Assembly (NCBI GenBank): GCA_025057575.1
Contig: JANXBO010000007.1
Coordinates: 1-64,000 of the forward strand
Origin: Candidatus Caldisaccharidevorator malaysiensis
Lineage (GTDB): Bacteria > Armatimonadota > Fervidibacteria > Fervidibacterales > Fervidibacteraceae
Direction: 5' to 3'
Length of the DNA: 64,000 nt
In this document: piece by piece, positions 1 to 64,000 of the stretch
Position numbering within the stretch: position 1 is the first letter of the stretch
How the letters are laid out: each line of letters opens with the position of its first letter
The notes under the pieces: generated by a model
Database searches by the model: none
What the model was told of the DNA's origin: nothing
The model's input: the letters and a program-made list of their open reading frames with translations, nothing else
Made by a program: the position numbers and the translations under genes

Positions 1-526
1 ATCCGGCGATCCCTAGCAGGGCGAGAACGCGAAAAAGGCCTCTGCTAATAAGAACGCCAGCACCGGCATTCCTGACGCTGAAAGGTAGATAGGAGGCTGC
101 GTAAAGAAGAATCAAGGGCGTTGCCTCCGACCAGTGGACAATTGTTTGCGCACCCCAACCCGCCAGTGCCCAAACCAAAAGACCGCAAGCAGCGGCTGTT
201 GCTATGTTTTTGACAAAGCCCACCCCCGCCAGAGCCAACGCCTTTTCCTTTTCACCTCTAGCGTCAAATTCCGAACAGTATTTGACGATGGGGTCCTGAG
301 ACCGAGGATCCAACGCAATCACAACTAAGTCAACGAAGGAGGTGATGAGAACAAAAGTCCCAAAATCCTTGGGTCCCCAGATGCGTGCCAGAAGCAGTTG
401 CTGGAGAGCAGTCAAGGCGATGCGGGTCCCAGAGTGAGCCGTCATCCAGGCTGAGTCCCTTACAAGGCGACTGCCCCTTGCTTTACGAGTCCAACGTTTG
501 AACACGTCCCCCAAAACCCCGTTCAT
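1..526 (-). CDS. Polysaccharide (O-antigen type) flippase-like membrane protein, N-terminal part only
   Basis: The reading frame opens at an ATG at 526 and is still open at the window edge, so about 175 N-terminal residues are visible and the rest is missing. The stretch LLLARIWGPKDFGTFVLI near residue 45 followed by several hydrophobic segments is the usual first-helices pattern of the MATE-like oligosaccharide flippase (Wzx / polysaccharide biosynthesis protein) superfamily: loss of one hydrophobic helix boundary by a basic linker, then G-x-x-x-F-G-x-F. Such proteins move lipid-linked sugar units across the inner membrane. It lies 52 bp downstream of the CysQ-like gene on the same strand and may be the tail of that cluster. 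Family assignment is by motif and hydrophobicity only; the substrate is unknown. Confidence 0.75.
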   Translation of the reverse strand, partial: MNGVLGDVFKRWTRKARGSRLVRDSAWMTAHSGTRIALTALQQLLLARIWGPKDFGTFVLITSFVDLVVIALDPRSQDPIVKYCSEFDARGEKEKALALAGVGFVKNIATAAACGLLVWALAGWGAQTIVHWSEATPLILLYAASYLPFSVRNAGAGVLISRGLFRVLALLGIAG

Positions 527-578
527 AGCCTCAGCCTATCACTCCGCTTTCCCTCATTACCTTTGACACCAGCCCCAT

Positions 579-1415
579 CTAACACGATGCTGCCCTCTCT
601 TTTAATTGCCCGCTTTGCAGCCATCTGGTTATGAAAGACCATGCCTCCATAGTCGCTGCGATAACACCGCTGACCAGCGTCTGGGACTTGTTGAACTGCA
701 GTCTCTTTTGTTCTGAATCAAAGACCCTTCCCCCTGCTTCCTCCACGAGCAAAACTCCTGCTGCCACATCCCATTCGTTTTTGGTTCCTAAACTGAAGGT
801 GATGTCCGCTTCTCCGCCGGCAACTAAAGCCATCTTATAGGCGATGGATCCGACTGGACGGACCCTGAACAGGCTTTTAAAACGATCCCACTCTCCTCGG
901 GCGACTTCGCTCCGACTGGCAAGGACCAGTGGTCGGTCGCCCATCACCCTGTCCGCCCGAACCGAGACACCGTTTTTGTAAGCACCCTGTCCCGCAACGG
1001 CAGTGAACATTTCGTCCGTTGCCGGGTTATGAACGCACGCAACGACGGGTTCTCTCATATATGTCAAAGCGACCGAGATAGCAAACTCGGGGATACCCTG
1101 GGCGAACTCTTTCGTGCCGTCCATCGGGTCTACGATCCAGACCCGTTCTTTTTTCAGCCGGTCCCTGTTGTCTTTCGTCTCTTCGGACAGCCACCCGTCG
1201 TTCGGAAAGTGAGAGAGAATCTTACTCTTTAGAATTTCGTTAGACTGCAGGTCTGCCTCCGTCACTGGGTTGTCAACCCCTTTGTAACGGATGGCGACCG
1301 GCGTTTTAAATCGTTTGAGTATTTCCTGTCCCGCTTCCCAAATTGCCTCTCGGACCACTTCCAGTTCCCGACTCCAATCCCTTGCTGGCTTCTGTCGCTT
1401 TCCCAAAGTCCTCAT
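579..1415 (-). CDS. Inositol-monophosphatase family phosphatase, CysQ-like (3'(2'),5'-bisphosphate nucleotidase)
   Basis: 278 residues, the normal length for the Mg2+-dependent IMPase family. The metal-binding set is complete: SEE at residues 77-79, DPMDGT at 96-101 and the distal WD at 215-216. The sequence DPMDGTKEFAQGIPEFAISV resembles CysQ (which degrades 3'-phosphoadenosine 5'-phosphate from sulfate assimilation) more than SuhB or HisN, but these subfamilies are hard to separate by eye. An AGAGG ribosome site lies just before the ATG. It is the penultimate visible gene of the minus-strand cluster, 13 bp after the HEPN gene. No sulfate-assimilation gene is nearby to support the CysQ reading, so treat the substrate as unproven. 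Confidence 0.8.
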   Translation of the reverse strand: MRTLGKRQKPARDWSRELEVVREAIWEAGQEILKRFKTPVAIRYKGVDNPVTEADLQSNEILKSKILSHFPNDGWLSEETKDNRDRLKKERVWIVDPMDGTKEFAQGIPEFAISVALTYMREPVVACVHNPATDEMFTAVAGQGAYKNGVSVRADRVMGDRPLVLASRSEVARGEWDRFKSLFRVRPVGSIAYKMALVAGGEADITFSLGTKNEWDVAAGVLLVEEAGGRVFDSEQKRLQFNKSQTLVSGVIAATMEAWSFITRWLQSGQLKERAASC

Positions 1416-1428
1416 CCTCTTCTACCAT

Positions 1429-1845
1429 TTACAGGGCTAATTCTTTAATCAGACGATCAACGAGGGTTGTGATTTCATCCGCCATACTGATGGCACGAAG
1501 GGCTGTTTCCTTGTCAAAGGCGTGGGCGGGAATCGTTCCGGGCAGTGCATTCGGGTAGCGGGTTGTTAGGTAAAAAGTGTCCACGATGGCATATCTGCCC
1601 TTCCGATCCCAAAAAATGGGGTCGTAACGACTCGGCAGTTGTGTCAGCCTCTGCACACTGTGGGTCAAAATGATTTCTTCACCGCTGAAATAGAGGAAGG
1701 CTTTCAGGGCTTTCTCGGCGATCTGCTGGGAGAGAAAACAAGCCAGGTAATAGCCCCCCCGCTCCGCCAGTTCCTTCGCCCATTTGAGATCTTCTTTTGC
1801 CTGGTCCAGCCACCGTTTGCCTTCCTCACGGCTATCGCCTCTCAT
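1429..1845 (-). CDS. HEPN domain protein, partner of the upstream nucleotidyltransferase
   Basis: About 138 residues from the ATG at 1845. The helix WLDQAKEDLKWAKELAERGG, then YYLACFLSQQIAEKALKAFL, and the C-terminal RYPNALPG segment are the standard layout of the small HEPN domain that pairs with minimal nucleotidyltransferases. An in-frame GTG/ATG further upstream would lengthen it by 28 residues, but that extension lies inside the end of the neighbouring gene and looks like a read-through artefact, so I chose 1845. It overlaps the nucleotidyltransferase gene by 14 nt, the usual arrangement for HEPN/MNT toxin-antitoxin modules, where HEPN is the RNase and MNT modifies it. A clear R-x4-6-H RNase motif is not obvious, so toxicity is uncertain. 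Confidence 0.8.
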   Translation of the reverse strand: MRGDSREEGKRWLDQAKEDLKWAKELAERGGYYLACFLSQQIAEKALKAFLYFSGEEIILTHSVQRLTQLPSRYDPIFWDRKGRYAIVDTFYLTTRYPNALPGTIPAHAFDKETALRAISMADEITTLVDRLIKELAL

Positions 1846-2191
1846 AAACCACTCTGCCCGCCTTCCGGACCGTCCTGAAGAAGGGCTTATCCTTATTGGC
1901 TTCCCATTCCTCCGGCGTGTAGCAGACAATGTCGGCGTCTACGGGAAGCGATAATGATTCGTATAGCCACCTCAGCCTCTCCAGAAAGGGCAACTCAGTG
2001 TTCATTATGACAACGGCATCAATGTCGGTCAACAGATCGGCACGCCCACGGACATAGGAGCCGAAGAGGATGATCCGTTGGACACGGGGATCCCGAGAAA
2101 GTCGGTTCACCAGCAGATCAACAGCTCGTTCCAGATTCTCCTTGTGCTGGCGCCTCCTCTCACTTAGATCACCAATCTGTTCCGCGCTCAT
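1832..2191 (-). CDS. Minimal nucleotidyltransferase (MNT) of a HEPN/MNT pair
   Basis: About 119 residues from the ATG at 2191, which has a purine-rich AGGACAAAGGG directly before it. The polymerase-beta fold signature is complete: ILFGSYVRGRAD (GS at residues 44-45) and DID at 56-58. The frame stays open for 35 further codons upstream, but these run into the end of the transporter gene and lack a ribosome site. In studied HEPN/MNT systems the MNT protein adds nucleotides to a Tyr of the HEPN RNase and neutralises it; that role is inferred here. The pair sits inside a housekeeping operon rather than in a defence island. Confidence 0.8.
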   Translation of the reverse strand: MSAEQIGDLSERRRQHKENLERAVDLLVNRLSRDPRVQRIILFGSYVRGRADLLTDIDAVVIMNTELPFLERLRWLYESLSLPVDADIVCYTPEEWEANKDKPFFRTVRKAGRVVYERR

Positions 2192-2238
2192 CCCTTTGTC
2201 CTGACCGTTGTTCAGTTCCGCCTGCTTCTCTCGTGTCG

Positions 2239-4101
2239 TCAAAAAATATAGATACGATAGTTTCGAAAACCCCGAACTGGTCCTATTATGCCCCAAATGG
2301 ACCCTGCTGTGAAGTCACCAACAATGAGCCCGACAAAGAAAGGCATCAAGTCGGAATGAGCGGTAATCCCTCCAAATTTCAGGATGAGAGCTTTCAAAAG
2401 CCAACTGATCATAAAGGCGAACCAAAAATAGTTCATCGCATAACTGACAGCCAGGGCATATCCGGCGTGGTGAAAAGGAAGGGAAGAAACGACCTGTCGG
2501 ACCGACCACAGTCCCCATACGATAAGGGCGCCGACCGCCATAGCGATCCGGCGGGGGTTAAGGATTTGCTGGGGCGCTTGAAGCCAACTGGCTAACTGGT
2601 TGAAGGCTTCCCACCCGACCCAGGCTTTAAAGCCGATGCAGCGTGCCGTTGCCCCCTCTCGGTAGCAGACGACCAGGTTTGCCCAATAGGAGATCGGGAT
2701 GGAGAGCAAGTAGGTGAGAAAGACCAGGACCGCCATCGGTCGCTGGTTGATCTGAAAGATTTGAGCAAACTTAAAGGTTTCCAACATCCCAGGCATTGGG
2801 TGACACAGATAGCCTCTGTTGAACCAGTGAGTCAGGGAGATGGCTGTTAATTCCCTCGGAGTGAACCGTGCCGTTCCGAAAAGGTCGGCGAGGATGTTTC
2901 TCGGTTGCGCGTAGACGATCTCGTGGGGTGCCCCTAACTCGGCACGGACTCTTGTAATGGCGATGCTGAAGGTGTAAAAGACAATCCAGAAGACCACCAT
3001 CGTTAAAGCGCCCATCCCCATTGCCCAGGTGAAAAGGGCGAGCAGGATGGTCGTGACGAGAAGGGATAGGTGAGCGAATCGGAAAGGAATGGGCTCATCA
3101 CGGTCTTGCGCGCGAGGGGACAAGGTGTAAAGGAGCCAGCCTCGGGACGACCACAGCGCCAACCAACCCAAAATCAGCCAGGCACCGGAGGCTTGTTGCC
3201 CGAAAAAAGGAAAGCCGGGAATCTGTTCCCATCCAAAAACAGCGCCCAAAATTTGCTCCGCTAACCTTAGGACGAAAAAGAACCAACAGGAGAAACTCAG
3301 ATCCAGGGGGAGAAAGTAAGCGAGTCCGATGGCGAAAGGGTAAAGGGATATTTGGAAGGGGTTAGCGGCGCTCCAGGGACGTTCTGTAATATATTGGCGC
3401 ATATCGTGCAGCTTGATGTAGCGGCTGAAACTGGGGAACTGAGGGTAAAGTTCATTGAGACCGTTCATTAGAGCAATGAGTCCTGCTAAAAGGAAACCCG
3501 CCAGAAAGGGTTTTGAAAGGTAAAGGCGACGCACCGCCTGAGGCTGAACCATCATCGCTGGGAGTTGAACGATGGGGTAGACGAGTTTTTCGTGTTCCAT
3601 CCATCTTTTCCGAATGATCCCGGCAAAAGAAATCATCCAGATGCCGAGCAGGATGACGAAAAAGCCCCAAACAGTTAGAGGCACCAGCCAAGACCGTATG
3701 ATCAGCCAAGAAAACGGTGAACCGTCACCCTGGTAGTAACCCGTTAGGGCTGCCCGATCCGTGACCGCCAGCCATCCCGGAATGTAGTCAAGAAAGAGTT
3801 CCTTCCATCTGTTGGACGGCGAATCAAACCAAAAGGCATGGTTAATCTGCCCAAAAAGGTTCTGGAGCATGTCGTGACCGGAGAGGGTCTCGGAGATAAA
3901 GACCATCGCATAGGAAACGATGAGTTCCGAAGGACTGAGAGCGTATCGGGGGATGAGCAGGGTAAGCAAGTGGTTCAAGAGAATGAGGACAAAAAGGATG
4001 AAAACAGGAGTGATGAAGATCGGCAGACAACTTCCGTCCAGGCTATACCAGCGAACTTCCAGGACCGTAATCCAGTAGGTGTTGATGACGATGGCGATCA
4101 A
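2239..4101 (-). CDS. DUF6785-type multispan membrane protein (OPT-like transporter), first copy
   Basis: 620 residues with a dozen or more hydrophobic segments. It belongs to the same family as the protein at 58128-60140: both carry a long hydrophobic core, a block of the form LPAMMVQP / PLAAVSAQG after a KLVYPIVQ or RLPFPLAAV segment, and a C-terminal half ending in a GLIVGDF or GMPVGNL helix. The family resembles oligopeptide (OPT) transporters but its substrate is not known to me. The only usable start in the frame is a TTG at 4101, because a stop codon lies about 45 codons upstream and no ATG or GTG intervenes; the residues before it read as a plausible cytoplasmic leader, so the true start may be non-standard. 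Lies between rimI and the MNT gene on the same strand. Confidence 0.7.
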   Translation of the reverse strand: MIAIVINTYWITVLEVRWYSLDGSCLPIFITPVFILFVLILLNHLLTLLIPRYALSPSELIVSYAMVFISETLSGHDMLQNLFGQINHAFWFDSPSNRWKELFLDYIPGWLAVTDRAALTGYYQGDGSPFSWLIIRSWLVPLTVWGFFVILLGIWMISFAGIIRKRWMEHEKLVYPIVQLPAMMVQPQAVRRLYLSKPFLAGFLLAGLIALMNGLNELYPQFPSFSRYIKLHDMRQYITERPWSAANPFQISLYPFAIGLAYFLPLDLSFSCWFFFVLRLAEQILGAVFGWEQIPGFPFFGQQASGAWLILGWLALWSSRGWLLYTLSPRAQDRDEPIPFRFAHLSLLVTTILLALFTWAMGMGALTMVVFWIVFYTFSIAITRVRAELGAPHEIVYAQPRNILADLFGTARFTPRELTAISLTHWFNRGYLCHPMPGMLETFKFAQIFQINQRPMAVLVFLTYLLSIPISYWANLVVCYREGATARCIGFKAWVGWEAFNQLASWLQAPQQILNPRRIAMAVGALIVWGLWSVRQVVSSLPFHHAGYALAVSYAMNYFWFAFMISWLLKALILKFGGITAHSDLMPFFVGLIVGDFTAGSIWGIIGPVRGFRNYRIYIF

Positions 4102-4181
4102 TCCGATGGTGATTGATCGCCACGTTATGCCCGTAACGGGTGGCGCTTGGACAGCCGTCTCTTTTAGGATGACTTGCGACG

Positions 4182-4802
4182 CTATTTCTCTACCGCCCCT
4201 TTATTGAGTCCTCCGTCTTGTGTGGGCAACGATGGCAATGTTTTGGGGACTCTTTCCAAAGCCTGCCGAATGTCGTTCAGTCTCATCACCAGACCGTCCT
4301 CTTTGGGCGAAAAGTAATACCATCGGCGGAGCCCAATAACTTGGAAACCGTATTTCTTGTAAAGGTTTTGGGCTACGGTGTTGCTGGCGCGCACTTCCAA
4401 AATGGATTGGGAAAGACCCCGCCTGAGCGCTTCTTCCAAGAGGCGCCGAAAAATCGCCTCACCGATCTTTCTGCCTTGCATTCGGGGATGAACGGCGATG
4501 TTGACAATATGGGCTTCTTGATACTCTCTCTGCCATCCGCCAAATCCGACCACCCGGTCGCCAACTTTTGCCACTAAGAAACACGAGTCAGGTCCCCGCC
4601 TCAGTTCCGAAGCAAAGGCCCACCGAGACCAAGAACCGCCTCGGAAGGCCAATTTCTCAATCTTTACAACCTCATCCAGATCGTCGTGGCTCATCGGCAC
4701 AATCTGGAAGGGTCCTTTGGGCTCTTCCCAATCTTCTGGCAGGTTCTCTTTATTGTGCTTTTCTTTGTTAAGCCTCAGTAGGGAACGGATCCACTGCAGC
4801 AT
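4182..4802 (-). CDS. rimI: GNAT acetyltransferase, ribosomal protein S18-alanine N-acetyltransferase RimI
   Basis: About 206 residues. The acetyl-CoA motif A reads IVNIAVHPRMQGRKIGEAIF and motif B reads LEVRASNTVAQNLYKKYGF, both typical of RimI; a final YYFSPKEDGLVM segment also fits. RimI acetylates the N-terminus of ribosomal protein S18. The N-terminus carries about 40 extra charged residues compared with the usual 150-residue protein. I prefer the ATG at 4802, which follows an AGGAG, to the GTG nine codons upstream. It follows ftsY on the same strand. A tsaB/tsaD partner, often adjacent to rimI, is not present in this window. Confidence 0.85.
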   Translation of the reverse strand: MLQWIRSLLRLNKEKHNKENLPEDWEEPKGPFQIVPMSHDDLDEVVKIEKLAFRGGSWSRWAFASELRRGPDSCFLVAKVGDRVVGFGGWQREYQEAHIVNIAVHPRMQGRKIGEAIFRRLLEEALRRGLSQSILEVRASNTVAQNLYKKYGFQVIGLRRWYYFSPKEDGLVMRLNDIRQALERVPKTLPSLPTQDGGLNKGAVEK

Positions 4803-4876
4803 CGTTATCCATCTCCTGTTCGGGACCACGGATGAGGGCTTTTCGTGCGTCTTTTCGGTGCACCGCCGCTCTTGAC

Positions 4877-5761
4877 CTATCGCCCACCATCGGCTCCCAA
4901 GAGGGAGCGAGCAAACGCCTGGGGGTCAAACGGCTCCAAATCGTCCACACCTTCTCCGACACCGACCGCCTTGATGGGCAGCCCCAATTCGGCCGCGATG
5001 GCTAAAACGATCCCCCCTTTCGCCGTTCCGTCCAGTTTGGTGACAATCAAGCCCGTTAGGGGAACGACTGAATGGAACCGTCGGACCTGCGATAGCCCGT
5101 TCTGTCCGGCTGTTCCGTCCAAGATCAAAAGGATCTCGTCGGGTTCCCGTCCCAACGCCTTTTGGGTTGACCGGTAAATTTTCGCCATTTCCTGAAGCAG
5201 GTTGTGGCTGGTATGCATCCTCCCTGCTGTGTCAATTAAAACAAAATCATATCCTTGGGCTTTGGCTGCTTGAATGCCGTCAAAGGCGACGGCAGCGGGA
5301 TCGGACCCCCTTTGAGGGCACAAAACAGGGGCACCCAGTCGGTCGCCCCAGATTTTCAACTGCTCAATTCCCGCTGCCCGGAAGGTGTCGGCAGCCACCA
5401 AATAGGGCTTTTTCCGCCTCTTTTGAAGCCAACGGGCGATCTTGGCGATTGTGGTTGTCTTTCCGGTCCCGTTGATCCCTAAAAAAAGCCAAACCGATGG
5501 AACGGACTGGTCCTTAAAGGGCGCAGCAGGGGGCAAGATTTCCACAATTTGATTAATGAGAGCGTCCTGGACTTCCTTTGAAGAGCGAAACCGTTTTTTC
5601 CGGATACCTTCCCGAATCCCTTCCAATAAGCGGTCGGTTACCGAAAGCCCTGCATCCGCAGCCAGTAACGCCTCCTCCAACTCGTCCAGCACCGACTCAT
5701 CCACTTTCTCCGACCGAAAGATGCGGGCGAATCGCTCCACTAATCCAGAAAACAATCTCAT
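4877..5761 (-). CDS. ftsY: Signal recognition particle receptor FtsY
   Basis: 294 residues: the NG GTPase without the long acidic A domain of E. coli FtsY, as in many bacteria. The N domain covers about residues 1-85. GTPase motifs are complete: GINGTGKTT (95-103), DTFRAAGIEQLKIW (about 125-138), DTAGR (177-181), TKLDGTAKGG near 240, and a C-terminal GVGEGVDDLEPFDPQAFA. It docks SRP-bound ribosomes at the membrane. An AAAGGAGA site lies 8 nt before the ATG and overlaps the end of murD (3-nt gap), so the two are almost certainly co-transcribed and translationally coupled. The amphipathic first helix (MRLFSGLVERFARIF) fits membrane attachment. Confidence 0.96.
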   Translation of the reverse strand: MRLFSGLVERFARIFRSEKVDESVLDELEEALLAADAGLSVTDRLLEGIREGIRKKRFRSSKEVQDALINQIVEILPPAAPFKDQSVPSVWLFLGINGTGKTTTIAKIARWLQKRRKKPYLVAADTFRAAGIEQLKIWGDRLGAPVLCPQRGSDPAAVAFDGIQAAKAQGYDFVLIDTAGRMHTSHNLLQEMAKIYRSTQKALGREPDEILLILDGTAGQNGLSQVRRFHSVVPLTGLIVTKLDGTAKGGIVLAIAAELGLPIKAVGVGEGVDDLEPFDPQAFARSLLGADGGR

Positions 5762-5764
5762 CCG

Positions 5765-7189
5765 TCAATCTCCTTTTTCGGACTTCACCGACTCCTTTTG
5801 AAGGTCTGCCACAAGATGACAGAAGCGGTCCCCTCGCTCTTCATATGACCGGAACTGGTCAAAACTTGCGGAGCCGGGAGAAAGCAAGATGACTTCCCCT
5901 GCTTTTGCCCTTTCAAAAGCCTTTTTGACCGCCTCATCAAGAGTCTCACAGTAAAGAGAATCTTTTAATAACTTTTTTCGGATCACTTCACAAAGGTCTC
6001 TTCCCGAGGAGCCAATTCCGTAGACCGCCACGACTCTCTCTTTTATAGTTTTTAAAACCTTCTCCCAATGGGTTCCCTTGCTTCGCCCGCCGGCAATGAG
6101 GTGAATCGGTTCCTGAAAACTCTCCAGGGCAACCCCGACTGCCTCTGGCACCGTTGCTGCCGAATCATTGACAAAAGTCACGCCGTTAATCTGACCGACG
6201 ATCTCTAAGCGGTGGCGGACTTGGGGAGTTTTTGTTAGCCCGTCGGCGACGGCTCCCGGGTCCGCTCCTGCCAACAAAGCAGCCCCTACCGCCAGCAGCG
6301 CATTGTAGCGGTTGTGAAGACCCCTAAAAGGAAACTGGCTCCACCGGCACACCGGGAATTCGTGCGCCCCCATTGATACCCAAAGATACTCATCGTCAGA
6401 GCGCGCCCAGTGAGTGCAGTAGGGGCACGATTCGGCAACGGACTTCCCGCACCACATTATCCGACCCATAACTTTGGCAGCCATTCGGACGACTGAAGGA
6501 TCGTCGGCATTGAGAACCGCCCAGTCAGAAGGCTTTTGATTTTGAAAAATTTTCTCCTTTGACTCCCTGTAGTCCTCTAGGCTGGGATGCCAGTCCAGAT
6601 GATCGGGAAAGAAACAGGTAAAAACGGCTACATCCGGACGGAAGGAGTCAACGAAAGCGAGTTGAAAACTGCTCACCTCAAGGACGAGGACTTTGGCATT
6701 AGATGCCTCCTGCAAGAGATCGCACAGGGGGCGACCGATATTCCCACCGATAACAGAAGGAATGCCGGAAACTTCCAAAATGGAGCCGATCATCCGGACG
6801 GTTGTGCCTTTCCCCTTCGTCCCCGTTACGGCAATGATGAAGGGTCGGGTCGGCAGCAACCGATACCCCAACTCCAGTTCGCTCCACAAAGTAGTCCCCG
6901 ACTGAGCCAGAAGAGAAACGACAGGGTGCACCTTTGGTATCCCAGGACTTAAGACAATAAGGGGCAGTCCCCTCCGGGCGACTTTATCAAAGGATCCTGG
7001 ACCGGTCACGACTTCCAGCCCCTTCTCCTGAAGGTCGGCAATTCGGTCCCTCAGTGGCAGATCGGACAGGGTTTTCTCATCGGCGGCAATGATGTTAATC
7101 GGTGAATCATCTCTGTTGATCAAAGCCCGGCACGCCGCCACCCCCGATGAACCCAATCCCAAAATCCCTATCTTATCGGGAAGATCCAA
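5765..7189 (-). CDS. murD: UDP-N-acetylmuramoyl-L-alanine--D-glutamate ligase
   Basis: 474 residues, in the range for MurD. The N-terminal Rossmann domain starts KIGILGLGSSGVAAC, the Mur-ligase ATP loop is GTKGKGTT (123-130), GGNIGRPL binds the UDP-MurNAc-Ala side, and the C-terminal domain contains VNDSAATVPEA and a final LSPGSASFDQFRSYEERGDRF block that is diagnostic for MurD. The enzyme adds D-glutamate to UDP-MurNAc-L-alanine in peptidoglycan synthesis in the cytoplasm. The start is a TTG with GGTGA upstream. It is the first gene of the minus-strand cluster; no other mur or fts division gene is adjacent, so this is not the classical dcw cluster. Confidence 0.95.
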   Translation of the reverse strand: MDLPDKIGILGLGSSGVAACRALINRDDSPINIIAADEKTLSDLPLRDRIADLQEKGLEVVTGPGSFDKVARRGLPLIVLSPGIPKVHPVVSLLAQSGTTLWSELELGYRLLPTRPFIIAVTGTKGKGTTVRMIGSILEVSGIPSVIGGNIGRPLCDLLQEASNAKVLVLEVSSFQLAFVDSFRPDVAVFTCFFPDHLDWHPSLEDYRESKEKIFQNQKPSDWAVLNADDPSVVRMAAKVMGRIMWCGKSVAESCPYCTHWARSDDEYLWVSMGAHEFPVCRWSQFPFRGLHNRYNALLAVGAALLAGADPGAVADGLTKTPQVRHRLEIVGQINGVTFVNDSAATVPEAVGVALESFQEPIHLIAGGRSKGTHWEKVLKTIKERVVAVYGIGSSGRDLCEVIRKKLLKDSLYCETLDEAVKKAFERAKAGEVILLSPGSASFDQFRSYEERGDRFCHLVADLQKESVKSEKGD

Positions 7190-7299
7190 AAGGGATCACC
7201 GCTTTAAAGTTTGAACCGGATTATCCATCTTCTGCATCCGTTGAGGCACACCGAAAGGAAATAATAGTAAGAAAGTAAGGGGCGCTGGAGGCGAAGGAA

Positions 7300-8205
7300 T
7301 TGAGGAAAGCCGCAACATTAAAGGCAGTGGGGGCCCTTCTCCTAATTACCCTCATTATTTGGGCTTTTGGTCCCGCCTTACCTGAGGATGTCCAGCGGAA
7401 GGCAGACCTGCCTTACGGTCGGGTGGGCGATCAGACCCTTCTTCTGGACCTGTATCTACCTGCCTCACCCATAGAGAAGGCTCTCCCCTGCATCATCGTC
7501 ATCCACGGTGGCGCCTGGAGAGGCGGACGGAAGGAAGATCTTCAGTTTCTCGCTGTCCGCTTAGCCCAGAGAGGCTATGCTGCTGCCTGTCTGTCCTATC
7601 GGCTGGCTCCCAAGTGGACCTATCCGGCGCAGGTTGATGATGTCCAGAGGGCTGTCCGCTGGCTGCGAAAAAACGCAGGGAAGTGGAACATTGACCCAAA
7701 ACGCTTTGGTGCCGTAGGCGCTTCTGCCGGCGGTCACCTGGCGACTATGCTGGGCACCCGAGAAACTCGCCTTGACGAGCCGCCGGAACTGAGAGGCATC
7801 AGTAGTAAAGTCCAGTGCGTCGTCAACATAGTGGGACCCACCGACCTGACAGCAGACTATTATGTCCGTGCCTCGGAAGGTCCGCTGGGTCAAATCTTGC
7901 TGGACTTTCTCGGCGCTCCGTTTGAAAAGTGCCCTGAGGTTTGGAGGGACGCCTCGCCCTACTATCACGTCAGCAGCGATGATGCTCCGACCTTTATGAT
8001 TTTTGGCTCGGAAGACCCTCTCGTTCCCCCTGACCAAGCGATCCGTATGGAGAACTATCTGAAAAAATGCAGTGTGGAAACCAAATTGGTGATCATAGAC
8101 GGTATGGGTCACGGACCGACCAGCGAAGAACAGAGGAAAGCCTTTGATAAAGCCCTTGACGAAGCATTGAGTTTTTTTGACCGCCATCTGAAACAAGAGA
8201 GGTGA
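7300..8205 (+). CDS. Exported alpha/beta-hydrolase (BD-FAE / acetyl-xylan esterase-like)
   Basis: 301 residues starting at TTG, which follows GGAGGCGAAGGAA. Residues 8-24 form a single hydrophobic segment, so the protein is exported or membrane-anchored. The fold motifs are clear: oxyanion HGGAWRGG, nucleophile elbow GASAGG, acid in GSEDPLVP, and catalytic His in GMGHGP near the C-terminus. The spacing fits the BD-FAE/esterase-lipase group that removes ester groups from plant polysaccharides or small esters. It precedes folP, whose ribosome site lies within its last codons, but a shared function is unlikely. The fucosidase 1.6 kb away is consistent with glycan use. Confidence 0.8.
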   Translation: MRKAATLKAVGALLLITLIIWAFGPALPEDVQRKADLPYGRVGDQTLLLDLYLPASPIEKALPCIIVIHGGAWRGGRKEDLQFLAVRLAQRGYAAACLSYRLAPKWTYPAQVDDVQRAVRWLRKNAGKWNIDPKRFGAVGASAGGHLATMLGTRETRLDEPPELRGISSKVQCVVNIVGPTDLTADYYVRASEGPLGQILLDFLGAPFEKCPEVWRDASPYYHVSSDDAPTFMIFGSEDPLVPPDQAIRMENYLKKCSVETKLVIIDGMGHGPTSEEQRKAFDKALDEALSFFDRHLKQER

Positions 8206-8210
8206 CCAAA

Positions 8211-9074
8211 ATGCCCTGGTCCTGCTGCTCCCGCCATTCCCTTCCCGTCGGCGAACGAACCGTCCTTATGGGGATCGTGAACCTGAGTCCCGATTCTTTT
8301 TCGGGCGACGGGGTGGCGACGAAGGAAGACGCCATCGCGAGGGCTTTGCAACTGATAGACGAAGGCGCCGACATTTTGGATTTAGGTGGGGAATCAACGA
8401 GACCAGGGTCTCTGCCGATTAGCGTGGACGAGGAGATGCGCCGGGTCCTGCCCGTTGTGGAGGAACTCTTGTCTCGGGGCGTGCCCGTTCCCCTATCTAT
8501 TGACACCTACAAGCCGTTAGTCGCCCGCCGAGTGCTGGAGGCGGGGGCGTGTGTGATCAACGACATTTTTGGCCTCCGCCAACCGGAAATGGCGGAAGTT
8601 CTCGCCGAAAGAGGCGCTTGCGTCGTCGTAATGCATATGCAAGGGACCCCCCAGACGATGCAACAGAATCCTCATTACGACGATTGCGTTGCGGAGATTG
8701 CCCAGTTTTTGAAAGATCAGACCCACCTTGCCATCGCCAAGGGGATCAGTAGGGAACGGATCATTGTGGATCCAGGGATCGGCTTCGGCAAAACTGTTGA
8801 CCATAATTTGGAAATCCTGCGCCGGCTGCCGGAGATTAAAGCCCTCGGTTTCCCCGTGCTCGTTGGACCGTCCCGAAAGAGTTTTATCGGTAAAATTCTG
8901 AACATTCCTAACCCTCAAGAGAGAATCTGGGGAACCGCCGCGGCGGTCGCCGTTGCGATCAGCCGGGGTGCTGACATCATCCGAGTGCACGATGTGGCAG
9001 AGATGAAGCAGGTGGCGACTGTCGTGGATGCCCTTAGTAGGTCCGCTCCTTTGGTTACCCCTGAACAGTCTTAG
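8211..9074 (+). CDS. folP: Dihydropteroate synthase
   Basis: About 287 residues. The TIM-barrel signature [15 protein letters not shown], then [67 protein letters not shown] and the final RVHDV are all present, so the pterin and phosphate sites look intact. It joins p-aminobenzoate to 7,8-dihydropterin pyrophosphate in folate synthesis. I chose the ATG at 8211, which has GAGAGGTGA in good position, over a GTG three codons earlier that overlaps the previous stop. The 3' end overlaps the convergent endonuclease V gene by 4 nt. Confidence 0.95.
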
Positions 9075-9778
9075 AAAAGTCTTTCCTGGGTGAGTCTTCT
9101 CGGCGCTCGGACGGATTGACGCGCAATTTCGTGGGCGAGCCTTAAGGGTTCCGGCAGGCGATGTCCCTTGCAGCAGTCTTGAACGAACTTAACGGCGGTC
9201 GGTAGGGAAATTCGGTGCCCAACAGAGACATAAAGGGGTGGACTACTTTTTTGCGTGCGCACGACGGCGCCGATAACGGTGTGGTCCCGAGGATCGGTCA
9301 ATTCCGTCCACTCACCTGGTGCATCCTCTGGCTCACGAGCGTGACCATATAAGCGACTTTTCGCACAGCCGATGGACGGTTTGTCAAGGAGAACGCCGAT
9401 ATGGGAAGCCAGACCGAACCTTCTCGGATGAGCCCTACCGTGGGCATCACAGAGAAGGACGTCGGGATCGCTTTTTAGGCTCTCCATCGCCTTCAAGACA
9501 GCCGGCAGTTCTCGGAACGCCAAGAGCCCTGGTATGTAAGGAAAGACGATGTCGGTCACTGCCTTGGAGACTTCTACAAGGGTTAACGCCGGCAGGGATA
9601 CCACACAGACGACCGCCAGCATTTGTTCTGGTCCGACCTGATGCACATCCGCACCGCCCACAAGCCTGATGGTGTCGGGCAGATAATCTTCCTCTATGAC
9701 TTTTTTTGACAACTCAGTTTGAACGCGCATCGCCTCGTCAACAGAAAGATCCCAACGGATTCCCTTCGGCAATCTCAT
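9071..9778 (-). CDS. nfi: Deoxyinosine 3'-endonuclease (endonuclease V)
   Basis: 235 residues. Compared with E. coli Nfi the conserved blocks are [11 protein letters not shown] (catalytic Asp), [15 protein letters not shown] (catalytic Glu), [20 protein letters not shown] (catalytic Asp) and the C-terminal [20 protein letters not shown] with [11 protein letters not shown]. All three metal-binding acids are in place. The enzyme cuts DNA one base 3' of deoxyinosine, the product of adenine deamination. It is convergent with folP and shares four bases with it; the downstream fucosidase gene is on the same strand but starts well upstream, so the two need not form an operon. Confidence 0.93.
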
Positions 9779-9811
9779 TTAACATTCATTCTCCCACATA
9801 CACGAGAAAGT

Positions 9812-11152
9812 TCACCGTTCAATTGCGATGACCGTCACATAAGGATCACGAGGCACAGGGGGCAGGGAAATGATGATTTTTTGCTGCTCTTGGGAAATCG
9901 CCAAAGGTGTCTTAGCGGGATCCATCATCAAGTAGGCGCGACTCACCGGTCCCAATGATAAGGGCAGTTCCACAAATTTTCTGTCAGGGGAATCAAGGAT
10001 ATGGACGAAAAGAAGATTGCCTTTCTGTGTAAGACGACAACCTTCGGGGGGAGCCGCATCCACAGGCTGGCTGCCATAAATACTATCGCCGTTAATCCGC
10101 AGCCATTCTCCTATCTGCAGCAATCGTTCCTGCATAATGACGGGGATTCGCCCATCCGCCGTCGGACCGACATTGAGCAGCAAGTTTCCACCCCTACTGA
10201 CGACATCCACGAGCAACGCAATCAAGTCTTTTGCAGTTGCGTAGTCCTCAATGTCTTCGTTACGATTGTAACCAAAGGAACTTCCCATTCCCCGATTCTC
10301 TTCCCACTTGCGACCAGGTGCTAAAACCTTACCGCCGCCCACGTGACCATATTCGCTGGTGAAATAGCCACCGTGGACGCTGCGAGTTTCCTTGCCCCAG
10401 CGGTCGTTGACGACGACTTCGTCCTTCACCGGCGATTCGTTGAACAACCAGGACAAAAACTCCTCACTTCTCCATACATCACTGGGGTGGTCCCACTCGC
10501 CGTCAGCGAAAATCAGCGACGGGCGGTATCGCTCCACTAACTCCTTTAACTGCGGCAGCATATGCTCTTGCACATATCGTTTCACATCGGTCCGGTAAAG
10601 TGGATTAAACCACTCATAAAGGGAGTAATACAGTCCAAAACGAAGCCCTTTGGCTCTGACGGCTTGCGCTAGTTCGGCGATCAAGTCCCGACGGGGACCG
10701 ACGTCCACGCTATTCCAATTCCAACTTTCTTTGCTTCCCCACAAACAAAAACCGTCGTGATGCTTGGAAGTCAAGACGACATAACGGGCACCCGACTTTT
10801 GAAAGAGATCAGCCCAGCGATTGGGATCAAACAGTTCTGCCCGAAACATTGGAGCAAATTCTTGGTATGGGAAATTGGCGCCATAGTTTGTGACGTGAAA
10901 CTGCCAAGTGGGGCTATTTTTATCTTGCATGTCGTGCCAATACCATTCCGCGTAGCGCCCTTTTGGCGCCCACGAAGGAACTGAGTAAACTCCCCAATGG
11001 ATAAAGATGCCAAATTTGGCTTCGTCAAACCAATTGGGAATCGGGCGACGGTCCAGAGACTCCCACTTCGCTTCATACTGCCCAAAGACGGGAGACACCA
11101 CTGCAATAAGCACAAGAGACATAATAGCCAGAAGTAGAATCGGCACCGACAT
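9812..11152 (-). CDS. Alpha-L-fucosidase, glycoside hydrolase family 29, exported
   Basis: 446 residues with a signal peptide (hydrophobic residues about 3-24, ending near VFGQYEA). The GH29 hallmarks are WFDEAKFGIFIHWGVYSVPS, YAEWYWHDM, YVVLTSKHHDGFCLW and the nucleophile region SLIFADGEWDHPSD, followed by GGNLLLNVGPTADGRIP. It removes terminal L-fucose from glycans outside the cytoplasm. A strong AGGAGGGAGTAAGA site precedes the ATG and lies over the stop codon of the peptidase stump upstream, so both are probably read from the same transcript. The C-terminal beta-sandwich is short, typical of the minimal GH29 form. Confidence 0.92.
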   Translation of the reverse strand: MSVPILLLAIMSLVLIAVVSPVFGQYEAKWESLDRRPIPNWFDEAKFGIFIHWGVYSVPSWAPKGRYAEWYWHDMQDKNSPTWQFHVTNYGANFPYQEFAPMFRAELFDPNRWADLFQKSGARYVVLTSKHHDGFCLWGSKESWNWNSVDVGPRRDLIAELAQAVRAKGLRFGLYYSLYEWFNPLYRTDVKRYVQEHMLPQLKELVERYRPSLIFADGEWDHPSDVWRSEEFLSWLFNESPVKDEVVVNDRWGKETRSVHGGYFTSEYGHVGGGKVLAPGRKWEENRGMGSSFGYNRNEDIEDYATAKDLIALLVDVVSRGGNLLLNVGPTADGRIPVIMQERLLQIGEWLRINGDSIYGSQPVDAAPPEGCRLTQKGNLLFVHILDSPDRKFVELPLSLGPVSRAYLMMDPAKTPLAISQEQQKIIISLPPVPRDPYVTVIAIER

Positions 11153-11154
11153 TC

Positions 11155-11481
11155 TTACTCCCTCCTTTTTAATTCACCCACCTTAGTTATTTCGCTTTTC
11201 ATAACTTTTCCTTTACGATAGAAAAGAGTTTGTCCCCGAATGACGGGGAGGGTCCTGCTTTCCGCCTCCATCAATTGATAAAGCCGGCTTCGTAATTGTT
11301 CTTGAAAAGGTAAAGAGTCCAGGACCGATCGGGTCCATTGATTTTGACGCCGAACCCATTCCCTGGTCTCCTGCAATTCGTCGCCTTCTAACCACTGATA
11401 AGGGTCATTAATCGGGCACCCGTGGAGGACCCGGCGAACGATCTGCCGAGGTGTCCGAATAACCCCTTTCGGTCTGCCCAC
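11155..11481 (-). pseudogene. Prolyl oligopeptidase (S9) N-terminal remnant
   Basis: 108 codons that match only the first part of a prolyl oligopeptidase: PINDPYQWLEGDELQETREW followed by VRRQNQWTRSVLDSLPF and LRSRLYQLM correspond to the usual D-P-Y-x-W-L-E start and first propeller helix. The S9 beta-propeller and the whole catalytic hydrolase domain are absent; the frame ends in a short unrelated lysine-rich tail exactly where the fucosidase ribosome site begins. The full-length family is about 700 residues. This looks like a deletion that removed some 600 codons and joined the stump to the fucosidase gene. A functional 108-residue product is possible but unlikely. Confidence 0.7.
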
Positions 11482-11550
11482 CTCTCCGATCTCACCCCTT
11501 CAGTTTTTGCCGCTGCCATCGGTAACGGTCGGGAATGGGCTCTCTCTTGA

Positions 11551-11655
11551 TCACCCTTTCAGCCAGCGGATGACCTCGTAAGCGGCAGCGGCAAGGATCA
11601 AAACAAGCCAAATTAGGATCATCGTTTTGGTCCAGCGATGCTCCGGCATTGACAT
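11551..11655 (-). CDS. Small single-span membrane protein (34 residues)
   Basis: An ATG at 11655, preceded by AAAGAGGTTGA, opens a 34-codon frame ending in TGA at 11551. The product has a polar start (MSMPEHRWTKT), one strongly hydrophobic helix (MILIWLVLILAAAAY) and a basic end (VIRWLKG), so it would sit in the membrane with a short cytoplasmic tail. It lies between the cyclase gene and the peptidase stump, on their strand. I recognise no family. Support comes from the ribosome site and the membrane-helix composition; it is too short for certainty. Confidence 0.45.
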   Translation of the reverse strand: MSMPEHRWTKTMILIWLVLILAAAAYEVIRWLKG

Positions 11656-11840
11656 TCAACCTCTTTTAAGGATAATAGCCGATAACCTTCGTGACCGATT
11701 CACGATCGGACTAAAATGATTTAAGTGCTTGGGATTTGGCTGCTGCGAGCGACTTTGGATAAGGCGAACTTGGGATGAGGCAACAAACAGACAGCCGCTG
11801 AGGATCGCCGATTTGCAGAGGCTTGCCGGTGACCGCAGGA

Positions 11841-13760
11841 TTAGCCTGCCACCCAAAACTGAGACCGCAATCGCTTGGCTTCCGGGTTTAATCCCACGAC
11901 CTTGTAGACGGTAACGGGACCCGAGAGACCAGCAACGCTCGTTTCAGGAACCTCTTCGGCGATGATTAAGTCAGCAACCCATTCGTAGACGTCTTTGCTG
12001 ACGACGATGGGTGCGTGCAGGTCCTTAGTCAGTTCCTCCAGGCGGTGGGCGAGGTTGACCGTGAAGCCGACCGCCGTGAATTGGCTCAGTTGCCGGGAAC
12101 CTAACTCGCCGACGACGGCAGGTCCCCGATGGATGCCGATCCCGATTGCCAGCGACTGACCCGTTAATCGTTGCCATAGGGTTTGCATCTGCTCAATTTC
12201 TTCCACCATATGGCAAGCGCAAACGACCGCCCTTTCGGTATGGTCCTCCATTTCCTTGAGGGCACCAAACAGAGCCATTAGTCCATCCCCTATGAACTTG
12301 TCCAGATGCCCTCCATACATTTCCACCAGTTCGGTCATAGCCGTGAAAAAGTCGTTCAAAAGGGACTGAACTTCATAAGGGGACAGGTTGGCAGTTGCCG
12401 CTGTGAAATCCCGAATATCGGCAAACAGAACGGTGATCACTTTCCTCTCACCCAACCCAGGCAAGGAAGAGGGTTTGGCAAGAATAAGGTCTGCGAGATC
12501 AGCAGGGACACGATGCCTCAACTCTTTGACAAGCCTGGTATGAATGTTGATGGCGACGAGAATCGTTGCGGTTAGAAAAGACGCTAAGGACGAAAGAATG
12601 GTCGGGAGAGGTGGATAGAGGATCCCCTTAGAAATCAGACCATAGGGGACAATCACTTCGGCTGCGAAGAGGACGAGAAAAACGCCCGCTAACCAGGTAA
12701 TTCGCTCCGTGGCAGCAGTAAGACCTATTAGAGAGCCCGCAAAGAGGACGATTGCTACTTGCACCCACAAGCCGCTCGGTTGAACCAAAAAACCCTTTAG
12801 GATGCTGTTCAGAGCGGCTGCCTGAATTTCCAAACCAAAACGACTGCCGACCCAGGGGACGGGATGGATGTCGGTGACACCCGTTGCTGTCACCCCGACG
12901 AGCAGAACCTTACCTTTTAAGTCTATGGTTTTTCTCTTGCCTTCAACAAGGTCAACAAGAGAAAGAGTCGGGAATCGCCTGGTTGGATTCTCAGAAGATG
13001 GCAAGAGAATGGGTATCTGCAGGTTGTGATAAAGCCCATTGCCAGACTTGTCAAAACCTGGAACGGAGCGGATTTCCTGCCTCAGTGCCATTGCTCCCGC
13101 AAGAGCTAACGAAGGGAGTGCCTTCTTCGTTTTGGAGAGAGCCATCGCCAATGGCACAGTCCTGCGGAAACCGTCGGAGTCGGGCAGAATGTTGACAAAG
13201 CCGATGGCGAAAGCCGATTGCGTTAAGACCTTCACCGGTAAAAGAAATCCAGGTGCCTCCCAAGTCAACCCTTCTGGTCGGTTGAGAAGCAGTCGGTCGG
13301 CAAGAGAGGAAAGGTCCGTCGGTGTTGTAGCGAACGCACATCCGAACACAACCTTCCCGAACCGAAGGGCAGACCTGGCGAGGGCTTCATCAGACGGGGT
13401 TGGCTCGGTGAATAACAAATCAAATACGATAGCCTCGGCACCACGATCAGCCGCAAGGTCGACGACCCGAGCATAAATGCGCCGGTCCAACGGGAACTGT
13501 CCCATCTTTTTCAGGGTCTTATCGTCAATGGTCACCAAAACGATTCGTGGGTCCGTTTCCACCGGTTTTAAGGACAGAAGCCAGTCCGTCACGGTCACGC
13601 TCAGCCGTTGGATCGGAGTGGAGTAAGAGGCGCCATAGGTTAGGAGCCCAACCGCAAGGGGGATAAAAAAGGCTGGAACTAATCTTAGTCCTTGACGACC
13701 GTTGCCCACAAGGAATGAGTTTGGAACGCTATTTCGGGAAAACAACCCTCTTTCGGGCAT
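11841..13760 (-). CDS. CHASE2-domain adenylate/guanylate cyclase, membrane receptor
   Basis: 639 residues in the order: N-terminal membrane helix (about 28-45), extracytoplasmic CHASE2 sensor (DPRIVLVTIDDKTL to about residue 330), three membrane helices (about 335-405) and a class III cyclase catalytic domain (about 430-600). Metal-binding Asp residues are present in LFADIRDFT and FIGDGLMALFG, with the Lys before the latter, and the transition-state Asn and Arg are in VNLAHRLEEL. The position that normally holds the adenine-specifying Asp (G-D-x-V-N) is Phe here (GFTVN), which leaves the nucleotide specificity open. The gene is divergent from a FecR-domain gene 20 bp away; CHASE2 cyclases and FecR proteins often go together. 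The start ATG has no clear ribosome site, so a later start is possible. Confidence 0.85.
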   Translation of the reverse strand: MPERGLFSRNSVPNSFLVGNGRQGLRLVPAFFIPLAVGLLTYGASYSTPIQRLSVTVTDWLLSLKPVETDPRIVLVTIDDKTLKKMGQFPLDRRIYARVVDLAADRGAEAIVFDLLFTEPTPSDEALARSALRFGKVVFGCAFATTPTDLSSLADRLLLNRPEGLTWEAPGFLLPVKVLTQSAFAIGFVNILPDSDGFRRTVPLAMALSKTKKALPSLALAGAMALRQEIRSVPGFDKSGNGLYHNLQIPILLPSSENPTRRFPTLSLVDLVEGKRKTIDLKGKVLLVGVTATGVTDIHPVPWVGSRFGLEIQAAALNSILKGFLVQPSGLWVQVAIVLFAGSLIGLTAATERITWLAGVFLVLFAAEVIVPYGLISKGILYPPLPTILSSLASFLTATILVAINIHTRLVKELRHRVPADLADLILAKPSSLPGLGERKVITVLFADIRDFTAATANLSPYEVQSLLNDFFTAMTELVEMYGGHLDKFIGDGLMALFGALKEMEDHTERAVVCACHMVEEIEQMQTLWQRLTGQSLAIGIGIHRGPAVVGELGSRQLSQFTAVGFTVNLAHRLEELTKDLHAPIVVSKDVYEWVADLIIAEEVPETSVAGLSGPVTVYKVVGLNPEAKRLRSQFWVAG

Positions 13761-13780
13761 AATGGAAAGGGGAAGAGAAA

Positions 13781-14407
13781 ATGAGGCTGGGATCAGCTGC
13801 TCTTCTTCTGGGCTTGATCGCTCTGGTTGCCTTCATCTTGGGTTCCGTCCAAACCCTAAGATTGGTGCCCAAGGTCGCCAAGGTGACGGAGGTTAGGGGA
13901 GAGGTGCTTGCCCTCCTTCCACCCCGACTGGGGCGCCCAGAACGAACGATGCCCTTAAAGGTCGGGTCGCTGGTCCTTACGGGCACCGAGATTCGGACCG
14001 GAGTGGACTCCTCTGTTTCCCTGCACTGGGCAGACGAAGTGACCCTGAAAATCGGTCCCAAATCCAAACTGAAGGTCACCCGATCCCGTTTTGACCGGGC
14101 AACGAAAGCCTTGGAAGCGATTTTCCGCCTCGGGATCGGTTCTGTTTTTGTGAAACTGCAAAAAAGCCTGACCCCTCAGTCTGTGGTGGAATTGGAAACG
14201 CCGGGGGTTACAGCGGCAGTCAGGGGAACGGCTTTTTGGGCAGAGGTGAACCAGATAGGTGAAACTCTGATAAGGGTGTCCGAGGGAATCGTCTCCCTGC
14301 GACCCCGCCTTGGTAATCGTTTGAATCTGAAAGCAAACGACAGCGTCCTCTTCGCCCCCAGCGGACGGCTCCTTCGTAGCGGAGTAACGGTTCCTCCTGA
14401 AGGATAA
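13781..14407 (+). CDS. FecR-domain envelope protein
   Basis: 208 residues. A single N-terminal hydrophobic segment (residues 5-23) is followed by VTEVRGEV, LKVGSLVLTGTEIRTG, DSSVSLHWADEVTLKIGPKS and TPGVTAAVRGTAFWAEV, the standard FecR beta-repeat pattern; the last block (V-R-G-T-x-F) is the most conserved. Outside iron transport such proteins are thought to be envelope partners of sensors. A GGGGAAGAG ribosome site precedes the ATG. Because only 20 bp separate it from the divergent CHASE2 cyclase, the two must share or overlap control sequences, or be transcribed from promoters inside each other's coding region. Confidence 0.85.
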   Translation: MRLGSAALLLGLIALVAFILGSVQTLRLVPKVAKVTEVRGEVLALLPPRLGRPERTMPLKVGSLVLTGTEIRTGVDSSVSLHWADEVTLKIGPKSKLKVTRSRFDRATKALEAIFRLGIGSVFVKLQKSLTPQSVVELETPGVTAAVRGTAFWAEVNQIGETLIRVSEGIVSLRPRLGNRLNLKANDSVLFAPSGRLLRSGVTVPPEG

Positions 14408-14424
14408 GACAAGAGAGGTGCCGG

Positions 14425-14479
14425 AGCGCCGACGGGCGGCAAGAGAAGCCCTGAAATTTAGGGCTGCTGGTCCGGCGCT
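14425..14479. terminator. Nested inverted repeat between convergent genes, probable bidirectional terminator
   Basis: An outer 7-bp stem AGCGCCG / CGGCGCT (14425-14431 with 14473-14479) encloses an inner hairpin AGCCCT / AGGGCT (14447-14452 with 14460-14465, 7-base loop). It fills the gap between the FecR gene and the convergent regulator gene. There is no clean T-tract on either side, so termination strength is uncertain; a folded 3' end shared by both transcripts is the simplest reading. Confidence 0.4.
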
Positions 14480-14501
14480 TGATAAGTGCTCGTAAGGGAG
14501 T

Positions 14502-14873
14502 TTATTGCCGAGCGTTTTCGTCCAAATCCATCAGTGAGACTCTTGAGGGAAGATGAAACCGAATGGTGCAGCAGCCCAGGTTCAATTCTTCGCCCTTCGT
14601 CGCTTGCTCTCGGAAAAGGGGACTGAGACGATAGAAGATTTTCTTACCGTCCCGCCTCGTCTCCACCACACCCACGGACCTAAGGATGGCAAGATGATGG
14701 GAGGTGTGGGGCTGACTGAGTTTCAGACGGTTCGCCAAGTCAGTAACGCTCCACTCCTTTTCCATAAGCAAGGTCAGAATCTCCAACCTGGTCTTGTCGC
14801 CGAGAGCCTTCAAAAACTCTGCGCATTCTGTCGGCGTTTCCGGTTTGCCCCTTAACATTCCTGTATTATCCAC
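14502..14873 (-). CDS. ArsR-family winged-helix transcriptional regulator
   Basis: 123 residues. The domain runs from FLKALGDKTRLEILTLLMEK through SVTDLANRLKLSQPHTSHHL (recognition helix) to VGVVETRRDGKKIFYRLSP, a textbook ArsR/SmtB layout. The metal sites of ArsR (C-x-C in helix 3) and SmtB are not evident; two adjacent Cys in LNLGCCTI near residue 100 could be a sensor but this is a guess. GTG at 14873 is used as start; an ATG five codons in, with AGGA before it, is an alternative. It is divergent from the Yip1-type gene, across a 153-bp gap, which is the likeliest target. Confidence 0.85.
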   Translation of the reverse strand: MDNTGMLRGKPETPTECAEFLKALGDKTRLEILTLLMEKEWSVTDLANRLKLSQPHTSHHLAILRSVGVVETRRDGKKIFYRLSPLFREQATKGEELNLGCCTIRFHLPSRVSLMDLDENARQ

Positions 14874-14971
14874 CTAAGGCATCAAAGATTGTCTATAAGT
14901 TTATTCTACAGAAAGGCTTGAGGGAAAGCAAGGGTGTCTGCTCGGGATGGTTTGGTTTCAGAGAAGCCTTG

Positions 14972-15000
14972 TTGAGAAAGAAACCTTTCTTCCGTTAATG
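14972..15000 (+). promoter_or_regulatory. Possible sigma70-type promoter of the Yip1-type gene
   Basis: TTGAGA and TTAATG are separated by 17 bases, and the expected start near 15007 lies just before the AAGGGTGA ribosome site of the gene at 15027. Both boxes match the consensus only in part, so this is a weak prediction. Confidence 0.3.
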
Positions 15001-15026
15001 GCAAACTTGACAAGGGTGACCGTCCG

Positions 15027-15755
15027 ATGAGAGGGGTTGGGCTTTTCGTCGGTCAGGCTTCGGAATGGGTTTCTCAAGCCTTACGGCAGGCAACAGAAGG
15101 CGTTGTTAATTGGGGTCAGTCTCGTTTTGTGCAGACCTTTTGCGAGGCATGGCGGTGGGGTCTCTCTGCTATCGGGCGACCTGTGCCGACCTTGAGGAGG
15201 GCAGCCGACGAAAAGCCGATCCTTGCTGCTCTTTGGTTGACGATCCTGCAGGGTTTTTCTCTTGCGATCGGTGTCCATCTGGCGAGGGGCAACGGAGGCA
15301 TCTGGGGCAGTTATGTCCTTGCCCCGATTATCACCCAGTTGGAACACTGGCCGTGGGTCCTTTTTTACGCCTTGGTCTTTCCTTTTGGTCTGTGGTTTAT
15401 AAAGGCAGCCATTCTGAACTTGGTCGCTGAACTGTTGGGGGGACCTCCAAGGGGTCTGAGTCTTTTAGCCTCCACAGCCGTTGCGTGCTCGCCCAACCTT
15501 CTGGTCCTTCCCGTAACGGCTGTTTGTGTATGGCTGGCAGAGCCCGACTTAAATACGGGGTTCGTCGGTCATTTTTGGTTCCTTTACTCCATCGCTGCCA
15601 CCGCCTGGTGGGTTGTCCTCACCGTTGTCAGCGTTCGGGAAACCTATCGCTTTTCCCTTTCCCAAGCCATCCTGACCCTCTTGTTGCCTTTTGGCGTTGG
15701 GATGCCGTTGGCGCTTATTGCTTATCAGGTTCTCAGGTCGGCTGCGTCCTCATAA
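15027..15755 (+). CDS. Yip1-type multispan membrane protein
   Basis: 242 residues. After a 60-residue amphipathic, cytoplasmic start come five hydrophobic segments, with VLFYALVFPFGLWFIKAAIL and WFLYSIAATAWWVVLTVVSV the clearest. The order of helices and the conserved P-F-x-x-x-x-x-K-A-x-x-x-x-x-A turn fit the bacterial YIP1 family, whose function is not known. An AAGGGTGA site precedes the ATG. It is divergent from the ArsR-type regulator and 20 bp upstream of polA, with which it may be co-transcribed. Confidence 0.7.
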   Translation: MRGVGLFVGQASEWVSQALRQATEGVVNWGQSRFVQTFCEAWRWGLSAIGRPVPTLRRAADEKPILAALWLTILQGFSLAIGVHLARGNGGIWGSYVLAPIITQLEHWPWVLFYALVFPFGLWFIKAAILNLVAELLGGPPRGLSLLASTAVACSPNLLVLPVTAVCVWLAEPDLNTGFVGHFWFLYSIAATAWWVVLTVVSVRETYRFSLSQAILTLLLPFGVGMPLALIAYQVLRSAASS

Positions 15756-15775
15756 CTTAGAGGACAGAAAGAACG

Positions 15776-18520
15776 ATGTCGGAAAGCAAGCCTCTTCTTA
15801 TCGTTGTGGACGGGCACAGCCTACTGTATCGGGCTTTCTTTGCCATACCGCCGTTGACAGCCCGAGACGGAACTCCTACTAACGCTGTTTACGGTTTTCT
15901 CAGAATGCTCTTTAGGCTCTTGCGGACGGAGAAACCCGCCTATTTGGCGGTCGCTTTAGATTCACCAGGACCAACCGTCCGGCATCGTCTTTTTGAGGGT
16001 TACAAGGCGACCAGGGCAAAAGCGCCCGACGCTTTCCGACCCCAGGTTTCTCTTCTTAAGCAAATCCTCTCGGCTCTGGGGATTTTTGTCTGGGAGAAAG
16101 ACGGCTACGAGGCGGACGACTTAATGGGCATCGCCGTCAGCCTCGCTCGGCAAAAAAATTGGAGGGTCCTCCTCGTTACCGGGGATGTGGATGCTTTGCA
16201 GTTAGTGGACGATAATGTGCAGGTTTTGATGCCAAAGCGGGGTGTCAGTCAGCCGACTCTTTATGATTTGGAAACGGTAATCCAGGAGTTGGGCATCCCG
16301 CCCGAAAAGATTCCCGATTTTAAAGGACTTGCTGGCGACTCATCCGACAATCTGCCAGGGGTTCCAGGGATCGGTCCGAAAACGGCTCAGGAACTGTTAA
16401 AGCGCTTTGGTTCTCTGGAAGAAGTCCTCGCTAATGCCGACCGGGTGCCCAGTCAGAAAATTCGCGAAAACCTGATCAAGTTTGCTGATCAGGCGAGACT
16501 GTGCAAGCAATTGGCTACCATTAATCGGAACCTTCCGGAAAATGGGCTGGATTTGGAAGCCTTTTTTCTGAAATCATGGAGTCGTCCTTCTCAGCAGGCG
16601 ATTCAGTTGCTGATCCGCCTTGGAATGAAGTCCTTGCTGGACGAGTTTCAAGGACCTTCTTCCGACCAAGAACCTGCCGTCGTCCACGGTCGGATGATCA
16701 CCAGTCAGCGAGAGTGGGACTCCTTCCTCAAGGAAGCAAAAGAAGCGGGTGTGATCGGCATTAACTGGGATTGCTTTGACGGTCGGATTCGTTTTGTGAC
16801 CCTTGCGTTTCACAATCAGGTTGCTTTGGTGCCGGCAGGATCACTTGTCGGGACAGAGGACAAGCCCCAGCGCTCGTCACCCGAGTCCCTTTTTCAACCG
16901 CAAGAGGGTGGCATCAGCCAGGATCAGTTGCGGGACTGGTTGATCGCTTTGCTGAAGGACCCTTCTCTGGTCAAGGCAGCGCACGACTGGAAGAGTCTCT
17001 TGCGGTCGGCACGACTGATCTCCTTTGATCCGACCATCGGGCTGCAACCGTTCGGTTTTCTGGACACCTCTTTAATGGCTTACCTCCTCAATCCTGGGCA
17101 GTCCAGTTATGACCTCTCATCAGTTTTGGCAGAACGGCAAATGAACAAACGGGTGCTCATCCAGTGGAAAACAGTTGACGGGCAAAGAGAGCCGGCTGTC
17201 CCTTCTGAGAGTGACCCGATTTGCCAAGAAGCGGTTTGGCTTTCCCAGGCAGCCCCGATTCTCAGTCAAGAGGTGCGGCAGGAAGACTTATGGGAACTTT
17301 ACGAAAAGGTAGAAGTTCCTCTTCTCTTCGTTCTCGCCGATATGGAGGAACAAGGGGTTTTCGTAGACGGTGCCTATCTGCAGCGCCTCAACAAAGCGAT
17401 GGCAGAGGAAGCGAGAAAAGTAGAGGCAGAGATTCACCGATTAGCAGGCGAGCCCTTCAATGTCCGCTCCCCTCAGCAACTCAGTGACATTCTATTCAAA
17501 AAACTGAACTTGCCCCGACCCAGCCGGACCCCTCACGGAAAACTGTCCACGGCTCAAGCAGTCCTTGAGTCGCTGGCGTCCGCTCATCCGATTGCCGGCA
17601 AAATCTTGGAGTATCGGGAATTGGAGAAACTCCGGAGCACCTTTGTGGAAGGTCTCTTAGAAGCGATGGATCAGGATGGTCGGGTCCATACCCACTATGA
17701 TCAACGAGGAACGGCAACTGGTCGGCTCGCGTCTTCTAACCCCAACCTTCAGAACATCCCTATCAGGAGCCCTTGGGGTCGAAAAATAAGACGGGCGTTT
17801 GTTGCCCCGAAGGGAAAGAAACTGTTGACCGCCGACTACTCCCAAATTGAACTGCGCATCCTTGCTCATCTCTCTCAGGATGAAGGGCTGTGCGAAGCCT
17901 TCGCTCAGGGTCGGGACATTCACACTGAGGCAGCAGCGGGTGTCTTTAAAGTGCCTGCAGACCAGGTAACGCCCGAGATGAGACGAAAGGCGAAGATTTT
18001 AAACTTTGGCATCGTCTATGGGATCACGCCGACGGGACTGGCAAGGCAGTTAGACGTGCCTGTAGAAGAGGCATCGCAGGTCATTCGCCGCTACTTTGAA
18101 AGGTTTCCTAAAGTCAAAGAGTATCAGGAGCGGACGCTGCAGTTTGCCCGACAAAAGCGGTATGTGATGACTGTAATGAAGCGAAAGAGATGGATCCCCG
18201 ATATTGACAGTGGGGACGAGCGCGTCCGTGAGGCAGCGGAGCGCGCCGCCATCAATATGCCCGTTCAGGGGACCAGTGCGGACATTATGAAGATGGCTAT
18301 GGTCACCATCTGGCGGTCTCTCCGAGAGGGTCCCTATGATGCTAAAATGACAGTCCAGGTTCACGACGAATTGATGCTGGAAGTGCGCAAAGACGATTTG
18401 ATGGAAGTGGCACGACTGGTGAAAAGGAAAATGGAGACCGCTTACCGACTGTCGGTGCCCCTAGTGGTGGAAATCAAGGTCGGCGATAACTGGGCGGAGA
18501 TGGAACCGATTTTGGGATAA
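15776..18520 (+). CDS. polA: DNA polymerase I
   Basis: 914 residues, full length. The 5'-3' nuclease domain (residues 1-290) has the usual acidic clusters (DGHSLLYRAFF, KDGYEADDLMG, GDVDALQL, GDSSDNLPGVPGIGPKTA). The middle domain keeps the fold, but the catalytic D-x-E of the proofreading site is replaced (INWDCFDG, about 328-335), so 3'-5' proofreading is probably lost, as in Taq polymerase. The polymerase domain has motif A DYSQIELRILAHL (about 687), motif B RRKAKILNFGIVYG (about 735-748, with the Phe that excludes dideoxynucleotides) and motif C QVHDEL (about 860). It performs gap filling and primer removal. ATG start at 15776. Confidence 0.96.
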   Translation: MSESKPLLIVVDGHSLLYRAFFAIPPLTARDGTPTNAVYGFLRMLFRLLRTEKPAYLAVALDSPGPTVRHRLFEGYKATRAKAPDAFRPQVSLLKQILSALGIFVWEKDGYEADDLMGIAVSLARQKNWRVLLVTGDVDALQLVDDNVQVLMPKRGVSQPTLYDLETVIQELGIPPEKIPDFKGLAGDSSDNLPGVPGIGPKTAQELLKRFGSLEEVLANADRVPSQKIRENLIKFADQARLCKQLATINRNLPENGLDLEAFFLKSWSRPSQQAIQLLIRLGMKSLLDEFQGPSSDQEPAVVHGRMITSQREWDSFLKEAKEAGVIGINWDCFDGRIRFVTLAFHNQVALVPAGSLVGTEDKPQRSSPESLFQPQEGGISQDQLRDWLIALLKDPSLVKAAHDWKSLLRSARLISFDPTIGLQPFGFLDTSLMAYLLNPGQSSYDLSSVLAERQMNKRVLIQWKTVDGQREPAVPSESDPICQEAVWLSQAAPILSQEVRQEDLWELYEKVEVPLLFVLADMEEQGVFVDGAYLQRLNKAMAEEARKVEAEIHRLAGEPFNVRSPQQLSDILFKKLNLPRPSRTPHGKLSTAQAVLESLASAHPIAGKILEYRELEKLRSTFVEGLLEAMDQDGRVHTHYDQRGTATGRLASSNPNLQNIPIRSPWGRKIRRAFVAPKGKKLLTADYSQIELRILAHLSQDEGLCEAFAQGRDIHTEAAAGVFKVPADQVTPEMRRKAKILNFGIVYGITPTGLARQLDVPVEEASQVIRRYFERFPKVKEYQERTLQFARQKRYVMTVMKRKRWIPDIDSGDERVREAAERAAINMPVQGTSADIMKMAMVTIWRSLREGPYDAKMTVQVHDELMLEVRKDDLMEVARLVKRKMETAYRLSVPLVVEIKVGDNWAEMEPILG

Positions 18521-18566
18521 ACGGGACCATTGACAAAGATAAAACAGAAGAAACGGAGGGAGAAAG

Positions 18567-19793
18567 TTGGAAACGCCCCACGAACTGACAGAGCAATCGG
18601 GACAAAACGAGATGGATCAGTTGATGAAATCCCTGGCAACGATGGCACCCGTTAAGCAGGGAACGATCATAAAGGGACGAATCGTCCAGGTCCTTCCCGA
18701 TGGGGTTTTGGTAGACATCGGCGGGAAGGCGGAGGGATTAGTTCCCGCCGTTGAGTGGGGCGGTAACCATCTGGAAGAGGCGCAGCCGGGCGCCGAAGTG
18801 GAAGTTTTTGTTTTAAGAAGGGAATCCCGAGAAGAAGAGACGGAGGGAATGGTCCTCCTGTCTAAGAGGCGGGCGGACTACGAGCGAGCGTGGCAAAGGA
18901 TTCTGGATGCCCACGAGAAGGGTGACATTCTGACCGTCCTGGTCAAGGACCGAGTCAAGGGCGGTCTGGTCGTTGACCTGGGGTTGGAAGGCTTTGTCCC
19001 TGCCTCACAGGTCCTGATTCCCAAGGGAAAGAGGCTGGAGCATCTGGTCGGGAGGACCATAAAGGTCAAGATCTTAGAGATTGAACGGGACCGAAGACGG
19101 GTCCTTTGCTCCAATAAAATGGCTCTTGAAGAGGATCGTGCCTCACGGCGCCAACAGGTGTTGGAGACCTTGAAAGAAGGGATGACCCTTGAGGGCGTCG
19201 TCCGAAGGATCACCGACTTTGGCGCCTTTGTGGACTTAGGGGGTGTGGACGGGCTTTTGCATATTAGCGAAATGTCCTGGGGACGACTGAACCATCCTTC
19301 TGAAGCACTCCGAGTCGGGCAGAAAATTCAAGTTGCGGTCATCGGCTATGACCCTTCCGGTCCTCGGATCTCTCTCAGCCTAAAGCCCCTTCTTCCCGAT
19401 CCGTGGCGGACGGCGGAAAAAGATTATCCCATCAACTCTCGGGTTACGGGCGTCGTCAGCCGGATTGTTCCGTTCGGCGCCTTTGTCCGATTGCCGACCG
19501 GCATTGAGGGCGTGATCCCTTCCAATGAATTGTCGGAAAAAAGAGGGGTGAAAGCGGAAGACATCCTCAAAGTGGGTCAGGAGGTAGAAGCCAAAGTCCT
19601 TCAGGTCAGTCCCCAGCAGAGAAGAATTCTGTTGAGCCTCCGACAGGTCGCCCAGGAGCAAGAACGGTTGGAACTTAGGGAATATCTTCACCAGCAACCG
19701 ACCCCTAAAGTAACGATTGGCGATTATTTCCCAGATCCCAAAGACAAGCGCCGCAAGGAGTCTGAAGAATCTGCGGAAGAAGAGGAAGAGTGA
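18567..19793 (+). CDS. rpsA: Ribosomal protein S1-like, four S1 RNA-binding domains
   Basis: 408 residues with four S1 domains starting near residues 29, 113, 200 and 286. Typical cores are GRIVQVLPDGVLVDIGGKAE, DRVKGGLVVDLGLEGFVP, GAFVDLGGVDGLLHISEMSW and GAFVRLPTGIEGVIPSNEL. The short form, against six domains in E. coli S1, is common outside proteobacteria. The C-terminal 40 residues are very acidic and end in a Glu tract. It probably helps mRNA bind the 30S subunit. Start is TTG behind GGAGGGAGAAAG. It lies between polA and coaE on the same strand. Confidence 0.9.
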   Translation: METPHELTEQSGQNEMDQLMKSLATMAPVKQGTIIKGRIVQVLPDGVLVDIGGKAEGLVPAVEWGGNHLEEAQPGAEVEVFVLRRESREEETEGMVLLSKRRADYERAWQRILDAHEKGDILTVLVKDRVKGGLVVDLGLEGFVPASQVLIPKGKRLEHLVGRTIKVKILEIERDRRRVLCSNKMALEEDRASRRQQVLETLKEGMTLEGVVRRITDFGAFVDLGGVDGLLHISEMSWGRLNHPSEALRVGQKIQVAVIGYDPSGPRISLSLKPLLPDPWRTAEKDYPINSRVTGVVSRIVPFGAFVRLPTGIEGVIPSNELSEKRGVKAEDILKVGQEVEAKVLQVSPQQRRILLSLRQVAQEQERLELREYLHQQPTPKVTIGDYFPDPKDKRRKESEESAEEEEE

Positions 19794-19842
19794 AAAAGAG
19801 AAAAAGTCGTGAGAGAATACGTGAGAGAATAGAGGAAGCAAC

Positions 19843-20442
19843 TTGAAGATTCCCACCGTTGGCATCATAGGACCTGCCGGCTCGGGGAAAACGACCTTGT
19901 CCAATCACCTCAGAAGGCAGGGGCAGAAAGTTATTATCGCTGATGAAGTCAACCGGCAGGTTCTCGTGAAAAGCCATTTCACCCTCAGAGCCTTGGTGGA
20001 CTGCTTTGGCCGGTCTATCGTGGACAATTCCGGTCAATTGCACCGAAAAAAAATCCGCAATTGGCTCTTTGGGAGCCCAGTGGCGTTCAAAAGGTGGAAT
20101 CAACTGGTTCACCCGCCGATGCGCGATCAGATTCTCCGCCAAATTCGGATAATGAACAGTAGGTATCGGCAACCCGTCTATGTGGAAGCCGCCGTCCTTA
20201 GAGAGATGGGGCTTCTGACTATGGTGGACCAAGTGTGGTGCGTTTGGTCCAGCCCGACCAAAAGGCTTGCCCGATTACGGCGGGCGGGTTGGACGCTTCC
20301 ATCACTGATGCGCATCGTCCGCTGGCAGGAGCCCAGCCAAAGGTTTATTGCTATGGCGGACAGGGTAATCGTCAATGAGATGGATCTACCGGATTTTTTT
20401 GTAAAGGCGGGGCAGGCTCATAACAAGGGTGAGGGACGATGA
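19843..20442 (+). CDS. coaE: Dephospho-CoA kinase
   Basis: 199 residues. P-loop GPAGSGKT at residues 10-17, IADEVNRQVL (the D-x-x-x-R of CoaE), QLHRKKIRNWLF followed by WNQLVHPPM, and the lid RLARLRRAGW. This is the final step of coenzyme A synthesis: phosphorylation of the ribose 3'-OH. Start TTG with GAGGAAGC upstream. polA and coaE are neighbours in many bacteria. The last codons overlap the start of the next gene (ATGA), so the first gene of the surface-protein block is translationally coupled to coaE. Confidence 0.88.
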   Translation: MKIPTVGIIGPAGSGKTTLSNHLRRQGQKVIIADEVNRQVLVKSHFTLRALVDCFGRSIVDNSGQLHRKKIRNWLFGSPVAFKRWNQLVHPPMRDQILRQIRIMNSRYRQPVYVEAAVLREMGLLTMVDQVWCVWSSPTKRLARLRRAGWTLPSLMRIVRWQEPSQRFIAMADRVIVNEMDLPDFFVKAGQAHNKGEGR

Positions 20443-23400
20443 ACTGGAAGAAGCACCTTTTCTGGACCCTTCTGGTGATGGGACTAGGAAGTCTTCTTCT
20501 CGTCGCTTCTGCCAAAGGACCGTCCCGTAAGCCCCCTTTTCCGTCCCGTAGTTTTCCTGTGGAGAACTGGAGGGAAGGAGTCCGCCAGTTCCTTCAGAAG
20601 AGGCAGAGCCAAGGACCAGGACTGGAGAGGCATCTGACCGCCGAATGGAGGAAAAGAGCCCAGTCCAGCCGCCAGGGCAGGCAACTGGAAGTTCCTCTCA
20701 CTCAGGCACCCGGTAACGAGAGAAACCCCGCCTGGTCTCCCGATGGTCGGACCATCGTCTTTAGTTCAAATAGCGTTGACTCGGACAATGACGGTGTCTT
20801 AGAACCGACGGACGGCACGGGCACTCGCTACCGCCTTTGGCTGATGGACACCTCCGGCGGTAGTGCCCGATTGGTGATTCGGGATGCTGACTATCCCCAA
20901 GGGGTTCCCAGAGGCGATGAACTGTTCCCTTCCTGGTTTCCCGACAGTGCGATGATTGCCTTTGTTATCAGTGCTGCCGGAACGACCGACATCTACACCG
21001 TCAGCCTCAGGACCACTCCGCCCCAGATTATCCAGAGGACTTTTGGGCAACGAGGGATCAGAAAGATTTCGGTGGCGCCTTCGGGTTCCGAGATCGTTTT
21101 TGAAAGAAACAATCAGATTTATTTGATCAATCTGGACACCGGTGCCATCCGACAGTTGACCACTGTCGGCATTAATAGGAACCCGATCCACGAACCGGAC
21201 GGTCGCATCCTTTTTGAAAGCAACTTGGAACCGGGAACGGGACAGCCCGGAACCTACTTCCACATCTGGCGAATGGACGGGACCGGTGCCAACCCCAGAC
21301 CAATCACGACAGGAAACTTTAACGATACCGAACCAGCGCCGACGGGGTCGGGGTTGCGCGGTCGCGGATACATAGTCTCCTTTACCACCAATAGGGGCGG
21401 CAACCGGGACATTTATCTCGCACACGTTCTTGGCGGTCTAGAGCCGGTCTCACCACCCAATAACAGGACCGAAGAGTTTCAGTCAACGGTTGAGCCGTTT
21501 CCCCCGATCGCCGGAAATGTGGAGCGGATTGCCTTCGTAACGACTCGGTCCGGAAACGAGGACATCTGGCTCATTCAGTCCTTAGACGTGTTTCCCCCGA
21601 TCCTTGCAGACTCCTTCGGGAATCCCGTCCTCCCCAAAATAACCCCAAAGATCAACCTCCCCGGCGACTCGGTGCTGCTGGAAGCGGCCGTGACGGACCC
21701 CGAAAGAGGTGTGCGGGAAGTTTATGCGATATTCAAAAGCGCCGATAATCCCCTGTTTCTTTGGTCTCTTCACGCTGGGGGCTTTCCCGACCAGGCGAGC
21801 ACCAACCCCGGTGACCAGGCGGCGGTCCCCCACGAGGTGGACTGGCAGATCGTCCACTTTGACCCCGATACGGGAACCTTCCGAGGATTGGTTCACAACC
21901 TGGAATTGATGTATGACGTAGAGGTGGAACGGGATCAGGGATTGCCGTCTACTTACTGGGGCAAGATTCAACCCTACGCCATCCGACTGTTTGATGATGG
22001 AACCCGTGGAGACAGAGTTGCGAATGATGGTATCTACAGTCGTCGGATTACACTACCGTCCGATATGGGAAGAGACTACTATGTGGACATCCTGCCCTTT
22101 GACAACGCCACGCCCCCAAATGGCGTATTTGTTCAGTCGTTCATCGCGCTGAACGGTGCCGTAATGCCGGTCCGGGGAACCACCAATGAGCCGGACGTGG
22201 AAGTGATCGCAACGCAGAACGGCAATCTTCTTCTGCCCTCTTATGACGCTACGAACCGCCGTTATCGGGTCCTCTCCAATTTCGTCCAGTCCGTCGGCTA
22301 TGACAATGTAGTGGGCTGCACCACTAAGACCTTCCCCGGGAACCGCCCAGTCCTGTTCGTCAGCGATTACGCCTGTGGACAAAAGTGGACCACAATAAGG
22401 GCGAGCGACCTGGGCAACTTTATGATGCGGGTCGTTAACTATCCTGCCTTTCCAACGGAATCCTATTTCTTTCAAGACATTCGTCCAAGGCTGCTGATAG
22501 TCCCTTTCAGCACTACAAAGGGTGTCATCGGTGCGCGCTTAGCGGGAACCGCTGCTTTTCTGACATCCAGTCAAGTAGCTATCTGGAGGATTCTCTGCCG
22601 GGGTCCCGTTCCGGAAGAGGTGCTGACCGCCTATTTGCCTCGGGCGTTTTCTGATCCTCTGTTGCGAGCGACGCGACTGCACGCCGACCGGGCTGTCATC
22701 TGGCATACGGCGTATCCCGGCAGTTTGTGGGTGGGTCCTGGGACCATTGAGGACGCTGCGACGCAGGCAAAACTGTCGCGCTTTTTGAACGGCGGGGGGC
22801 GTCTCTTTCTTAACGGCGGTCAGGACCTGGGCTGGGCGCTGACCTTAAACGGTTCCATTGATAATTCCTTCCTTCTGAATTTTGCCAGAGCCCGATTCAG
22901 CCGAACGGTGGGGGGCTTTTACGGCGATTATAGTTTTGACCTGCTGGGCGCCTACGCCGCTGAACGACACAAACTGACCGGGGCTAACTTGGCATCGGGG
23001 AGTCACGATTGGGGGCAAGGGTTCGTATTCAATGAGGACGGTGCGACCTATGACTCACCGCCACAGGTGCGGGACCCTGATCAAGAAAGGGGAGGCACGG
23101 CAGGTGGCGTTGAATTAATGGGTTGGGCGTATCCCGATACCTTTGATCCGCCCTTGATTCCCTCCTTCTCCGGAGACGGATGCGAGAATCCCCTGTTGAT
23201 GGACACTTTTGAGATTCTTCAGGGGGGCTTGCCAGTTTACACCTACAATGCCGGCGGGACCAATGCGGGTGTTCAGTATCGGGACCCTGCCGCGGGCTTC
23301 CGGATCGTCACCTTCTTCTTCCCAATGGAGGGACTGAACGGAGGTTTCAAAAACACCACTATTGGACAGGCAACTCTCGTGGAGTCGCTGAACTTCCGAA

Positions 23401-25937
23401 ACTTGCTGATGCATTTCATTATGGACTTCCTTCGCACCGGAACGATCAGGGGAAAGGTCGTGGACGTTCGGGGGAATCCGAAAGAAGGATTCCTCGTTCG
23501 TGCTCAGATTAACAGTGCCCAGCAGAATCCCACGATTCTCGCCGGTGCGCTGACCCAACAGGATGGCTCCTATGAGATGCCCGGGCTGAATACCGGTGTG
23601 TATGATCTGGAAGCCATCGCTCCTGGCTTTACAACCCGCATTATCCGAACGGGAGTTCACGGGGTTACTCCTTTATCTCCAGATCAGAGAGGAATTTCCA
23701 ACAATGCCACGGCGTTCATTGCCAGCGGCTTGGACTTCACAATGACCCAGCTGCCCCCCGGTTCCATCAGCGGCAAAGTGACGGAATTGGACGGAACGAC
23801 CCCGATCCCCAATGCGACGGTGACGGCGGTGATCGTTGCCGACGCGCAGGGTCAGCCGATCATCGTTCCTCCGGGCATTCCGACCACCTACAGCACGACG
23901 ACCAGGACTGATGGAACCTATCGGTTGGACGGATTACCCGAAGCCAGTTACGATGTGACGGCATCAGCCCCCAGACATACTTCTCAAACCAGACGACGCG
24001 TCGTTGTCCGAGCAGGGCAAGAGACTTCTGGTGTGGACTTCGCCCTCCCCGGGGAACCCGGACGAATCAACGGTCGGGTCGTTGATGCGCAGACGAGGAG
24101 CGGCATCCCCGGTGCTCTGGTGGAACTCCTTCAGGACACCACCTTAGTGAATTCCACGACTTGCGACGCCCAAGGTGATTTCACCTTTGCCGATGTGCCA
24201 GTCGGAACTTACACCGTCCAGGCTTCCGCCACCGATTACAAACCCAATCGGGTTTCAACTCAGGTGCCGACGGCGGGGACTGTTACCGTTACCATCGAAC
24301 TGTCTCGGGCTCAGCCAGGAAGCCTTTCCGGTCGCGTGACGCGGGCTGATGGCACGCCGATCGGCGGTGTCCTTGTGGAAGTTGTCCGTCCCGCAACAGG
24401 GGAAGTGGTGGCTTCTGGTGTGACAGAACCGCAGTTCACGACGATCGGTGCCTATCAGAGAAACTATTTGATCGCCAACGTCCCTCTCGGAACCTACACC
24501 GTCCGAGCAACGGCAGCAGGGTTTACCACCTCACCGGTAACGAATGTCCGTATTGACGAAGCCACCGAAACGAGAAATGTCAACTTTGTTTTGACGGCAG
24601 AATTTACCTTCACTCCCGGCTTAAAGATGATTTCTATCCCTTACAGTTACGAGGCTTCCGGCTTGACTTCTGACCAGGTAGTCGGGACGACAAGAATCGC
24701 CACCTGGGTGACCAATCCTGCTGAAGCGCCGTTCGGTGGGCACTATGCGATCTTTCCGGCGTCTCCTGCCGACCTGTTCATCCCCGGTCGGGGCTATTTT
24801 GTTCGGTTCACAGACCCGACCGATTTCACCCGACCCGGCACTCCGGTGCCCAATCAGCCCTTTGAGGTCCGCTTGGACCAGCCCGGCTGGTGGCTCATCG
24901 GCAATCCCTTCACCGTCCGGATTGACTGGATGAGAACTACTGTCCGCAACCTTCAGACGGGTCAGACCCTTGCGCTCAGGGAGGCAGTTCTTCAGGGCTG
25001 GATTCGGGATGCCCTGTTCGCCTTGAATCCCGAAGGAACGGGTTATGTTCTTGCGTCCGTTTTGGACCGGTTCAGGGGCTACTGGGTGCGGGTGGAAGCC
25101 ACCGCAGGAGTCGCCTTGATTCTTGACAATACCCCCACCCGTTCAACGAAAGAGTTAATGGCTGACGCCGCAGCAGTCAAGAGGAGCGTTTCCGTCTCCT
25201 CGGGTGGTTGGCTGCTGCCGTTGACGGTGACCCGCAACGGGACAGAACTGGGCTCGGTGACGGTGGGACTTGCGGAAATAGCGTCAACAGGGAATGACTC
25301 GTATGATATCCCTCTCCCTCCCCCCTTGCGGCAGTTTAATGAGAAGTGGGTGACCTTCGCTATCGTGTCACGGGATGGGCGGGGCAGTGGTCTGATGGCT
25401 CAGGATGTTCGCCCACCCTCGCCCAAGCCCCAGTTTTTTGACCTACTCATTGAAGGGACCTTTGACGGTCCCGTCACTTTGAATTGGGGCAATTTGAACG
25501 AGTTAGTGCCCAAGGGTTATCGGCTTCGGGTGCTGGACCCTGAGACAGGCGTTCAACGGTCTCTTCGGACTCTTTCGGGTTACACCTTTGAGGCAAAGAA
25601 CGGTTCTAAGCGGCTGACTTTGATCGTAGAAAGAGTCTCGGGCGTGGGGCTTAAAATTTTGGCTGCGCGACAGGAACGGACTCGGGGTGCTATCCCAACC
25701 ATCCAATTCACCCTAACGGATGATGCGGTTGTGGAAGGGCGATTAGTTAGCCTTACCGGACGGGTAATAGAGATCGTGCAGCCGCCAAAGATGCTGCCCG
25801 CCGGAACGCATCGGTTGGCGGTGGCGACCCGATCACCGACTGGCACCCTGTCCAGAGGGCTTTATTTGATGGAACTTAAAGCCGAAAATGACTTAGGAGA
25901 AAGGACCCGTGCCATCGTTCGGGTCCAAGTTCGCTGA
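20439..25937 (+). CDS. Giant exported multidomain protein: PD40 propeller, carboxypeptidase-regulatory repeats, GRGYW/GNPF module, FlgD-like tail
   Basis: 1832 residues. Order: signal/anchor helix (about 8-24); TolB-type PD40 beta-propeller (about 70-385) with repeats such as NERNPAWSPDGRTIVFSSNS and EPDGRILFESN; a region with the CARDB-like phrase DPERGVREVYAIF and an unassigned section to about 1000; four carboxypeptidase-regulatory (CarboxypepD_reg) domains starting near 1000, 1106, 1206 and 1292 (PGSISGKVTELDGTTPIPNA, PGRINGRVVDAQTRSGIPGA); a two-part module near 1391-1570 (LKMISIPYSYE, PGRGYFVRF, GWWLIGNPF, GYWVRVE); and a FlgD-Ig-like tail (about 1754-1832, LVSLTGRVIEIV). It is a surface or secreted protein; no catalytic domain is evident. 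ATGA overlap with coaE. Two other giants in the block share the module and tail, which suggests shared export or attachment. Confidence 0.8.
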   Translation: MNWKKHLFWTLLVMGLGSLLLVASAKGPSRKPPFPSRSFPVENWREGVRQFLQKRQSQGPGLERHLTAEWRKRAQSSRQGRQLEVPLTQAPGNERNPAWSPDGRTIVFSSNSVDSDNDGVLEPTDGTGTRYRLWLMDTSGGSARLVIRDADYPQGVPRGDELFPSWFPDSAMIAFVISAAGTTDIYTVSLRTTPPQIIQRTFGQRGIRKISVAPSGSEIVFERNNQIYLINLDTGAIRQLTTVGINRNPIHEPDGRILFESNLEPGTGQPGTYFHIWRMDGTGANPRPITTGNFNDTEPAPTGSGLRGRGYIVSFTTNRGGNRDIYLAHVLGGLEPVSPPNNRTEEFQSTVEPFPPIAGNVERIAFVTTRSGNEDIWLIQSLDVFPPILADSFGNPVLPKITPKINLPGDSVLLEAAVTDPERGVREVYAIFKSADNPLFLWSLHAGGFPDQASTNPGDQAAVPHEVDWQIVHFDPDTGTFRGLVHNLELMYDVEVERDQGLPSTYWGKIQPYAIRLFDDGTRGDRVANDGIYSRRITLPSDMGRDYYVDILPFDNATPPNGVFVQSFIALNGAVMPVRGTTNEPDVEVIATQNGNLLLPSYDATNRRYRVLSNFVQSVGYDNVVGCTTKTFPGNRPVLFVSDYACGQKWTTIRASDLGNFMMRVVNYPAFPTESYFFQDIRPRLLIVPFSTTKGVIGARLAGTAAFLTSSQVAIWRILCRGPVPEEVLTAYLPRAFSDPLLRATRLHADRAVIWHTAYPGSLWVGPGTIEDAATQAKLSRFLNGGGRLFLNGGQDLGWALTLNGSIDNSFLLNFARARFSRTVGGFYGDYSFDLLGAYAAERHKLTGANLASGSHDWGQGFVFNEDGATYDSPPQVRDPDQERGGTAGGVELMGWAYPDTFDPPLIPSFSGDGCENPLLMDTFEILQGGLPVYTYNAGGTNAGVQYRDPAAGFRIVTFFFPMEGLNGGFKNTTIGQATLVESLNFRNLLMHFIMDFLRTGTIRGKVVDVRGNPKEGFLVRAQINSAQQNPTILAGALTQQDGSYEMPGLNTGVYDLEAIAPGFTTRIIRTGVHGVTPLSPDQRGISNNATAFIASGLDFTMTQLPPGSISGKVTELDGTTPIPNATVTAVIVADAQGQPIIVPPGIPTTYSTTTRTDGTYRLDGLPEASYDVTASAPRHTSQTRRRVVVRAGQETSGVDFALPGEPGRINGRVVDAQTRSGIPGALVELLQDTTLVNSTTCDAQGDFTFADVPVGTYTVQASATDYKPNRVSTQVPTAGTVTVTIELSRAQPGSLSGRVTRADGTPIGGVLVEVVRPATGEVVASGVTEPQFTTIGAYQRNYLIANVPLGTYTVRATAAGFTTSPVTNVRIDEATETRNVNFVLTAEFTFTPGLKMISIPYSYEASGLTSDQVVGTTRIATWVTNPAEAPFGGHYAIFPASPADLFIPGRGYFVRFTDPTDFTRPGTPVPNQPFEVRLDQPGWWLIGNPFTVRIDWMRTTVRNLQTGQTLALREAVLQGWIRDALFALNPEGTGYVLASVLDRFRGYWVRVEATAGVALILDNTPTRSTKELMADAAAVKRSVSVSSGGWLLPLTVTRNGTELGSVTVGLAEIASTGNDSYDIPLPPPLRQFNEKWVTFAIVSRDGRGSGLMAQDVRPPSPKPQFFDLLIEGTFDGPVTLNWGNLNELVPKGYRLRVLDPETGVQRSLRTLSGYTFEAKNGSKRLTLIVERVSGVGLKILAARQERTRGAIPTIQFTLTDDAVVEGRLVSLTGRVIEIVQPPKMLPAGTHRLAVATRSPTGTLSRGLYLMELKAENDLGERTRAIVRVQVR

Positions 25938-25966
25938 GGAGTTCATTAAGTCAGGGGGGAAAGAGT

Positions 25967-28111
25967 ATGCGGCGACTGCGTCGAATGAAATGGTTAGCCA
26001 GGGGGCTTTTGGTCACTTTTGTCCTTCAATTTAGCGGCATCGGTTTTGGGCAACAGGGAGGGAGCGCGGAGAGAGGGAGAGAAGCCACTCAGGCACCCGT
26101 GCGGCTGGCGATCCTTGATTTTGAGGTGAACCCGGGCATTCCCGTGATTTTGGGAAGACGGGCGGCGGACGCCATCGCCGTTGCCTTTGTCAAGCAAGCG
26201 CAAGGTTACGAATTAGTCAGTCGGTCCGATTTTGAGGCGGCTATGAGCCGTTTGCGTCTTCAAATCCCCCTGACCGAGCCCCAACTGTATACCCTAGCCC
26301 GAGAACTCCAGGCGAACTATTTGATCACTGGAAAGGTCTCTTCCGTGATCAGCAGACCCAACGAGGGAAGGGCGTTTGTTCAGTTAGAGATGAAAATGTG
26401 GGACCCTCAGCTGGAGGTTGTGGTGAATGGTGCTCACGTGCAGGGTCAAACAGCCCCCCGACCTGGCGTGGCTGAGGATGTGCTGGTCAACGAAGCGTTG
26501 AACGATGCAGCCCGATTGGCTGTTCTCCAAGCGGCAGCAACGCGATTGCCGGAAGGGCAGATTATGCAGAGGGTCGGGCAGAGGATCAATGTCAACAGGG
26601 GTCACGATCAGGGGATGCGACCGGGAATGGAGATGTGGGCGATCCGCCGGGTCCGAGATCCGGCAACAGGAACTTTCGTCAGCCGGCGGATCGGTTTGGT
26701 CCGTATCACCGAGACCGGTCCCAGGACCTCGGAAGGGATCATCTTGGAAGAAGTCGTTCCGATTCAGTATCCCGATCGGGTTTTGGCAGTGTATGAACTT
26801 CCTCCTCTAAAGGCTGTGGAAGTCCCCGTCCGAATTAAGAAGAAGGGAGTCGGCGCCACTATCTCTCAGCTGCTGCTTCTATTGGCGGGGGTTTTTCTTC
26901 TGGGGCAATTGGGAAGAGATAGCAAGAAGGGCGAGGCGGGAGGCAGGTTCGTCGGCACCGTTCAGGTAACAGAAGATGGGCAGAGGGTAATGGTCACTTT
27001 TGGGCAACCAAGCGGTGCCGTTGCTGTGGAAATTTACCGGCAGCCCGATGGCGTCAATGTCCTGGGGACGGATCCTGTGGACATCGTGGATAACCAGGCG
27101 CAAGTCAGTTGGGTGGATGATCAATCGTTTTACTTCGGTGTCGCCAGCATCAGCGTAGACACCCAGCAGACGGGAGGCGGTGGAACAGGTGGCGGTGGGG
27201 GCGGCACTGGTGGAGGTGGAACCGGAGGCGGCGGAACGGGAGGTGGGGGTGCTGGTGGTGGAGGTGGCGGTGCCGGAGCGCTCCTTCCCCAACGACAGCA
27301 AACGGGAACGGGTGGTCAGACCGGCACAGGAACCCAAACGGGTGGTGGTGCCTTGTCCAATACCCTTCCGAGACTGCAGAGAAACGTCCTCGTGAGCCCG
27401 ACGGCGCCTCTCTACCAGCGCTTTAACTATGCCCGCACCTTCACTCATACTCCTTTGCAGCCCGGTCAGCATTACTTCTATGTGATCCGAAGGATCACGG
27501 CAAGGAGGATTCCTCAACCGATTATTTCTCCCGTTGTAGGAACTGGGGGTGGCGGTCTCGGAGGGGGCATCGGCGGAGGAATCGGTGGTGGAATTGGCGG
27601 CGGCATTGGTGGAGGGATCGGTGGCGGTGTCGGTGGGGGGACCACAGGAGGAACGACAGGTGGTCAGGCACTGGCACCTTGGGAACTGGTCTACGGCGAA
27701 TATTCCCAAATGTTCGGACCGGCCACTCCGTTGCGACGGTTGACGGAGGGAGACTTGTTAGAGCCGACTCTGGCTGCTGATGTGAACCTCAGGGATGTCA
27801 CCTTCCGGTTCCTGTCAGCAGCAGGTGCCGATGAATATGTGGTTCAGGTCAGTGACGATCCGATGTTCTCTCCTAGAAGAACCTTCACTTCTCAAAGGCT
27901 CTTGATCGTTAACCCCCAGAATGATGGGCAGAACCTGACCATCCGGGTCCAAAACACTTTGGCGAACTTCTTCCCAGGACCGCCTCCGCAACTTTACTGG
28001 AGAGTCGGCTACCGCTATAGTCGGGACCAGAACCCACCCCCAAATGGGTTCGTGTTTTCAGTCGTCCGAGTCTTCCGTCCGACGCCGGTTCCGCCTGGTC
28101 CGTCTGGATAA
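25967..28111 (+). CDS. CsgG/LpoB-like exported protein with glycine-rich repeats
   Basis: 714 residues. A signal peptide (about 14-30) leads into a CsgG-like domain (about 43-185: VRLAILDFEVNPGIPVILGR, YELVSRSDFEAAM, LARELQANYLITGKV), a domain found in curli secretion and lipoprotein cofactors. A second folded part contains RGHDQGMRPGMEMWAIRRV, a turn-rich pattern seen in flagellar-assembly-type (FlgT/LpoB) proteins. A hydrophobic segment (about 298-315) then precedes beta-strand-rich sequence interrupted by two glycine-rich stretches: GGGGTGGG-type (about 402-440) and six copies of GGGI (about 525-566). The C-terminal 120 residues look like a FnIII-type fold. A GGGGGGAAAGAG site precedes the ATG. 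The architecture parallels the protein at 34259. Confidence 0.7.
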   Translation: MRRLRRMKWLARGLLVTFVLQFSGIGFGQQGGSAERGREATQAPVRLAILDFEVNPGIPVILGRRAADAIAVAFVKQAQGYELVSRSDFEAAMSRLRLQIPLTEPQLYTLARELQANYLITGKVSSVISRPNEGRAFVQLEMKMWDPQLEVVVNGAHVQGQTAPRPGVAEDVLVNEALNDAARLAVLQAAATRLPEGQIMQRVGQRINVNRGHDQGMRPGMEMWAIRRVRDPATGTFVSRRIGLVRITETGPRTSEGIILEEVVPIQYPDRVLAVYELPPLKAVEVPVRIKKKGVGATISQLLLLLAGVFLLGQLGRDSKKGEAGGRFVGTVQVTEDGQRVMVTFGQPSGAVAVEIYRQPDGVNVLGTDPVDIVDNQAQVSWVDDQSFYFGVASISVDTQQTGGGGTGGGGGGTGGGGTGGGGTGGGGAGGGGGGAGALLPQRQQTGTGGQTGTGTQTGGGALSNTLPRLQRNVLVSPTAPLYQRFNYARTFTHTPLQPGQHYFYVIRRITARRIPQPIISPVVGTGGGGLGGGIGGGIGGGIGGGIGGGIGGGVGGGTTGGTTGGQALAPWELVYGEYSQMFGPATPLRRLTEGDLLEPTLAADVNLRDVTFRFLSAAGADEYVVQVSDDPMFSPRRTFTSQRLLIVNPQNDGQNLTIRVQNTLANFFPGPPPQLYWRVGYRYSRDQNPPPNGFVFSVVRVFRPTPVPPGPSG
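27172..27280. repeat. Glycine-codon repeat tract, first (in the CsgG-like gene)
   Basis: Irregular tandem GGTGGC/GGAGGC units encode a run of Gly with Thr and Ala interruptions. The G-run density gives strong potential for G-quadruplex formation on the coding strand. It is a coding low-complexity tract, not a CRISPR or a satellite. Confidence 0.85.
27544..27664. repeat. Glycine-isoleucine repeat tract, second (in the CsgG-like gene)
   Basis: A near-periodic 12-base unit (GGTGGAATCGGC variants) encodes about six tandem GGGI units, flanked by GGGL and GGGV forms and ending in TTGGTTGG. Synonymous sites vary between units, so the repeat is probably kept at the protein level rather than freshly amplified. 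Confidence 0.85.
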
Positions 28112-28150
28112 GGAAGGGCACAACCCGGTTCCCAGGGGAGGAGTAGGGAA

Positions 28151-31100
28151 ATGAGGCTTTTATTGAGAGGGTGGTGGATGGCAGGGCTCCTGGTTTGGCT
28201 CCCAGGTGTTCTGACGGCACAGACCCGATCCTGGCACTATTGCCGGACGGCGGAGATTCAAAGAAAAGTTCTGGAGCAGTTGGGGATTGACGAGGAAAAG
28301 GCGGCTCAGTTACTGTCCCGAAGAGGGTTGAGTCGGCAGGCAGCAGGGGAAGTGCCATCCCTCCTTTTTGGGACCTGGGGAACAGGCTTCTATCCCATTA
28401 ATGGATTAGTCGGCACTCTGAGAGCCCTTCATTTGATGATTCGCCCCAACCATCCCGACATCGTCCCTCACAAGGATCACACCACCTCCTACTTCAACCG
28501 GCTTCTGTTTGACGAAAGTAATCCCAACTCAATGGCTTCCTTTCTTCGGGAGTCGTCTTATGGGAGATTGAGGTTTACCGGCGACAGTTACGGGTGGATC
28601 ACCGCCGATATGACGATCGCCCAGTCGGGAAATATCACCTACTCTACGGACCCGTTCAATATTCCGACAGGGTGGACGAACTTCCTTACGCAAGCCTTCA
28701 ACGCACTGGCTCCGTTCGTTGATTTCAGCGTCTACGACGGAGACCGAGACGGAAGGATAGACGTTTTATTTGTAACGGTCGCCTGCGATCCCGACGCCCA
28801 GCCGCCCAACGGTAATCCGCTCCTTGACCCAAGCAGCGGAGCCTTTACTTTCTCAACCCAATGGTCTCGGATCGTCGGTAGCCCCCTTGCCCCTCTCGCC
28901 CGCACGCCGCAAGGTCAGGTGGTAGATTGTGTCATTTACGTGCACGAGACTTGGGCGGGGTTCCCTTCAGTTAGATTAGAAGGCTTTGGGGTTTACGCCC
29001 ACGAGATGGGGCACGTCTTTGGAATGAGAGACTTATACAACCCCCGCAACATTGCTCAAGTGGATCCTGGTGGCTGGGCGACGATGTCGGCAGGTGATCG
29101 CTACGAGGCACCAGGGAGACCTCTCAATCCTCTTCGCTTGAGTGGGTTTCCCGTCCATTATGATCCTCTAAACAAGATGCTTTTTGGCTGGCTGAGACCG
29201 GTGGAGATAACCGGAGAGGCGGGAACGGTCAACATTGCCCCCTTTGCCCAGCAACCCGTCGCCTACCGCCTGTGGGCTTTTGGCAGTCGAACTCAGAACG
29301 AGTATTTTTTGATTGTCAACCGCCAGTTGATAGGTTTTGACCGTTTTTTGCCCGTTCGCGGACTGAACATTTTTCATACGGACAAACTTATTTACGGTGA
29401 CCCGGTCCGCTTTCTGTTCAACTCACTCCAATCGGACCCCACTCATAAAGCCTTTGACTTGGTGGACGCAGATGGACGCAGCGATATGGACAGAGCGATA
29501 CCCAACGTCGGAACCTTTGACTGGTCCACCTTCGGCTTTACGGGATGGCAAGTGGGCAACTGGGGTGACGACGGCGACGCCTTTCCGGGCAGGACCGGCA
29601 ACACCCGGTTTGACTTTTTGACCACACCATCCAGCGCTACTTATGTCGGTCTGGATAGTGGCGTTCAGGTCCTGAATATTGCCACTCAGCCCGATGGGAG
29701 TATGACGGCAACGATTCGGGTGATCGTTTGGCCCAATGCCTCAGTTCTCGCACCGCGAGCCAATGAACAAACCTTTACCTCAATGCCGACCCTCCAGGTC
29801 CTTTTCAGCGCTCCTTTGGGTGCCTTTCCCGACATTGATCCGAACACGATTCAGGTTTTGGTGGACGGAGCACCGATGCCCATTGCCAATGTGGCTCAAT
29901 TCTTTGACGCCGATAAGCAGGTCCTCAGTGTGCCTTTGACCGATAGCCGAGGCTCGCCCCTGGCAGCCGGTCGGCACAGCGTCGTTGTGCAAGCGCGCAA
30001 CAGGGCAGGTGCCGCAGTCGGTGATTCGGACAGAGACGGGCGGGGAGGAGAGGATCCGGTTAACGATCGGGACGACGACGGCGACGGTCGCATAGACGAG
30101 GATCCTCCCATTGGAATAGACTTCACAGTGGCGACGAGGACCTTGGCAACTCCAGGGTTTCAAATGATTACCCTTCCTTACGACTTCAGCCGGGCGCCCG
30201 CCGGAAGGGCGAGTCCTGCCTCCATCTTGGGCGTTCCCGAACCCCGCCTTGCACGCTTTGGGGTCCTCAACCCATTGGCTCCCCCTCAGTTCCGTTATGG
30301 GTATCTGACGTTCCGCGCCTTTGGGAGCGCACCTCCTGACCCGTTCGGCGAATTTGTCCAAACCTTTGCTCCGGGGCGGGGTTACTGGATCTTTTTGGAC
30401 GCTCCAGCATTGCTGGCGATCAACGCTCCCGAGGTCGACCGGAGCACTCCTTTCACGATTCGCAATGAGCCGATTTGGGACTTCAATGACCTGGATTTGG
30501 GTTGGCAACAGATCGGAAACCCGTTCCCATTCCCCGTTGCCGCCTCAGCAGTCAGAGTTTCCCTTCGGGATGGAAGAAGTGTTTCTCTGGAAGAAGCGGT
30601 TACCGAAGGCATCCTGCTGGGAATCGTCTACCAGTGGACCGGAACGGATTATGTGCCCTTACGAATTCAGGATTGGATCCTCCAACCTTTCCTTGGCTAC
30701 TGGATTTACAAGTTTCGCCCGTGCCGGCTGGTGGTCGTGCCCGCTCCAACCCGAATGGAATCGGGGTCTTCTTCGCTGCCAACGGGTCAAGGCGGGATTT
30801 CTTTGGAGATCTCCGGCGCAGACTCAAAAATCCCCTACCGATTGGTCATCAAAGGGTCCGGAGAGTCGGTGCCGGCTCCACCACCGTCACCGGGCACAAC
30901 CGCTTGGGGTGGTTTCATCGGGGGGAACCGATCGGCTCTTCCTTTGAAGGAATGGACCCCTCGCGCCGGACGCTCGGGGACTTTGGTCATTCAGTCAGAA
31001 AAACCGGCACAGCCCGTAACGATCCGATGGGCAAATAATTCCGGATTGAGAGGTCAGATCCGTCTTTCCGATCCCAGAACCGCTCGGTCGGTATCGCTTC

Positions 31101-31468
31101 TGGGGTCTGGGCAATGGACCATAACCACTGACGAGTCGGGTCAGTATCAGTTGCTCTTAGATTACCAGCCGACGGTTTCTTTGCCGTTACGGATCCTCCA
31201 GGTTCAAGTGAACCGGTTGAGGGGTGGGGCAGTGGCGATCCGTTGCGTCGTTTCTTCACCGGCTCAACTGAAAGGAGAGATTAGGACATTGACCGGTCGC
31301 CTGGTGACGATGCTGGGTTCGGGACAGGAGAGCGGGCAAACAGTTCAGTGGATCTGGGATGGGCGAAGCAGAGACGGTCAGCCGATTAGGTCTTTGCCCC
31401 TCCTTTTGAGAGTGATGGCGAAAGATCAGGAGGGTCGGGAGAGTCAGCGGGTGGTGATCGTGCGATGA
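28151..31468 (+). CDS. Exported M6-type zinc metalloprotease with GRGYW/GNPF module and FlgD-like tail
   Basis: 1105 residues with a signal peptide (about 8-24, ending near LTAQT). The catalytic zinc motif YAHEMGHVFGMRDLYNP (near 282) is H-E-x-x-H-x-x-G-x-x-D, the M6 (immune-inhibitor A-like) form; VDPGGWATMSAGDRYEAPGR is the downstream Met-turn region. Then come a Big_5-like domain (PNASVLAPRANEQTFTSMPT, about 526), an acidic calcium-type loop series DSDRDGRGGEDPVNDRDDDG (about 623), the two-part module (about 666-860: FQMITLPYDFSR, PGRGYWIFL, GWQQIGNPFPFP, GYWIYKF) and a FlgD-Ig-like tail (about 1036-1105, IRTLTGRLVTML, VIVR end). It probably degrades protein outside the cell or at the surface. 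ATG at 28151; the 3' end overlaps the next gene as ATGA. Confidence 0.85.
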   Translation: MRLLLRGWWMAGLLVWLPGVLTAQTRSWHYCRTAEIQRKVLEQLGIDEEKAAQLLSRRGLSRQAAGEVPSLLFGTWGTGFYPINGLVGTLRALHLMIRPNHPDIVPHKDHTTSYFNRLLFDESNPNSMASFLRESSYGRLRFTGDSYGWITADMTIAQSGNITYSTDPFNIPTGWTNFLTQAFNALAPFVDFSVYDGDRDGRIDVLFVTVACDPDAQPPNGNPLLDPSSGAFTFSTQWSRIVGSPLAPLARTPQGQVVDCVIYVHETWAGFPSVRLEGFGVYAHEMGHVFGMRDLYNPRNIAQVDPGGWATMSAGDRYEAPGRPLNPLRLSGFPVHYDPLNKMLFGWLRPVEITGEAGTVNIAPFAQQPVAYRLWAFGSRTQNEYFLIVNRQLIGFDRFLPVRGLNIFHTDKLIYGDPVRFLFNSLQSDPTHKAFDLVDADGRSDMDRAIPNVGTFDWSTFGFTGWQVGNWGDDGDAFPGRTGNTRFDFLTTPSSATYVGLDSGVQVLNIATQPDGSMTATIRVIVWPNASVLAPRANEQTFTSMPTLQVLFSAPLGAFPDIDPNTIQVLVDGAPMPIANVAQFFDADKQVLSVPLTDSRGSPLAAGRHSVVVQARNRAGAAVGDSDRDGRGGEDPVNDRDDDGDGRIDEDPPIGIDFTVATRTLATPGFQMITLPYDFSRAPAGRASPASILGVPEPRLARFGVLNPLAPPQFRYGYLTFRAFGSAPPDPFGEFVQTFAPGRGYWIFLDAPALLAINAPEVDRSTPFTIRNEPIWDFNDLDLGWQQIGNPFPFPVAASAVRVSLRDGRSVSLEEAVTEGILLGIVYQWTGTDYVPLRIQDWILQPFLGYWIYKFRPCRLVVVPAPTRMESGSSSLPTGQGGISLEISGADSKIPYRLVIKGSGESVPAPPPSPGTTAWGGFIGGNRSALPLKEWTPRAGRSGTLVIQSEKPAQPVTIRWANNSGLRGQIRLSDPRTARSVSLLGSGQWTITTDESGQYQLLLDYQPTVSLPLRILQVQVNRLRGGAVAIRCVVSSPAQLKGEIRTLTGRLVTMLGSGQESGQTVQWIWDGRSRDGQPIRSLPLLLRVMAKDQEGRESQRVVIVR

Positions 31469-34188
31469 GGCGGTCCGAGAGGTGGTTTTTCTTCGTCAGT
31501 TGTTTCGTGGGGCTCCTTTCCAGCTTTGGCTATAGCCAAATTTTTAATGTCCAAAATCAGTATTTGAGCATCAGTCTGGATACCGATAACGCAGAGGTCA
31601 CCATTGCGACGGTGCAGGGGGATCCTGGTGACCCTTTGGATGACGGTCTCGTTCTCAACGATCCTCAAGAATCATTCCCCGTCCTGCGCCTCTACAATGT
31701 CCCCATCGGCACGACGACGGGCGGAGGCGGCACCGGTGGGGGCGGAACTGGTGGGGGCGGAACCGGTGGCGGGGGTGGGGGAGGTGGCGGTGCGGGAAGC
31801 CTGCGCAACCGCCAGTTATTCACTCAGACGGTCACCATACCGCTTTTGGACGGGGATACGATCAACGGCGTTACCTACACGATGAACGCCCATTTCCAGC
31901 GAACCAGTTATGTCGTCACCCGATGGTTGGTCTTCATCCCCTCTTACACAACGGGTCAGACGACGCAACAGCCGACAGTGATCCAGCCCAGCCTGGTGGT
32001 CAACCGGTTTGTTTATCTGGCTGGAGACTCGGCACTGATCGTCCTTCAGGTGGAGAACCTGGAGAACATTCCCAGAGAAATTGGTTTGGGAATTGTGATG
32101 GATACCCAGCCGGGTGCAGGGTCTTTTTTGGTCCCTTTTCGGGCACCCCGCAACCACGAGCAGATGTTTACAAGAGGACAAGATCTGCCGCCCTTCTTTG
32201 TGCGGTTTCCGTTACTCAACCCCCGAATGACGGTTAGGGGCTCCGTCATTCCCCCAGAGGGACCGATCCCAGACAAAGTCCTCTTGGCTCAGATGTTCAA
32301 CCTGAATTCTGCCCTTTGGGGATTCGGTTTTGACTATTCAGCGGACCCATTTGTTATACACGGGTTTGCTGGCGATGATGGCTTTGGAATTTACTGGACT
32401 CGGCTGACAGTGGCAAGAGGCAGTGTAGTGGAAGTTTCCGCCCTCTATGGGCTCAATTTCGCATTTGGCGACTATCGGCGCCCGTATTCTCTAAGAGCCC
32501 AGTTCCTTTCACCCCTTGACATTCAGTTAGGGGACGATCCGGGAACGCCTCAAGTGGAAGCGGGATTCCCGACACCTAATCCTTTCAACCTGACCGTTTC
32601 CGTCTCCAACTTTCTTGATTCCCTACCCATTGACAATGTGACGGTAACCGTTGGCGTGCCATCTGGTTTTTCTCTGCCGCCTGGCGAGCCAGCCAGCAAG
32701 TCGCTGGGGGCAATCGGAGCCAACTCGGAGAGGTCGGCGTCCTGGGCAATCATTGTGCAGCCGGGAATGCAAGGTCTCCATCACATATCCGTGACAGCAA
32801 CGGCAACTCCAGGAGGCGCCCATCAGGTTCAGGTTCCCATCCTGATCCCATTCCCACCGGCTCAACCGTTAACCCGTGGTCAATTGCGGATGGTTGGGTT
32901 TCCTTACCTCTTTCAGGACCCCAGTCCGCCTGCTGCCTTGGGAATCGCAGCGGACGATCTACGGCTGGCTCACTATGATCCGGTCTTTGGTCGCTACCTC
33001 ATTTTTGGTCAGGATATGATTTTTGACCGGCTGGAGCCGGGGCGGGGTTATTGGTTTCGCCCGCCTGCAAGTCCTGTCACCTTACAGAATCCCCGCCTCC
33101 CTTCCATCACCGAACCGGTGTTGGTGCCGATCAGGAAAGGTTGGAATCAGTTGGCTAATCCCTTCCCTTGGCCGACGCTCCTTCACGGCGTGGAGTTTTC
33201 CCCTTCGGCGGGAGGGGCGGTCCTGAACTTTGAGGATGTGGTCGCCAGAGGTCTCATCCGAGGGACGATCTTTCTCTGGCGTGCGGATCCTAATTTGCCT
33301 CCCTTGGGTGGAGAGTATGTTGCCTTTTCCGGACGAACGACCCGACTGCAGCCCTGGGAGGGCTTTTGGCTGTTCAGCGAGGTGGATGCTGTCCTCTATT
33401 TCTTCGCCCCCAATTTTGTGGGAACGCTTCAGACAAAAAGCCCTGCAAGCCTGGCAGAGGGTCCCTCCCTCCCAGACGACAGTGTCGTCGTGAGAATTAT
33501 TGCCCGAGGTGCATCGGGGAGAGACGGGATTACCTGGATCGGTGTGAGTTCCCGTGCGACCGACGGTCTGGACCGCTGGGACCTGCCCAAGCCACCGTCA
33601 GCGCCGGGCGGGCTGAGGCTGGTCAGTTGCGCCGAAAGCGGTCAGCAACAAGTCTTCTTGGCTGTGGATCTAAGGGGTCCCCGAAGTCGTCAGTCCTGGT
33701 CCTTGGAACTGACGAATCCGTCGGGCGGGGATGTTTCCCTTGAGTTTCAGGGGTTGTCAACCAGGCGATCCCATCGCTGGACTTTAAAAGATGAGGAAAC
33801 GGGGCAAATTTGGGACCTCAGCCCTGTCGGGCAAGTGACGGTGACGACGAAGACCGGTCAACCTAAAAGGCTTTTGTTGTCGTTGGTGACCAGCATTTCA
33901 ACGCCTTTGAGAATTCTGAATTTGTCAGCGGTGCCCGTGCGGGGTAGGGGAGTTCAGATTTCCTTTGCGTTGACCCAACCAGCGTCAGTAGATGTTCGGG
34001 TCTTGTCCCTTACCGGACGGACAATCTGGAGTCAGCCACTGAGGGCTGGCGCACGAAGCCAGACGGTGATTTGGGCAGGCAACAGCAGGGACGGAAGCCC
34101 GGTCCCGAGAGGAGCCTATCTGCTCCTTGTTGAAGCAGCCACAGAGGACGGGAGAGTCAGCCGATCCCAGCGGCTCTTCCGATGGTAA
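31465..34188 (+). CDS. Exported surface protein with glycine tract, GRGYW/GNPF module and FlgD-like tail
   Basis: 907 residues, ATGA-coupled to the metalloprotease. A signal peptide (about 6-22, ending near YSQIF) is followed by a region with a GGGG-rich insert (about 85-112), a domain with NLENIPREIGLGIVMDTQPGAG (about 195-220, resembling a surface beta-sandwich), a repeat domain NLTVSVSNFLDSLPIDNVTV (about 375), the two-part module (about 470-648: LRMVGFPYLFQD, LEPGRGYWFRP, GWNQLANPFPWP, EGFWLF), a domain with RWDLPKPPSAPGG, and a FlgD-Ig-like tail (about 832-907, LSLTGRTIWSQ, RGAYLLLVEAA). No catalytic site is visible. Gene order and domain sharing make it a likely partner of the metalloprotease and the 1832-residue protein. 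Confidence 0.75.
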   Translation: MRRSERWFFFVSCFVGLLSSFGYSQIFNVQNQYLSISLDTDNAEVTIATVQGDPGDPLDDGLVLNDPQESFPVLRLYNVPIGTTTGGGGTGGGGTGGGGTGGGGGGGGGAGSLRNRQLFTQTVTIPLLDGDTINGVTYTMNAHFQRTSYVVTRWLVFIPSYTTGQTTQQPTVIQPSLVVNRFVYLAGDSALIVLQVENLENIPREIGLGIVMDTQPGAGSFLVPFRAPRNHEQMFTRGQDLPPFFVRFPLLNPRMTVRGSVIPPEGPIPDKVLLAQMFNLNSALWGFGFDYSADPFVIHGFAGDDGFGIYWTRLTVARGSVVEVSALYGLNFAFGDYRRPYSLRAQFLSPLDIQLGDDPGTPQVEAGFPTPNPFNLTVSVSNFLDSLPIDNVTVTVGVPSGFSLPPGEPASKSLGAIGANSERSASWAIIVQPGMQGLHHISVTATATPGGAHQVQVPILIPFPPAQPLTRGQLRMVGFPYLFQDPSPPAALGIAADDLRLAHYDPVFGRYLIFGQDMIFDRLEPGRGYWFRPPASPVTLQNPRLPSITEPVLVPIRKGWNQLANPFPWPTLLHGVEFSPSAGGAVLNFEDVVARGLIRGTIFLWRADPNLPPLGGEYVAFSGRTTRLQPWEGFWLFSEVDAVLYFFAPNFVGTLQTKSPASLAEGPSLPDDSVVVRIIARGASGRDGITWIGVSSRATDGLDRWDLPKPPSAPGGLRLVSCAESGQQQVFLAVDLRGPRSRQSWSLELTNPSGGDVSLEFQGLSTRRSHRWTLKDEETGQIWDLSPVGQVTVTTKTGQPKRLLLSLVTSISTPLRILNLSAVPVRGRGVQISFALTQPASVDVRVLSLTGRTIWSQPLRAGARSQTVIWAGNSRDGSPVPRGAYLLLVEAATEDGRVSRSQRLFRW
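31720..31797. repeat. Glycine-codon repeat tract (in the 907-residue surface protein)
   Basis: GGCGGAACCGGTGGG-type units encode GTGGGG repeats that end in nine Gly codons, then Ala-Gly-Ser. The motif is the same as the first tract in the CsgG-like gene 4.5 kb upstream, which points to a shared sequence origin or a shared structural need. Confidence 0.85.
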
Positions 34189-34258
34189 ATCGTTTAACCG
34201 CCTTGGTGTGGTGGTAAAGAAAGGTGGAGTGCTGTCGGACAAAAGGGGGCAGGCGTTA

Positions 34259-37200
34259 ATGAAGTTGATGACTTTGAGGCAAAATCCGTGGAGGTTAGAG
34301 ATTAACCTGGCACTTGTTTTACTAATCGCCTTCGGATCACCCTGGATCGGGAGTGGTTTCCTATTCCCAACTAGAGAAGCAGCCGCCCAAGTTCCGGGTT
34401 TAGCGCCGACCCCTGTACTGGTTGCTTCATTTCAGCCGGCAGAAGGTGTTCCCCCTCAGATCGCTACTCGCTTAACGAATGCCTTGCTTTCTTCTTTAGA
34501 GAAGTCCCGACGCTTTACCGCTACCCGATTGAGCATAGACGACCCAACGATCATCCGACTGATTCAAGAAGGGCAGATTACAGAGGAAGCCGTAACCAGC
34601 CAGTTAGAGCGCCCGACGGCGGAAGGGTTAGCGGAGATTGCCTTTGCTGCTAAGATTCCCGTTGCTCTTTTCGGTGAGGTAGACACCTACACCTATGATC
34701 CCGCCAACGGCGGTCGCGTTAAGGTGCGCTTGACAGCTCACTTTGTAACAATTGACTTGACAACTGGTGCGGTCGCCGCTACCAGAGATGTAACGGTTGA
34801 AGGAACCAGCAAACCACAGTTAAAACCCACGGCAGAAGATACTCTGGCAGCGCAGGCGCTTTATGATGCGAGTGAAAATCTGATTGCAGAGGTGACGGGA
34901 AGGCCCCGACCTCCGGAAGTGAAACCGGAGCCGAAGGGTCTGAGTGGTCTTGCGATCGTTGCCGGATTGGTCGCTATTGCCCTGATCGCTGGTCAACAGG
35001 GTGATCGGAGAGCCCCAGTCCGACCAGCGGTGGCGCCGAACGCCCCCCGTAGCGTCCGTGCCGTGCCCTTCGGGAATCAGATCAATGTGTCCTGGCTCCC
35101 GCCAGCGGCTGGTAATCCATCGGGGTATCATATTTACCGAGCCGAGGCAGGTGCTGCGACCAGAGGAACGAGCAGGCAAGGAGTGCGTCTGACTATTGGC
35201 GCTCCCGTTCCAGCAGTGACAACCACCTTTGCAGACACCACGGCGGTAGCGGGCACGCTGTATATTTATGCCGTCACGGCCATTTATCCCGATGGCTCCG
35301 AGAGCAGTCAGGCGCCGGCAAATGTGGATCCGACCGGACGACCCACCCCGACGGGCATTGGCGTCCCCTTGCCTCCCGTCAATTTTGCCGGACGACCGGG
35401 GGACACGGTTGCGATCTTGTCTTGGTCCGATAACCCCGACAATGCGCCCGGACTTGTCGCCGGTTTCCGGCTTTATCGGGCAACAAACCCTGGGATGACG
35501 GGAGCCGTTATGGTCGCTGGCGAGTCTGTCTTGAGAGCGGCGAGCCGGACCTTCACAGATTCGGGTCTTCAGAACGGTCAGGTCTATTACTATGCGATAG
35601 AGGCCGTCAGCATTTTGGGCTTCAGAAGCGCTCGCTCGGTCGTGGTCGCAGTTACCCCGGGGAACTTGGCACCGCAGGCGCCCGCTTCGCTTACCGCTGC
35701 TTGGGACACCGGAGCCGGAGCAGTCCGTCTCTCCTGGACTGCGTCGCCAGACCCAGACATCCGGGAGTATAAGATTTACCGAAAAGCCGAATCCTTTACC
35801 CGAAGTCGGGCAGCCGTGTCGCGATTGCGGTCGCCAACCGTTTTGCCCAACTTGCCGCCGGGTGTTGCCCAGCAATTAGTTCGGAGCAACCCCAGCCGGC
35901 AGGCATCAGTCACCTTTACCGAGGCGGACCGCATTGCCACCGTTTCAGCTACCTCGTTTAACGATACCGGTGCAGCCGCCTTCCTACCCCGTCCGTCCGA
36001 TAGCCTCGCTCAATACTCCAATCTTTTCTATGCGGTTAGAGCGGTGGACACGACGGGTCAAGAGAGTGGCTTTTCCCCGATTGCGTCGGTCACCCCCAAC
36101 AATCCGCCACCCAGCCTGGCGACTCAGACGCCGGTGGTGGTGCCCGGCGACAGAAAGAATACCATCGTGGTAGAAGCCCTCCTTCAGAGCGCCGAAACAA
36201 ATCCAGAATGGCGTGTTGACAAGAATGCGATCCGGATTCTGAGGAGCACCACCGCTGGAGGAACAGCAACAGCGCCCGCCATTACTCCTGTTGATCCCCT
36301 GCCCCTGGGACAACTTCAGACGGGACCCCAAGGCAGGTTTTTTGAGGATACGAATGTAACGAATGGCACGATCTACTTTTACGCCGTCCAGTTGGTGGAC
36401 AAGTTGGGTGTTGGTGGGGCGCGCTCAAGGGAAGCCTCCTGCACCCCCTTCGCCAGTGCAGGAATCATTTTTGAAACCCAAAACAATGTGACAGAACTTT
36501 CTGGTAACGGCAGTCATCAACTGCCGATTTTGTTGACGGCAAGGGATAGTGCCGGAAGGCCAGTGGCGGGACTGCGCATTCAGATAAGAATTGATCCCCC
36601 TGGAAGAGGAACGGTCAGCCCCGCGGAAGGCATCACCGATCGTCTTGGTCAGTTTGCCTTCACTTATACGGCGCCTGTCGTAACCACTGACGAAACCGTA
36701 AGTTTGTCAGCGATTACTGGTTTGACTAACGTAACGGTCACACCGCTGCAACTGACCGTGCGGGCACCCGTTATTGGTTCTGTCAATCTCTCGGCAGTGA
36801 AGGCTCAGTTAACAGCGGATGGGTTAGATAGCACTCCGGTGACCGTTTCGGTATTGGATCGTTTCGGCCAGCCGCTGCCCAATGTTACCGTTGACCTAAC
36901 GGTAGACCCTGTTGGTGCAGGACGCCTCCTGGACGATGCGGGCAGAGAAGTTGATCATGTTCAAGTGGGAGCCTCTGGGGTCGGACGCGTTGTCTTCCGG
37001 GCGGCAACGGTCGCCAGGGAAGTGACGGTCATTGCGATCGCCCGAGGGACTCCCGTCAGCGATCAGTTAAAGTTGACGTTAGTTGCTGGTTCTCCAGCCA
37101 ACATCGGATTGAGCGCTCATCCGAGAGAGCCCGTCGCCGATGGAAGTAGCCAGGTGACGATAACCGCCGAGGTAACAGACAGCCATCACAATCCTGTTCA

Positions 37201-38062
37201 CGGTGCCCGTGTGGAGTTTGAATCGGCTGATCCGCTTCTGGTGTTTGAAGCTACCCGGAGGACCACCGTGACCGCCGTTACCAGCCGGGGCAGAGCGTCG
37301 GTGACCGCTATAGCACCTCTGAGATCTGGGTCCTACTTGGTGAGAGCACGGGTCGGTTTTGTCACAGCAACGATTACATTGCTCTTTAAGGCTGGTCCGC
37401 CGGCAACGGCTGTCGCCTCGGTGACGAACACGGACTTGTTGGTTTCCTTGACCCAGCCTAGGTATGAACCGTTACGCGCTTTGTCTCAAGCGTTCATTAC
37501 AGTCCTCATTTTTGATACCAACGGCAATCCGGTTGTTGGGGAGACCGTAAATGCGTCTACCACCGCTGGCGGCGTTGTGACATCATCGGCAACGACGGAC
37601 GAGGCGGGGCGCGTGACGCTCCTTTACACGGCACCCGGAACTCCTGTCCAAGATACCGTTACCATAACCGCTAATGGGGCGAGCACTTCGGTAAACTTTA
37701 ATATCCGTTCCGGTCCCCCGGACACCATCACCATCGTAAGGTCTCCCGATTCATTGCCTGCAGACGGATCAAGCACCGCAACCGTTTTAGTCCGGGTGGT
37801 TGATGGGCGAGGTAACCCCGTTAGAGACGGGATTCCTGTCCGGTTTGAGATTGAGCAGGGATTCCCTGACTCCGCTGTGCTGCTTCCAGGGAATGTCCAG
37901 TCCTTAACTGTCAGCACAACTCGCGGTGATGGGAGTGCTTCTGTCACCCTGAAAGCGGGCACTCTTCCAGGGACAGTGAGACTACGAATCTTCGCAGAAG
38001 ATGTGGTTTCAAGTATTTCGTATGGGGCAGAGCGCATCATAACCTTGGAGATTCGCAACTAA
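34259..38062 (+). CDS. CsgG-like head, hydrophobic segment, FnIII and Big_1 repeat protein, exported
   Basis: About 1267 residues. I used the ATG at 34259, which begins a signal-peptide-like stretch ending at AAAQV; the frame extends upstream but only into the end of the previous gene. A GTG at 34229 behind AAGGTGG is an alternative. Order: CsgG/LpoB-like domain (about 50-195, VASFQPAEGVPPQIATRL, IPVALFGEVDTYTYDP); hydrophobic segment (about 229-247) ending GQQGDRRAP; three or four fibronectin-III-like domains (about 260-735) with NQINVSWLPPAAGNPSGYHI and DPDIREYKIYRKAES; then Big_1 (invasin/intimin-type) Ig repeats to the end, with DRFGQPLPNVTVDLTVDP and GNPVRDGIPVRFEIEQ. Such proteins are adhesins or surface stalks. 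Confidence 0.75.
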   Translation: MKLMTLRQNPWRLEINLALVLLIAFGSPWIGSGFLFPTREAAAQVPGLAPTPVLVASFQPAEGVPPQIATRLTNALLSSLEKSRRFTATRLSIDDPTIIRLIQEGQITEEAVTSQLERPTAEGLAEIAFAAKIPVALFGEVDTYTYDPANGGRVKVRLTAHFVTIDLTTGAVAATRDVTVEGTSKPQLKPTAEDTLAAQALYDASENLIAEVTGRPRPPEVKPEPKGLSGLAIVAGLVAIALIAGQQGDRRAPVRPAVAPNAPRSVRAVPFGNQINVSWLPPAAGNPSGYHIYRAEAGAATRGTSRQGVRLTIGAPVPAVTTTFADTTAVAGTLYIYAVTAIYPDGSESSQAPANVDPTGRPTPTGIGVPLPPVNFAGRPGDTVAILSWSDNPDNAPGLVAGFRLYRATNPGMTGAVMVAGESVLRAASRTFTDSGLQNGQVYYYAIEAVSILGFRSARSVVVAVTPGNLAPQAPASLTAAWDTGAGAVRLSWTASPDPDIREYKIYRKAESFTRSRAAVSRLRSPTVLPNLPPGVAQQLVRSNPSRQASVTFTEADRIATVSATSFNDTGAAAFLPRPSDSLAQYSNLFYAVRAVDTTGQESGFSPIASVTPNNPPPSLATQTPVVVPGDRKNTIVVEALLQSAETNPEWRVDKNAIRILRSTTAGGTATAPAITPVDPLPLGQLQTGPQGRFFEDTNVTNGTIYFYAVQLVDKLGVGGARSREASCTPFASAGIIFETQNNVTELSGNGSHQLPILLTARDSAGRPVAGLRIQIRIDPPGRGTVSPAEGITDRLGQFAFTYTAPVVTTDETVSLSAITGLTNVTVTPLQLTVRAPVIGSVNLSAVKAQLTADGLDSTPVTVSVLDRFGQPLPNVTVDLTVDPVGAGRLLDDAGREVDHVQVGASGVGRVVFRAATVAREVTVIAIARGTPVSDQLKLTLVAGSPANIGLSAHPREPVADGSSQVTITAEVTDSHHNPVHGARVEFESADPLLVFEATRRTTVTAVTSRGRASVTAIAPLRSGSYLVRARVGFVTATITLLFKAGPPATAVASVTNTDLLVSLTQPRYEPLRALSQAFITVLIFDTNGNPVVGETVNASTTAGGVVTSSATTDEAGRVTLLYTAPGTPVQDTVTITANGASTSVNFNIRSGPPDTITIVRSPDSLPADGSSTATVLVRVVDGRGNPVRDGIPVRFEIEQGFPDSAVLLPGNVQSLTVSTTRGDGSASVTLKAGTLPGTVRLRIFAEDVVSSISYGAERIITLEIRN

Positions 38063-38165
38063 TACCTGATGCGTTCTTGTCAAGTGTGCAACCGACCCAA
38101 AAGGGTCCCAAAGAGGAATCGACCGTAATCATCATTTTGACCCGAAGGGTAGCATCGCTTTTGTA

Positions 38166-39455
38166 ATGAAACATCGCACCCTGCTGCTGGCTGCGGGGTT
38201 TTTGGCGGGTGTTGGGGTTGCTCTCGTGTTTTTTTTCGGGTTCCGCCTGTGGCAGGTTCGGTCCGCATATTTGGATTTAGCGAATCCGCACCCGAGCGTT
38301 CGCGCCGAGGCGATTTGGCGGTTGGTGGTAGCGCCCGATCGCCGATATGCTCAGCAACTTGCCGAGCGCTTAGTGGATGACGATCAAGAAGTGCGCCTGG
38401 CTGCCGCCTTCGCTCTTATTAGGCTGGAAAAAGAAGCCATCCGCCCGATTCTGGAAGTTTTAAAGAGGGTTTCGGAAGAAGAAGCCAAGCACCCCCGCCG
38501 CCCCTACCATTTCCTTCCGGGTGATTTTTTTCGCCATCCTTCCGAGGCGGTTCAGTTCATCCTGGCAGGAATCGCGAGAAAAGCGGACGGCGCTCGGGCG
38601 GTTGCTCGGTTGCTAGAGAGTTCCGATCCCGTTGAGTCCAGTGCTGCCCAGCAGGCTCTCCGAAAAGTGGGTCCATCCGTTCTTCCCATCTTGATGACCT
38701 ATCTGCGGGAGGGTCGGCGCGATCTGCGATTGCGGGTCATTCACATCATTGGCTCCTTCGGCGACGCAGGTGTGGACCCTCTTTCCCAAATGATCGGGGA
38801 ACCAAATGCAAAAACGGAGACGGCATTGGACCAGGAAACCCGACAGATGGCGGTGTTTGCCTTGGGTGATACGAAGAGCGATCGGGCGTTGCCGATTCTG
38901 GAGCGATGTCTTAAGGATCCAATGTTGGAACCGGCCGCTTGGGATGCTATCGCCCGTTTGAGGACTAAAAAGTCGGTCGCTTTCCTAGAGCAAGAGGCAA
39001 AAAAGATCCAGAATGAAAAGCCACCGTCCCCCTCTTTCGTTCGCGCCTTGGGAACCAGCAATCAAAGGAAATTTGCTGACTTAGTTCTCCGCTTTCTTAG
39101 AAGCCCAGATGACCGAATTGTGGAGGCAGCTGCTTATTCAGCGGGACAGTTGCAGGTGAAGGAAGCCGTGCCCCAACTGTTGCGTCTGCTTGCGTCTGGA
39201 AAGGCATCTTTAGTGACGACGGCGGCTTTGTCGTTGGCACAGATCAGAGAACCCCGCACCTTGTCCGCCCTCACGGCTCTACTGAGACATCCGGACCACT
39301 CGGTTAAGTCCGCCAGTTTGATCGCCATCCAGAGCCTTGCTGACCGAACGGCATTGAGAGAAGTGGAGGCGCTCGCTCAAGACCCCAAAGTGCCCGACTA
39401 CCTCAGAAGCCAAGCCCAATCCGTTGCCCAATTTCTCCGAGAGCAAGCCCCCTAA
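38166..39455 (+). CDS. HEAT-repeat protein with N-terminal membrane anchor
   Basis: 429 residues. Residues 5-27 are one hydrophobic helix; the rest is alpha-helical with about eight HEAT/PBS-lyase-type repeats, for example HPSVRAEAIWRLVV, DQEVRLAAAFALIRLE, SDRALPILERCLKDP and HSVKSASLIAIQSLA. Such scaffolds bind other proteins; here it would sit on the outer face of the inner membrane. The ATG at 38166 has no Shine-Dalgarno sequence within 15 nt, unlike its neighbours, so the start or the initiation mode is uncertain. The gap before it (38063-38165) holds a short GACCC-AAAA-GGGTC hairpin (38094-38107) and nothing else I can name. Confidence 0.75.
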   Translation: MKHRTLLLAAGFLAGVGVALVFFFGFRLWQVRSAYLDLANPHPSVRAEAIWRLVVAPDRRYAQQLAERLVDDDQEVRLAAAFALIRLEKEAIRPILEVLKRVSEEEAKHPRRPYHFLPGDFFRHPSEAVQFILAGIARKADGARAVARLLESSDPVESSAAQQALRKVGPSVLPILMTYLREGRRDLRLRVIHIIGSFGDAGVDPLSQMIGEPNAKTETALDQETRQMAVFALGDTKSDRALPILERCLKDPMLEPAAWDAIARLRTKKSVAFLEQEAKKIQNEKPPSPSFVRALGTSNQRKFADLVLRFLRSPDDRIVEAAAYSAGQLQVKEAVPQLLRLLASGKASLVTTAALSLAQIREPRTLSALTALLRHPDHSVKSASLIAIQSLADRTALREVEALAQDPKVPDYLRSQAQSVAQFLREQAP

Positions 39456-39518
39456 AACAAGTTTCGGTTTCGGGCAGGCGGGGCAAAATCAAGATAGGTC
39501 GCCCGCCGGAGAGGAACG

Positions 39519-41465
39519 ATGAGAAAACCCTGTTGGCTACTGCTGATTTCTATTGCCCTGACTTGTCGTTTGTCCCTCGGGCAGACCCAACGGGTTACCT
39601 TCCTGCTGACAGCCTCCCCGCCTCAATTGACGGCAGACGGCAAGAGCACTGCCACCATTACCGTCCGAGTGGATGACCCGACAGTGCCCGAAGGGACAAC
39701 GGTCCACTTTACCAGCAGTCTGGAAGATACGGTTATAGATCCGCAGCAGACGCTGAAAAGGGGCGTTGCCAGAGCCACATTGCGGGCAGGAAGGACCGCT
39801 GGGGTGACGATCGTCACGGCTTTTTTCGGCACCTCGCGTCAGTCAATAGAGGTGCAAATCCTACCGGTAGGCGTTCCGGTGAGCCGGGAGACGCAGGCGA
39901 TCCATTTAGAGGGCGATTATGTGGCTTATTCGCCAACCCATCGTTTTGTCGCCGGGGGCGGGCGGATGCGGCTGGTGACAAGGGGATGGGAGATCGTTAG
40001 CGACGTTCGTCTAGACCTGTGGTTGGACCAGGAAGTGTGCGTTGCCGAGGGTCAGCCAGGGGAGAACAAAGTCACCTTAAGCAACGGTCAAAAGACCATA
40101 CGAGGGGATCGCCTGATTGCCGATCTGAGCCAGCAGATGGCGATCCTCATTCAGGTCACACCGAGACCGCAGAGAATCGTGGTGAAAGGAATTTCCCTCC
40201 AGGAACAGGTGGATGACCGGGAAACGGACATCGCCGAGCCGCTGGCACCGACCGACATCAACATCCAGTGGATCCGCGGAAAGTCCCTGGACTACTACCC
40301 CAATGAGCGATTGATCATTAGAAGGGCTCAGATTTATACCCGAGGAGCAAAGGTCGTCAGTCTACCGATCTATGTGGAGAACTTAAGTGGCTATGCTGCT
40401 TCCAGAGGTTTTACTCCCGGATCGCCCCTTCAAGGTCTCAGCCTGACGGCGTATGGTGGACTTCAGTTGGACAGCCCGGTTTACTATCGGGCGGATCGGA
40501 CGGGGACAGGAGCCGTGAGACTTCAATATTTCGGACGGGGCTTCGGCTATTTGAGACCCGGTCCGACCCTTTCCATTGAAGAACAATATGTTCTCGGTGA
40601 TCGGGGGCAGATGGAAGGGGCTTTCCTCCTGGAGCAGATCACCCGAGGGGACTGGGGCATCCGATGGCAGCACTTCCATCGGTTTGGCGCTGGGCAGGCG
40701 ACTTTGTTTGTAGATATGCCAAGGCATAAAGACCTTTTTGCCCGACTGGGCTTTCACAGCAGCGGCGACAGGTTGGGCTACGGTGTAGAAGCCAACTACG
40801 ACAAACCAAAAGGATTCCCGTCCAGTCACGGGATTCGGGCTTTTGCCTATATGCCTGGTGGTCCGATCGGGAGGACAGGACTCACTTACAGCCTCGCCGG
40901 TGCCTTATCTTATCAACCGAACTCGCCCGGACTTCCCCAATGGTCCTGGGCAGCCGATTGGAACCTTAATCTCCCCACTTACCAGAGTCGTGCTTTAGGG
41001 CAACTGACGGGGCAGGTGGGTCTGTCTCTTGTCGGGCTGGGGGGCAATTGGTCTTTCCCTTGGCAGGTTAGCGGTTCCCTTAGCCGGTCTCTGGGCAGGA
41101 TGGGCACCCTGGGAATTAGTTACAACCTGGATCGGGGACGGAATTTATGGGGCATAAGAAATCGGGTTTCGGAGACGCTGTCCACCTATTTGTGGTTGAC
41201 GCCGGGCAAGCGGTGGCGGATAATGGGGAACGCCTCTCTTTACCTAAAGGGTGGGGGCAAATATGCCAGTTTGTATGCCGTTCACCAATTAAAAAGAGGG
41301 TGGAGTCTGGCGGTGGATCTGACTCATCAAGGATATTCCGGATTTACCTTCACCGACTACGGTCTTCGGCTGGCAAGGGAGATCGGGGGCGGTCTGGAGG
41401 TTTCCTTAAACTGGTATCGGTCCCGGCGGCGCCCTTACTTGGAAGTCGGTATGGCTCGTTTCTGA
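39519..41465 (+). CDS. OstA/LptD-like outer-membrane beta-barrel with N-terminal Big_1-type domain
   Basis: 648 residues. A signal peptide (about 5-21) is followed by one Big_1-like Ig domain (about 25-110, SPPQLTADGKSTATITVRV), an OstA-type beta-jellyroll (about 125-245: AIHLEGDYVAYSPTHRFVAG, RLIADLSQQMAIL), the linker RGKSLDYYPNERLIIRRAQI that resembles the start of LptD-type barrels, and a long run of alternating aromatic and Gly-rich beta strands to the C-terminus. The last residue is Phe (MARF), the usual barrel-assembly signal. The OstA-then-barrel order resembles LptD, but the barrel is short and the Big_1 domain is unusual, so its cargo could be something other than LPS. GGAGAGGAACG precedes the ATG. 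Confidence 0.65.
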   Translation: MRKPCWLLLISIALTCRLSLGQTQRVTFLLTASPPQLTADGKSTATITVRVDDPTVPEGTTVHFTSSLEDTVIDPQQTLKRGVARATLRAGRTAGVTIVTAFFGTSRQSIEVQILPVGVPVSRETQAIHLEGDYVAYSPTHRFVAGGGRMRLVTRGWEIVSDVRLDLWLDQEVCVAEGQPGENKVTLSNGQKTIRGDRLIADLSQQMAILIQVTPRPQRIVVKGISLQEQVDDRETDIAEPLAPTDINIQWIRGKSLDYYPNERLIIRRAQIYTRGAKVVSLPIYVENLSGYAASRGFTPGSPLQGLSLTAYGGLQLDSPVYYRADRTGTGAVRLQYFGRGFGYLRPGPTLSIEEQYVLGDRGQMEGAFLLEQITRGDWGIRWQHFHRFGAGQATLFVDMPRHKDLFARLGFHSSGDRLGYGVEANYDKPKGFPSSHGIRAFAYMPGGPIGRTGLTYSLAGALSYQPNSPGLPQWSWAADWNLNLPTYQSRALGQLTGQVGLSLVGLGGNWSFPWQVSGSLSRSLGRMGTLGISYNLDRGRNLWGIRNRVSETLSTYLWLTPGKRWRIMGNASLYLKGGGKYASLYAVHQLKRGWSLAVDLTHQGYSGFTFTDYGLRLAREIGGGLEVSLNWYRSRRRPYLEVGMARF

Positions 41466-41471
41466 CCGGTC

Positions 41472-41500
41472 TTGACGGGGCTGGGAGGTTGTGCTAACAT
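41472..41500 (+). promoter_or_regulatory. Sigma70-type promoter of the structured RNA
   Basis: TTGACG (41472-41477) and TAACAT (41495-41500) are separated by exactly 17 bases, five of six and four of six matches to the consensus. It starts 6 bp after the stop codon of the barrel gene, and its expected start near 41508 is just upstream of the first stem of the RNA. This is the best-looking promoter in the window. Confidence 0.6.
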
Positions 41501-41507
41501 TGGGGTT

Positions 41508-41706
41508 GGTCGGGGACGGAAGGTTCCGGCTGAAGGGAGGGTCAAGTGCCTGACCGCCGGTCGTGACCGGAAGCACGAAGGATAGGGACCGTCAGGTCTG
41601 GTCATCGCCACCGAGGACCTGGCACCCCAAAACCCCGGTGCCCGGAGGTTGCTGTGACAGGGGCAGCCGGCACCCTGAGTTCAGGCACCTCCGGGCACTC
41701 TTTTTT
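41508..41706 (+). ncRNA. Unassigned structured RNA of about 200 nt
   Basis: No convincing reading frame covers this gap. Pairing by hand gives a closing stem GGTTCC/GGGACC (41522-41527 with 41585-41590), hairpin 1 GGTCA/TGACC (41540-41544, 41551-41555; loop AGTGCC), hairpin 2 CCGGT/ACCGG (41557-41561, 41566-41570), and a possible pseudoknot between GTGC in loop 1 (41546-41549) and GCAC (41573-41576). Downstream are a hairpin AGGTC/GACCT (41594-41598, 41616-41620), a stem GGCACC/GGTGCC (41621-41626, 41637-41642) and the terminator, which competes with that stem for the same GGTGCC. A promoter and a terminator bracket it, so it is probably a stand-alone RNA, though a leader of the prepilin mRNA is possible. 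It lacks the SRP, tmRNA, RNase P and cobalamin signatures. Confidence 0.6.
41638..41706 (+). terminator. Intrinsic terminator of the structured RNA
   Basis: A perfect 12-bp stem, 41638-41649 with 41687-41698, encloses a small branch (CCTGAGTTCAGG hairpin and GCTG/CAGC) and is followed by TC and six T. The stem begins inside GGTGCC, which also can pair with GGCACC at 41621-41626, so an alternative fold would disrupt the terminator. Confidence 0.75.
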
Positions 41707-41844
41707 GCCTTTCTTTAGCCACCGCAAGAGAACTTTCAGGCAATCCCGGGCGTTATGGTGCAGCAGGGTGACTTTCAGATGGCGTTGGAGGCGTTACACT
41801 TTTTTATGGGCTTGGCAAGTAAATTCAATAGGAGGTGCTTGCCG

Positions 41845-42654
41845 ATGGGGCGCAAGGCGTTTACCCTGATTGAACTGCTCGTCGTGATCGCGATCATCGC
41901 GATCCTGGCCGCCATTCTCTTCCCAGTCTTTTCCCAGGCACGGGAAAAGGCCCGTCAGGCAACCTGCGTCAGCAATATGAAGAACATCGGGATGGGTCTG
42001 AACCAGTATGTTCAGGACTACGACGAGTCCTTTCCGGCGGAGCGGACTCCCTGTTGGAACGGCTGGGCGACAAGCCGTAATGCGCTGATGTGGTTTGAGC
42101 AACTGGAGCCTTACCTGAGGAATTTTGATGTTCTGCGGTGCCCAACCGCCCGTTATGAGTGGCAATGGCGCGCGAACTGCTTCCCTAGTCACGGCAATCA
42201 CACCTTATTCAAGCGACCCAACAGACGGGTCAATTACGGCTTCAATGAAGCCCTTCACAATTCCCATTCCTTTCCCGACGGCAGCGGTGATCCCTGGGGA
42301 CGCTCATTCGGCAAACTTGCTGGAATGAGATTTCCTGCAGACGTCGCGGTCATCGCAGACAACTGGAACAGCTTTTTGACCCCGTGGGCCGAGGACAGGA
42401 CCTCCCGTGTTAATGTGCGGATTGCCTTCGCCAACGGAAACCCGGGGGACTTTGGAATGTGCGGATGCCCTGCAAACATTGCCGACCGCGCCTCTGATAG
42501 CCAGAAGGAGAACTGGCCTCGTCACCTTGCTGGAGCCGTGATCACCTTCGCCGACGGGCACGCCAAATGGTATCGCTGGCAAAATATCAAATCCACCCGA
42601 TACGGAGGACCAATGCGGTTCGGACCGACCCATGCGGGCTGGGATGACGAGTAA
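41845..42654 (+). CDS. Type IV/II prepilin-like protein (DUF1559-like), methylated N-terminus
   Basis: 269 residues from the ATG at 41845, which follows AGGAGGT by 8 nt; an in-frame ATG 30 codons earlier gives a frame without a leader and is rejected. The start [20 protein letters not shown] is a type III prepilin leader (cleavage between the Gly/Ala and Phe region, Glu at +5), then [20 protein letters not shown] and [20 protein letters not shown]. The C-terminal part has [11 protein letters not shown], the usual H-x-D-G-like block of the DUF1559/H-X9-DG group. This type is abundant in Armatimonadota, Planctomycetes and relatives as pseudopilins or surface proteins. No prepilin peptidase or assembly gene is in the window. 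Confidence 0.9.
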
Positions 42655-42667
42655 GGAGGGCTAAGGG

Positions 42668-42859
42668 GTGCAGAAGGAGATTCCCGTCTGGTTAGCCGTT
42701 GTCGTCATCGTTGTGGTTGTTGTGATTGCCGGTCTGATCTATATCCGTGCGGGGAGTCGCCAGGAAGGCGGCGTCGGTGGTCAGCCACAGATGGCGACAG
42801 CGGCACCCCCCGGTGCCGGTATGATCCGCCCGCAGCAACCGCCTCAGACGCCTCAGTAA
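42668..42859 (+). CDS. Small membrane-anchored Pro/Gln-rich protein
   Basis: 63 residues, GTG start with AAGGAGGGCTAAGGG upstream. One hydrophobic helix (residues 7-25, VWLAVVVIVVVVVIAGLIYI) is followed by a Gly/Pro/Gln-rich tail ending PQQPPQTPQ. It starts 13 bp after the prepilin stop codon and before a terminator, so it is co-transcribed with the prepilin. No known family is recognised; the arrangement suggests a helper or a short anchored partner. Confidence 0.65.
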   Translation: MQKEIPVWLAVVVIVVVVVIAGLIYIRAGSRQEGGVGGQPQMATAAPPGAGMIRPQQPPQTPQ

Positions 42860-42879
42860 AGGCGCCAGAGACCTCAGGA

Positions 42880-42913
42880 GGGACGCCGTTCCGACGGTGT
42901 CCCTCTTGTTCTT
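42880..42913 (+). terminator. Intrinsic terminator after the prepilin pair
   Basis: GGGACGCCGT, loop TCCG, ACGGTGTCCC (42880-42903) forms a 10-bp stem with one G-T pair and is followed by a T-rich run CTCTTGTTCTTT. It closes the surface-protein and prepilin region before uvrB. Confidence 0.7.
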
Positions 42914-43101
42914 TATGATGAGCAGCGAGATGATTTAGTCCTTTTGTCGGCTCGTAATTTCTTGCTCGTAATGATCCAGAAAGACGTTACCACTACCCTA
43001 ATCGGACCCTCCGCCTGAAAGACGCTTGTTGGGAAAAAGCGAAAGAAAAAGCCATAGCGCCCGAAAAGGAGAAGAGGCAAAATCGTTCTTGTGACCAATT
43101 T

Positions 43102-45153
43102 ATGAGTTCGTTCAAACTGGTAACGGACCTGACGCCCCGAGGCGACCAACCAAAAGCCATCAAACAACTGGTTGACGGGTTGCGGAAGGGGTTGAGGTTT
43201 CAGACTCTGGTCGGGGTGACCGGCAGCGGGAAAACCTTTACCATCGCCAATGTCATCGCAGAATGGAATAGACCGACCCTGATCATTTGCCACAACAAGA
43301 CACTGGCAGCCCAGTTATGCGCCGAATTGCGCCAACTTCTACCGCACAATGCAGTTGAGTACTTTGTCAGTTTTTACGATTACTACCAGCCGGAAGCCTA
43401 TGTCCCTCAGTCTGACCTCTACATTGAAAAAGACTGCGACATCAATGATGAGATAGACCGGCTCCGCCATGCAGCGACCCAGGCGGTTTCTACTCGACGA
43501 GACACCATCGTCGTCGCGTCCGTCTCTTGCATTTATGGTCTAGGTTCTCCGGAACTTTACCAGGAAATGACACTGACGCTGGAAAGGGGACAGGATTACC
43601 ACCTGCACAGCGTCCTACGAAAACTGGTAGATCTGTATTTCGCACGGAACGATTATGAGTTGGAGCGGGGGACTTTTCGCTTGAGAGGCGACACGTTGGA
43701 GGTCCGACCGAGCTACGAGGAACTGGTCTATCGGATGGAATTTTTCGGTGATACCCTGGACAGCATCACCCTCATTGACCCTTTGACTGGCGAGATTCTG
43801 GAAACGAAAGAAAAAGTCATCATCTACCCCGCCAGCCATTACATCTGCACCAGAGAACGGCTGGAAAGGGCTTTGCAGTCCATTGAGATGGAATTGGAAG
43901 AGCAATTGGCAAAGTTCCGCAGGGAAGGGAAGCTTTTGGAAGCCCAGCGGCTGGAGCAGAGGACCCGATACGACCTGGAACTGCTTCGGGAAACCGGATA
44001 CTGCAAGGGTATAGAGAACTACTCCCGCCATTTTGATGGCAGAAAGCCGGGCGAGCCGCCGTTCACCCTGACCGACTACTTTCCCAAGGACTTTTTGCTG
44101 ATCATTGACGAGTGCCACCAGACCATCCCTCAGTTGCGGGCAATGTATGAAGGAGAAATGAGCCGAAAGAGAAACCTGGTGGAATATGGCTGGCGACTGC
44201 CCAGTGCCTACGATCACAGACCGTTGAAATTTGAAGAGTTTTGGGAGAGGGTCGGGCAATGCATCTTTATGTCCGCAACCCCTTCGGAATGGGAACTTTC
44301 CATCAGTCAGCAAGTGGTGGAGCAGATTGTTCGTCCAACGGGGCTTTTGGACCCAGAAGTGGAAGTCCGCCCCACGAGAGGGCAAATTGAGGACCTGGTG
44401 GGAGAGATCAGAAAGAGGGTTGCCCGCGGGCAGCGGGTTTTAGTAACCACTTTGACGAAGCGGACAGCGGAAGACCTGACCGCCTTCCTCAACGAGTTGG
44501 GTTGTAAGACGCATTATCTCCATCACGATATAGAAACTATTGAACGGACCGAGATTTTGAGAGAATTACGATTGGGCAACTACGATGTGCTGGTCGGCAT
44601 TAATCTTTTGAGAGAAGGGCTGGACCTGCCGGAAGTGAGCCTGGTGGCGATTCTGGACGCCGATAAGGAAGGGTTCCTCAGGTCCTACACATCGTTAATA
44701 CAGATAATGGGTCGGGCAGCCCGTCACGAAGAGGGAAAAGTCATCTTATACGCCGACAAAGTTACGGAGGCGATGGAAAAGGCAATTAATGAAACCAATC
44801 GCCGGCGTCAGATTCAGCGGGAGTTCAACGAGCACCACGGGATCAAACCGGCGTCCGTTCAAAAGGCAGTTTTAGACGCCTATCTGCCCGTTCCATCGCT
44901 GGCAGAGAGAAGGGCCGTCTATCAGGCTCAGCAGCCCACCGCAGTGCCGGCTTGGGACCAGTTGCCGTTCCTGATCAAAGAGTTAGAGAAAGAGATGATG
45001 GAAAGGGCGAAGAAACTGGAGTTTGAGAAAGCGGCAGAGATTAGGGATCGGATTCGCTACTTAAGGGCTCTGCTCTACGGTGAAGTTCCCACCAACGGTC
45101 AGAAGAAACCAGCCAGCCCCATTCCCTCCGGAGTGCGCCGGCGGAAAAGATAA
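43102..45153 (+). CDS. uvrB: Excinuclease ABC subunit B
   Basis: 683 residues, standard length. Helicase motifs: Walker A GVTGSGKT (39-46), beta-hairpin [21 protein letters not shown]-type block (about 92-112), Walker B/DECH (IIDECHQTI), LVATT-equivalent [30 protein letters not shown] and [11 protein letters not shown]-terminal UVR domain ([20 protein letters not shown], about 635-665) contacts UvrC/UvrA. It verifies damage in nucleotide-excision repair. The ATG lacks a close ribosome site. The 240-bp gap before it contains the terminator at 42880 and no clear SOS box. It ends 3 bp from the convergent dapL. Confidence 0.96.
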
Positions 45154-45156
45154 GGA

Positions 45157-46338
45157 TCAAGCGGACTTCAGAGCCGTCACGATCTGATCCAATGCCCTCT
45201 TCAAGTGGTCATCGGGGTAGGTGAGGGAGAGGCGAAAGTATCCTTCACCGGCAGGACCGTAGCCAGCGCCCGGCGTGACGGCAACGTGGGCTCGTTCTAA
45301 CAGAAATTGAGCAAACTCCTGGGAACCTCCAAAACCGTCCGGCACCGGTGCCCAGATGTAAAAGGTTCCTTTGGGCTTTTCCACGGGAATACCGGACGAC
45401 TGAAGGGCTTCCACTGCCCAGTCCCGCCGCTGCCGGTAGATCTCCAATGCCCATTGCCATTGGCTCTCTTCCAGACCCAACGCCGTCACCGCCGCCTTTT
45501 GGATTGGTCGGAACACTCCGCTGTCAATGTTGTCCTTAACGGTCGCCAATAAGCGGACCGCCTCTGAATTGCCGACGGCGTAGCCAATTCGCCAACCCGT
45601 CATACTGAAGGGCTTGCTGAGGGAACCAAACTCTATCGCTACTTCCTTCGCCCCCTCCGCCTGTAAAATGCTGGGCGCCTGATACCCATCGTAGGTGATC
45701 TCTATGTAAGCGGCGTCGTGACAGATCAAAAGGTTGTGCGCTTTAGCAAAGGCAACGGCTTTTTGGAAAAAGTCCCGATCCACGCACGCCGTCGTCGGAT
45801 TGTTGGGATAGTTGAGCCACAGCAATTTGGCTTTGGCTAACACTTCCCTCGGGATGGCATCCAGGTCCGGAGTCCAGTTCCGCTGAGGATCCAGTGGTAA
45901 CACATAGGTCCGAGCCAAAGACAGGAGGCTACCGATTTTGTATACGGGATAGCCTGGCTCAGGAACAACAGCCACATCCCCTGGATCCAAGTAGCACAGC
46001 GCAATGTGCGCGATGCCTTCTTTGGAGCCAATCAGCGGGACCACTTCCGTCTTATGGTCCAATTCCACACCGAACCGCCGACGGTAGTAGGCGGCGACGG
46101 CTGCGGGGTATTCCTCAAGGGGCCAGTCGGAACCGTAGCGAAACCGGTCCCGATCTTGAGTGTCGGTCGTCGCTCGGATGAGTTCTAAGACGATGGGATC
46201 TGGCGTGGGGAGATCGGGATCGCCGATGCCCAAACTCAGCACCTCAATCCCTTTCGCCTTCATCTCCCGGATCTTCGCACCGATGGCAGAAAAAAGGTAA
46301 GGACCAAGGGCAGTCATCCGCTCAGACGGTTTCGGCAT
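45157..46338 (-). CDS. dapL: LL-diaminopimelate aminotransferase
   Basis: 393 residues, fold-type I aminotransferase. PLP lysine is in SLSKPFSMTGWRIGYAVG; the N-terminal block VLSLGIGDPDLPTPDPIVL and RYGSDWPLEEYPAAVAAYY match the DapL type rather than general aspartate aminotransferases, though some relatives with other substrates share them. DapL converts tetrahydrodipicolinate to LL-diaminopimelate in one step, bypassing the succinylase or acetylase route. dapF 0.9 kb away fits a diaminopimelate pathway. AGAAAGGGGAAACGAA precedes the ATG. Confidence 0.8.
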   Translation of the reverse strand: MPKPSERMTALGPYLFSAIGAKIREMKAKGIEVLSLGIGDPDLPTPDPIVLELIRATTDTQDRDRFRYGSDWPLEEYPAAVAAYYRRRFGVELDHKTEVVPLIGSKEGIAHIALCYLDPGDVAVVPEPGYPVYKIGSLLSLARTYVLPLDPQRNWTPDLDAIPREVLAKAKLLWLNYPNNPTTACVDRDFFQKAVAFAKAHNLLICHDAAYIEITYDGYQAPSILQAEGAKEVAIEFGSLSKPFSMTGWRIGYAVGNSEAVRLLATVKDNIDSGVFRPIQKAAVTALGLEESQWQWALEIYRQRRDWAVEALQSSGIPVEKPKGTFYIWAPVPDGFGGSQEFAQFLLERAHVAVTPGAGYGPAGEGYFRLSLTYPDDHLKRALDQIVTALKSA

Positions 46339-46396
46339 TTCGTTTCCCCTTTCTCCACCACACTATCTGATGAATATGGTGCAATAAGGATTGAAT

Positions 46397-46423
46397 GATC
46401 GCGCTACCCGCTGCCGAGCGATC
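46397..46423. other. Inverted repeat between dapL and the small partner gene
   Basis: GATCGC / GCGATC (46397-46402 with 46418-46423) with a 15-base spacer containing part of a GCGATCGC palindrome (46418-46425). It lies in the 87-bp gap between dapL and the upstream gene on the same strand. It could terminate the upstream transcript, but there is no T-tract, so the function is unproven. Confidence 0.25.
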
Positions 46424-46425
46424 GC

Positions 46426-46701
46426 CTAAGGCAACAAGGCTGCGGTCACGGGTGGCAAATCCGGTCTTGTTGTTGAATCCGACCAGAGTTCAATTCTCTT
46501 GGGAAATTGCCTTAGCTTTTGGACGACCCGCCGTTTTTTTCTCTCCCTTTCCCGCCAGGCGGCAATTTCCCGAGCCAACTTTTGAAGTTTTTTCAGCCTC
46601 TCCAGTTTCTCTTCAAAAGGAAGTCGGGACAGTTCCATTCCCAAGCGGGCTTTATCTGCAAAAATCGCCTGTCGCCATTCTTCTATCGCTGGAACGTCCA
46701 C
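46426..46701 (-). CDS. Small charged protein, probable partner of the AbiEii-like nucleotidyltransferase
   Basis: 91 residues, GTG start at 46701 behind AAAAGGAC. A helical, charged protein: LGMELSRLPFEEKLERLKKL and QKLAREIAAWRERERKKRR. Short proteins with the L-P-F-E-E-K-L-x-x-L pattern are often encoded next to nucleotidyltransferase genes. Its first 17 codons overlap the end of the adjacent gene by 50 nt in another frame, which suggests coupled expression. It may be the second member of a toxin-antitoxin-like pair; no experimental basis here. Confidence 0.55.
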   Translation of the reverse strand: MDVPAIEEWRQAIFADKARLGMELSRLPFEEKLERLKKLQKLAREIAAWRERERKKRRVVQKLRQFPKRIELWSDSTTRPDLPPVTAALLP

Positions 46702-47209
46702 CCTTTTTTGTCCTTTTTGCGAACTCTTGCCATTTCTTTCTGAGCCCGAATCGGGTCAAGATGTCGTTTAGGTCTGCCCGATTTATCTCCGCTTGCTCAA
46801 TGAGCAGAGCAATGTGCGCCAGGTCTTTTGGTCGCCCTAATGCAAGTTTAACAGCAATCAGATACTCAGGGGTGAGGACTCGTCCTTTCTGACTCCCAAA
46901 GGTAACTTCTCTGGCGTTTAGAACGGCTTCCCGATCTAAATAGGTGGATGCGGACACCAATTGAACGAGCCAGTCGTCAACCGTTAGATGAGTTCCACAA
47001 GTCTCATAACCTTTCCCGTGGAAAAAGTCGTCAAGTTGGGAAGGATCAGCGTTGCAGGCTACATTCCTTGGAAAGGCAATGAAGGCGTTGACATCTTCAG
47101 TGAAGAAAGGCTGAGTGTAGAAGAGAACTGCCAATCCGCCCCCGATGGCATATCGGGCAATGAGACCCTTCTCTTCCATCTCGTTGAGCAATTCCAAAAC
47201 TTTCTCCAC
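46652..47209 (-). CDS. AbiEii/DUF6036-type nucleotidyltransferase-like protein, active site partly lost
   Basis: 185 residues with GTG start. The N-terminal YAIGGGLAVLFYTQPFFTED (about 20-40) is the GG-x-A-x-x-x-x motif with the T-x-D region of the polymerase-beta superfamily, then LTPEYLIAVKLALGRPKDLA, the helix block common to AbiEii-like and DUF6036 proteins. The second Asp of the expected D-x-D is Asn (EDVN, about 39-42), so nucleotidyl transfer may be impaired or the alignment is shifted. It precedes the 91-residue partner (50-nt overlap) and follows dapF by 21 bp on the same strand, as an inserted module in an amino-acid operon. Confidence 0.6.
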   Translation of the reverse strand: MEKVLELLNEMEEKGLIARYAIGGGLAVLFYTQPFFTEDVNAFIAFPRNVACNADPSQLDDFFHGKGYETCGTHLTVDDWLVQLVSASTYLDREAVLNAREVTFGSQKGRVLTPEYLIAVKLALGRPKDLAHIALLIEQAEINRADLNDILTRFGLRKKWQEFAKRTKKGGRSSDRRMATGDFCR

Positions 47210-47230
47210 GACTCATACGCCCGCTCGGGG

Positions 47231-48094
47231 TCACAACTTCCCCACAGCAATTTCTCCTCGGAAAACTTCCTCAGCAGGACCGGTCATTAAAACGCTGCCC
47301 TCACCTTCCCAGTGGATTATCAATTCCCCTCCAGGCAAAGCGACGGTGACCTGGGGACCGGTGCGCCGTGTCAGGATCGCCGCAACGACCGTTGCGCAAG
47401 CGCCGGTGCCGCAGGCGAGCGTCGGTCCCGCTCCCCTTTCCCATACCCTTACTCTCAGTTGGTTTCTGGAAACCACCTGCGCGAACTCTACATTGGTCCT
47501 TTTCGGAAAAGCAGGGTGCCTCTCGAGGGCAGGTCCGATCACTTCCAGCGGTAGATCGCCAACGGAATCGGTAAAGACGACAAAGTGGGGATTGCCCATT
47601 GACACACAGTGACCGACAAAAGCCCCTAAACCCGTTACCGTCAAACAAACATTGAGCGCCGTAGAACTGTTTCCAAGGGTTGTCGGAATGCGTGCGGGTT
47701 CCAGAATAGGGGGACCCATATCTACCGTGAAGGAGAAGCGACCCTTTCCGTCCTTCTCATACATCACTCTCTGATGTCCTGCCAGCGTTTCAATCGTTAC
47801 AACACCTTGACGATCCCCCTTTTCTTGAGCCAGAACTCGGGCAACGCAGCGGATGCCGTTGCCGCAGGATTCGGCTTCGCTTCCATCAGCATTGAAAATC
47901 CTCATCCGTGCGTCCGCTGCGTCGGAAGGAAGGATCAGCAGTATTCCATCGGCTCCGATGCCGAAATGCCGGTCGCACCAGGGCACGCTTAGAGTCGCGA
48001 TTGTTTCGGGGTCAACCGGAAGAGATCGCCTACCGTCTATAACGACGAAATCGTTCCCAAGTCCCTGCATCTTAATAAAGGGCACTCTTACCAC
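47231..48094 (-). CDS. dapF: Diaminopimelate epimerase
   Basis: About 287 residues. Both catalytic Cys regions are present: ESCGNGIRCVA and ACGTGACATVV. The start motif FIKMQGLGNDFVVID and GNPHFVVF complete the family pattern. It interconverts LL- and meso-diaminopimelate for peptidoglycan and lysine. The frame stays open to 48148 inside miaA, but that region has no ribosome site; I chose the GTG at 48094, preceded by AAGGGTGATAAAGACA, over nearby GTGs at 48106 and 48085. It overlaps the end of miaA by 23 nt, indicating coupling. Confidence 0.93.
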   Translation of the reverse strand: MVRVPFIKMQGLGNDFVVIDGRRSLPVDPETIATLSVPWCDRHFGIGADGILLILPSDAADARMRIFNADGSEAESCGNGIRCVARVLAQEKGDRQGVVTIETLAGHQRVMYEKDGKGRFSFTVDMGPPILEPARIPTTLGNSSTALNVCLTVTGLGAFVGHCVSMGNPHFVVFTDSVGDLPLEVIGPALERHPAFPKRTNVEFAQVVSRNQLRVRVWERGAGPTLACGTGACATVVAAILTRRTGPQVTVALPGGELIIHWEGEGSVLMTGPAEEVFRGEIAVGKL

Positions 48095-49103
48095 TGTCTT
48101 TATCACCCTTCCCTTTCTGTCTGAATATGGAAAGGACCTGTTGGACAACCTCTTTCGTTGTTATGTGAGTCGTATCAACCCAGTGAATGTAGCGTCTCTT
48201 AGCGAACCAGGTCATTTGCCTTTTCGCAAAGGCTTTGGCTCTCCTCAGATACTCCTCTTTGCCTTTCTCCAAGGACCAATTTCCCAAAACCACTTGCGTG
48301 AACTCCCGATAGCCGAGAGAGCGCAGCGACTTCAAATGAGGGGAATAGCCCCTGTCCAGAAGACTCTGGATCTCGTCCAACCATCCAAGCCGCAAAAGTC
48401 GCTCCAGCCGGCTGGTCAGTCTTTGCCACAAAACGGACCGTTCGCAGGTCAGACCGACAACGATCGCCTGCGGATAGCGCGATAGTTGGGGATGGAGCAG
48501 TCGGGAATGCCAAAAAGAGGAAATCGGACGACCCGTAACTTCGTAAACTTCCAGGGCTCGGATCGTTCGGACCCGATCGTGGGGATGGATGCGGGCAGCT
48601 GCAATGGGGTCCAGTGCCTCCAGACGGCGGCGAAGGAAGTCAAGACCTGAGGCATCTGCTTGCTGATGAAGGAACTGGCGGATCGCAGGGTTGGGGGGTG
48701 CCATCGGCAGATCCAACCCTTCCAAGAGGGCAGAAAGGTAAAGGGCCGTTCCACCGACGATCAGGGCTGGTCTTTCTCTTTTGGCTAAGTCGGACAAAAC
48801 AGCCTCCGCATCTTGAACATAGAGGGCGACATTGTATTCCTCGTCCGGATTGACCAAATCCAGAAGATGATGAGGAATGCGTTCCCGATCCTCTAAACTG
48901 GGCTTTGCCGAACCGATGTCCAGGTAGCGGTAGACGGCAACGCTGTCGCAGGACAGGATTTCAGCCCCCAGTGTCTCGGCGACGGCAAGGGAAACATCCG
49001 TTTTGCCGACCGCTGTTGGACCTAACAAAACGAAAAGGGGTGATCCTCCGGTTGCGAGGTTATTCGCTCGCTGATGTTGGTGTCGGGCGTCTGAAGGCTC
49101 CAT
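48072..49103 (-). CDS. miaA: tRNA dimethylallyltransferase
   Basis: About 343 residues. P-loop GPTAVGKTDVSLAVA (about residue 26-40 from the chosen start), DSVAVYRYLDIGSAKPSLED (the catalytic region with the Asp/Tyr/Lys cluster), HHLLDLVNPDEEYNVALY, VGGTALYLSALLEGLDL, the RTIRALEVYEVTGRPIS block and the C-terminal AFAKRQMTWFAKRRYIHWVD. It adds the dimethylallyl group to A37 of tRNAs reading UNN codons. The ATG at 49103 is 4 nt after the mutL stop codon; an upstream frame to 49193 lies within mutL and is not used. mutL-miaA adjacency is common. Confidence 0.93.
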   Translation of the reverse strand: MEPSDARHQHQRANNLATGGSPLFVLLGPTAVGKTDVSLAVAETLGAEILSCDSVAVYRYLDIGSAKPSLEDRERIPHHLLDLVNPDEEYNVALYVQDAEAVLSDLAKRERPALIVGGTALYLSALLEGLDLPMAPPNPAIRQFLHQQADASGLDFLRRRLEALDPIAAARIHPHDRVRTIRALEVYEVTGRPISSFWHSRLLHPQLSRYPQAIVVGLTCERSVLWQRLTSRLERLLRLGWLDEIQSLLDRGYSPHLKSLRSLGYREFTQVVLGNWSLEKGKEEYLRRAKAFAKRQMTWFAKRRYIHWVDTTHITTKEVVQQVLSIFRQKGKGDKDSGKSALY

Positions 49104-49107
49104 CCTT

Positions 49108-50862
49108 TCATCGCTCAAAGCGCCTGTCCAGTTCGTCTTTGGTGATAGCAATAAGAACAGGCTGACCGTGAGGGCAGAGGGCTGGCGCGTCAAGAGTCAA
49201 CAAGTCATCCAGTAATTTCTGCATCTCGGGTAGCGATAACGGATCACCCGCCTTGATCGCCGCCCGACAAGCAACGGTCGCGAGGACTCCTCGGAACAGA
49301 TCGGTCTTTCCCTTCCAATCGCCTGCGGACAGTTCGTCAATCAGGTCGGCGACGAATTGCTGATAATCCAGTCGGGCGAAGAGGGCGGGAATGGTCCGAA
49401 CGAGGAAGGATGAGCGACCGAAGGGCTCCAAAACGAAACCGGCTTTTTTGAGGATTCCAAGATGGGCGTGAACAAAATTCCATTGACTCTGACCGACTTC
49501 CAGATGAAAGGGAACGATCAAGTTCTGCCGCAATACTTCATCGCCTTCCATCTTTTGAATTATCTGATCAAAGAGATACCGTTCGTGGGCACGATGCTGG
49601 GAAACAATGAAAAGAGTCCCTTCGGGACCTTCTGCCAAAATGTAGGCACCCGCCAATTGGGCGACGGCAGTGAGGCGGGAAGGGCGGACGGATGAAAGGC
49701 GCGGGGTAGCAACCGTTTGGGGATCTTGAAAAGGTTGAGCCGGAGAGGGCGGGGTTCGGTCAAACTTTGACCGGAGCAGAGCACGAAATTGGGTCAATTC
49801 GGGCGTGCTGGTTGTCGCTGGGGAAGTGGCAACGACCTGCAGGGGGCTTAAGACTGATGGAACGCCTGCCGTTAACGCTGAGCGGATGGCATCCACAATC
49901 AGTTGCTGAATGTCCCCTTCCCGATGAAAGCGGACCTCCAACTTTGCCGGATGAACATTGACATCCAAAAGTTCGGGCGGCACTTCTAAGTGCAAAATGA
50001 CGATCGGCTGGCGATCATCGGGGATCAGTCCGTGATAAGCGTGGGTGACTGCCCCCGCGATCAGTCGGCTCCTAACGAAGCGTCGGTTGACAAAAAACCA
50101 TTGATGGCTCCGATTCGGTCGGGTCAACGACGGCGGGGAGGCGAATCCCCAAATCCGGTAGGGCGACCGAGACAATGTGATAGGAACTAACTGATAGGCA
50201 CAATCCTTGCCGACGGCAGCGGCAACAGACGCTCGTGGATCCTCGCTGGAGTGGTAGCAAAAAATCTCCCGTTCACCTTGCTGGGCTAAGAGAGTCACCT
50301 GGGGAAAGGACAAAGGAATTCGGGTCAGCACAGCGAGAATCTGATTGGTTTCCGAAGCGCCCGATCGCAGGAACTTGAGGCGTGCAGGGGTGTTAAAGAA
50401 AAGGTTGCGGACGCTCACAATGGTGCCGACCGGACCAGCGGCGGTTTCCACGCTTTTGATGACACCACCTTCTACTTCAACCCGCACTCCCTGATCCTGA
50501 TCGGGAGACCGGGTGATGAGTTCCACTTGAGAAACGGCGGCAATGGATGGCAGCGCCTCACCCCGAAACCCCATAGTCGTGACCCGTAAAAGATCATCGG
50601 GCGTTCGGATTTTGCTGGTTGCGTGCCGCTGAAAGGCAGCGACGGCGTCTTCCGGCTCCATACCACAGCCATCGTCAGAGACAGCGATGAGTTTCCTCCC
50701 GCCGTCCTCCAGCCGGACCAGGATCCGGCGGGCACCCGCATCAATAGAGTTCTCTATCAACTCCTTGACAACAGATGCCGGTCTCTCTATGACCTCTCCC
50801 GCAGCGATTTGGGAGACGACCTCGGGAGGCAGCACATTAATGCGACCCAAAAGCAGCGCCAC
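49108..50862 (-). CDS. mutL: DNA mismatch repair protein MutL
   Basis: 584 residues, GTG start with AGGCGAAG upstream. N-terminal GHKL ATPase: EVVSQIAAGEVIERPASVVK, ELIENSIDAGARRI, DDGCGMEPEDA and TTMGFRGEALPSIA. The C-terminal domain keeps ATVACRAAIKAGDPLS and the final CPHGQPV zinc region, but the nicking motif D-Q-H-A-x2-E-x4-E reads SQHRAHERYLFD, with Asp and the last Glu replaced. So this MutL may lack endonuclease activity. No mutS gene is in the window. It lies between aroE and miaA on the same strand. Confidence 0.93.
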   Translation of the reverse strand: MALLLGRINVLPPEVVSQIAAGEVIERPASVVKELIENSIDAGARRILVRLEDGGRKLIAVSDDGCGMEPEDAVAAFQRHATSKIRTPDDLLRVTTMGFRGEALPSIAAVSQVELITRSPDQDQGVRVEVEGGVIKSVETAAGPVGTIVSVRNLFFNTPARLKFLRSGASETNQILAVLTRIPLSFPQVTLLAQQGEREIFCYHSSEDPRASVAAAVGKDCAYQLVPITLSRSPYRIWGFASPPSLTRPNRSHQWFFVNRRFVRSRLIAGAVTHAYHGLIPDDRQPIVILHLEVPPELLDVNVHPAKLEVRFHREGDIQQLIVDAIRSALTAGVPSVLSPLQVVATSPATTSTPELTQFRALLRSKFDRTPPSPAQPFQDPQTVATPRLSSVRPSRLTAVAQLAGAYILAEGPEGTLFIVSQHRAHERYLFDQIIQKMEGDEVLRQNLIVPFHLEVGQSQWNFVHAHLGILKKAGFVLEPFGRSSFLVRTIPALFARLDYQQFVADLIDELSAGDWKGKTDLFRGVLATVACRAAIKAGDPLSLPEMQKLLDDLLTLDAPALCPHGQPVLIAITKDELDRRFER

Positions 50863-50876
50863 CTTCGCCTATGATC

Positions 50877-51776
50877 CTAATCGCCCGTCGCCCCTTCTCC
50901 TAACGCCCGATAGCAGGTCTCCATCATCAGCCGAACGATGGCTTCGGGAACGGAAACGCCGAGGCAATGCTCCAACGCTTTCTCGTTGGTGTAGACCAGC
51001 ATCGGCACTCCATCTAAAACCCTGCAGCCTCTTCCTCGGGCTTCCTTGAGTAATGTTGTCCAGACGGGATTGTAGACGATGTCAAAGATGACTAAGGGCG
51101 GGCGCAGCAAATGGGACGGGACCGGACTGTCCTCCGAATGGGGATGCATTCCGACCGAAGTGGCATTGATCAAAAGATCGGAAAATCCCAATGCTATTTC
51201 CAAGTTCTTCTCGCTTAGGGAAAGAGCAATTACTTCTGTTTCTGGAAAAAGAAGGTTAATGGCATAGGTTAGGGATTGGGCGCGCTCCTGTGTCCGGTTA
51301 GCGATGTAGAGCCGTTTTGCTTTGGCTTGAGCGAGATGAAGAGCCAATGCTCGACCCGCTCCCCCAGCCCCCACGAGGGTGATGGTTTTCCCTGCTGGGT
51401 CAAAGCCGATCTCAGACAAACTCCTCAGAGCCGCATAGCCGTCTGTAGAGTAGGCACAAACCCCGTCGTTTTCCCGAAAGACCAAAAGGTTGGCACTGCC
51501 GGTTAGTTGAGCGGAGGGGTCTACCCGATCGGCTAGCCGCACCGCTGCCTCCTTGTGGGGTATCGTCACCATAAGACCGAGAAATCCCATCACTCGGGCG
51601 CCGGCGACCGCATCCTTAAGACCATCGGCGCGGACCTGGCAGGCAACATTGACCACATTCACCTTCATCGCTTCCAAAGCGGCGTTCTGGATGACTGGGG
51701 TGAGGGAGTGAGCGACAGGGTCACCGATGAGGGCGATGATTTTTGTTGTAGCGTTTAGCCCCGTCCTTGATACCAT
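50877..51776 (-). CDS. aroE: Shikimate dehydrogenase
   Basis: 299 residues. Substrate-binding start IALIGDPVAHSLTPVIQNAA, catalytic Lys in LMVTIPHKEAAV, GSANLLVF, YSTDGYAALRSL (Asp), the NADPH-binding GAGGAGRALALHLAQ with its following NRTQERA, and NATSVGMHP. Reduces 3-dehydroshikimate in the aromatic amino-acid pathway. The 3' end is 14 bp from the start of mutL, so the two are likely co-transcribed. Confidence 0.93.
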   Translation of the reverse strand: MVSRTGLNATTKIIALIGDPVAHSLTPVIQNAALEAMKVNVVNVACQVRADGLKDAVAGARVMGFLGLMVTIPHKEAAVRLADRVDPSAQLTGSANLLVFRENDGVCAYSTDGYAALRSLSEIGFDPAGKTITLVGAGGAGRALALHLAQAKAKRLYIANRTQERAQSLTYAINLLFPETEVIALSLSEKNLEIALGFSDLLINATSVGMHPHSEDSPVPSHLLRPPLVIFDIVYNPVWTTLLKEARGRGCRVLDGVPMLVYTNEKALEHCLGVSVPEAIVRLMMETCYRALGEGATGD

Positions 51777-51787
51777 AAGGGGACGCT

Positions 51788-51979
51788 TTAAGGAGAACGA
51801 TGCGGCTCCTCTGTTTCCTTTCTTGCGGTCGGCTCGGGCTCCTCCTCACGGACCGCTTTCTTAAATTCCTTGATGCCCTTACCCAATGACGAGAACAGTT
51901 CGGGCACCTTTTTCGCTCCGAAAAGAAGAACGACGATGCCGCCGAGGATAATGAGTTCCGTGGGACCCAGGTTAATCAA
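51788..51979 (-). CDS. tatA: Sec-independent translocase subunit TatA
   Basis: 63 residues. A single N-terminal helix [20 protein letters not shown], the amphipathic helix [20 protein letters not shown] and an acidic tail are diagnostic. I chose the TTG at 51979 because GGAGGTG lies 6 nt before it and the product then begins [10 protein letters not shown], as TatA usually does; the longest frame starts 5 codons earlier at another TTG without a ribosome site. tatC is not in the window. Tat exports folded proteins across the inner membrane. Confidence 0.9.
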
Positions 51980-52068
51980 ATCCGACACCTCCAACCAGCC
52001 GGAGCATTAACGGCTCTCATCACCAGAGGTCTCAGTAAGTAACTGCGGGAGAGTCTCTTCATTGGCAA

Positions 52069-53271
52069 CTATTCACCGGGGAAAAGTATAACGCAGTTCT
52101 TTCCATTCTCCTTTGCCTTCAGCAACGCCACATCAGCGGCGCGGATCAGATCAAACTCGCTTTGGGCGTGGTCAGGGAAAAGAGCCGCACCAATGCTGAC
52201 GGTAAGGGTAATGGGCGAACCGCCGTTAACTGTTATCGGTGTCGCCCGCACTCGCTCCACCAGTCTCTCACCAAAGGCGATCAGACTCTTGGCGTTCGCC
52301 TGCGGGGTTAAGACAACAAACTCCTCACCACCGTATCGGGCGAGAAAATCCGACAGGCGAATGCTTTGCCTCAGGACCTCTGCCAACCTTTTCAATACCA
52401 AATCCCCTGACTGGTGACCCAAACGGTCATTGATCGCTTTGAAAGAATCTATATCCAGCAGCAAAGCACCCAAAGAGTAGCCATACCGACGCGCCCTGGC
52501 AACCTCCTCTGCCAGTCTCCTCTCAAAGTAGCGCCGATTGGCAATTCCGGTAAGGGGATCCGTGATGGCCATCTGCTCCAGCATTTCTATCAAAAAGGCT
52601 CTTTGCAGAGCCACCGCCAGTTGGTCGGCGACCGCTTGAAGAAACCCCATTTCTTCCCCTCTAAGGGAAAAGGGGTCCGTCATTCTGATAACGAGCATCC
52701 CTAAGTTCCTGTCGGGAGTGGCAATGGGCAGTTGGACGAGATCATCCTGGACAACGGTGGATCGCTTTTTCAAAGGCTCCACGTTGTTTGGGTCTATGAG
52801 AGAATCGGACCTTTCTTTCCGGCGCACTTTCTGCTCTTCAAAAACCCATTCCAGCCAGATCGGATTACCGTCCGGAACGAACAAAAGGATTTGGGCTTCT
52901 TTGGCTTTCAAGAAGGCAACCAGTTCTGCCAGGGCGCGCTCGGCTACCGTCTCCGCCTTCAGCGCCGCCACAAAACTGTTTAGGAGACGCACAAGGAGAC
53001 TGAGTTGGTCCCTCTGATGGACGACCCGATTGAGAAATCCCTCTAATTCATACCAGCGATCCCTGAGAAAAGACAACTGCCGGCTGTGTTCCCGAATCTT
53101 TTCAATGCCATAAAACATAAGAGATATGGTAACGAAAAGGAGGAACGATAGGCTGGCGAAGAGGGCAACCCAGTAGTTATTGCTGAGGTAAACGGTGAGC
53201 AACCAGACACTGACCAGCCCACCAACTATTGCGACCAGGGCACCCAACCTGTGAACGGATCGTTGCTCCAA
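52069..53271 (-). CDS. Membrane diguanylate cyclase with GAF-like domain
   Basis: 400 residues: two membrane helices (about 10-52), a linker helix, a GAF-like sensor (about 85-225) and a GGDEF domain (about 230-400). The catalytic motif is FLARYGGEEFVVL (about 307-319), the G-G-E-E-F variant that is active in most studied enzymes, and the inhibitory I-site R-x-x-D (RLSD) lies five residues before it. AITDPLTGIANRRYFERRLA and LLLDIDSFKAINDRLGHQSG are the surrounding conserved blocks. It makes cyclic di-GMP. ATG start, upstream of tatA by 90 bp on the same strand. Confidence 0.93.
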   Translation of the reverse strand: MEQRSVHRLGALVAIVGGLVSVWLLTVYLSNNYWVALFASLSFLLFVTISLMFYGIEKIREHSRQLSFLRDRWYELEGFLNRVVHQRDQLSLLVRLLNSFVAALKAETVAERALAELVAFLKAKEAQILLFVPDGNPIWLEWVFEEQKVRRKERSDSLIDPNNVEPLKKRSTVVQDDLVQLPIATPDRNLGMLVIRMTDPFSLRGEEMGFLQAVADQLAVALQRAFLIEMLEQMAITDPLTGIANRRYFERRLAEEVARARRYGYSLGALLLDIDSFKAINDRLGHQSGDLVLKRLAEVLRQSIRLSDFLARYGGEEFVVLTPQANAKSLIAFGERLVERVRATPITVNGGSPITLTVSIGAALFPDHAQSEFDLIRAADVALLKAKENGKNCVILFPGE

Positions 53272-53326
53272 CGCCTGCCCTCCCGTTGACGATCATCAAG
53301 GGCTGAAACAAAATTAACGCAGGAAT

Positions 53327-53415
53327 GCCGCGGTGGCGGAACTCGGCAGACGCGCTGGCCTCAGGAGCCAGTGGGTGGTGAGCCCGTGCGGGTTCAAATC
53401 CCGCCCGCGGCACCA
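53327..53415 (+). tRNA. tRNA-Leu, anticodon CAG
   Basis: An 89-nt cloverleaf with CCA encoded. Acceptor GCCGCGG pairs with CCGCGGC; the anticodon stem CTGGC / GCCAG holds the loop CTCAGGA, giving anticodon CAG for codon CUG; a long variable arm with a GGG/CCC stem marks a class II tRNA, and GCGGG-TTCAAAT-CCCGC is the T arm. The discriminator is A, as for Leu. It sits between the cyclic-di-GMP gene and the peptidase-permease gene, on the opposite strand to the former. Confidence 0.97.
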
Positions 53416-53421
53416 GTCGGG

Positions 53422-53444
53422 ACCGGCTAAACCGGTTGGTTGTT
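53422..53444 (+). terminator. Weak hairpin after tRNA-Leu
   Basis: ACCGG (53422-53426), loop CTAAA, CCGGT (53432-53436), followed by TGGTTGTTC. The 5-bp stem and poor T-tract make it a weak candidate terminator between the tRNA and the downstream ribosome site at about 53466. Confidence 0.3.
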
Positions 53445-53483
53445 CAAAGGGACGCTGCGACAAAAGGGGGCGGTGACCCACCA

Positions 53484-56400
53484 ATGGGCGGATTCTGGTG
53501 GAGCAGCAACAGGCTTCTTCCGGCACTGATCGTCTCTTTTCTGACCATCTTTGCTTCTCTCGCCCCTGCCCAAACCGAAGCCATCTACCGCAGGCTCTAT
53601 CACGGCGTGGAGGAAGCGAATCTAAGGCAGGTCGTCAAAGACCTCTCCTCTCTTGGGAGCCGGGTAGTTGGCTACCCAGGCGAGCGGATCGCCGCTGAAT
53701 ATGTTTACCAAAAATTCCGAGATCTGGGTCTGGATCAAGTGACGGAAAAGACCTATCAGGTGGTGGTCCCGATTGACAGAGGCGCCAGTTTGGAGATCCC
53801 TGCCCTGGGTAAGAAATATCGCCTTTATCCTTTATGGCCGAACCTGGTGCGAACGCCTCAAACCCCTCCGGAAGGGCTGACGGGTCCTCTCATCTATGCC
53901 GGTTTGGGTGATCTGAGTGCCTTCCGCGGGAAGGAAGTGAAAGGCAGTATCGCCTTGATGGAGTTTGCCTCCAGCACGGACTGGCTGAATGCCATTTTCC
54001 TTGGCGGTCAGGCAATCGTGTTCATTGAGCCGGAATCTACCTTCCGAGGGGAGGCAGAACTGAAGTATTTGACCACGCCCATTGACATACCCCGCTACTG
54101 GCTGCCCCGCAAAGACGCCCTGGAGATTTTAAATCTTCTCAAAAAGCATCTTGATCTGAAGGCGACCGTTAAGTGCCAGATGACCTGGGAAGTCGTTCCC
54201 TTTAAGAACATAGAAGGGGTCCTGTGGGGCATAGATCCGAAAAGACGCAACGAGGTCATCGTGATTCAGTCTTACTATGACTCAATGTCGGTGGTCCCTT
54301 CCCTTGCCCCCGGTGCCGAGCAGGCGTGCGGGATTGCGGCTCTTTTGGAACTGATCCGCCTCTTGAAAGAGTATGCCCCCGATCGCACCATCCGATTTGT
54401 GGCGACCAGTGCCCACTGCCTGGCGTTGAAGGGCGAGGCGATGCACATCAACGATTGGCTGACTTACGAAAAGGAAAAGGCAGACGCCATCAGCAAGGGG
54501 CAGGCACCCTCGCTCTTGGCTTTTATCAGTATTGATCTCAGTTCCCAGACACCGACCTGTGGAGTCTTTTACAAGGCTTTCTTCTGGGACTATAGCGAAG
54601 ATCGTCAATGGCAGTTTTCCGACATCGGCAAGACCTGCCGGGAGACGATAGAAAGGGTGGGGCTTCTGTTTGGTTTCCAACCCGACACCCGTTTCGTAGA
54701 CGCCATCAACCCGATCAAAGGCAAGAGTTGGCAGACCTATTTACCGGGACGCTTGGCTTTGGGCAGCGAGATGGCGACCATCGCTGCGAAAACGGGTATC
54801 GCCTTCGCTACCGTCAATGATTCCCGCCCTCTGGTGGACACCCCCTTTGACACTTATGACAAGGTCCGGTTTGACAATCTGAAGGCTCAGGTCCAGGTGA
54901 TTGCCACTGCCCTTTTTGATTTAATCAGGGCACCTTCCGATGTCCTTAAGACAGAACTGGAGCAGAACTACTGCGTTCTCAAAGGCGAAGTGTTGGAATT
55001 TGACGCTCAAAAGAGTGTTCTGTCCGTCCCTGACCAGCCGGTTCCCGAAGCCATCGTCACGCTTCGGCATGTGGGCACCAACGCAAAGACCAATATGGGC
55101 GTCCGCGCAGTTATGGTGGACATTGCCCGCGAAGGCACTTTGTCGGGCAAGAAGGTGACTTCCCTTTATGAATTTTACGGAATCCCGATGAGTCGTTTTC
55201 GTGGCGGCAACATCCGCCTGGAAGGCTACACCTTAGACAAGAGGACGGGTGCCATTACAAGAGCACCCGACCTGGGCTATATGGGCGCACAGGCAGCACC
55301 CCTTGAGTTTGCTATGGACCTGAACGAAAAGGTCCGGCGATTGGCGTTGTTCCAGTGCAAGTCTATGATGATCTTTGATATGGTAGACCAGCGGCGCTTT
55401 AGCCTCCTTAGGGAAATGTATGTTTATGATGCCGTCACGGGGTCGGAGCCGTTCTTCTTCGGTTACTCCCTTCCCGTTCAGCAGCCGATGACCAGTTACT
55501 TTGAGCCCTGCGCCGTCGTTTACGCTCGCCCCGGAACACGGATCAAGGTGATGATGGGCGCTTCGGTTTTGGGACTTCAGTTGGTTTTGATCGGCACACC
55601 GGAGCGGCTGTTTGAAAACCCAGACGAAATTATGAAGGCGAAAAACGAGGAGGAACTGGGGCAGGGCTTCCTCATTGACGAAACGCCTGCCCTCTATTTC
55701 ACACCCCTCCAGGTTGCCCAAGATATGTGGATCTTGGACGAATACCGAATTCGCAAATTGCGCCGCTATGGCATTGACAATCCCCGAATGACCAGCACCG
55801 ACCCCAAAAAACCGGGAATGCACACGATGGCGCGGATGTTTTTGGAAGAAGCCCGCAAGGCGCTGAAGGAAAAGCGATATGACTCCTTTATGACCAATGC
55901 CCGAGCCGCTTGGAGTTACGAGGCGAAGGCTTATCCCGACGCTCAGGGCACGGCAATGGACGTGGTTAAGGGAATCCTGTTTTATATGGCGCTCCTGATC
56001 CCCTTTGCTTACTTTCTTGAGAGGCTCTTCTTCTACTTCAGCGATTTGAGATGGCAGATATTGGGGACGGTCGCCATCTTTGCCGTGATCACCAGCATAA
56101 TGAGGTATGTCCACCCCGCCTTCGCCATCGTCACGGTTAATCCTTTGATTGTTGTCCTTGCCTTCATCATTCTGACCCTTGCGGTCATCGTCTCCGTCAT
56201 CATCATCCAAAAATTTGAGAGTCAGATGCGCCAAATCCAGTTTGAGACGACAGGGGTCCACACGGCTGACGTGGGGCGCTTGTCGGCGACGACTGCTGCA
56301 TTCAACTTGGGTATCTCCAATATGAGAAGGCGAAAGGTCCGAACCGTCCTGACAGCCCTTACCTTAATTCTCTTGACCTTCACCGTCTTGTCGTTTACTT

Positions 56401-58070
56401 CTGTTGTCCCGGCGGTCCGAATCAATAAAGTCAACGTGCCGAGAGGGCGCCCCGTTTATCAAGGGGTATTGATCCGCGATCGTGCCTGGGGTGCTCTGGG
56501 AGAACCGACAACTCGTATTATCCGAGACGAATATGGGGGCAAATATCCGATCGCTGCCCGAGCGTGGTATTTCTCCGCAATGGTGGGTCAACAATCCTTT
56601 GTCGATGTAACCTATGGGGATAAGGTCTATTCGGCGACGGCTATCGTCGGGATGATGCCGGACGAGATCAAAATCACCCCGATTAAAGACGCAGTGATCG
56701 GGCGCTGGTTCCGGAACGAGCGAGAGCCGGCGGCATTGATCCCGACGAGAATGGCGCAGCAGTTTGGCATCAGTGTGAAAGATGTCGTGGAGGGGCAGCG
56801 AACAGGACGCCCGCCGATCATCAAAGCCCTTGGTCTGGAGTGGCCGGTTATTGGGATCATTGACTCGGACAAGATGAAAAAAGTCGTGGACCTGGACGGC
56901 GAAGCCCTCACCCCCGTTGACTATCTGTTGATGCAGGAAAGGCAACGCCAACAGCAGCAAGCCGGTCAGCAGGCGACGGCAATGGAATTGGAAGAATACA
57001 TTCACCTGAACCCTGACGCCGTCCTTTATCTGCCATTCCACTTAGTGATGGCGGCGGGCGGCAACCTCCGGTCCATAGCCCTCAATATGGGATCTGAAGA
57101 ACGGGTCAAGCAAGAACTGAGAACTTTGATTGACCGAACGGAACTGAACCTTTTTGCCGTGGAAGATGGACGGGTGGTCCTTTGCAGTTCCATCGGAACG
57201 ACCAGCGTCAGCGGCGTGGAATCCATTGCTATCTTGATTCTCATTGCTGCCCTGATCGTTCTGAACACGATGTTGGGGTCGGTTTACGAACGGGTTCGGG
57301 AGATCGGAATTTATACCTCTCTGGGGCTGGCGCCCGTTCACATCGGCGCTCTGTTTCTTGCTGAGTCCTCGGTCTATGCCGTTCTGGGTGCTATCATCGG
57401 CTATATGATGGGTCAGATCATTGCAATGGTTCAGGTGAACTACCAGATTTTGGCGGGGTTGAATCTCAACTATTCGTCGGTCGCCGCCGCTTTTACGGTT
57501 TTCGTCGTGATGGCAACGGTTTTGGGCTCCACCCTCTACCCCGCCTGGAAAGCGTCCCAGGTATCGGTGCCGGGGATTGAAAGGCGATGGCGGTTGCCGG
57601 AGCCCGAGGGTGATTATCTCAAGATTCTTTTGCCCTTCACCGTGTCCTCGTCTCAGGCTATCGGCATCATTATGTTCCTCAAAGAGTATATGGAAGCCCA
57701 CGCAGACTATTCTTTGGGTAGTTTCTCCACCGATCGCGTGCAAATGTCAGCGCATCCCAACGAGCACGGGGAATCCTACCGGTTGGAGTGTATGGTTTGG
57801 CTTCAGCCCTACGATCTGGGTGTTAGCGAATACTTCATCATTGAGACCCGACCGACGGAAGACATTTTCGTCAATACCGTTCACATCACCTTAAGACGCG
57901 AAAGTGGTGACGAATCGTCCTGGCTTCGGGTGACGAGAAACTTTTTGAACCTGATCCGCAAGCAATTTTTGCTTTGGCGGACTCTGACCCCCGAGACAAA
58001 GGAGCATTATGTGCGAGCGGGTCTGGCAGCCGTCCGGGCGATCGGAGAGGAGCGAATTGCCAGTGCCTGA
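53484..58070 (+). CDS. M28-peptidase-like domain without zinc ligands fused to an FtsX-type permease
   Basis: About 1528 residues from the ATG at 53484 (GGGGGCGGTGA upstream; a GTG frame start at 53436 lacks a leader). Order: signal helix (about 12-30); M28 aminopeptidase-like domain (about 35-480) with a PA-like insert; an undefined region; four membrane helices (about 829-905); then FtsX/MacB-type permease with FNLGISNMRRRKVRTVLTAL (about 940), a large periplasmic domain, and three helices near 1245-1370 including MLGSVYERVREIGIYTSLGL; and a C-terminal cytoplasmic domain. The M28 metal positions are not conserved: SYYDS for the usual HxDS, PGAEQACG for GADDNxSG and SAHC for E-E. So it is probably a non-catalytic binding domain. 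No ATPase gene is adjacent. Confidence 0.7.
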   Translation: MGGFWWSSNRLLPALIVSFLTIFASLAPAQTEAIYRRLYHGVEEANLRQVVKDLSSLGSRVVGYPGERIAAEYVYQKFRDLGLDQVTEKTYQVVVPIDRGASLEIPALGKKYRLYPLWPNLVRTPQTPPEGLTGPLIYAGLGDLSAFRGKEVKGSIALMEFASSTDWLNAIFLGGQAIVFIEPESTFRGEAELKYLTTPIDIPRYWLPRKDALEILNLLKKHLDLKATVKCQMTWEVVPFKNIEGVLWGIDPKRRNEVIVIQSYYDSMSVVPSLAPGAEQACGIAALLELIRLLKEYAPDRTIRFVATSAHCLALKGEAMHINDWLTYEKEKADAISKGQAPSLLAFISIDLSSQTPTCGVFYKAFFWDYSEDRQWQFSDIGKTCRETIERVGLLFGFQPDTRFVDAINPIKGKSWQTYLPGRLALGSEMATIAAKTGIAFATVNDSRPLVDTPFDTYDKVRFDNLKAQVQVIATALFDLIRAPSDVLKTELEQNYCVLKGEVLEFDAQKSVLSVPDQPVPEAIVTLRHVGTNAKTNMGVRAVMVDIAREGTLSGKKVTSLYEFYGIPMSRFRGGNIRLEGYTLDKRTGAITRAPDLGYMGAQAAPLEFAMDLNEKVRRLALFQCKSMMIFDMVDQRRFSLLREMYVYDAVTGSEPFFFGYSLPVQQPMTSYFEPCAVVYARPGTRIKVMMGASVLGLQLVLIGTPERLFENPDEIMKAKNEEELGQGFLIDETPALYFTPLQVAQDMWILDEYRIRKLRRYGIDNPRMTSTDPKKPGMHTMARMFLEEARKALKEKRYDSFMTNARAAWSYEAKAYPDAQGTAMDVVKGILFYMALLIPFAYFLERLFFYFSDLRWQILGTVAIFAVITSIMRYVHPAFAIVTVNPLIVVLAFIILTLAVIVSVIIIQKFESQMRQIQFETTGVHTADVGRLSATTAAFNLGISNMRRRKVRTVLTALTLILLTFTVLSFTSVVPAVRINKVNVPRGRPVYQGVLIRDRAWGALGEPTTRIIRDEYGGKYPIAARAWYFSAMVGQQSFVDVTYGDKVYSATAIVGMMPDEIKITPIKDAVIGRWFRNEREPAALIPTRMAQQFGISVKDVVEGQRTGRPPIIKALGLEWPVIGIIDSDKMKKVVDLDGEALTPVDYLLMQERQRQQQQAGQQATAMELEEYIHLNPDAVLYLPFHLVMAAGGNLRSIALNMGSEERVKQELRTLIDRTELNLFAVEDGRVVLCSSIGTTSVSGVESIAILILIAALIVLNTMLGSVYERVREIGIYTSLGLAPVHIGALFLAESSVYAVLGAIIGYMMGQIIAMVQVNYQILAGLNLNYSSVAAAFTVFVVMATVLGSTLYPAWKASQVSVPGIERRWRLPEPEGDYLKILLPFTVSSSQAIGIIMFLKEYMEAHADYSLGSFSTDRVQMSAHPNEHGESYRLECMVWLQPYDLGVSEYFIIETRPTEDIFVNTVHITLRRESGDESSWLRVTRNFLNLIRKQFLLWRTLTPETKEHYVRAGLAAVRAIGEERIASA

Positions 58071-58127
58071 GCCGACTGGGACACGAATTTTGGGATGAGG
58101 GGGACAATGTAGAGGAGGGAGTGTTCC

Positions 58128-60140
58128 TTGGGACTGGCACGCATCGCAAGCGAACTGGAACCTTACCGGCGGCTGATGGAGCCGCCCGCACCAGAAGATT
58201 ACGATGAAGGGTTCGGCACAAAGATTCTGTTAGGTGCCCTTTTCGTCGCTTTCGTAATGCTCCCTGGTGCTGCTTATCTGGGTCTGGTCACGGGCGTGGG
58301 GCTGGGCAGTGCCCCCCAGTGGGTCACGGTGATCCTATTCGTAGAAGTTGCCCGAAGATCTTTCGTCACCCTCAAGAGACAGGAGGTTTATCTTCTTGTT
58401 TTTCTAGCGTCGGCTCTGTTGGGAACCAACCCCTACAGCGGTTACATCTGGAACGCTTATCTAAGAACTTCTCAGGTAACGGAAGGACTGGGGGTTGCTA
58501 AGGAAATCCCGACCTGGGTCGTCCCTCCCGCCGACTCGCCTGCTCTCATCTACCGGACTTTCCTTCACCCTGACTGGATTGTTCCCATCCTGGTAAGCCT
58601 CGCCCTGTTGTTTTTCACAAGAGCCAGCGCCTTTACTTTCGGCTATCTTCTTTTTCGGCTCACCTCGGATTATGAGCGACTGCCCTTCCCTTTGGCTGCT
58701 GTGTCGGCTCAGGGTGCGACCGTTCTGGCGGAGATTTCCCGCAAGGAAGAGAGTTGGCGTTGGCGCTATTTCAGCATTGGGGCAATGATCGGTCTGGCCT
58801 TCGGTTTCTTCTACGCCGGCATTCCCACCATCACGGGCGCACTGATGAGCCGACCATTGGAACTGATCCCCATACCCTTTATTGACTTGACTCTCAATAC
58901 AGAATCTATCTTGCCGGCCACCCCTGTTGTTTTGGGCACCTCTGCCGATTCCTTTTTGGTTGGCTTCGTCGTCCCCTTCTGGTCCGCTGTGGGCGGATTC
59001 GTGGCAATGATCCTTTCCTACATCATCAATCCGATCCTCTACCGCAGGGGTTTTTTGGTGAATTGGCGCCCCGGTTTGGATGCCCGGCAAACGGAGATGC
59101 TCAATGTCTACGACTTTTGGTTGAGTGCGCGTATTGGGCTGAGCCTGGGTGTGGCGATCATCGGCATCGCCAGCCTGATCCAAACGGTCCTGAGAGCCCG
59201 GCAAGAGACAGCTGCCAGAAGAGGTCCCCAGCCAGGTGAGATAGAACGGATACCTTTGACCAAATCTTTGCCCCACCGGGGCGACCTGCCGACGGGACTC
59301 ATTTTTGTTGTCTACCTCTTGTCAACAGCCGCTCTGGTGCTGATCTGTTTCATCTTGTTGAACCGACTACCCGTGCTCCATCGCTTAATCTTTCCGATGT
59401 TCTTCGCCTTTGTCTTTACTCCGGTCGTCTCTTACATCAGCGCTAAGATGCAAGGACTCACCGGCATCTGGGTCGGCATTCCCTTCATTTTTGAAGGCTT
59501 TGCCATTCTTTACAGCAAACTGACCGGTTACCGGGGCTTAGACATTTGGTTTGCACCATTACCGATCCACGAGTGGGGCGGGGTCGCTCAACACTTTCGG
59601 GTTGTGGAACTGACGGGAACCAAGTTCACCGGTGTGCTGAAGACGGAGATTCTGATCGTAGTCGTCGGTCTTCTGTCCAATCTTCTCGTCTGGCAGTATC
59701 TATGGCGTTTGGCGCCGATCCCTTCTTTCGTTTATCCGTTTGCCCAAAAGATGTGGCCGATGTATGCCTTCACTCAAGCCCTTCTCTGGACCACGACGAT
59801 GGGCGGTCGCCGTCAAATTGAAGCCCTTAAGCCCCCGATCATCGCTTGGTCCTGCTTCCTCACCCTGGCTGCCTATCTCATCTATTCGCCGACGAACCTG
59901 CCGATGCTCTTCTTCTATGGAATGGTAACAGGGCTGAGCGGGATGCCTGTCGGCAACCTTTTAACTTTTGCTGGTGCCCTGGTCTCCCGTTACTACTTTG
60001 AGAAACTTTACGAAGAAACCACTTGGAGACGCTATGCGACGGTGATGCTGGCGGGCTTCAGTTGTGGAATGGGTCTTGTCGGAATGTTCTGCGCTGCCAT
60101 CGCAATGGTCAGTAAAGCAGTCTCCCAGTTGCCTTACTAA
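58128..60140 (+). CDS. DUF6785-type multispan membrane protein, second copy
   Basis: 670 residues, TTG start at 58128 behind GAGGAGGGAGTG. It opens with a 35-residue cytoplasmic acidic segment (ARIASELEPYRRLMEPPAPE) and then has about 14 hydrophobic stretches, with SYERLPFPLAAVSAQG-like, PILYRRGFLVNWRPGLDARQ and KMQGLTGIWVGIPFIFEGFA as landmarks. Same family as 2239-4101, which lacks this acidic start. The family resembles OPT-type transporters; substrate unknown. It follows the M28/FtsX gene by 57 bp on the same strand, so the two could work together at the inner membrane. Confidence 0.75.
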   Translation: MGLARIASELEPYRRLMEPPAPEDYDEGFGTKILLGALFVAFVMLPGAAYLGLVTGVGLGSAPQWVTVILFVEVARRSFVTLKRQEVYLLVFLASALLGTNPYSGYIWNAYLRTSQVTEGLGVAKEIPTWVVPPADSPALIYRTFLHPDWIVPILVSLALLFFTRASAFTFGYLLFRLTSDYERLPFPLAAVSAQGATVLAEISRKEESWRWRYFSIGAMIGLAFGFFYAGIPTITGALMSRPLELIPIPFIDLTLNTESILPATPVVLGTSADSFLVGFVVPFWSAVGGFVAMILSYIINPILYRRGFLVNWRPGLDARQTEMLNVYDFWLSARIGLSLGVAIIGIASLIQTVLRARQETAARRGPQPGEIERIPLTKSLPHRGDLPTGLIFVVYLLSTAALVLICFILLNRLPVLHRLIFPMFFAFVFTPVVSYISAKMQGLTGIWVGIPFIFEGFAILYSKLTGYRGLDIWFAPLPIHEWGGVAQHFRVVELTGTKFTGVLKTEILIVVVGLLSNLLVWQYLWRLAPIPSFVYPFAQKMWPMYAFTQALLWTTTMGGRRQIEALKPPIIAWSCFLTLAAYLIYSPTNLPMLFFYGMVTGLSGMPVGNLLTFAGALVSRYYFEKLYEETTWRRYATVMLAGFSCGMGLVGMFCAAIAMVSKAVSQLPY

Positions 60141-60171
60141 GACCGGCAAGTCTGAGGATTGGGGACGACCA

Positions 60172-61287
60172 ATGGCTTCCCTTTACGGAACTGAGTGGAT
60201 GAAGGAGGAATTGTTAAAAAGAGTCGGCGACATTAGCCAGATTTGCGGGGTTAAAGTCCACCGATTAGTTGAAGGTCCTGCCGATGGAGTGTTAGCGATA
60301 GACCTATGGACGGGTGGCGGCTTGACCTTCACTGTCCTTGCCAGTCGCGGTCTGGACATCAGCACCGCCCACTTTCGGGGAGTGCCTCTTTCTTGGAAGT
60401 CTCCGACCTTTGAGGTCCACCCTGCCTTCTACGAGCCGGAAGGTTTTGGTTGGCTCAGAGGCTTTTACGGTGGGCTCCTGACGACCTGTGGGCTAAGCCA
60501 CTATGGCGTGCCGGTGGACGATGAAGAAGGCTCCTATGGGCTTCACGGTCGGGCGTCTTACACGCCCGCTTATCAGGTCAGTTGGTCCGGTGACTGGCAG
60601 GGCGATGAATACTTTCTGACCGTTGAAGGGAAAATAAGAGAGACGGCTGTTTTTGCTCCCGTTTTGGAACTCCACCGCCGCTATCAAGCCTTTATGGGGC
60701 AGAACCGAATCGTGGTGACCGATCGGGTTCGCAACATTGGATTCCAGAGGTCTCCTCTGATGCTTCTCTACCATTTGAACCTGGGTTTTCCATTGGTGGA
60801 CGAGGGATCAGAGTTGCTCTCCCCCAGTCTGAAAGTGGTGCCCCGCGATGAGGTGGCGGCTCCTGGTTTAGGTGAGCACAGCCGTTTTTCAGCACCCATC
60901 AGCGGTTATCGGGAGCAAGTTTTCTTCCATCGGTTGGCAGCCGATCGGCAAGGCACGACTTGCGTCGGAGTGGTTAACCGGTCTCTTTTCCACGGTGACG
61001 GACTGGGATTCTACGCCCGTTGGAATGTAAAGGAACTGCCTCATTTTGTTGAGTGGAAGATGATGGGCGAGGGGACTTATGTCGTCGGTTTGGAGCCTTG
61101 CACGACTCCTTACCTTAACCGAGCACTGGCAAAGGCGTCTGGTTCCTTGGACTACCTTAACCCAGGAGAGGAACGCACTTTTCGTTTGGAACTGGGGGTC
61201 CTCTCCTCTCGGGCGGAGATAGAACAGTTCCGCCAATTTGTTGCCGAGTTGGCGCTTTCTGCCGAATCGTCGGAAAGATCCACGTAG
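60172..61287 (+). CDS. Aldose 1-epimerase-like protein (DUF4432)
   Basis: About 371 residues from the ATG at 60172 with GAGGATTGGGGACG upstream; the frame extends into the end of the previous gene, which I treat as chance. DUF4432 blocks: [53 protein letters not shown] and [18 protein letters not shown], where His and Glu/Asp are the likely mutarotase acid-base set. It folds as a galactose mutarotase-like beta-sandwich and probably acts on a sugar in the cytoplasm (no leader). Its place next to a transporter is suggestive only. Confidence 0.8.
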
Positions 61288-61303
61288 AAGGAGAGGCGAG
61301 AAA

Positions 61304-62665
61304 ATGTTAGAAGTCGTCCATTTAAGACAAGATGAATTTGTCCGGGAGTGGTATAACATTCTCCCCGACCTGCCTGAACCTATACCGCCAGTCCTGCATC
61401 CAGCAACGGGTCAACCGGTGACACCGGACGCACTAACGCCTCTTTTTCCGATGGGGCTGATAGAACAGGAAGTGTCCCAAGAACGATGGATCAAGATACC
61501 CGAGGAGGTCCTGGATGCTTTAAGCCGTTGGCGCCCGACACCTTTACAGCGAGCCCGGCGTCTGGAGCAGTTCCTTCAAACCCCTGCTCAAATCTGGTTC
61601 AAAAATGAGAGCCTTTCGCCCCCCGGCAGTCATAAACCGAACACCGCCGTTGCCCAGGCGTATTACAACAAGCGGGAAGGGGTTCGGCGCCTGACCACCG
61701 AGACGGGTGCTGGTCAGTGGGGAAGTGCCCTTGCCTATGCGACCTGCCTTTTTGGAATGGATTGCACCGTCTATATGGTGAAAGTTAGTTACCATCAGAA
61801 ACCCTACCGGAGAGTCTTGATGGAGACCTGGGGTGCCACCGTCATCCCCAGCCCCAGCGAACAGACCCATTCTGGGCGACGAATCCTGCAGGAGGATCCT
61901 GATTCCCCCGGTAGTCTGGGCATTGCCATTAGCGAAGCCGTTGAAGATGCTGCCACCCACGAGGACGCGAAGTATTCCCTGGGAAGCGTCCTTAATCACG
62001 TCCTTCTCCACCAGACCATTATCGGTCTGGAAGCCAAAAAGCAATTTGAGCGAGTGGGTATCTACCCCGACGTTCTGGTCGGTTGCGTCGGTGGGGGAAG
62101 CAACTTCGCTGGGTTCGTCCTTCCTTTTGTTGCCGACAAACTGGATGGGAAGAAAGCGAACCTTAGGATCGTGGCGGTGGAACCAAAAGCAGCCCCCAGC
62201 CTGACGGAAGGACTCTACACTTACGACTTTGGCGACACAGCGGGGACCACACCTCTCCTCAAAATGCACACTTTGGGGCACACATTCATACCACCCCGAA
62301 TCCACGCGGGAGGCTTGCGCTACCACGGTATGGCCCCCATCGTGAGTCATTTGTATCAGTTAAAGGTAATAGAAGCGGTCGCTTATCCCCAGAAAACTGT
62401 CTTTGAAGCAGCCCTGACCTTTGCGCGGACGGAAGGTCTGGTGGCGGCACCGGAGACCGCCCACGCCATTCGGGCGGTCATAGACGAGGCTATCCGATGC
62501 AGGGAAACAGGCGAGGCGAAGGTGATTGCTTTTAACTACAGCGGTCACGGTTTCTTTGATTTGCAAGCCTACGACGAGAGCCTTCACGGCAGGCTGGAGG
62601 ACGCCTACTATGATCCGACCCAGGTTCAAAAGGCTTTAGAAAGGCTTCCTTTGAAGAATAACTGA
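61304..62665 (+). CDS. trpB2: Tryptophan synthase beta chain, TrpB2 type
   Basis: About 453 residues from the ATG at 61304 (AGAAGGAGAGGCGAG upstream). PLP lysine region [20 protein letters not shown], then [34 protein letters not shown] and the phosphate-binding [11 protein letters not shown]. The G-S-H-K form and the long N-terminal extension separate TrpB2 from TrpB1. It makes tryptophan from indole and serine. No trpA is in the window, as is common for TrpB2. It starts 17 bp after the DUF4432 gene. Confidence 0.9.
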
Positions 62666-62679
62666 AAGGGTGACGACGG

Positions 62680-63858
62680 TTGCGCTTGGCGGATAGAGTC
62701 CAAAGGATCAAGCCGTCCGCGACCATCGCTGCGGCTACCAAAGCGAGACAATTGCGAGCCCAAGGTGTGGACATTATTGACTTTACAGTTGGCGAACCCG
62801 ATCTGGACACGCCCGACTTCATCAAAAGCGCCGCCGTAGAGGCTTTGCAAAATGGATTTACCAAATACACCGACCCCCGAGGAATGCTCCCCCTTAGGGA
62901 AGCCATTTGCCATAAATTGGCACGAGACAATGGGCTAACTTATAACCCTGACGAAATTGTCGTCTCTTGTGGTGCTAAACAAGCCCTCTATAACGCTTTT
63001 CAAGCCCTCATCAACCCGGGTGATCAGGTGCTGATCTTTTCCCCTTATTGGGTCAGTTATCCCGATATGGTTCTCCTGTGTGACGGAGAGCCAGTTTTCG
63101 CTCGGACGGAGCCGAAGATGGGTTTCAAACCCGATCCCGACCAATTAAGAAACCTCTTGTCATCGCGCGTGAAAGTTCTCTTAATCAATTCACCCTGCAA
63201 CCCGACGGGGTCGGTCTGGGACAGACCTCTGCTGGAGAAGGTCGCCGAGATAGTGGTTTCTTGGCGGGACTTGATCGTCATCTCGGATGAGGTTTACGAA
63301 TCTTTGGTTTACGATGGAAAAGAGTTCGCCAGCATCGCCAGCATCGCGCCCGAAGTGAAAGAGAGAACCGTCGTCGTCAACGCTCTATCAAAGACCTTTT
63401 CTATGACGGGTTGGCGCCTTGGCTATGCTGCCGCCCCCAAACCCATCGCAGATGCGATGGCGAAAGTTCAGAGTCAGAGCACGACCAACCCGACTTCCTT
63501 CGTCCAGCAGGCTGCCATCAGAGCGCTCTTAGAGCCGGGTTTCTTCCCCCAAGAAATGAGGAAACTTTATCAGAAGCGACGGGACCAAATGGTCAACGGG
63601 CTCAACAACTTGGACGGAGTCCATTGCCCACGACCAGAAGGTGCCTTTTATGCCTTTGCCGATTTCCGCTGCGCCCTTCAAGAAATGGGACTTTCTGACG
63701 ATATTGAACTGATGGACCATTTGCTAACTAAAGGAAGAGTTGCCACTGTTGCCGGTAGTGCTTTCGGGGCTCCTGGCTGGTTGAGGCTCTCCTTCGCTGT
63801 AAGAGAAGAATTGATTGCGGAAGGATTGACAAGGCTCCAGAATTCCCTCGGCTCATAG
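62680..63858 (+). CDS. Class I aminotransferase, aspartate/prephenate aminotransferase type
   Basis: 392 residues, TTG start with AAAGGGTGA upstream, 14 bp after trpB2. Motifs: DIIDFTVGEPDLDTPDFI, KYTDPRGMLPLREAI, GAKQALYNAFQALI, NSPCNPTGSVW, SDEVYESLVYDG and the PLP lysine in NALSKTFSMTGWRLGYA. It fits the bacterial AspC/AAT 1-beta group, some members of which are prephenate aminotransferases. Its neighbour trpB2 and the aroE gene elsewhere in the window make an aromatic-pathway role possible, but aspartate is the default reading. Confidence 0.85.
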   Translation: MRLADRVQRIKPSATIAAATKARQLRAQGVDIIDFTVGEPDLDTPDFIKSAAVEALQNGFTKYTDPRGMLPLREAICHKLARDNGLTYNPDEIVVSCGAKQALYNAFQALINPGDQVLIFSPYWVSYPDMVLLCDGEPVFARTEPKMGFKPDPDQLRNLLSSRVKVLLINSPCNPTGSVWDRPLLEKVAEIVVSWRDLIVISDEVYESLVYDGKEFASIASIAPEVKERTVVVNALSKTFSMTGWRLGYAAAPKPIADAMAKVQSQSTTNPTSFVQQAAIRALLEPGFFPQEMRKLYQKRRDQMVNGLNNLDGVHCPRPEGAFYAFADFRCALQEMGLSDDIELMDHLLTKGRVATVAGSAFGAPGWLRLSFAVREELIAEGLTRLQNSLGS

Positions 63859-63945
63859 CGCCAATAACACAGTCATCACTCTTGACGATAGTCGCAATTC
63901 CTGACAAACTAAGTTTACAAGTTATTGTGGCGGGGGTGAGAAGAG

Positions 63946-64000
63946 ATGTGGAGCCTTCGTTGGGTGTTGGTGTTAGCGGTGTCGTTGACGCTGTGCAGCG
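63946..64000 (+). CDS. Start of an exported protein (18 codons, cut by window end)
   Basis: ATG at 63946 follows GGGGGTGAGAAGAG. The visible residues MWSLRWVLVLAVSLTLCS are a signal peptide; the Cys near the end could be a lipobox but too little is seen. In the 86-bp gap before it, TTGACG at 63882-63887 with CAAACT 17 bases on is a weak promoter candidate. Nothing else can be said. Confidence 0.6.
   Translation, partial: MWSLRWVLVLAVSLTLCS

Follow-up and report, generated by a model that had tools for sequence, protein, structure and literature searches.

In the window analysed here, a stretch of DNA of 64,000 nucleotides, the region at positions 41472–41706 lies between two genes and has the look of a small-RNA gene. 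The upstream gene, which encodes a protein of 648 aa with an N-terminal Ig-like domain (Invasin_D3), ends at 41465, and the downstream gene, a DUF1559 prepilin, starts at 41845, 139 bases past 41706. These positions agree with a sequence-only reading of this DNA, which had placed the region just after a gene that it called an outer-membrane-barrel gene and 139 bp before a prepilin gene. The same reading had claimed a TTGACG-17-TAACAT promoter, and these elements are indeed present on the plus strand at 41472–41500: TTGACG at 41472–41477, a 17-nt spacer and TAACAT at 41495–41500, with TG preceding the −10 element. At the other end of the region, the 12-bp terminator followed by six T that it described can be located precisely; 41638–41649 pairs with 41687–41698 to form the outer stem of an extended hairpin (P4), and then come TC and the six T (41701–41706). 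RNA polymerase would start at about 41507, as placed from the −10 element, and would stop in the T run, giving a predicted discrete transcript of ~200 nt on the plus strand (41507–41706).

Could the region instead be coding? The absence of a reading frame, also part of the sequence-only reading, holds up: there is no ATG frame in the region, and the longest internal frame, a GTG frame of 51 codons, has no recognisable ribosome-binding site. A small-peptide gene was rejected on these two grounds. The opposite strand folds well (z = −2.7) because P4 is palindromic, and a gene on that strand was rejected as well, since the stem there has no T run after it.

Taken alone, the promoter, the terminator and the fold are weak, and it is conservation that gives them significance. 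For example, two promoter-like sites were found in the window versus 1.7 expected by chance, and promoter-like and terminator-like sites are about as frequent in the window as in shuffled sequences. The fold of the whole region, for its part, is just modestly better than those of shuffled sequences (z = −1.7), and the domain upstream of the terminator shows no gain in stability over shuffles (z = 0.2). A DNA search of 61 genomes, on the other hand, returned homologues from each of the three further family genomes (E = 4.6e-17, 1.9e-13 and 7e-7) and no other credible location; G013 has a 26-base match. The four family genomes, which represent two genera of Armatimonadota, are that of the window (G000) and G001, G002 and G003, whose homologous loci are L003, L002 and L004, respectively. 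A control intergenic region of similar size (42655–43101) had no homologue in the family genomes, and its best foreign match had E ~0.1. With a covariance model of the 3′ half of the RNA, each family genome gives a single copy, besides the reverse matches expected from the self-palindromic sequence of the RNA. In the sister family (G004) the RNA is absent, with no covariance-model match and nothing after the barrel gene of that genome. The phylum-wide covariance-model search took in 291 genomes, and two weak matches from it were rejected, L013 for lying inside coding genes and L014 because it is a perfect, GC-rich hairpin that lacks a T run. Among GTDB 220 genome contigs, the conserved-block pattern occurs only in the Armatimonadetes MAGs SKYB58 and SKW126, both of which are already among the family genomes, and a search of viral contigs for the RNA gave no match.

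Conservation extends to the promoter, whose elements and exact spacing recur at the three homologous loci. All four family genomes have TTGACG, a spacer of exactly 17 nt and GTTGYGYTA (a −10 element of the form TANCNT with GTTGYG before it), so that the motifs point to a promoter that would belong to the RNA itself. A scan of the family genomes with this pattern gives mismatch-free sites at the RNA in all four and one extra site, in G001; this additional exact copy (L050, minus strand, ~1501–1530) lies upstream of a reading frame, and a scan of the site for tRNA and Rfam families gave no match.

What structure would such an RNA adopt? Minimum-energy folds run separately on the four sequences agree on three elements, and the conserved structure accordingly modelled consists of the extended terminator hairpin P4, a hairpin P3 and a short closing helix P1, all on the plus strand in the window. 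P4 (41638–41698) continues inward from its outer stem through a UG/GC internal loop and CUG/CAG to CAGGG/CCCUG, and its stability far exceeds that of shuffles (z = −4.0 to −9.9, with −4.0 for the copy in the window). The outer stem has two clean compensatory pairs, 41639–41697 and 41645–41691, the changes being U-A to C-G and G-C to A-U, and each of the four genomes has a T run after P4; stem, T run and compensatory changes together are what one would expect of an intrinsic terminator. In G003 (L004 776–936, minus strand) a long hairpin insertion of 17 bp takes the place of the P4 apex, an indication that the apex is dispensable or hypervariable.

The helix P1 joins CGGGG (41511–41515) to 41633–41637 in the minimum-energy folds of the window, L002 and L004, and is register-shifted in L003; its strands, CGGGG and CCCCG, are invariant across the homologues, and P1 is hence without support from covariation. 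P3, which the folds place beside the 3′ strand of P1, pairs GUCAGGUC (41591–41598) with GACCUGGC (41616–41623) at eight of eight positions; the stem has 10 bp in the three relatives and 8 bp in the window, where two pairs are gone from both sides. Directly after it comes a C-rich block, ACCCCAAAACCCCG (41624–41637), which contains the 3′ strand of P1 and is kept across the four genomes. Between P1 and P3, the homologues differ in both length and content, and the 5′ two-thirds of the RNA is likewise variable in length; conservation peaks in the terminator, a generic element, which counts against reading the region as a small RNA. Over the four sequences, 90.6% of cells are paired versus 34–54% for slid versions, and five pairs are changed on both sides, a number matched by 23 of 500 shuffles; as it comes from four sequences, of which three belong to one genus, this covariation is thin, suggestive rather than strong. 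The evidence for P3 is a register set by hand; MAFFT misplaces P3 of the window by the missing pairs, and for that reason the counts for individual pairs of P3, its single both-sides change among them, cannot be relied upon. We also considered an H-type pseudoknot, GGGGU/ACCCC with GGGUUU/AAACCC, drawn from the conserved GGGGTGCGGGTTTT block of L002–L004, and preferred the nested P1 because in two genomes the pseudoknot would have just one loop base to span a 5-bp stem.

The fold proposed by the sequence-only reading fared differently from its promoter, its terminator and its RNA gene, which are well supported. For neither its three-way junction (41522–41527/41585–41590) nor its GTGC/GCAC pseudoknot do we see a counterpart in the homologues, and both are absent from the minimum-energy fold. 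It had further suggested that an upstream stem (GGCACC/GGUGCC) competes with the terminator stem for the same GGUGCC. The other three genomes carry GGCGCC in place of GGUGCC, so that one of the six pairs with the upstream GGCACC is lost, while the terminator partner of this site changes from A to G and the terminator pair is kept. In other words, the change that breaks the one stem is compensated in the other, and this contradicts the competition.

If the RNA is conserved, is it a gene of its own or part of a neighbour's transcript? In G000, G001 and G002, it follows the same outer-membrane-type gene; in G003, this gene, with no RNA behind it, lies on a different contig, and the RNA (L004) is found between a divergent upstream gene and a convergent NHL-repeat gene. 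(In G002, L002 1–1300, the outer-membrane-type gene gives two separate matches; the sequence between them contains unresolved bases and a change of frame and is probably an assembly gap.) With a divergent gene upstream and a convergent one downstream, the RNA of L004 can be neither a leader nor a 3′ UTR, and the change of neighbours in G003 argues for an independent gene rather than a leader of the prepilin gene. No neighbouring gene is fixed, as is the case for trans-acting small RNAs, and the RNA is not found consistently upstream of a regulated gene on the same strand, as a riboswitch or other cis-acting leader would be. We thus give hardly any credence to a leader, either a riboswitch or an attenuator, that acts in cis on the downstream gene: its appeal lies in the 139 bases to the prepilin gene and in the prepilin gene that is also downstream in L003, but the RNA is followed by a URO-D-family gene in L002 and by the convergent gene in L004, a context that contradicts it, and the competing stem is not conserved. 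There is likewise only a slim chance that the outer-membrane-type gene upstream simply has a conserved terminator here and that the other elements are fortuitous. Such an explanation would account for P4 being the best conserved part and for three of the four copies following the same gene; it does not sit well with the copy in G003, which is away from that gene and behind a divergent one, with the promoter conserved in four of four genomes between gene and terminator, or with the conservation of P3 and the C-rich block.

Comparison with catalogued RNAs bears on another alternative. An Rfam scan of the window returned only a tRNA, with no family at gathering score for 41472–41706; a permissive scan of the region, down to E = 10, gave chance matches on the other strand only, and the homologues, scanned in the same way against Rfam, matched no family. 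The sequence-only reading, which could not match the region to SRP, tmRNA, RNase P, 6S or the common riboswitches, was correct in this respect, and the SRP, tmRNA and RNase P RNAs of G000 are located elsewhere in that genome and not at the locus. The RNA could in principle be a highly diverged 6S or Ms1-like RNA, putatively binding RNA polymerase. Its size and gene organisation, with a promoter and terminator of its own, are similar; 6S RNA (RF00013) has no match in the five genomes of the class (G000–G004), even at E = 10, while it is matched in six of eight other genomes of the phylum; and Ms1 RNA sets a precedent for 6S-like RNAs that are longer and have extra end hairpins (PMC9130861). However, even with E values up to 10 allowed, the 6S model does not match the locus, and the single-sequence folds do not form a rod with a large central bubble, P3 being a separate hairpin that adjoins P1. 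Moreover, G007 and G011 are also without a 6S match, which means that such an absence is not rare in the phylum, and the sister family lacks both 6S and the candidate RNA. We consider the chance of a diverged 6S or Ms1-like RNA small, and put no higher the related idea of a lineage-specific RNA-polymerase regulator, different in architecture, that replaces 6S in this Armatimonadota family.

The comparative evidence thus favours, as the sequence-only reading had it, an RNA of ~200 nt that has no assigned family and is equipped with a promoter and a terminator of its own. We put at about 0.82 the probability that 41472–41706 is a real small-RNA gene, single-copy, independently transcribed, non-coding and, in the genomes searched, restricted to the family; this figure is for the gene and not for any antisense action. 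Very probably it is a lineage-restricted gene of an ordinary kind without a counterpart among catalogued RNA families. Bacterial trans-acting small RNAs resemble it in having their own promoter, no reading frame, a single intergenic copy, an intrinsic terminator and unfixed neighbours; the candidate differs from them in having no Rfam match and in a terminator hairpin that is unusually long and conserved in sequence. It is also like the terminator stem candidates described previously (PMC11109978), in which one strong covarying hairpin is followed by a U run, but it additionally conserves a promoter, a second hairpin and a C-rich block, and its gene context changes. A text search of one literature library for Armatimonadota with structured noncoding RNA or 6S RNA found no relevant paper, and small RNAs of this phylum appear to be almost unstudied. 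The candidate gene is well delimited and has a conserved promoter, and it occurs in a class without detectable 6S RNA.

As for function, the small RNA would act in trans, with P4 serving as a stabilising terminator. Our tentative proposal, which we hold at somewhat less than even odds even if the RNA is real, is that it would regulate other mRNAs by antisense pairing. The seed would be the C-rich strand before P4 (ACCCC...ACCCC), normally held in P1, and the targets would be G-rich leaders. The conservation of the C-rich block, in spite of the loss of one of its internal partners from the window, is consistent with a base-pairing seed; a search for GGGGTG/GGGTGC partner sites near the starts of 48 long frames in the window found none. 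Protein binding is the main alternative to antisense pairing, albeit a somewhat less likely one, and a mode of action like that of 6S is improbable. A CsrA sponge was rejected, as the GGA motifs vary among the homologues.

A separate conserved element came to light in two of the relatives. In G002 and G003, a leader of ~110 nt precedes an ammonium-transporter gene (PF00909; L057, minus strand, ~1390–1530, and L060, 1501–1640), and it is 85% identical between the two genomes, promoter included. The leader has no match in Rfam. It contains a GGGCAACGRAGCCC hairpin whose GCCC is also part of a terminator stem, AGCCCUUUGACC/GGUCAAAGGGCU-UUUU, and by its sequence it looks like an attenuator or riboswitch.
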